This document shows positions 1-24,339 of a DNA stretch of 24,339 nt, in pieces. The first letter of the stretch is position 1; each line of letters begins with the position of its first letter. The stretch is from a virus: positions 1 through 24,339 of IMG/VR virus record IMGVR_UViG_3300004154_000045; one strand, written 5' to 3'. The notes below the pieces were generated by a model. It was given only the letters and a program-made list of their open reading frames with translations. It ran no database searches and was not told the DNA's origin. The translations under genes and the position numbers were made by a program.

Positions 1-60
1 ATATATTATAGACAGGTATAAATTCATTCCATATTTATACAACCTCACAAAATGTTTAAG

Positions 61-108
61 TCCTCTCAATTGGTAGTCTAAAAAACTATTGATTGAGAGG
101 ATTTTTTT
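61..108 (+). terminator. Strong intrinsic terminator upstream of the late genes
   Basis: A perfect 10-bp stem (TCCTCTCAAT at 61-70 with ATTGAGAGGA at 92-101) closes a 21-nt loop, which can itself pair TAGT with ACTA. A run of seven T follows at 102-108. This is a standard Rho-independent terminator on the + strand. It would end a transcript entering from the left and separate upstream genes from the packaging operon. Whether a phage antiterminator overrides it cannot be seen here. Confidence 0.75.
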
Positions 109-114
109 AATCCC

Positions 115-135
115 ACAGACTACTTCGGTGGCTGT
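115..135 (+). ncRNA. UUCG-tetraloop hairpin in the leader
   Basis: Arms 115-123 and 128-135 pair around a C(UUCG)G tetraloop, with one bulged A at 119 and one G-U pair. The UUCG loop is an exceptionally stable RNA loop, so this fold is likely in any read-through transcript. No known RNA family is recognised. No convincing sigma-70 promoter with correct spacing was found between this hairpin and the first gene at 220. Confidence 0.45.
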
Positions 136-219
136 TGCAGGTGATGAGGACTTAACAGTATTTGTATATGTTGAGTTTTATATTATCACTCATTACCTTG
201 CTTTCAAATTACACACAAA

Positions 220-618
220 ATGAAAATCACAAAGAAAAGCGCAGAAAAAAGATTACTTAAAACAATCAGTGATTATATACGATTAAGAGACAATTACACC
301 TGTTACACTTGCGGGAAGATAGATTCAAATCCACGAAAGATGAATGCTGGTCATCTCTTTAGCAGAAGACACAAGGCAATTAAATATGATGAAAGGAATA
401 TCCATTGTCAATGTGTTTACTGTAACAAATACTTAGCAGGTAACTTGCATGAGTATATACGAAGATTCAAATCAGAATTCGGTGATGAAGAGTATGAAAG
501 ATTGTACAAGATAAAAGATGATAAGACTGATTGCACAATAGACGATTTTATAAGACTAACTAATTACTATAAAGATAAAATAGATCAACAAAGATCAAAC
601 AAACATCATGGCAAATAA
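220..618 (+). CDS. ninG: NinG-like (lambda Rap/NinG) HNH-type protein
   Basis: 132 aa. The sequence has the hallmarks of the phage NinG family: a CxxC pair (C28, C31), an AGH motif with H45 followed by an Arg-rich stretch, and then QCVYCN (C65, C68, N69) and a G-N-L-H-E-Y block. These are the zinc-binding and His-Asn parts of an HNH-like fold. In lambda, NinG (Rap) promotes Red-dependent recombination and is reported to act as a Holliday-junction endonuclease. Here it is the first gene before the small terminase and overlaps it by 11 nt, so it is co-translated with packaging genes. A packaging-associated HNH nuclease is an alternative role. The start has no obvious Shine-Dalgarno sequence, but there is no better ATG. 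Confidence 0.8.
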   Translation: MKITKKSAEKRLLKTISDYIRLRDNYTCYTCGKIDSNPRKMNAGHLFSRRHKAIKYDERNIHCQCVYCNKYLAGNLHEYIRRFKSEFGDEEYERLYKIKDDKTDCTIDDFIRLTNYYKDKIDQQRSNKHHGK

Positions 619-1060
619 TCCAAACGCAGCAAAGAATCTTAAGCCCTGCAAGAAAGGTGAAACGCATAATCCTAATGGTAGACCTAAGAACCGATTCAAA
701 GTAATAAAAAAAGAATTCGGTTTATCTTCAGACGATTTTCAAACACTAATTATATATCTGTTAAACCTCACACCAGATGAACTGAAGAAGTTTCGTACAG
801 ATAAAGAACAACCAACACTTCTAATTGCGTTAGCTAATGCATTGAACATGGATATGAAGACATCTTCTCTAAGAACAATTGAACCCTTGCTTGATCGACT
901 ATTAGGTAAATCTAAACAGACCATTGATAATACAGTAACCCTTACTAATCCACCCACTTTCAAAGTTGTTTTTGAAGATAAAGATATAACTATTAATGAT
1001 ACAGGAAATCAGACTACCACGGAAGTTTCAACCCCTTCTAAATCCGAAGAAAAGATATAG
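608..1060 (+). CDS. terS: Probable terminase small subunit
   Basis: 150 aa. The N-terminus has a basic N-P-N-G-R-P-K motif at about residues 22-28, as in DUF5681-like phage proteins. A mostly helical middle follows, with a block around residues 75-100 (Leu-rich, ending LLDRLLGKS) typical of small packaging proteins. The C-terminus is polar and low in complexity. Small terminases recognise phage DNA at pac or cos and load the large subunit. The assignment rests mainly on position directly upstream of, and overlapping, the large terminase, since small subunits diverge quickly. It overlaps the upstream gene by 11 nt. Confidence 0.65.
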   Translation: MANNPNAAKNLKPCKKGETHNPNGRPKNRFKVIKKEFGLSSDDFQTLIIYLLNLTPDELKKFRTDKEQPTLLIALANALNMDMKTSSLRTIEPLLDRLLGKSKQTIDNTVTLTNPPTFKVVFEDKDITINDTGNQTTTEVSTPSKSEEKI

Positions 1061-2240
1061 GTACTACATATACAAAGGTGGAAGAGGCGGAGCAAAATCT
1101 ACCTCATTTGCCCGTGCATTACTTATATTAGCATCACAAAAAGCGATAAGAATCCTTTGTACACGAGAGTATCAGACAACAATAGCTAATTCAGTTCATG
1201 CCCTACTTAAAGATCAGATTAAACTAATGGGTTTATCTGATTATTATAAGGTAACTGATAATTGCATTACCTCAACAGTTGGTAGTGAGTTTATCTTTGC
1301 AGGGTTACATCATAATATAGCCAATGTTAAGGGTATTGAGAATACTGATATATGTTGGATTGAAGAAGCGCAGACAATTAGTGCGGATTCCTTAAAGGTT
1401 CTGATACCTACTATAAGAAAAGAAGGATCAGAACTATGGTTTAGTTTTAATCCGAAGAATGAATCTGATGCAATAATGGATTACATAAATAATCCACGCC
1501 CTAACAGCTTAATAGAAACAGTCAATTATTATGATAATCCATATATAAGTCAGACATTACTTGATGAAGCTAATGATTGTAGGGTTCGGAACTATGAAGA
1601 TTATAAGCATGTATGGCTTGGTGAATGTCAGACAATTAGTGATGCAGTAATATTCAAGGGGAAATATTCAGTTAAAGACTTTATTGCACCTGATAATACA
1701 GCTTTTTGCTATGGTGGTGACTTTGGTTTCTCAAATGATCCAAGCACACTTATTAGATGTTATGAATTAGATGAGGTCGTAAACAGTGCTAAAGAGCATA
1801 ATCTTTACATAGACTTTGAAGCGTATGGAATCTATCCTCAATCAAATTTATTAGGTTATTATGAGTATCTACGAAACTTATACAAGACAGTACCTTTAGC
1901 CGATAAACACACAGTCAACTTTGATTGTGCTCGTCCTGAGATTATCAACGATCATCAAAGAAATTGGAATAGATTAGCTAAAGGTGAACCAAAACTAAAG
2001 ATTGAATCAGGTATTGCTTACCTTTTAGCTTATCATAATATCTATATACACCCACGATGCATACATACATTAGATGAGTTTGGGAAGTATTCTTATAAGC
2101 TTGATGGTTCAGGAAATCCAACCAGTATTCCAGCAGATAAAGATAATCACATCATAGACGCGATAAGATACGCGCTCTATTACAAGATCAAAAACAAAAC
2201 ACAGATTCATTTCAGCAATGGCAGCGGATTAAACATATAA
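996..2240 (+). CDS. terL: Terminase large subunit (PBSX/Terminase_3 type)
   Basis: 414 aa packaging motor. The ATPase domain has Walker A GGRGGAKS (28-35), Walker B-like DICWIEEA (118-125, acidic E123/E124) and a coupling motif FSFNPKN (149-155). The C-terminal RNase H-like nuclease has D242 in GGDFGFS, D310 in VNFDCARPE and D388 in DNHIIDAIRYAL, the usual three metal-binding Asp. It translocates DNA into the prohead and cuts concatemers. The ATG at 996 lies inside the small-subunit gene (65-nt overlap). That start supplies the normal 25-30 residues before Walker A, and no later in-frame ATG precedes Walker A, so it is preferred. Length is normal for the family. Confidence 0.95.
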   Translation: MIQEIRLPRKFQPLLNPKKRYRYYIYKGGRGGAKSTSFARALLILASQKAIRILCTREYQTTIANSVHALLKDQIKLMGLSDYYKVTDNCITSTVGSEFIFAGLHHNIANVKGIENTDICWIEEAQTISADSLKVLIPTIRKEGSELWFSFNPKNESDAIMDYINNPRPNSLIETVNYYDNPYISQTLLDEANDCRVRNYEDYKHVWLGECQTISDAVIFKGKYSVKDFIAPDNTAFCYGGDFGFSNDPSTLIRCYELDEVVNSAKEHNLYIDFEAYGIYPQSNLLGYYEYLRNLYKTVPLADKHTVNFDCARPEIINDHQRNWNRLAKGEPKLKIESGIAYLLAYHNIYIHPRCIHTLDEFGKYSYKLDGSGNPTSIPADKDNHIIDAIRYALYYKIKNKTQIHFSNGSGLNI

Positions 2241-2242
2241 AA

Positions 2243-3709
2243 ATGATTACTACAGCAAAAACAGAACTTACGGTAGATGATGTACTAAAGATATTCAGTA
2301 ACTATCTTAAATCAGATAGTTATCGGTATATTCAGATGCTTGAGTCTTATTACAATTCAGCTAATCCTGAAATAGTAAAGAGATTCAACCGTAAACAATG
2401 GCAGAGAAAAGAACCTAATACATTGATACCTACTGCATACTATCCTACATTGGTAGACAACCTTTCGGGATATTTATTCGGTAATGTCAAATATGTAGCA
2501 GAAACACATAATGTAGACGTTGAAGGTGATGACATTGATAATTCAGATAATACACAAAATGAACTATCTGAAATACTCAATAAGACATTTTCGGATATCA
2601 ATGTTGATGTAGTAGATATTCAGACTGGTACAAAGGCAATAGCATACAATAAAGGTGTTGAACTTGTCTACACTAAAGGCGATGGAATTAACCCTGCTGA
2701 AATACGTGTGGTTAGTCTTGATCCTAAGTCAGTAATTACTATATATAGTGATGATATTGAACCAGTACTCACCTATGCAATACTGTTTAACAAGGTAGAT
2801 TACAAGGCTGGTTCAGTTAAGATAACTTATGATCTTACTGTAATTGATAAGTCAGGAATTGTATATTATCAGATAACAGATAAGAATGAGATACAAGTTA
2901 ATGCCGATAAAGAGCCTGTTATCACAGTATGGTCGGAATGTCCTGTAGTTGAATATAAGACAGAAGTATTGAATGAAAATTCATGCTTTCATCAGATCCT
3001 TCCGTATATAGATGCACTTGATATTCTCATCTCTGGTAACTCAGATGAAGTATCCCGCCTTGCCGATGCTATACTAAAACTATCCTCAAAATTATCAGAA
3101 GAACAGAAAAAGAATCTTAATGAACTAAGAGTCATTGAGGGAATTGGTAAAGATGAAATAGCAGAATTTATCACACGAAATACAGACAGTTCTTTTCGAG
3201 AATATGTCAGCAAATTACTCATACAGGAGATTTACCGACACTCTCACATGGTTGATATGTACACCTCAGACTCTGCAGCAGGTGATGCATCAGGAAAAGC
3301 GTTAAAGGTAAGACTAACAGATCAGAATACCTTTTGTGATAGAATTGAGAAGTCAGTTAAGTTGGGTTGGCAGAAACGTATTCGATTATTCAAAGATTTC
3401 TTCTTAAAAGATAAACGTATATCTGAAGATGCTGCACAAACTAATATCAAGACAGTGTTTAATCGTACAAAGATCATAGGTGTTGAGGATATTGCAAGTC
3501 AATTGACACAACCTACCTTTATCAGTGATGAAACAAAACAGGAATTGTGTGGCCTTGATCCTGAACAGGAAGGAAAGCGATTAGATAAACAGAAAGAGAA
3601 TAGCGGTTTTGATATTTCCGATCTATTACCTAAAGATATTACACCTGAAAGCAATGCAGATACAAGCAAAGAAGAACCAGTAGCAGAAGATAAGAATGCG
3701 TTGGGATGA
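2243..3709 (+). CDS. Portal protein (SPP1 gp6-like)
   Basis: 488 aa. The N-terminal third shows the pattern of SPP1 gp6/PF05133-type portals: a helical start, then a YY-N segment, an N-R-K-Q-W-Q block and a conserved stretch ending DNLSGYLFG (about residues 73-81). The C-terminal tail is acidic and Lys-rich. The portal is the dodecameric ring at one capsid vertex through which DNA enters, and it docks the terminase and later the connector. It begins 2 nt after the terL stop and its end overlaps the minor head gene by 14 nt, the classical terL-portal-gp7 order. Confidence 0.92.
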   Translation: MITTAKTELTVDDVLKIFSNYLKSDSYRYIQMLESYYNSANPEIVKRFNRKQWQRKEPNTLIPTAYYPTLVDNLSGYLFGNVKYVAETHNVDVEGDDIDNSDNTQNELSEILNKTFSDINVDVVDIQTGTKAIAYNKGVELVYTKGDGINPAEIRVVSLDPKSVITIYSDDIEPVLTYAILFNKVDYKAGSVKITYDLTVIDKSGIVYYQITDKNEIQVNADKEPVITVWSECPVVEYKTEVLNENSCFHQILPYIDALDILISGNSDEVSRLADAILKLSSKLSEEQKKNLNELRVIEGIGKDEIAEFITRNTDSSFREYVSKLLIQEIYRHSHMVDMYTSDSAAGDASGKALKVRLTDQNTFCDRIEKSVKLGWQKRIRLFKDFFLKDKRISEDAAQTNIKTVFNRTKIIGVEDIASQLTQPTFISDETKQELCGLDPEQEGKRLDKQKENSGFDISDLLPKDITPESNADTSKEEPVAEDKNALG

Positions 3710-4766
3710 TTTTCAACAGGGTGTGTATGACCTGACTCGAAAGGATACACAATCATTAAATACGCAGGTTGTACATCTATATGATACTGCGATTAAGGAT
3801 ATAACACAGCAAATTTCAGGACAGTATGTAAAGTATCTTAACAGTGTAGGTACGATTGATTATTACAACGAAATGATCAAGTATCATAGGTTGGAAGGGC
3901 TGTTATCTGATATAAAGAAGTCATACACCACTTACTCTCTACAGGCACAGAAATACATTGAGAACATTGTAGCAATATCAGCAAGTAACTCTTATTACAG
4001 ATCAGTATATGCTACGTCATGGCTTGTTGATGGATTTCAATCTTCTATTGGTGTTCCTTACGAGTTAATCAATTTAATCACTTATGGTACAGCAGATAGT
4101 TGGAAAAAGATACCAAAGTCACTTATCAAACGATATGGATCACTTGAACGATACATACCTAAATCAGGAACACTAACAAAGTTACTTCTACAAAATCGAT
4201 ATAATGAGATTTTCAAACTTCAAACAACAATAACTAACGGTTTACGCAAAGGATTAAGCTACGAAAACATGGTACTGTCTGTAGCTGATATTATTGGTGG
4301 TGTAAGTAAAACAAAAGAAGGAATTAGTGCTACCGGTGCTTTAGCCAATGCAATGAAGTTGATTAGAACTGAAGGCAACAGAGCTATGAACTCTGCTTCC
4401 TACGCTGCTACAAAATATGCAGAATCAGAAGGGGTAAAGGTTCAAAAACAATGGTTATGTACGTTGGATGATAAAACCAGAGATACACACTCTCACTTAG
4501 ACGGAATTACAATAGATGTAGATGATATGTTCAGAATAGGAGATGATACCGCATTATTCCCCGGTGAGTTTTCAGACGTTACGAATAATGTGAACTGTAG
4601 ATGTACAACCATTGATATAGTTAATGGCAATCAACCGGCTCTGAGAATGGGAAACAATCCAGTAACAGGTGAACCGGAACCATTCAACTATACATCATTC
4701 GATCAATGGAAGAAAGATAATGGATTAACCGTAAACAAATACAGTGAGATATACAAGAGTATTTAG
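3696..4766 (+). CDS. Minor head protein (Mu F / SPP1 gp7-like)
   Basis: 356 aa. The C-terminal domain (about residues 220-310) carries the Phage_Mu_F (PF04233) signature: RTEGNRA near residue 224, the TRDTHSHLDG segment near 258-267, and a final NCRCT near 299-303. These Cys/His positions are typical of the family. The N-terminal 200 residues are helical. Such proteins bind the portal and travel inside the capsid. SPP1 gp7 affects DNA delivery. It overlaps the portal gene by 14 nt. No toxin-like C-terminal extension is present: the protein ends about 55 residues after the Mu F domain. Confidence 0.9.
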   Translation: MRWDDFQQGVYDLTRKDTQSLNTQVVHLYDTAIKDITQQISGQYVKYLNSVGTIDYYNEMIKYHRLEGLLSDIKKSYTTYSLQAQKYIENIVAISASNSYYRSVYATSWLVDGFQSSIGVPYELINLITYGTADSWKKIPKSLIKRYGSLERYIPKSGTLTKLLLQNRYNEIFKLQTTITNGLRKGLSYENMVLSVADIIGGVSKTKEGISATGALANAMKLIRTEGNRAMNSASYAATKYAESEGVKVQKQWLCTLDDKTRDTHSHLDGITIDVDDMFRIGDDTALFPGEFSDVTNNVNCRCTTIDIVNGNQPALRMGNNPVTGEPEPFNYTSFDQWKKDNGLTVNKYSEIYKSI

Positions 4767-4892
4767 TCACACAAGACTTATACATATATTACAAACTTAA
4801 ATAATACGAAATGCAAAGGAATCAACGGGCAAAGGTCTTAACAGACAGGGGCACCGCTTTAACCATATGCAGGGCGTAAGAGGACAAAGAAA
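4767..4892 (+). other. Intergenic leader before scaffold gene, with a possible 22-codon ORF
   Basis: This 126-nt gap is the longest non-coding stretch within the head genes. The second half is visibly richer in G and C than its surroundings and contains a short hairpin (GTCT-TAAC-AGAC at 4835-4846). An ATG at 4811 opens a 22-codon frame ending TAA at 4877-4879, starting MQRNQRAK, without a clear Shine-Dalgarno sequence. The scaffold gene has its own site (AGAGGA near 4879-4884). Whether the small frame is translated, or the stretch acts as an mRNA leader controlling scaffold and capsid output, is unknown. Confidence 0.3.
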
Positions 4893-5486
4893 ATGACAGA
4901 TCAAATCAATACGCAGGGACAGGACACTACAAGTCAGGTCAAGGCAGACGAACAAGTAAAGGCAACAAATACTAAGGTTGAAACACCTATAGTAGAAGAA
5001 CCTTGGAAAAAGGAAATCGCAGGATTAAATTCTGCAAATTCGAAATTGCAGAATGAGCTTAAAGCAATGAAAGATACTCTTGAAGCTGAAAGATTAAGCA
5101 AGTTATCCACAGAGCAACAAGCAGAGGAAAAGATTAAAAAGGCTAACGCTGAATATGAATCTGTAACAGCTCAATCAATAGCATTAAAGAAAGAAAACCT
5201 ACTTTTAGTAAATGGTCTGTCAAAAGATTTTGCAAGTCTTATCTCTGGTAAAACAGACGAAGAGATCGCAAATGCAATCAAAGTATTAAAAGACAAGATT
5301 GAATCTGAAGCAACTGTAAAAGCAGAAGCGGATCGAAACAAGTTTTTCGCAACAGGTGGAAAGGACATCAAGGCTCCTACTGATTCATCCGTTAAACTTG
5401 AATTTACACGTGAAGAACTTCAGACAAGAGAGGGGCGAGAACTTTACAAAAAGAATCAACCCCTTGGCGCACACATTAAAAATTAA
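4893..5486 (+). CDS. Capsid scaffold protein (DUF4355/GP20-like)
   Basis: 197 aa. A polar Gln/Thr-rich N-terminus is followed by a long coiled-coil region (about residues 38-100, rich in Lys, Glu, Leu and Ala), a short conserved core around the KDFASLISGKTDEE segment, and a basic C-terminus. This layout matches phage scaffolds of the DUF4355 and GP20 groups, which line the procapsid and leave or are degraded before packaging. It sits directly upstream of the major capsid gene, as expected. No protease gene is visible nearby, so the scaffold may exit intact. The start has an upstream AGAGGA site. Confidence 0.82.
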   Translation: MTDQINTQGQDTTSQVKADEQVKATNTKVETPIVEEPWKKEIAGLNSANSKLQNELKAMKDTLEAERLSKLSTEQQAEEKIKKANAEYESVTAQSIALKKENLLLVNGLSKDFASLISGKTDEEIANAIKVLKDKIESEATVKAEADRNKFFATGGKDIKAPTDSSVKLEFTREELQTREGRELYKKNQPLGAHIKN

Positions 5487-5509
5487 ATAAAAACAAATAG
5501 GATAATAAA

Positions 5510-6382
5510 ATGGCATTAGCAAACGTAACAATGGATGTACTTTACCCTGAATTTTGGGCGAGTGCATTTGATAATTTAGATAAAGGTGATTATAACCTTC
5601 AGAACTTTGTAAATCGTAGTGTGGAAGGACAGCTTGCACAATATGGTGATACAGTAAACGTCCCGATCGTTGACAGTGTTTCTGCATCTGATTGGACACC
5701 CGGATCAACTATTACACCTTCTAACTCAACAGGTGCAGTAAAACAGGTCATTCTCAATAAGTCAAAGAATGCAGTTAAGGGATTCACTGATAAAGAACTT
5801 ACAATGTCACCTTATGACTTGATCAACAATTATGGTCAGGCAATGGCAGAAGGAATACTTGCCGCTGTAAATAGTGATATTTATACTGAAGCAATAGTCA
5901 GTACTAAAACGGTTGTGGGAACTACTCTTACTGCTGATGTAATTGCAGATGCAGAAACTGCACTTAATATCAACAAGGCATCTAAAAAGGGACGTATTCT
6001 TGTTGGTGCTCCTGATGCAATTGGCGCACTTCGTAAGCTTACAGCATTTCAAGATGCATCTAAATCTAATAACGATTCAGTTATTAAAGATGGTGCAATC
6101 ACAAGACAGTTTGGTTTTGATATCTATGAAAATAGTGCAATACCTTCAACAACTGGTTCATTGCTTGCTTTCGCACCTGAAGGACTCGCATTTGCAGCTC
6201 GTGGATACACTGCTTTGAACAAGCCCGGTGTAAACAGCTCAATCGTTAATGTAGCAGGTCTACCTATCCGTATATCAGTATGGACTGACTCTGCAACACT
6301 GAATACACTTGTTCAGTATGATATTCTTTACGGTGTTAAACTCGTAAATGAAAACCGTGTCATTGAGATTACCAGAGCCTAA
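5510..6382 (+). CDS. Major capsid protein (HK97 fold)
   Basis: 290 aa. The pattern is that of SPP1/P22-type coat proteins: an N-arm (MALANVTMDVLYPEFW), a YGDTVNVPIVD strand segment near residues 45-56, a helical spine, an A-domain region around LVGAPDAIGALRK, and a C-terminal strand block. It builds the icosahedral shell. There is no N-terminal delta domain like that of HK97, which fits with the separate scaffold gene upstream. It has a weak AGGAT ribosome site 9-10 nt before the ATG and is followed by a strong hairpin, both in line with its own expression control. Confidence 0.92.
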   Translation: MALANVTMDVLYPEFWASAFDNLDKGDYNLQNFVNRSVEGQLAQYGDTVNVPIVDSVSASDWTPGSTITPSNSTGAVKQVILNKSKNAVKGFTDKELTMSPYDLINNYGQAMAEGILAAVNSDIYTEAIVSTKTVVGTTLTADVIADAETALNINKASKKGRILVGAPDAIGALRKLTAFQDASKSNNDSVIKDGAITRQFGFDIYENSAIPSTTGSLLAFAPEGLAFAARGYTALNKPGVNSSIVNVAGLPIRISVWTDSATLNTLVQYDILYGVKLVNENRVIEITRA

Positions 6383-6389
6383 CCAATCT

Positions 6390-6411
6390 GAGGGGGTGTA
6401 AAAGCCCCCTC
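6390..6411 (+). terminator. GC-rich hairpin after the major capsid gene
   Basis: GAGGGGG (6390-6396) pairs with CCCCCTC (6405-6411), with a T-G pair at the loop end and a short A-rich loop. The downstream sequence is TACTTTAAAAAA, not a T run, so full Rho-independent termination is doubtful. A partial terminator or a 3'-end stabilising hairpin for the abundant capsid mRNA is more likely. Confidence 0.6.
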
Positions 6412-6432
6412 TACTTTAAAAAAAGAAAACGA

Positions 6433-7008
6433 ATGAAAATAAACTTAATAACATTAGATACTGTAAAGTCACAGCTTGGAATAGTTACAACTGATAATGA
6501 TATGTCTATTACCTCATTGATACCCATTGTATCAGCAGATGTTCGTAGAATATTGAATAATCAGTATAGTAATTATGTAAGTGCTGTAATTAATAAGACA
6601 GGTAAGACAATCAAGATCAGTGATTTTGGTTATGTGTATCGTTTTATTGAACAGGTAGCACACATAGGAACAGTGATACAATCAGATCTTCTATCTGATG
6701 ATACATACATTAATGGGTATGATCCTAATACAGGTTTATACTCACTGAGTGTAGAACCTTTAACAGATAGTAATGATCAATGTGTTTATATTTATCCTAC
6801 AGTCAATGTTAGTCAATGGCCTACTATCAGTAAAATGATTTGGTATAAGTTCAAACAACAAAGCACGGATTACGATACACAGGATATCACATCTGAATCA
6901 ATCGGTGGTATGTCATTTAGTTACTCAAACTCAGAAATAGATAAAAGATATGATTATCCTTCAAAGTTGATTAAAGATTTAGGAACGCCTTATGCGCGGA
7001 CATGTTAA
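6433..7008 (+). CDS. Head-tail connector/adaptor protein
   Basis: 191 aa. The N-terminus starts with a segment like those of gp6/SPP1 gp15-type adaptors (ITLDTVKSQLGI, then a helical DVRRIL region). The C-terminal part has the frequent IxSESIGxxSFSYS motif (about residues 154-167), typical of connector proteins that bind the portal ring after packaging. Position between capsid and stopper agrees. The middle (about 50-130) is longer than in minimal connectors and contains beta-rich sequence. It ends exactly where the next gene begins. Confidence 0.8.
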   Translation: MKINLITLDTVKSQLGIVTTDNDMSITSLIPIVSADVRRILNNQYSNYVSAVINKTGKTIKISDFGYVYRFIEQVAHIGTVIQSDLLSDDTYINGYDPNTGLYSLSVEPLTDSNDQCVYIYPTVNVSQWPTISKMIWYKFKQQSTDYDTQDITSESIGGMSFSYSNSEIDKRYDYPSKLIKDLGTPYARTC

Positions 7009-7356
7009 ATGATTCATACAAAGAAGATAAAGCAATCAGACATTACCTTTTATAACCGAACAGATGTAGAAGTAGATGGACAGATAACAGGCACTCAATG
7101 GACTGAATCCCTTAAATGTACGGGTATGGTTTATAGAGGCTTAATATCTAAGACACTTACTTCAGATCAATTCAAGGCAGATGTACAGGCTACTATCACA
7201 CTTGATTATCAGGATTATACCTCACAGGTAAACGAAGATGACAAGGTAGTTATAGATGGATTTGGTACATTCAGTGTAATGTTTGTAGATAATGTAGGAA
7301 ATCAGAACAAAATCATGCAAATACCATGTAAAGAATTTCACGAAGATAAGAACTAA
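7009..7356 (+). CDS. Head closure/stopper protein candidate (SPP1 gp16-like)
   Basis: 115 aa, beta-rich, starting immediately after the stop of the connector gene. Length, predicted all-beta composition and position match head closure proteins that plug the portal channel and bind the tail. A GFGTFSVMFVDNVG segment near residues 84-97 resembles the conserved strand pair of these proteins. Sequence identity within this family is usually low, so the call rests strongly on gene order. Its stop overlaps the next start (TAATG). Confidence 0.65.
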   Translation: MIHTKKIKQSDITFYNRTDVEVDGQITGTQWTESLKCTGMVYRGLISKTLTSDQFKADVQATITLDYQDYTSQVNEDDKVVIDGFGTFSVMFVDNVGNQNKIMQIPCKEFHEDKN

Positions 7357-7784
7357 TGGCTTTTCAAGTATATTCAGAATTAAAATACGTCAACCCCATT
7401 CAATCCATCGAAGACAATACCAGACAATCAATTTTAGAGATAGTTTCCTCTATTACATCACAAGCTAAGGCTCTTTGTCCGGTAGGTGAAACAGGTCAAT
7501 TACGAGCAAGTATTGGCTGGGAAATGGAGGGCAAGTCTGGAGGATTCGAGGATGTCTACGGTTTGGGTACACCTGAAGAACATTTAACTGCTTACGTAGG
7601 ATCTAACGTTTTCTATGCGATTTATGTTGAATGCGGAACCAGATACATGGCAGCAATTCCTTACATCAGACCAGCTATAGCGATTTATGCCCAAGGTCAA
7701 GCAGTAGTGGATGTAATGAAACGGTGGGCTGAGATCAGACAAAGCGGTGCACTCAAAGCTGATGAACCAATAAAGGGATTTTAA
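7356..7784 (+). CDS. HK97 gp10-like tail completion protein
   Basis: 142 aa. The order of motifs is that of the HK97-gp10 family (PF04883): an N-terminal helix, a CPVGETGQLRASI segment (about residues 41-53) where family members usually have a P-x-x-T-G-x-L-R-x-S pattern, a GSNVFYAIYVECGTRYM segment (about 87-101, family Y-A-x-x-x-E-x-G-T), and a final P-Y-I-R-P-A helix. The family functions at head-tail joining. The gene is coupled to the upstream one through TAATG. Confidence 0.88.
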   Translation: MAFQVYSELKYVNPIQSIEDNTRQSILEIVSSITSQAKALCPVGETGQLRASIGWEMEGKSGGFEDVYGLGTPEEHLTAYVGSNVFYAIYVECGTRYMAAIPYIRPAIAIYAQGQAVVDVMKRWAEIRQSGALKADEPIKGF

Positions 7785-7790
7785 AACATT

Positions 7791-8183
7791 ATGCTTGGAT
7801 CAACAGAAATATATAACGCTCTCAATGTAACAGTAATTACCAGTCTATTAGATGCACGGAATACTAAGGATACAAAACCTGCGCTGATCAACGATAAAGT
7901 AATACCAAGTGCATGGACAGCAAAGAAAACGATCAATTTCTATTTAAACGCGCCTGTTAGTTTCAGTAGGGAAATACAGGATTATATATACAGTGCAAAT
8001 TGTCGCGGATCTTCTCAATACGATTCACAACAAATAGCATATACAGTAGCAACAGAGTTATCGCGTAAGTTTATCACAGGTGGGTATTGCAAAGTCAAAG
8101 TATTACCGACGATTAACCCACAGGACTCAACAGATAATTATAATACACAGGTAGAGATTACTTTCTCACCTACATCAATTTAA
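7791..8183 (+). CDS. Tail terminator candidate
   Basis: 130 aa. Placed between the gp10-like protein and the major tail protein, the usual site of the tail terminator (lambda gpU, SPP1 gp17, DUF3168 group). The sequence alternates helix and strand: an N-terminal helix, a strand pair with INFYLNAPVS, a helix DSQQIAYTVATELSRKF, and a C-terminal strand ending VEITFSP. This agrees with the alpha/beta fold of tail terminators. No direct signature residue was recognised, so the function is inferred from size, fold pattern and order. Confidence 0.6.
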   Translation: MLGSTEIYNALNVTVITSLLDARNTKDTKPALINDKVIPSAWTAKKTINFYLNAPVSFSREIQDYIYSANCRGSSQYDSQQIAYTVATELSRKFITGGYCKVKVLPTINPQDSTDNYNTQVEITFSPTSI

Positions 8184-8211
8184 AATAATACAATATTAGA
8201 GGATTAGAAAC

Positions 8212-8793
8212 ATGCCAGTACAGACACCAATGTCGTCAGAGAATATTTATGTTGCTGATGGTGCCAGTTGCAAAATTGCAGCTAATACACCGACAGGAAC
8301 ACCCACATATACAGATATGGGAATTACTAAAGGCGATGCTGAATTTAAGATTGAGTGGAAAGCGGATAAAACACTTTCCGGTAATGCGGGTTATTTCCCT
8401 GTCACAGCCAAGGATTTGAAGATAACAGGGAAATTCACTCTTTATACGAAAGACCCTGATGTTATGGAAATTCTTGCAGGTGGTCTATTGAAAAAGACTA
8501 CTGATGATGCAGCATCAACTACACCTAACCGTGTACACTTAAAAGCCGGATCAACTTTTTTCAACCTTGCCCCTGTCGAATTTTGCTTTGAACACAAAGA
8601 TACTGCAAACAAGATCCGTGGACTAAAGATTTTTAACGCCACTGTCGCAAGCGGATCTTTTGGGTTTACATTTCTCGGAGCAGATAGTGAGGGACGTGAA
8701 ACAATTGAAGTCAGTTTTGAAGCAACTCCAGATGGAGCACGTGTTGATGGTGAATCATTATTTGATCAGTACACAGACCCTGGTGCACAGTAA
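8212..8793 (+). CDS. Major tail protein (tail tube)
   Basis: 193 aa. Beta-rich tube protein with an early VADGASCKIA segment, a WKADKTLSGNAGYFPV segment typical of tube proteins with a long loop, and a C-terminal FEATPDGARVDG region. It polymerises around the tape measure to form the tail tube. Unlike neighbouring head-tail genes it is not overlap-coupled: it has AGAGGATTA at 8198-8206 ahead of its ATG and a 9-bp hairpin after its stop. Both suit a highly expressed protein. It lies directly before the tail chaperones, as in other siphophages. Confidence 0.85.
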   Translation: MPVQTPMSSENIYVADGASCKIAANTPTGTPTYTDMGITKGDAEFKIEWKADKTLSGNAGYFPVTAKDLKITGKFTLYTKDPDVMEILAGGLLKKTTDDAASTTPNRVHLKAGSTFFNLAPVEFCFEHKDTANKIRGLKIFNATVASGSFGFTFLGADSEGRETIEVSFEATPDGARVDGESLFDQYTDPGAQ

Positions 8794-8799
8794 CAGATT

Positions 8800-8825
8800 A
8801 GCCCTCTTTGAAATATAAGAGGGCT
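8800..8825 (+). terminator. Hairpin after the major tail protein gene
   Basis: AGCCCTCTT (8800-8808) pairs perfectly with AAGAGGGCT (8817-8825) around an 8-nt loop. The downstream sequence TTACCCTTACC lacks a T run, so partial termination or mRNA end protection is more likely than full termination. It is the counterpart of the hairpin after the capsid gene. Confidence 0.6.
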
Positions 8826-8924
8826 TTACCCTTACCACTAAATACATACCACAAATAACCACATAATAGAAAGCGTCAAATGACACTGGCTTATCTATTA
8901 TCAAATACGAATAGGATTATTAAC

Positions 8925-9416
8925 ATGGCTAAAGAAATTACATATAGATTAGATTACGTTGATGAAACCGGAAAACGATTAAGTAAAAATATCAGGGTCA
9001 ATTTTATCTCTAATCAAATGCGTGAAGATTTTAGACTGATTGAAAATGATATTATTGATGGGTATCGGCTTAAACATGAGTATGATGCACAGTTGATTGA
9101 ATTAAAGGCAAGATCAGTAAATGGTACATCGGTAGAAGATCTTGAACAATCCTTTAAGGATATCGAACTGAAATTTCAAGATATACTCGATAAGGGTAAA
9201 TTGGAAGAACGCCGGATGAAGCTTATCCAAAAGATATTGATCAGAAATGGATTCCAACCAACTGACAAATTTGTATTAGATGAATTCTGGAATGATTCTG
9301 TTGATGTCGAAACAATCAATGAGTTTTTAGCAGTAGCAATTGATAAAGATCTTGATAAAGTAAAAAAAAAGATTCAGACAACAACTTCACAACCATCTTC
9401 CACTGTGACCGATTAA
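8925..9416 (+). CDS. Tail assembly chaperone, short form (gpG-like)
   Basis: 163 aa from the ATG at 8925. A longer frame opens at 8880, but the 8925 start has an AGGATTA site 5 nt upstream of its ATG and yields a natural N-terminus (MAKEITYRLDY). The protein is helical and charged. Position between tube and tape measure is that of lambda gpG, the chaperone that coats the tape measure during tail assembly. Near its 3' end, codons 147-149 are AAA AAA AAG preceded by GTA, giving a slippery heptamer. Normal decoding ends at 9416. Frameshifted decoding makes the longer form that ends at 9637. Confidence 0.85.
   Translation: MAKEITYRLDYVDETGKRLSKNIRVNFISNQMREDFRLIENDIIDGYRLKHEYDAQLIELKARSVNGTSVEDLEQSFKDIELKFQDILDKGKLEERRMKLIQKILIRNGFQPTDKFVLDEFWNDSVDVETINEFLAVAIDKDLDKVKKKIQTTTSQPSSTVTD
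9362..9371 (+). promoter_or_regulatory. Programmed -1 frameshift site (A AAA AAA / A AAA AAG)
   Basis: In the chaperone frame the codons are GTA AAA AAA AAG, so A_AAA_AAG at 9365-9371 is an ideal -1 slippery heptamer and A_AAA_AAA overlaps it at 9362-9368. After a -1 slip, decoding continues with GAT at 9371 and stays open for 88 codons. No obvious stimulatory pseudoknot was found downstream, which is not unusual for A-rich bacterial sites. Transcriptional slippage on the nine-A run is an alternative mechanism. Confidence 0.85.
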
Positions 9417-9637
9417 TAGCCTCACTTAATAAATACTATAGAGCAGTAAGCAATAATGAATACTGGAATGAATGGGATATACCTACAACCAATAACGCTA
9501 TAGAAATAGCTCAATTCCCGGAATCTGTAATTACATGGATATGGGAAAAGAAATGCACCTGTGGAATTTATGTTCCGAGCATACCAAAACCCTCACGCAC
9601 ACAAACACAACAAACAGAATTTAAAGAAGTTAAATAG
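9371..9637 (+). CDS. Tail assembly chaperone frameshift extension (gpT part of gpG-T)
   Basis: This frame has no ATG near its beginning and is entered by the -1 slip at 9365-9371. It encodes 88 aa and ends at TAG 9635-9637, filling almost all of the space before the tape measure at 9649. The joined protein is 149 + 88 = 237 aa. The extension is rich in aromatic residues (WNEWD, then WIWEKK), holds a C-T-C-G motif and ends in a polar Thr/Gln-rich tail. In lambda the T part binds tube subunits while G binds the tape measure, and the same division is inferred here. It would be missed by ATG-based gene calling. Confidence 0.85.
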   Translation, partial: DSDNNFTTIFHCDRLIASLNKYYRAVSNNEYWNEWDIPTTNNAIEIAQFPESVITWIWEKKCTCGIYVPSIPKPSRTQTQQTEFKEVK

Positions 9638-9648
9638 CGTAAATAGAA

Positions 9649-12294
9649 ATGGCAGATACAATTGGATCGTACATATATAGGATTACAGGTGACACGTCAG
9701 AAGTCAACAAAGGGATTAAGGATACTCAATCTACTTTTGAATCAGCAGCGGGTAAAATCAAGGGTGCCTGTTTAGGCATTGCTGCAGCTTTAGGTGTTTC
9801 TTTTGGATTGAGCAAATTTGTCAGCCTTAACAAAGAAATGGTCAAACTTGCTGCTGAATCAGAGGTTGCAAGTAAGAGATTCGGAAGTACTTTTCCTGAT
9901 GCGTTGGATAAAGCGTCAAAAAGTATAGCAACGTTACAGGAACGTTTCAGTTACGGGGATGATGATGCTCAAGCATTAATGGCTGATGTCGGAATTTTAG
10001 CACAACAACTTGGAATTACTGAAGAGGCATCTGTTTCCTACGCTGAATCCATGCTTGGTCTCGGTGCTGATTTGGCTTCATTTCGTGGAGAGTCTGAGAA
10101 AGCCGGTGAAATGACCAATGCTCTCATGGCTGCTACAAAGGGCATGACCCGTGAATGCAAAAGTTTAGGACTATTTCTTGATGATGATCATTTAGAAGAT
10201 TATGCTAAACGGTTGGGAAAAACCACTGATCAGCTCAATAGTGCTGAAAAAGCACAGGCAATTTTAAATGAAGCACAGCGTCAGATGTCCAGTATGGGTG
10301 CTATTGGTGCTGCAGCTGCAAATTTAAACTCTTATTCCACATCAGCGTATCGTTTAGCTACAGCATTTGAGGATGCGGAACAGTCAGCAGGTAAAAAATT
10401 AATACCTGCAGTAGCCAGCCTTAACAATGAATTGATACAAGCCATATCTCCGGGTGGTGCATTTGCAGACGTTTTAGATGATATAGCATCGGCTGGATCT
10501 GTAGCAACACGTACACTCACCGCTATGTTAAGTAAATTAAATGAGGTGAGTCTTCAGCAGAAAGCACAGGATATATCCAGCCAGTTATTTGGCGCTAATA
10601 GTCAGATGTCTTCATTGACCCGTCAGATTGAAAACTTTTATGGATCAATTGAAAATGCAAAAAAGAAAGCTTCTGGTAATACGGATGAGGCGAGAAATGC
10701 AAAGCGTTTGGTTAGGCAATATGATGACTTGGCTGTACGGTTAAAAGATCTTAACGAGTTAAACAAGCAGATACAAAAAACGTCTCAGAAAAATGATCTT
10801 TCTGATATGTATAAAAAAGCTGAAGCTGCTGCTACACATGCAGCGGATTCATTTCGATTTGCATCCAATGCAATACAAGATCCCGATCTTGAAAATGGTC
10901 GTTATGCTAAAATGACGATTCAGCAAATAGCTGATATGACTGCAAAAACTACGGGTGAGAAGTATGCTAAAGAACGTGCACAGGCAGCGTTAAAGGCATA
11001 TAACGCTGAAATGCGTGTAGCTAATGATCTGTACGCTAAAGCTGATGCATCCGCTCGTAAGTTAAAGATTTCAACAGATGAGCTAAATATATCAGAGGAT
11101 AAACCAAAGCCCAAGCATAAAGCATATGTAGCTCCAACACCGGGAAAATCTTCTGGTTCTGAAGATGATCTTAAAAAGCAGATAGCAGAAGCAGAGGGTG
11201 CACGTACTGCTATATTAGGCATTAATGCTGAAGTATTAACTCTTGCACAAACCATCTCACAGATGGATGCGGGACAATTAAAAGATTTAAAAGCTAACCT
11301 TGATTTAAATCATGCCAGTGAGGGTGCTAAGAAATTTGCAGATGCATTTAGTAATGTAGATATAACAAAACTTAATCAATCACTGCTGAATGATTCCATT
11401 GATAAAAATATAGCTCAATGGGGTACATCTCTAAAAGCGTGTGGCGATGCCGCTAAGTCAATCAATGTATCACCTTCTATTTCTGATGAAATTATAAAAG
11501 CTCGTACTGAAACAGAAAATTGGATCGATACTGTTGGTAAAGTAACAGATGCATATGGAACATTACAATCCTCAGCAACCTCAATACTTAACAGTTTAGC
11601 TTCAATAACTGCTAATCAATATGCAACTGAAATAGCTGCATTAGATAGACAAAAGGAAAAGGCTTTAGAAGTTGCAGGTGTATCTGAAGATACAGCGGTT
11701 GAATCATCGGAGAAATCGTATCAGTTAGCTTTGAAATCAGGGAATAGTGTTCTTATTAACAGTAAAAAGAACGCACTGGCTAAGGCTAAGATCGATGAAG
11801 AGTATGAGAAAAAGAAGAGTGATCTTGAATTTAAAGCAGCGATGAGAGCGTGGGAATATAAAGAAGTAAGTGCTATTGTGGAAGTCCCTGTTGCCGTGGG
11901 TAGAGCAATATCATCTGCAGCGTCAGCACCTTGGCCAACTACACCCGGATTCATGGCGGCATATGCTGGTATGGCGGGAGTAGCAGCAGGTGCTCAATTA
12001 GCTGCAGTAACAGCAAGTAAACCTAAACGATCCAACTATCAGGAAGGGGGAATTATTCCAGGTAACTCATTCAGGGGTGATCATAGTCAAGTCAATGTGA
12101 ATGCGGGTGAAATGATCATTAACGCGGCACAACAGGCTCAACTATTTGCTTTAGCTAATGGTAAGGGTGGATCAGCGACAACTGTACAGCCTATCAATGT
12201 ATATATCGGAAACGAGTTAGTCTATTCAGGTATTTATGACGGTACAAAGAACGGTGATATTATGGTTCATCAAAACGGGATTACAAATAGATGA
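9649..12294 (+). CDS. Tail tape measure protein
   Basis: 881 aa, the largest gene of the window. The N-terminus (MADTIGSYIYRITGDTSEV) and a hydrophobic stretch at about residues 38-58 are typical of tape measures. Helical, Ala/Lys/Gln-rich sequence follows. A second hydrophobic Gly/Ala stretch lies in the last 150 residues, followed by a YQEGGIIPG motif common near tape measure C-termini. It sets tail length and may aid DNA entry. By the usual 1.5 angstrom per residue, a tail of roughly 130 nm is expected. No peptidoglycan hydrolase domain is evident. Its last 4 nt overlap the next gene (ATGA). Confidence 0.93.
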   Translation: MADTIGSYIYRITGDTSEVNKGIKDTQSTFESAAGKIKGACLGIAAALGVSFGLSKFVSLNKEMVKLAAESEVASKRFGSTFPDALDKASKSIATLQERFSYGDDDAQALMADVGILAQQLGITEEASVSYAESMLGLGADLASFRGESEKAGEMTNALMAATKGMTRECKSLGLFLDDDHLEDYAKRLGKTTDQLNSAEKAQAILNEAQRQMSSMGAIGAAAANLNSYSTSAYRLATAFEDAEQSAGKKLIPAVASLNNELIQAISPGGAFADVLDDIASAGSVATRTLTAMLSKLNEVSLQQKAQDISSQLFGANSQMSSLTRQIENFYGSIENAKKKASGNTDEARNAKRLVRQYDDLAVRLKDLNELNKQIQKTSQKNDLSDMYKKAEAAATHAADSFRFASNAIQDPDLENGRYAKMTIQQIADMTAKTTGEKYAKERAQAALKAYNAEMRVANDLYAKADASARKLKISTDELNISEDKPKPKHKAYVAPTPGKSSGSEDDLKKQIAEAEGARTAILGINAEVLTLAQTISQMDAGQLKDLKANLDLNHASEGAKKFADAFSNVDITKLNQSLLNDSIDKNIAQWGTSLKACGDAAKSINVSPSISDEIIKARTETENWIDTVGKVTDAYGTLQSSATSILNSLASITANQYATEIAALDRQKEKALEVAGVSEDTAVESSEKSYQLALKSGNSVLINSKKNALAKAKIDEEYEKKKSDLEFKAAMRAWEYKEVSAIVEVPVAVGRAISSAASAPWPTTPGFMAAYAGMAGVAAGAQLAAVTASKPKRSNYQEGGIIPGNSFRGDHSQVNVNAGEMIINAAQQAQLFALANGKGGSATTVQPINVYIGNELVYSGIYDGTKNGDIMVHQNGITNR

Positions 12295-13025
12295 GAGTAT
12301 TAAATATAAACAAGTTATCTGAAGGAACACTTACTTATAGTAGTCAGCTTTCAAAGTACCAGTTTAATACTGCATTTGAAGATACTGCATTATCATGCTA
12401 CGGTAAATTTGACGGGCATATAGATCAGCATCTTCAAGTTAGTTATGATGTAGCAACTTCAATCTATTACTCATATATATTGAATACAAATCTGAGTGCT
12501 GATGCTTCGGTAATATTGATTGGAAGTGATGATAACTTCACAACCAGTACGAGTTATCCCTATGCTCGTGTAGGTACAGGATATTATTTTAGACATGATA
12601 CAGGTCTGAATTTCAAATCCTACCGTACTGTTGTTTCTGATAGTGGTATTTCTGTACCTGCACGGTTATCTAAGTTTTATCTTGGCGGGTATACACAACT
12701 TCCGGGGGCAAATCCTGAAGTTGATATTCCACTTATCAGCTCTGCTAAATCAGAGAAATCAGATTCTGGTCAAATCTATGGATTGAAAAAGATTATATTG
12801 AAACAGAGAAATGTTTCTTTTGATTATGCCTCACTCATACAGAGAGAACAGATAGAATCATGGTTTTATGAATATGATAAAATATATCCGTTCATACTAT
12901 TAATATATGAAGACAGCCTTGATGTCGAACCACCCCTTTACTGTAACATGACAGATATCGATATAAAACAAACCAATATTCCACATATGTATAAGATTAC
13001 TTTGAAATTTGAAGAGTGTAAATAA
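12291..13025 (+). CDS. Distal tail protein-like (Dit candidate)
   Basis: 244 aa, beta-rich, translationally coupled to the tape measure by ATGA and to the next gene by TAATG. The slot directly after the tape measure is that of the distal tail protein, the ring that joins tube and baseplate. The C-terminal half (about residues 165-244) has the alternating strand pattern of such proteins, with LKKIILKQRNVSFDY and a final MYKITLKFEECK. No clear family signature was recognised, so a generic minor tail protein is the alternative. Confidence 0.55.
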   Translation: MRVLNINKLSEGTLTYSSQLSKYQFNTAFEDTALSCYGKFDGHIDQHLQVSYDVATSIYYSYILNTNLSADASVILIGSDDNFTTSTSYPYARVGTGYYFRHDTGLNFKSYRTVVSDSGISVPARLSKFYLGGYTQLPGANPEVDIPLISSAKSEKSDSGQIYGLKKIILKQRNVSFDYASLIQREQIESWFYEYDKIYPFILLIYEDSLDVEPPLYCNMTDIDIKQTNIPHMYKITLKFEECK

Positions 13026-13960
13026 TGCCCGGAACTCAACTAAATACTTTTGAAAACGGTGATGTGTCCACAACTTCACTATCATCTATTCAACAAACAT
13101 TGCTACAAAACCTACAATCACTTGATAATGTGATGTTACTTAACTATGATACGTCAACAGCTTGCCTTGGGGTTAAGGCAGGTTCCGTTGTCACTGTCAA
13201 TTATGTAGCGTATAAATTCTTATCGGATGAATTATTCAATGTGCTAAATAGTGATGGTTCAGTATCCACTGCTAATAGTGCTGCTAATGGTGATTACTAC
13301 GTTATCTTTGCTCCTGATTCAGATGGTAAATGTACCGGATATCTACGATCAATTGAAAATATAAATGTTATTGAGGATTCTGATAAAGGTGCTATTTACG
13401 AAAATAATACTCAGTATCGAATCATAGGTGGATTAACAAAGTCAGGTACATCATATACAAAAAAATGGAGATACGAGTTTAAGGGTTATAATCTTGAAAA
13501 AGCCGGTGCATGGACTATTCGTTGTTATGCTGATGGTATTGATTTAAATCCACGCCGGTTAGCTCCATCTCTATACACTTCAGGATTAAACAAAACGGTA
13601 TCTGTAGGATGGTCTGCATCAGGATTAGAAACGGGTGAAATTTCAATAGCAACTATTGTTTTAACATATCCATGCTATGTAGTAGTAAATGGCTCTTGGT
13701 CTGCTATATCTGTTCCATCCGGGTATAAAACCACAGCACAAGCAACTGGTAGCTACATATTAGTGTTAATGTCAGGGTCTACAGAGATTATGACCGTAAG
13801 CAGGTCTGCACCTGTCTTGCCGGGTAAATATGTATTAAAACTAAAAACCACAGTGGGTAGAGCTACTGATCCTCGTAGTCACTCAATGGCTATTACAAGC
13901 TCTGCATCTGTATCATCTTACAGTTTATATAACTCATCAGGAACCAGAATCGGTTTATAA
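13025..13960 (+). CDS. Unrecognised tail/baseplate structural protein
   Basis: 311 aa, Ser/Thr/Tyr/Val-rich and probably almost all beta. The N-terminal 40 residues contain a short helix (SSIQQTLLQNLQSL), while the remainder reads like one or two immunoglobulin- or jelly-roll-like domains. No signal peptide or catalytic motif is visible. Coupled on the left (TAATG) and separated by only 6 nt on the right from the hub-like gene, it is almost certainly a virion component of the tail tip. Its C-terminal ATDPRSH resembles TTDPRSL near the end of the fibre at 15970, but this is too short to argue common origin. Confidence 0.5.
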   Translation: MPGTQLNTFENGDVSTTSLSSIQQTLLQNLQSLDNVMLLNYDTSTACLGVKAGSVVTVNYVAYKFLSDELFNVLNSDGSVSTANSAANGDYYVIFAPDSDGKCTGYLRSIENINVIEDSDKGAIYENNTQYRIIGGLTKSGTSYTKKWRYEFKGYNLEKAGAWTIRCYADGIDLNPRRLAPSLYTSGLNKTVSVGWSASGLETGEISIATIVLTYPCYVVVNGSWSAISVPSGYKTTAQATGSYILVLMSGSTEIMTVSRSAPVLPGKYVLKLKTTVGRATDPRSHSMAITSSASVSSYSLYNSSGTRIGL

Positions 13961-13966
13961 ATCTTA

Positions 13967-15961
13967 ATGAAATCTCTTATATACTTAACACAGGTAGATG
14001 AGCCATATCTACCCAAACTATTCACGCCGTATAGAAGTGGTTTATGGTGTATAAACCTTTTCGGTGTATTAGAATATATCTATGGTGATACATTCTATAC
14101 TTATGAAGGATTACCACAGATACAACCCACCGATATAGGACAACTCCGGTTAGGCTTGGAATATTTAACTAACGTTTCAGAGCATACGGATAGATTAAAG
14201 GTATGCTTTGACAATGGTGGAACATATATCTATGATAAGACAAACTATAAGATTATCACAAATATAGCCGTCAATGGTGTTCCTTATCAGGTACCTTGGG
14301 GTAAGTCCCTTGAAATCGGCTTAATTACGGGATACTCAGATTCTGTGGATGCAAAGCGGGAAGATGGCTGTTACTATCAGGATATATATTATAGACCATG
14401 TATCTCTACAATATCTGATATTACTTACAAGCGGGATCGTTTATTTTTTGGTGTGAATGTATATGCATCAAGCACTACGGACTATTTCAACCATGATGGC
14501 AAGTTGAATGAGAAAAAGTGGTTAGGTTCTGTTTACAGAGAATATGCAGTTGGAGAAGGAAATGACCTTTCCGCTAATGATCTTATAAAATATGGATTTA
14601 TTGAAAAGCTAACTATAACAAATACAAAGGTTACTGTATCAATAGCAGATAGAAGACGTACACTTGATCGTAACATGGATTTAGGTAGATTAAATAAAAC
14701 AGTTTATCCTTTCCTTGATGATGATACTGCAAAAGAAAATAAAATTGTTCCTATCGCAATAGGAAAGATTAAGAATTACAAGCCGATATGTGTAAATAAA
14801 TCTGAAACTACTGATGGTGTAAATGCTAAGTACATCCTTTCAGCGGTTAAAGACGGTTACACACTAAAGAGCGTTGATAATGTATGGATTCAACTCACAG
14901 ATGATAATAATCAGAGTTATGACCTAATCTTTCCAGCCGTAGGTCAATCAATAGTACAGCCAAAGCCTTTATCCTCAGATAGTGTTTATGCAGTAACAGC
15001 CACGGTAAATTACAGGGTAGATTTTATACATGGATTATTGTTAATACCGCGTGTAGCTGTTTGTACCGCTTCAATGTCTGATTCCGAAATTACTTATGAT
15101 TGGGCTGATCTAAACGTAAATTACTACGGATGGTTCAATAAGGGTATAGATGAATCAACAGAATTATGTGGTGTCGATCTTCACAGAATCGGGTATGAAA
15201 CATTTGGTGGAGTAGCTTTCACAGAATGGAATTATGAACGTGATGCGTGGAGTGCAGAACGGTTAAAGTCACGGAGACAGCCAAGAAGTTATTCCATCCT
15301 GATAGATTCAGATATGACGATTACGGACTATTTGAAGAAAGTCTGCGAATCATCTGATACTATTTCAACGGCTAAAGGTGATGGAAGGTACTCAGTTTTA
15401 GTTATTGATGGTACAGCCGGTGATATCAAGTACGAGATTACACCAGAACAACTACTTAATAGAACAGATGCAGATTCACAATCCCTTTCCGAAATTGTAG
15501 GCACAGTCAAGGTAGGTTATGGATACGCGGGTGCATCTGATAATCAACTCACCTATACTGACGATTCATTATCTACTTATGTTCAACAGTCATATCATAT
15601 CGCAGCACCTGATGAAGAGTTTACCACTATATTAGCGGATGAAGCGTCTGCAAAAGATAAAGCGGCATCATTGCTAAAAGAGGTAACAAATCCTACCAGA
15701 CAAATGGAGATGACTGTATGGGTAAATAAAGAGCTTCTTAAACTTGATGTAGTAGACACTATTATAGCCCCTTATGGTCGAGGTTCTGATCGTGCCATTT
15801 ATAGTATCAATACGATTAAGAAATCACGTTCAAAGAATCAAATCACACTTACGCTGAATTTCCTATCTCAGATTAAATATGATAACTACACACAAGGCTA
15901 TCTGTTTGGTAATGTCTTATACGGACTTACACCATATGCCTATACACACGAAAGCAATTAG
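13967..15961 (+). CDS. Baseplate hub / tail tip protein candidate
   Basis: 664 aa. The C-terminal 120 residues follow the pattern seen in tail hub proteins: a DEEFTTILADEASAKDKAASLL helix, followed by strands with MTVWVNKELLKLDVVDTI and a closing LTLNFLSQI strand. The central part has an ADRRRTLDRNMDLGRLN segment and strand-rich sequence. Hub proteins close the tail tube and carry the fibre. The gene lies between distal-tail-like and fibre genes, which agrees. No lysozyme or peptidase domain was recognised. Its TAG stop is part of the ribosome site of the fibre gene. Confidence 0.6.
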   Translation: MKSLIYLTQVDEPYLPKLFTPYRSGLWCINLFGVLEYIYGDTFYTYEGLPQIQPTDIGQLRLGLEYLTNVSEHTDRLKVCFDNGGTYIYDKTNYKIITNIAVNGVPYQVPWGKSLEIGLITGYSDSVDAKREDGCYYQDIYYRPCISTISDITYKRDRLFFGVNVYASSTTDYFNHDGKLNEKKWLGSVYREYAVGEGNDLSANDLIKYGFIEKLTITNTKVTVSIADRRRTLDRNMDLGRLNKTVYPFLDDDTAKENKIVPIAIGKIKNYKPICVNKSETTDGVNAKYILSAVKDGYTLKSVDNVWIQLTDDNNQSYDLIFPAVGQSIVQPKPLSSDSVYAVTATVNYRVDFIHGLLLIPRVAVCTASMSDSEITYDWADLNVNYYGWFNKGIDESTELCGVDLHRIGYETFGGVAFTEWNYERDAWSAERLKSRRQPRSYSILIDSDMTITDYLKKVCESSDTISTAKGDGRYSVLVIDGTAGDIKYEITPEQLLNRTDADSQSLSEIVGTVKVGYGYAGASDNQLTYTDDSLSTYVQQSYHIAAPDEEFTTILADEASAKDKAASLLKEVTNPTRQMEMTVWVNKELLKLDVVDTIIAPYGRGSDRAIYSINTIKKSRSKNQITLTLNFLSQIKYDNYTQGYLFGNVLYGLTPYAYTHESN

Positions 15962-15969
15962 AGGATTAC

Positions 15970-17694
15970 ATGTTTGATATAAACAATTATACGGAAAAAA
16001 CAAAAACGGTCACTATTACCGATCCTAATAAATTATTTACTATTGGAGATGATTTTGTAGGCGGGCAATTCGTTGATGCGTTTTCAGCTACAGGATTAGT
16101 GATCAAGAAAGACGGCGTTGCACTCGTAAAGGGAAAGAACTATACACTACCAACCACTGATAAAATCATCAAAGAACAGTATGGACAGAACGTTTACTCT
16201 GAGATTCAGATGCTTGGCACTACAGGTACTTTGGTCATAACGTATAGAGCATACACACCCTATGTGAGTGAAGAGATTGTGTTAATGCATGAGTCACGGC
16301 TTAACGAACATTATGCAGCTATTGATACAGTACAGAATAATCTAACCAATGTAGAATCAACTGTAAGTGGATTTGACAGTAGGGTAACTAATGTTGAATC
16401 AGCAGTTGAGGCGGCTCAATCATCTATAGATAATATTAACACAAGTTTAGAATTGGCTCAATCTGCAATATCAGAATCTCAGACTGATATTGACTCATTA
16501 CAGGCTAATGCCTTGCTTAAAACAGATAATAGCCTTGATACACTATCTGTCAGTACACCTACGGATGGTGCAAAATTTGTGTATCAAGATGAAACTACTG
16601 GGGCAATTCTTACCTGTTCAAAATCAGCTTTAACCGCGTCCAGCGGGATAGGTTCCGGTGATACAATCAGTGATGTATCAACCTCTACAGTTGACAACTT
16701 TGTTGTAATGAGTGGATCTAATGGAAAGCACATCACTGATTCAGGTGTTCCACTATCAGACATGGTAATTAGTGATAATTCTACTGCGACTATTGGTAAC
16801 TTACCAGTATTTAATGACAGCACTGGTAAGCATATAACGGATTCTGGTATAGCCTCATCACGATTATCATATCTTACACCCGGTCATATCGATTGGTTTG
16901 ATGATTATATAGATTCATCTTCAACCTTTCCCTATCTTTGTTTAGCAGATGATAATAAGGTTTTGAATGCAAGTAATTGGCCAATGCTTGTACCATATCT
17001 AAGGGAAAAGAAACTTAGATACATGCCCGGTACAGCATTAGCACAATCAGCATTTAATATAGAATACTATTCTATCATATCAAACGTAGCAACTCTCATA
17101 ACCAATTTATCAGGTGCTAACCTCGCAATCATTACTGCATTAGCAGAGGATAATCTTGTACATGGATCATTCACAAATTGGCGAACAATAACCCTGCCTA
17201 CTGCTATAGGGGTTATATCCGCAGGTACATATGCAATATCAGCGATAAATGCAACAAATCATACAGTTAGTTTTGCATATTCAGCAAGTAATGTAGTTGC
17301 AGCAGCAGTAACAGCCACAGTTGAGTACTATACCCACCGATTACCAACTTCTGAAGATCCTACAGGTACACAAGCAAGACATTTTCAGATGGCTGGTAGA
17401 ACATTAGTATCAATCAATGATAGTGACAATGAATGTATTGCAGGGTTAAGACGTAGAGATAGATTACATGGGCATCGACATAGTGAATTGCGATCTGGGG
17501 GGACATTATTACAATTGGAAGCTCGCTATGGTGGTGGTGCTCTCTCCTCAATTTCTCCAGTGGGGGGAACTTCAATAACAATTGGTGATCCTATAACCGA
17601 TGGCACAAATGGTAATCCACGCACTGGTAAAACAACAGACCCACGTAGTTTAATTGCAGTACCTTATATTTGTGGTGGACAATACAATGCGTAA
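15970..17694 (+). CDS. Tail fibre / receptor-binding protein
   Basis: 574 aa. Residues 1-100 form a beta-rich virion attachment domain. Residues about 110-182 form a coiled coil with heptad-like Val/Leu/Ile spacing. Residues 237-304 hold two tandem 34-residue repeats sharing GKHITDSG. The remainder is Ser/Thr/Ala-rich and ends in a Gly-rich tip with an H-G-H-R-H cluster, which in other phage fibres is used to bind metal, and a final NPRTGKTTDPRS segment. The layout is that of trimeric fibres. AGAGGATTA directly before the ATG overlaps the upstream stop. Placement beside a glycosyltransferase suggests that fibre or receptor sugars matter for host recognition. Confidence 0.85.
   Translation: MFDINNYTEKTKTVTITDPNKLFTIGDDFVGGQFVDAFSATGLVIKKDGVALVKGKNYTLPTTDKIIKEQYGQNVYSEIQMLGTTGTLVITYRAYTPYVSEEIVLMHESRLNEHYAAIDTVQNNLTNVESTVSGFDSRVTNVESAVEAAQSSIDNINTSLELAQSAISESQTDIDSLQANALLKTDNSLDTLSVSTPTDGAKFVYQDETTGAILTCSKSALTASSGIGSGDTISDVSTSTVDNFVVMSGSNGKHITDSGVPLSDMVISDNSTATIGNLPVFNDSTGKHITDSGIASSRLSYLTPGHIDWFDDYIDSSSTFPYLCLADDNKVLNASNWPMLVPYLREKKLRYMPGTALAQSAFNIEYYSIISNVATLITNLSGANLAIITALAEDNLVHGSFTNWRTITLPTAIGVISAGTYAISAINATNHTVSFAYSASNVVAAAVTATVEYYTHRLPTSEDPTGTQARHFQMAGRTLVSINDSDNECIAGLRRRDRLHGHRHSELRSGGTLLQLEARYGGGALSSISPVGGTSITIGDPITDGTNGNPRTGKTTDPRSLIAVPYICGGQYNA
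16678..16881 (+). repeat. Two tandem 34-residue repeats in the tail fibre
   Basis: Fibre residues 237-270 and 271-304 align without gaps, sharing the shape ST-T-x-x-N-x-V followed by GKHITDSG and a short Ser-rich linker. At the DNA level the copies have clearly diverged, so the duplication is old. Such repeats usually form a triple beta-helical shaft segment and change in number between related phages. Confidence 0.75.
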
Positions 17695-17887
17695 AAAAAC
17701 AATAACCATAAAAGTTAAATCAAAAGACTCTGAAGATTTTGCAGAGAAAGAAAAGATCAAAATTGATGAGGATCAGTTTAATGATTACCTGTATAGGCTT
17801 AATCTTGATGTTGAAATCTATAACAGAGATAATGAGGATCAGTTAAGAATTGAGTTACTTGATGATGAATTAGAGATAGTTGAATAA
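17687..17887 (+). CDS. Small acidic protein, unknown
   Basis: 66 aa from the ATG at 17687, which overlaps the end of the fibre gene by 8 nt. A TTG further upstream is less likely. The first dozen residues are basic (MRKKTITIKVK), and the remainder is strongly acidic with many Asp, Glu and Asn and no Cys. The alternating pattern suggests strand-helix-strand. It is coupled to the glycosyltransferase by TAATG, so the two are made together. A fibre chaperone or a partner of the glycosyltransferase are both possible. No family recognised. Confidence 0.65.
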   Translation: MRKKTITIKVKSKDSEDFAEKEKIKIDEDQFNDYLYRLNLDVEIYNRDNEDQLRIELLDDELEIVE

Positions 17888-18600
17888 TGCGTTTAGTTGT
17901 AATATCTCAGAATCAATCCTCTCACATTCCCCAAATACTTTCTAAAACTAATATTATTACAGATCGTTTAATTGTATTAGATCGATGCACTGATAATAGT
18001 ATAGATGTATGTAAAGCTTTAAGAGTAAACTATATAACTACTCCTACCACATTACAAGGATTTCAAGCCGGATATGCTCGTAACTTAGGTGTAGATAATT
18101 ATTCAGGTGATGTTATCTTCTTAGACGGTGATAGAGTACCTGTACATGAGTTTGATGATGATCTACTAACCAGTCTCAAAAGATATGATACGTGTCTATT
18201 TCCTGTTAAAAATGATATAAGATCAACAATACATTCTACACAGTTTATTGATAATCCTAAACATGGCTTGATGAGTAATGACTTTTTCTCATGCGGGTTA
18301 TATCTATCCTTAAAATCACTTCAGACAATAAGAGAATTTCAAGGATTTATATTTGATCCTGAATTTAATGGGAAGTGGGGTGATGAGGATTGTGCATTAG
18401 GTGATGTGTGTTATGATCGTGGGTTGTCATGCGGATTAGTACCAATGCATTATTGTCTATCAGGTAGCTTTGATGGATTAGATGGCAGAGTAAAAACAGA
18501 TGAATACGCTTTACAATGTAGACTACGATTTATGAAACGAATGAAACTAAACGTCCTTTGGACTGACTTCAATGCTAAATACAAAACAAATATAAAATAG
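17887..18600 (+). CDS. Family 2-like (GT-A) glycosyltransferase
   Basis: 237 aa. A GT-A fold is shown by a VLDRCTDNS segment (30-38), corresponding to the VDDGSTDNT sugar-nucleotide loop. A-x-x-ARNLG follows at 62-68, then the metal-binding LDGDR with D80 and D82, and the catalytic-type WGDEDCALG at 164-172. These are the hallmarks of family 2/galactosyltransferase-like enzymes. There is no signal peptide or TM segment, so it acts in the cytoplasm. In phages such enzymes modify virion proteins, DNA or host surface sugars. The place directly after the fibre favours fibre or cell-surface glycan modification, which is inference. Six Cys in the second half are unusual for the family. Confidence 0.85.
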   Translation: MRLVVISQNQSSHIPQILSKTNIITDRLIVLDRCTDNSIDVCKALRVNYITTPTTLQGFQAGYARNLGVDNYSGDVIFLDGDRVPVHEFDDDLLTSLKRYDTCLFPVKNDIRSTIHSTQFIDNPKHGLMSNDFFSCGLYLSLKSLQTIREFQGFIFDPEFNGKWGDEDCALGDVCYDRGLSCGLVPMHYCLSGSFDGLDGRVKTDEYALQCRLRFMKRMKLNVLWTDFNAKYKTNIK

Positions 18601-18619
18601 AATAGAGGATTACTTACCA

Positions 18620-18946
18620 ATGCTTACATTTATACAGGCTAATAGTTTTTTAGTCGGCTACATTATTACAACTTTCATTGCAGTGATAGGCTTTATCATA
18701 AGATATAAACTTAAAATATCTGATATTGATAACAAAATGAAGACTATGAAAGATCAAATCATTGAACATAAAGTTGAGAATGATAAGAAGATAAAAGTTT
18801 TAGAAGATGCTGTTAGATCAAGAGATGAAGCTATTCTTAATAAACTTGATAGTATAACTAATGAGTTGATGGATATGAAAATTCAGAATGCAAAACTATT
18901 AGGTGTTTTGGCAGGATCAGGAATTATTAAATCAGAGGATATATGA
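18620..18946 (+). CDS. Small membrane protein with coiled coil, holin or lysis candidate
   Basis: 108 aa. One hydrophobic segment at about residues 8-27 is followed by a charged coiled coil (30-95, Lys/Glu/Asp-rich heptads) and a short Gly-containing hydrophobic tail (LLGVLAGSGII). This is a one-TM, N-in or N-out design similar to small phage lysis proteins such as XhlA-like or inner spanin-like proteins, although the order differs from XhlA, which has the TM at the C-terminus. A clear AGAGGATTA site at 18604-18612 precedes the ATG. It is directly followed by the DUF5675-like gene. Confidence 0.6.
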   Translation: MLTFIQANSFLVGYIITTFIAVIGFIIRYKLKISDIDNKMKTMKDQIIEHKVENDKKIKVLEDAVRSRDEAILNKLDSITNELMDMKIQNAKLLGVLAGSGIIKSEDI

Positions 18947-18947
18947 T

Positions 18948-19439
18948 ATGAAAATTACAGTTAAAAGAAATACTTTTACAGATAAATCCACAATCAGTGA
19001 TGTACTAATTAATGATGAGTTTGTTTGTTATAGTCTCGAAGATAAAACTCGTGGTGCAAATGAACCACACCCACAAGGATCAACTGCAATACCCTATGGT
19101 TCATATCAAGTTCATTTTAATAAAGAAGTAGGAATGTATAAACGGTATTGTGAGAGATTTACAGATATAGGTCAAGACCGTGGAATCCTTCACCTATATA
19201 ACATTGATGGTAATATATATGACAAGTGGTATGCGTATCCGGGTGTATTGAAAGGTGCTTATGTGCTTATACATTGTGGTAATACTGATGCAGACACATT
19301 AGGTTGTTTACTCTTAGGAAATACTAAAGAGACAGATCAAGTAAAAGGTTCATGGGATGCTTATAAATTGTTTTATCCTATTGTAGCTGATGCACTTCAG
19401 AAAAATGAAACAGTTACTATAGAATATATAAAAGGGTAA
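18948..19439 (+). CDS. DUF5675-like protein, candidate cell-wall hydrolase
   Basis: 163 aa from the ATG at 18948. A longer frame starting inside the upstream gene is less likely, as AGAGGAT lies just before this ATG. The pattern is that of DUF5675: a short strand-rich start, then TRGAN, a GSTAIPYGSY segment (about 44-53) and a conserved LIHCGNTDADTLGCLLLG block (107-124) with H109, N112, T117 and C120. The H-x-G-N then T-x-G-C spacing recalls the YkuD L,D-transpeptidase motif, so a thiol enzyme acting on peptidoglycan is conceivable. DUF5675 itself has no proven function to my knowledge. Location in the lysis region supports an endolysin-like role. No signal peptide, so export would need the holin-like neighbour. 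Confidence 0.8.
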   Translation: MKITVKRNTFTDKSTISDVLINDEFVCYSLEDKTRGANEPHPQGSTAIPYGSYQVHFNKEVGMYKRYCERFTDIGQDRGILHLYNIDGNIYDKWYAYPGVLKGAYVLIHCGNTDADTLGCLLLGNTKETDQVKGSWDAYKLFYPIVADALQKNETVTIEYIKG

Positions 19440-19442
19440 TCA

Positions 19443-19571
19443 GTGGCAAAGAAAATCCCCTGTGAAATATATTCCCGTGTAGTTGGTTATTTCCGTCCTG
19501 TAAGCCAATGGAATAAAGGTAAACAGGCAGAGTATCAAGATAGAAAAACATATAAGGTTAAAATAAAATGA
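19443..19571 (+). CDS. 42-residue stand-alone NrdD glycyl-radical-loop protein
   Basis: A GTG-initiated frame, with an AAAGGG Shine-Dalgarno-like sequence 6 nt upstream and a stop two codons before, so no earlier start is possible. Residues 8-37 have the pattern of the C-terminus of class III anaerobic ribonucleotide reductase: EIYSRVVGYFRP, then WNKGK and DRKTY. By homology G15 in RVVGY would be the radical-bearing Gly. The upstream four-Cys zinc site of full NrdD is absent, with C7 the only Cys. It overlaps the next ORF by ATGA. It may act as a spare radical domain for host NrdD, like YfiD does for pyruvate formate-lyase, or be a decoy or remnant. The similarity is judged by eye. Confidence 0.7.
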   Translation: MAKKIPCEIYSRVVGYFRPVSQWNKGKQAEYQDRKTYKVKIK

Positions 19572-19738
19572 AACAAAGTACAATTAAAATATTACAGTTT
19601 ATCATAAGGCACTGGTTCAAGTTTTTAATACTCGGATTGCTCGTCGGTGGAATTTATCTTTTATCTCCTGCTATCAATTTAAAGATAGGTGATGTATTTC
19701 AATTCTCAAAAACTGAAAGCACAATTCCACACAAATAA
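19568..19738 (+). CDS. Small single-TM protein
   Basis: 56 aa, start overlapping the stop of the NrdD-like ORF (ATGA). The N-terminus is basic and amphipathic (residues 1-18), followed by one TM segment at about 19-38 (FLILGLLVGGIYLL) and a short polar tail. No lipobox Cys. Size, single TM and position among other small membrane proteins suggest a lysis accessory (holin, antiholin or spanin-like), but no family is recognised. Confidence 0.6.
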   Translation: MKQSTIKILQFIIRHWFKFLILGLLVGGIYLLSPAINLKIGDVFQFSKTESTIPHK

Positions 19739-19741
19739 TAA

Positions 19742-19828
19742 ATGAACAATGATCCTGATGACAGGGTGGAGTTATATCTATACATAGTTGCCGCTCTTAT
19801 TGCTCTTCTAATTCTCTCTTTAATATAA
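19742..19828 (+). CDS. 28-residue membrane microprotein
   Basis: A short frame (ATG 19742, TAA 19826-19828) starting three nt after the upstream stop. The first 10 residues are acidic (MNNDPDDRVE), and the remainder is one hydrophobic helix rich in Leu, Ile and Ala. It fills the space between two larger membrane genes without gaps, which supports translation, but there is no obvious Shine-Dalgarno sequence and no known family. Possibly an antiholin-like or subunit-type peptide. Confidence 0.45.
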   Translation: MNNDPDDRVELYLYIVAALIALLILSLI

Positions 19829-19835
19829 ATACAAA

Positions 19836-20309
19836 ATGAAAATCACAAACAAGTTTACAGAACTATACCATGAATATAAACTAATATTCCATGCTTTCGT
19901 AGTAGGTCTTGGATTGGGGGCATTGATTACAGTATTCATCTTTATCAAAGCACAGCCAGATATTCCGGTAATAAAGCCATCAGCAAGTGTAAGTAATATA
20001 AGTGGCTCTCCGTTACGTGTGGATGATATAAAGAGTGATAAAGATAATATAACACTTCATACATCATACGACGGACAGGGACAATCTAATATTACTATAC
20101 CCTCTCAATCAGTACCATCGGCTTTCGCGTGGGATAATTATAGATGGTCGGTGTGTGGTGGATATATGACAAACAAAACTATACTTGCCGGTGTGGGTTA
20201 TAGGTATGAGAGGCTTACTGTGTCCGGTGGTGGATTTGCTCGGATAGGAACACAGGCAGAAGCCGGTATATGGTGCATGGCCTCTTGGTCTTTTAAATCA
20301 TGGTGGTAA
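19836..20309 (+). CDS. Membrane-anchored protein of unknown function
   Basis: 157 aa. One TM segment (about residues 17-37) follows a short charged N-terminus, so the bulk (40-157) would lie outside the cytoplasm. This part is Ser/Asn/Gly-rich and appears beta-stranded, with C108 and C147, Gly-rich turns (YERLTVSGGGFARIG) and a Trp-containing C-terminus (SWSFKSWW). This could be a two-component envelope protein such as a spanin, but the coiled coil common in inner spanins is missing. It is the last gene of the membrane block. No Shine-Dalgarno sequence is seen. Confidence 0.6.
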   Translation: MKITNKFTELYHEYKLIFHAFVVGLGLGALITVFIFIKAQPDIPVIKPSASVSNISGSPLRVDDIKSDKDNITLHTSYDGQGQSNITIPSQSVPSAFAWDNYRWSVCGGYMTNKTILAGVGYRYERLTVSGGGFARIGTQAEAGIWCMASWSFKSWW

Positions 20310-20373
20310 TATCTATTTGACATATAACAATACTTATTCAACACTAAGTATAAATAAAGTTAGGAGATAAAAT

Positions 20374-20589
20374 ATGAGTATCTTAGTATGTCCTTATTGT
20401 AGTACAAAAGTCAACATTGTTATGTCTGATTATGGTGATAGAAGTGTAACTGATGATTTTCAGCTTCAAGCAATATGTACAAATGATGAATGTCAAGCTA
20501 AGAGTCCAATAGAAAGACTGAATAATGATAATTCTTCCGAATTATTTGCAATACTTAATAGATTAAAAAGCAATTGGACAAATAAATAA
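20374..20589 (+). CDS. Zinc-ribbon protein, Lar-like restriction alleviation candidate
   Basis: 71 aa. Two Cys pairs, CPYC (C6, C9) and C35-x4-C40 in CTNDECQA, with an approximately 25-residue strand-rich spacer. This is the layout of small Lar-like phage zinc ribbons, in which the second pair is usually CxxC. Rac-prophage Lar alleviates type I restriction, but many relatives are only similar in the ribbon, so the function is tentative. It has one of the best ribosome sites of the window (AGGAGATAAAAT-ATG) and a 64-nt upstream gap, which suggests independent translation. It is the last gene before the terminator at 20657. Confidence 0.6.
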   Translation: MSILVCPYCSTKVNIVMSDYGDRSVTDDFQLQAICTNDECQAKSPIERLNNDNSSELFAILNRLKSNWTNK

Positions 20590-20656
20590 AAAATAACTAT
20601 ATTCTCACGTCTTTTTACATATCATCCGTATAATTAAGTGATAGTAATTCCTTTTT

Positions 20657-20691
20657 AGGGGTAGTCTGCTATATGTGGATTACCCTTTTTT
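20657..20691 (+). terminator. Rho-independent terminator closing the late region
   Basis: GGGTAGTC (20659-20666) pairs with GATTACCC (20678-20685) including one G-T pair, extended by G-T and A-T at the base, with an 11-nt loop and then six T (20686-20691). It separates the densely packed phage genes from the exported proteins to the right. A TATAAT-like sequence at 20629-20634 precedes it, but has no proper -35 region. Confidence 0.75.
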
Positions 20692-20744
20692 ATTTGACTT
20701 TTTTGATAATAATGAGAAGTTATATGAAACATAAGAGGTGTACC

Positions 20745-21896
20745 ATGAAAAAGACATTGTTGGTAATGCTGTTCTTAACAGTCTATTCTTTAACTTTTGC
20801 TGCCCCTGATAATGGAACAAAAAAGTCAGGTGATATTGATAATCCATTGTTCCTTGGTCATTTTATGTCAAAAGGATATTCGATAAATGCTGGAGCAACA
20901 TGGGTAGAATCAATTGATGAGCTTGGTATTATTACTTATGATAGAATAGCGATAGCAGATAAATCAAAACCAAATGGATTCAATAACTTCTTCGTTGATT
21001 ACGTATTAGAGTACAAAGTAAAACCAAAAAATGCTTCAGAATCAACAGCAATTGAGGTACATGTACAAAATAGTACTGTAGTAATCAATATAGTCTACAT
21101 GCCAGAGACAGATAGTTACATAATTATTTTTAAAACAGATGGGTATGATGAAAAGCGAAGAGATATAATATACAAAGATGATAAGGTCGGGGATGAGAAA
21201 AGACTAATAGAAGAAAATGAAAGAAAAAAGAAAGAAAAGTCAAATGGTCTGATGATTGTTACTCCAAAAAAAGAGATTTCAGATGATGAAAATGATATGA
21301 GCGCTTTAATACTTGCCATTGAAAAAAATAATACTGAAAAAGCATTATCCATCTTAAATGATGGTAATATTGATGTTAATACGAAAATCACGGATAATTC
21401 AGCTCTATATATGGCAGTAGAGCGGAATAGGACTATTGTTGTAAAGAAACTTATAGAAAAGAAAGCTAATGTGAATTACTGTGATCGCTTAGGAAAGACA
21501 CCACTATTTGTTGCAATAGAAAAAGACTGTGATTTTGAGATTATAAAACAATTAGTAGATGCAAAGGCAGATTGCAATATAAGGACAAAGGGGAGACAAG
21601 CGATTTTAGTCAGATTAATTAGGGGCAATTCAGAAAAAAGATGTGAAATAATTGAATATTTGTTACAAAACGGTGCAGACCCCAATATTCCAGAAAATGC
21701 TGATTATACACCCTTAGTGGCTGCTATCGAAATGAATGGTAATACTCAAATAGATTATCCATTAATACAATTACTCATAAAGAAAAAGGCCAATGTAAAT
21801 GCAAAAAATTCCCAAGGAAGAACTCCTTTAACCATTGCAAAACGATATAAAAATAAACCTGTAATTGATATGTTAATGGCTGCGGGTGCAAATTAA
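20745..21896 (+). CDS. Exported ankyrin-repeat protein
   Basis: 383 aa from the ATG at 20745, chosen because AGAGGTG lies 4 nt upstream and a classical signal peptide starts here (MKK, then about 15 hydrophobic residues, cleavage likely near FAAPDNG). A longer frame opens at 20673 without such signals. Residues about 30-150 form a beta-rich domain of unknown type, followed by a Lys/Glu-rich linker. About residues 185-383 are five or six ankyrin repeats, recognisable by TPL-x-x-AI helices and the VN or N-x-x-D-x-x-G turns (for example KANVNAKNSQGRTPL). No lipobox Cys, so periplasmic or secreted. Ankyrin repeats bind proteins. A toxin-neutralising or host-interaction role would be inference. 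The lysis and head genes have no such features, so this is a moron or host gene. Confidence 0.8.
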   Translation: MKKTLLVMLFLTVYSLTFAAPDNGTKKSGDIDNPLFLGHFMSKGYSINAGATWVESIDELGIITYDRIAIADKSKPNGFNNFFVDYVLEYKVKPKNASESTAIEVHVQNSTVVINIVYMPETDSYIIIFKTDGYDEKRRDIIYKDDKVGDEKRLIEENERKKKEKSNGLMIVTPKKEISDDENDMSALILAIEKNNTEKALSILNDGNIDVNTKITDNSALYMAVERNRTIVVKKLIEKKANVNYCDRLGKTPLFVAIEKDCDFEIIKQLVDAKADCNIRTKGRQAILVRLIRGNSEKRCEIIEYLLQNGADPNIPENADYTPLVAAIEMNGNTQIDYPLIQLLIKKKANVNAKNSQGRTPLTIAKRYKNKPVIDMLMAAGAN

Positions 21897-21975
21897 TTGA
21901 TTCATGTATAATGATAAAATAATCATAGTTGTATAAAGTGTTTATTGATAATTGTGAAAAGGAAGGCAATGTACT

Positions 21976-22977
21976 ATGAAAAAGATAATGACAGTAATAA
22001 TTTTATTCATGTCTACTATGCTTGTTGCACAGGTACCTGAAGATTTGACAGAACAAGTAAATAAAGAAGTTTTATCAGAACTGTCTGGTACATGGTATAT
22101 ATTTTCAAACACAAAACCATTTGAACAATTAGGTATTTTAACTCTGATAGATGATGGTTTAATTTCTGATGGCTCAAATATTATCATAAAAGAAAGTGAT
22201 ATCAGTGAAGATTATGATATATGGTGGAGTGCAAAAGATAATACAGGGTTTGATGTTATTAAGAGAAAAAAAGGTGCACAGAATCAAGTAATAATTCAGC
22301 ATGTTCAGTGCATTGTTTCTGATAAGGATAAGAAAAAAATCAATAAAAGCTATTACGAATACCTTTCAAAGATTGGATATTTAGAATCCAATAATAAGGA
22401 AATGGGTATATTGATTGTAACCAAAGATGAAAATTTTGCAAATAGTGAAATTACAAAAAATCTAAAAAGTAAATGGGCTAAACTAAATAAAAATTCTGTA
22501 AAGGATCATATTGATTTCTATAAAAGTTTATCTGATGATGAACTGAAAAGAGATGTTTATAAATCGTTATTTGAATTAGTAGATAAAAAGATATTGAAAG
22601 TCCTTGTTAAAGAATATCCAAAATATAAAAATCATTTTAATAAACCATTGCAAGTTGGAGAACAATCCTATGATAAGTTATATAGATTTTTTACTGTAAG
22701 TATTGCCGGGATAAATCCTGATAATGATTACAAAATTGAATCAAGTATTACAGCTAACAGAAATAATCTATCCGTATTTGATATTAAGTGGAAATATGCA
22801 CAAGATGTTGTATTTGAAATAGAACCAAGTAAAAATTATGTAAGACTTGTTAATGTTCTCAAGGATGGGGATACTGTCGAAGGATGGCCATTAGCTATAC
22901 ATATACTGTTCCCTGCTTTTACTGAATATCCAGATATAGATCATATTGATTATAAGTTACTTGATTCTGTGAAATAA
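21976..22977 (+). CDS. Exported protein of unknown function
   Basis: 333 aa. A clear signal peptide (MKKIMTVIILFMSTMLVAQ, likely cleavage near Ala18) is followed by a mature protein rich in Lys, Asp, Ile and Asn. An early SGTWYIFSN segment recalls lipocalin- or SrpA-like starts (xGxWY) but the remainder does not clearly match. A strongly helical part covers about residues 150-235, and the C-terminal 80 residues appear beta-rich. AGGAAGG lies upstream of the ATG. A TATAAT sits at 21907-21912 in the 79-nt gap to the ankyrin gene but without a good -35. Same strand and secretory nature as the ankyrin gene suggest a shared role. Confidence 0.7.
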   Translation: MKKIMTVIILFMSTMLVAQVPEDLTEQVNKEVLSELSGTWYIFSNTKPFEQLGILTLIDDGLISDGSNIIIKESDISEDYDIWWSAKDNTGFDVIKRKKGAQNQVIIQHVQCIVSDKDKKKINKSYYEYLSKIGYLESNNKEMGILIVTKDENFANSEITKNLKSKWAKLNKNSVKDHIDFYKSLSDDELKRDVYKSLFELVDKKILKVLVKEYPKYKNHFNKPLQVGEQSYDKLYRFFTVSIAGINPDNDYKIESSITANRNNLSVFDIKWKYAQDVVFEIEPSKNYVRLVNVLKDGDTVEGWPLAIHILFPAFTEYPDIDHIDYKLLDSVK

Positions 22978-23087
22978 ACAAGATAGTAAAAGGCTTATTG
23001 TAATTAAAAATTATTAAATATTGAGAAATTAGAGTGATATGTGCGACGTGGTAAAATTAGTGATATGTTACGGATAGCAAAACGATT

Positions 23088-23605
23088 ATGATAGAAATAA
23101 TTAAATTATTCGTTCCGTTAATTGGTACTTTCTTAGGTGCTTATATCGCGTACAAATTGGCATACCAGAATCAAAAGAAAAATATAAAATGGACTGAACA
23201 ATATAATGCATACTTAGAAATTTGTACTGCAATTCATTATATAGATTTTTGGTATGAAGATACAGCTAATGATGATAATGAAGCTCCTTATGTTCGGAAA
23301 GTTAATAAGGATATGTCTAAAAAAATTACGAAGATAGTATATTAAAATTATATAAGTATTCTGCAATAGGTAGCATAATAATTGATGAAGAAGTACAAAA
23401 GAAAATATCTGAGCTTTTACATATAATACATGAAAACAGGACAAGTTTAGAAGTTGCTGATAATACTTGTGATGACTTTGAAATAGATATGTTTTATAAA
23501 AATATATGTAGGAGCATTCATAAGAAATCAAGTGTTATGTTGTCTGAGATAATCAGTATTTTAACAAAAGATTTTGGTGTTGAGAGAATAAAGGGTAGCT
23601 ATTAA
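23088..23605 (+). pseudogene. Membrane-anchored gene split by a single-base frameshift
   Basis: The first frame (23088-23345, 85 aa) begins with a TM segment (about residues 5-24) and a helical region, then stops. The second frame, open from 23321 and ending TAA 23603-23605, continues as a natural helical protein (KNYEDSILKLYKYSAIG to GVERIKGSY). The switch lies at the A7 run 23319-23325: adding one A restores a continuous 172-aa protein. Either the gene is mutated, the base was lost in sequencing, or the run allows slippage. The intact protein would be a short inner-membrane protein with a cytoplasmic helical part. No family recognised. Confidence 0.75.
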
Positions 23606-23619
23606 TGACTACCCTTTAT
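23588..23619 (+). terminator. Hairpin at the end of the split gene
   Basis: An 11-bp stem (ATAAAGGGTAG at 23588-23598 with CTACCCTTTAT at 23609-23619) with a 10-nt loop that contains the TAA stop of the upstream gene. Only three T follow the GC part, so termination may be partial. The right part is repeated downstream at 23760-23785. Confidence 0.5.
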
Positions 23620-23785
23620 ATGCAAGACAGTCAATATGACAGGGGGATTTGATACTCTTTCTACTCTATTAGGTGTTGATGCTCGTAAAGAATTTGATAA
23701 AGGTAAATTGTCAGGACTTCGGAAATTGGCAAGGCAGATCAGGGATAAGGGTATTTAAAAGGGAAGCCATTAATGACTACCTTTT
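23592..23785. repeat. Near-identical 26-nt direct repeats flanking a small ORF
   Basis: Copies at 23592-23617 and 23760-23785 match at 23 of 26 positions and share ATTAATGACTACC exactly (23601-23613 and 23769-23781). They start 168 bases apart. The first forms a perfect hairpin. The second keeps the outer AAAAGG/CCTTTT pairing and has a T run at 23790-23795, so it may serve as the terminator between the convergent genes. The copies lie at each side of a 40-codon ORF. Confidence 0.6.
23636..23758 (+). CDS. 40-residue ORF, possibly a gene remnant
   Basis: ATG 23636 to TAA 23756-23758. The product starts MTGGFDTLSTLLGVDAR and is basic in the second half (RKLARQIRDKG). It reads like natural protein sequence, probably one or two amphipathic helices, but is shorter than usual genes and has only a distant GA-rich ribosome site. 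The frame is open back to 23609 without further ATG. It could be a small protein or the end of a larger gene truncated by the repeat-associated rearrangement. No family recognised. Confidence 0.4.
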   Translation: MTGGFDTLSTLLGVDARKEFDKGKLSGLRKLARQIRDKGI

Positions 23786-24052
23786 CTTGTTTTTTAAATT
23801 CTTAAAAAATTTGGATAGTCCCAATCGTTGATACTCCATAATTAAAAGAATAATTAAAGATACAACAATAAGTATGTAGTAATAAACATTCTTTATATGT
23901 AATGAATATGTAATATCTGCAATAAATAATATAGAAATACCCGTAATAAGTAGAGCATAAAGTGCAGTTTTTAATTTTGATTCTTTTGGCATAGAAAATT
24001 GCCAAAAAAGTAAAATAAAAATGCCAATTGCATATATTATTAGTTCAATCAT
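23777..24052 (-). CDS. Small multi-TM protein, possible immunity partner
   Basis: 91 aa on the minus strand. Three hydrophobic segments can be seen (about residues 3-18, 29-47 and 55-72), followed by a basic cytoplasmic-type tail (KFFKNLKNKKR). It starts 2 nt after the stop of the gene at 24055-24339, so the two are translationally coupled. The stop lies inside the second copy of the repeat at 23760-23785. Small, multi-TM proteins coupled behind the C-terminal end of a larger gene are often immunity or partner proteins, but this is inference without family support. Confidence 0.6.
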   Translation of the reverse strand: MIELIIYAIGIFILLFWQFSMPKESKLKTALYALLITGISILFIADITYSLHIKNVYYYILIVVSLIILLIMEYQRLGLSKFFKNLKNKKR

Positions 24053-24054
24053 GT

Positions 24055-24339
24055 TTATTTGCTTTTTTTAATATTTGGAATAATTTCATTTTTGTATATG
24101 TTTTCACGGGATTTTGCATATTCTTTAAATCCTTTATCTTTTGGTGTTCCTTCAATTTTATCTTTGTAAGCTAAAATATCATTGTCAATATTGTCCATTA
24201 ACTTTATAAGATTTTTTGCTTTACCAGTTATGTATTTATCGTCCATTAATCCGGCAGATTCCAGAAAGGTTTGTCTGTATTCATCCATATCGTATTCTGA
24301 TTTAATATCATGAGCATTATAAAGCTTTCCACCCCAAGA
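24055..24339 (-). CDS. C-terminal part of an unknown protein, cut by window end
   Basis: On the minus strand the frame is open from the right edge to the stop at 24055-24057. An ATG at 24286-24288 could begin a 77-aa protein, but the open frame continues upstream through natural-looking sequence (WGGKLYNAHDI at the edge), so at least 94 aa belong to a larger gene that enters the window from the right. The visible part is highly charged and helical (Lys, Asp, Glu, Asn), with no Cys, signal peptide or TM. It is directly followed by the three-TM gene. Confidence 0.65.
   Translation of the reverse strand, partial: SWGGKLYNAHDIKSEYDMDEYRQTFLESAGLMDDKYITGKAKNLIKLMDNIDNDILAYKDKIEGTPKDKGFKEYAKSRENIYKNEIIPNIKKSK

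Follow-up and report, generated by a model that had tools for sequence, protein, structure and literature searches.

A conserved -1 frame transition at an A run near the end of a tail chaperone gene, with ribosomal slippage as its probable route

The best-known system of the kind considered here is the gpG/gpGT pair of phage lambda, whose slippery heptamer is G_GGA_AAG; the reference connected with this frameshift is reportedly Xu, Hendrix and Duda 2004. The G/GT type of tail assembly chaperone is characterized by a short form that binds the tape measure protein and by an extension, present in the long form, that binds the major tail protein; both forms are absent from the virion. The available excerpts of PMC5009743 describe these binding roles for lambda and state that the G/GT arrangement is kept in spite of low sequence similarity. 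In addition, frameshifting of 6-7% has been reported for tail chaperone cassettes (excerpts of PMC3711429), and AAAAAAG is given as the tail chaperone frameshift site of psiM2, PVL, ul36, and others (excerpts of PMC3483164, citing earlier work).

The stretch of DNA analysed here, an IMG/VR virus record of 24,339 bases (the window), has a comparable layout. On one strand, a gene for the major tail protein (assigned by position) is followed by a chaperone gene and then by the tape measure gene, and the features in question are as follows.

8212..8793, + strand: probable major tail protein, 193 aa (by position only)
8925..9416, + strand: short tail assembly chaperone (G-like), 163 aa (open reading frame; the relatives L046, L074, and L088 have homologues ahead of their tape measure genes)
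9362..9370, + strand: nine-A run, the shift site (sequence; 9-10 A's at the equivalent place in 3/3 divergent relatives)
9362..9368, + strand: slippery heptamer A_AAA_AAA, in frame (sequence)
9365..9371, + strand: slippery heptamer A_AAA_AAG, in frame (sequence)
9371..9637, + strand: -1-frame extension (T-like), 88 codons plus TAG (open frame; three relatives have homologous extensions, E 2.3e-15 with a held-out profile)
9649..12294, + strand: tail length tape measure protein, 881 aa (residues 720-844 match PHROG 24676 with E 1.2e-7; proteins annotated as tape measure proteins match weakly)

A search of PHROGs with the 8212-8793 protein gave no match. The codons at the junction read GTA AAA AAA AAG ATT, and both heptamers are therefore in the frame of 8925-9416; a preliminary description of this DNA had pointed to the in-frame A_AAA_AAG near the end of the chaperone gene, and it is indeed there, within the run. 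That description had also proposed an open -1 frame of 88 codons, lacking a start of its own and filling the gap up to the tape measure gene. Both features are present: the frame extends from 9371 to 9634, its TAG (9635-9637) ends 11 bases upstream of the tape measure gene, and a search of the window's extension frame for ATG, GTG, TTG, and CTG finds none of the four. Since a TAA in the -1 frame (9356-9358) directly precedes the nine-A run and the frame is start-less, the shift must occur between 9359 and 9413. With an in-frame ATG at 8880 as its start, the chaperone would be 15 residues longer; the relatives align to 8925, and given this start the earlier numbering of the junction as K149-D150 is right.

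How much of this could arise by chance depends on the feature chosen. When the stretch is shuffled by mononucleotides 20,000 times, the 88-codon opening is retained in 31 cases. The rarity of the heptamer was rejected as evidence, because in this A-rich DNA the 25 open reading frames of the window hold four in-frame occurrences of A_AAA_AAG, the junction counted. A first-order model predicts a mean of 1.07 runs of at least nine A's per such window, and the chance that one falls within the shift window is about 1.07 x 55/24339 = 0.002. What is improbable by chance is the place of the A run and, above all, conservation across relatives; the decisive support for the frame transition is comparative.

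Three divergent relatives were found, L046 and L074 with an alignment of the tape measure C-terminus and L088 with an alignment of the chaperone core. A further contig, L007, from another IMG dataset, is identical to the window over all its 11,774 bases; it may not be an independent sample and, being identical, is uninformative on conservation. In L046, L074, and L088, as in the window, the chaperone gene precedes the tape measure gene and is followed by an extension in the -1 frame, and the fused protein of the window is 28-29% identical to theirs. The comparison with related phages that had been suggested as a check therefore finds a homologous -1-frame extension at the equivalent place in 3/3 divergent homologues.

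The homology was examined with held-out profiles, in which a profile built from three extensions was run against the six-frame stop-to-stop frames of the fourth member's locus. In each case, the extension was the best-scoring frame: E 2.3e-15 among 310 frames for the window (next 1.2), 1.6e-13 among 186 for L046 (next 1.5), 6.6e-17 among 195 for L074 (next 0.3), and 3.1e-16 among 239 for L088 (next 1.9). Held-out core profiles gave E values of 3.1e-14, 7.1e-18, 1.3e-37, and 1.1e-31 for the window, L046, L074, and L088, respectively. The extension residues that are invariant in the alignment include L-I, E-Y, and I-W. Furthermore, the conserved part of the extension begins immediately 3' of the A run, while the residues that follow the run in the 0 frame number 14, 5, 9, and 2 in the window, L046, L074, and L088. 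Conservation of the extension and of the direction of the shift, together with an unconserved short end, is what a programmed shift predicts. Neither a conserved start belonging to the extension nor stops near the junction, either of which would speak against this arrangement, are found as a conserved feature in any of the three homologues. Because the -1-frame extensions are homologous in 4/4 members, the frame transition is almost certainly programmed.

The family was sought more widely. Searches with single proteins (the chaperone, the probable major tail protein, and the major capsid protein) returned the identical contig only, and relatives chosen by terminase were dropped as a comparison set because their tail genes are too distant. 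Two scans of genome contigs with the fusion alignments gave 58 and 118 candidate stretches and 0 confirmed relatives. No match was obtained by tblastn with the window's core and extension against phages or with the L088 fusion against phages and plasmids. Among 92 loci, the core profile had no match beyond the four members and copies (best E 1.4), and the extension profile had no clear one (best 0.04, a fragment in L050).

Two observations concern other loci of this set. In L005 (2097-2795), L071 (2187-2912), and L077 (2268-2939), a single unbroken open reading frame of 223-241 aa lies directly before the tape measure gene and a -1 extension is not seen, perhaps representing a lineage that manages without the shift; since neither the core nor the extension profile has a clear match there, these loci are no evidence against the reading of the window. 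In L073 (4193-4483), an unrelated short gene before a tape measure-like open reading frame contains ACA AAA AAA GTT, with seven A's, from which a -1 frame continues as far as the following ATG, making this another likely G/GT site.

How, then, is the frame changed? The reading we favor places the slip at translation rather than transcription. In this model, most ribosomes would read 8925-9416 and yield the short protein of 163 residues, while a presumed minority would slip back one base on the A run, at A_AAA_AAA or A_AAA_AAG, and continue in the -1 frame to yield a protein of 237 residues (149 of the core and 88 of the extension). By analogy with lambda gpG/gpGT, coating of the tape measure protein would be the task of the core, while the extension would recruit the major tail protein. 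Two tail chaperones from one start, with a -1 ribosomal slip as the main route, is probably the correct full statement of the system. In Escherichia coli, ribosomes shift strongly at A_AAA_AAG (PMC5009743, in excerpt), and a shift in the -1 direction only is considered a mark of ribosomal shifting, given that cases of polymerase slippage show both directions (excerpts of PMC3711429).

The two overlapping heptamers had been suggested to give more than one product. With ribosomal slippage this part of the proposal is rejected, since a -1 slip on either heptamer generates one identical protein (VKKK-D). With polymerase slippage it stands: only then would the +1 frame also be entered, adding RFRQQLHNHLPL before a stop and thus creating an extra short variant.

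The main competitor to a ribosomal slip is that RNA polymerase itself slips on the nine-A run, so that the long chaperone arises by transcriptional slippage, alone or together with a ribosomal slip; transcripts that had gained one A (or lost two) would then be read normally into the extension. We consider this possible but rather unlikely. Several observations speak for it. The junction runs contain 9 A's in the window, 10 in L046, 9 in L074, and 10 in L088, so that the length is kept while the codon phase differs. In the open reading frame sets of the four loci, none of the nine other Lys-Lys-Lys stretches has at least nine A's; the contrast of 4/4 junctions with 0/9 other stretches (Fisher, 1/715) is a guide only, the four members being related. 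Across the whole contigs (141 kb), nine A's occur at four further places besides the junctions, three in the contig of L046 and one in that of L088. Runs of more than seven A's are published slippage sites, and nine A's serve dnaX of Thermus in this way (excerpts of PMC3711429). In addition, no downstream stem-loop or Shine-Dalgarno-like site is common to the four members. A shared RNA structure was rejected, as z for the window and L088 stays at about 0 to +1, with outliers in L046 at 80 and 120 bases (-3.45 and -2.36) and in L074 at 120 bases (-3.28). With 9-10 A's where 7 suffice and no shared stimulator, polymerase slippage would serve equally.

However, the direction is -1 in 4/4 members (few as these are), whereas slippage genes have been reported with both directions (PMC3711429, in excerpt), and in-frame heptamers are retained in all four members, each of which has A_AAA_AAA. 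That A_AAA_AAG itself occurs at the junction of the window only counts, in turn, against the ribosomal route. The lack of stimulators decides little, because certain tailed phages seem to manage their ribosomal shift without them as well (excerpts of PMC5009743). Likewise, in another gene cluster, 7, 9, and 11 A's gave efficiencies of 10, 40, and 63% (excerpts of PMC3711429); as efficiency rises with run length, the many A's may do no more than increase the output of whichever mechanism is used. None of the excerpts of PMC5009743, PMC3711429, or PRFect describes polymerase slippage at a tail chaperone. That polymerase slipping on 9-10 A's sets the ratio of short to long chaperone in this phage group, wholly or in part, is a tentative proposal, which we hold to be well short of an even chance; if it did, a mix of transcripts would feed the tail length machinery.

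A quite different idea, in which the extension would be translated as a small protein of its own, from a start within the overlap or by re-initiation after the stop of the short gene, is very improbable. Phages often have short genes in tight head-to-tail succession, and L088, alone among the members, has an ATG in the -1 frame (6366), 51 bases upstream of its run. Against this, the window's extension frame has none of the four start codons sought, the first ATG of this frame in L046 and L074 lies well inside the conserved part, and conservation begins right at the 3' edge of the run. Least credible of all is an error of sequencing or assembly in the A run that split one ordinary gene, because, error-prone as homopolymer runs are and metagenomic as these assemblies are, the -1 relation recurs in 3/3 divergent contigs of other datasets, with L007, the identical and perhaps not independent copy, agreeing as well.

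With a ribosomal -1 slip still preferred, what is the protein? Its assignment to the lambda G/GT type of chaperone has good support, the name deriving from position and arrangement. This assignment, already made in the preliminary description, agrees with the place of the gene, the layout of the frames, and their conservation in 4/4 members; Pfam and PHROGs hold no relative, as every match of the window's core and extension had an E value greater than 0.02. With all four members considered, PHROGs is best matched at phrog_22178, of unknown function (E 0.0019 for the core of L074 and 0.0027 for its fusion). A model of the core built with the four sequences (pLDDT 72.8) consists of two strands and then helices. 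Against BFVD, the first of its 684 matches is ORF19 of psiM2 (E 5.5e-3), a weak similarity with a TM of 0.44 and an rmsd of 11.7, yet one that points to a gene in just the place expected. Against PDB and VIA, only helical look-alikes were obtained; a tail chaperone of solved structure is not among the matches listed for the core, which says nothing either way. The model of the extension (pLDDT 64.6) had no structural match below E 1.5.

Some other genes of the window deserve mention. The major capsid protein (5510-6382) matches the P22 coat protein family (E 7.9e-11), while the gene order is otherwise siphophage-like. A glycosyltransferase-2-like protein (17887-18600; E 5.5e-4, under the curated cut-off) adjoins the tail genes. 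Toward the right end of the contig, 20673-21896 encodes an ankyrin repeat protein (Ank_2, E 1.6e-26) with an apparent N-terminal signal-like stretch, an unusual cargo; the neighboring open reading frame (21976-22977) also begins with a signal-like stretch.

Compared with known systems, the locus has in common with lambda gpG/gpGT a short gene immediately upstream of the tape measure gene, a slippery site near the end of this short gene, and a -1 extension that lacks a start and runs as far as the tape measure gene. It differs in that no sequence similarity was detected and in that the window uses an A run rather than the lambda heptamer. Methanobacterium phage psiM2 ORF19 (O80209, NC_001902), the top but weak BFVD match of the core model, is likewise placed between a structural gene (ORF18) and the tape measure gene, and its GAA AAA AAG leads into an open -1 frame. 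However, neither the core profile (E 0.89) nor the extension profile matches it, it has seven A's instead of nine, and its extension stops short of the tape measure gene. As a separate observation, at 7210-7949 of L093 (NC_001902 13209-13948) psiM2 ORF19 continues through its GAA AAA AAG into a -1 open stretch of 78 codons, for which no gene is annotated in the record.

The arrangement itself is a well-known phage one, and what the present locus adds to it is a chaperone family absent from the libraries searched. Since the extensions are homologous in four divergent phages, they can be annotated in such contigs. In dnaX, whose gene and purpose are unrelated to those of the window's chaperone, A_AAA_AAG works at the ribosome in E. 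coli (excerpts of PMC5009743) and nine A's work at transcription in Thermus thermophilus (excerpts of PMC3711429), and the available accounts report that the two routes replace each other. If the 9-10 A's of these phages mean polymerase slippage, the locus would provide a test case for whether both routes can substitute for one another within a single conserved gene pair.
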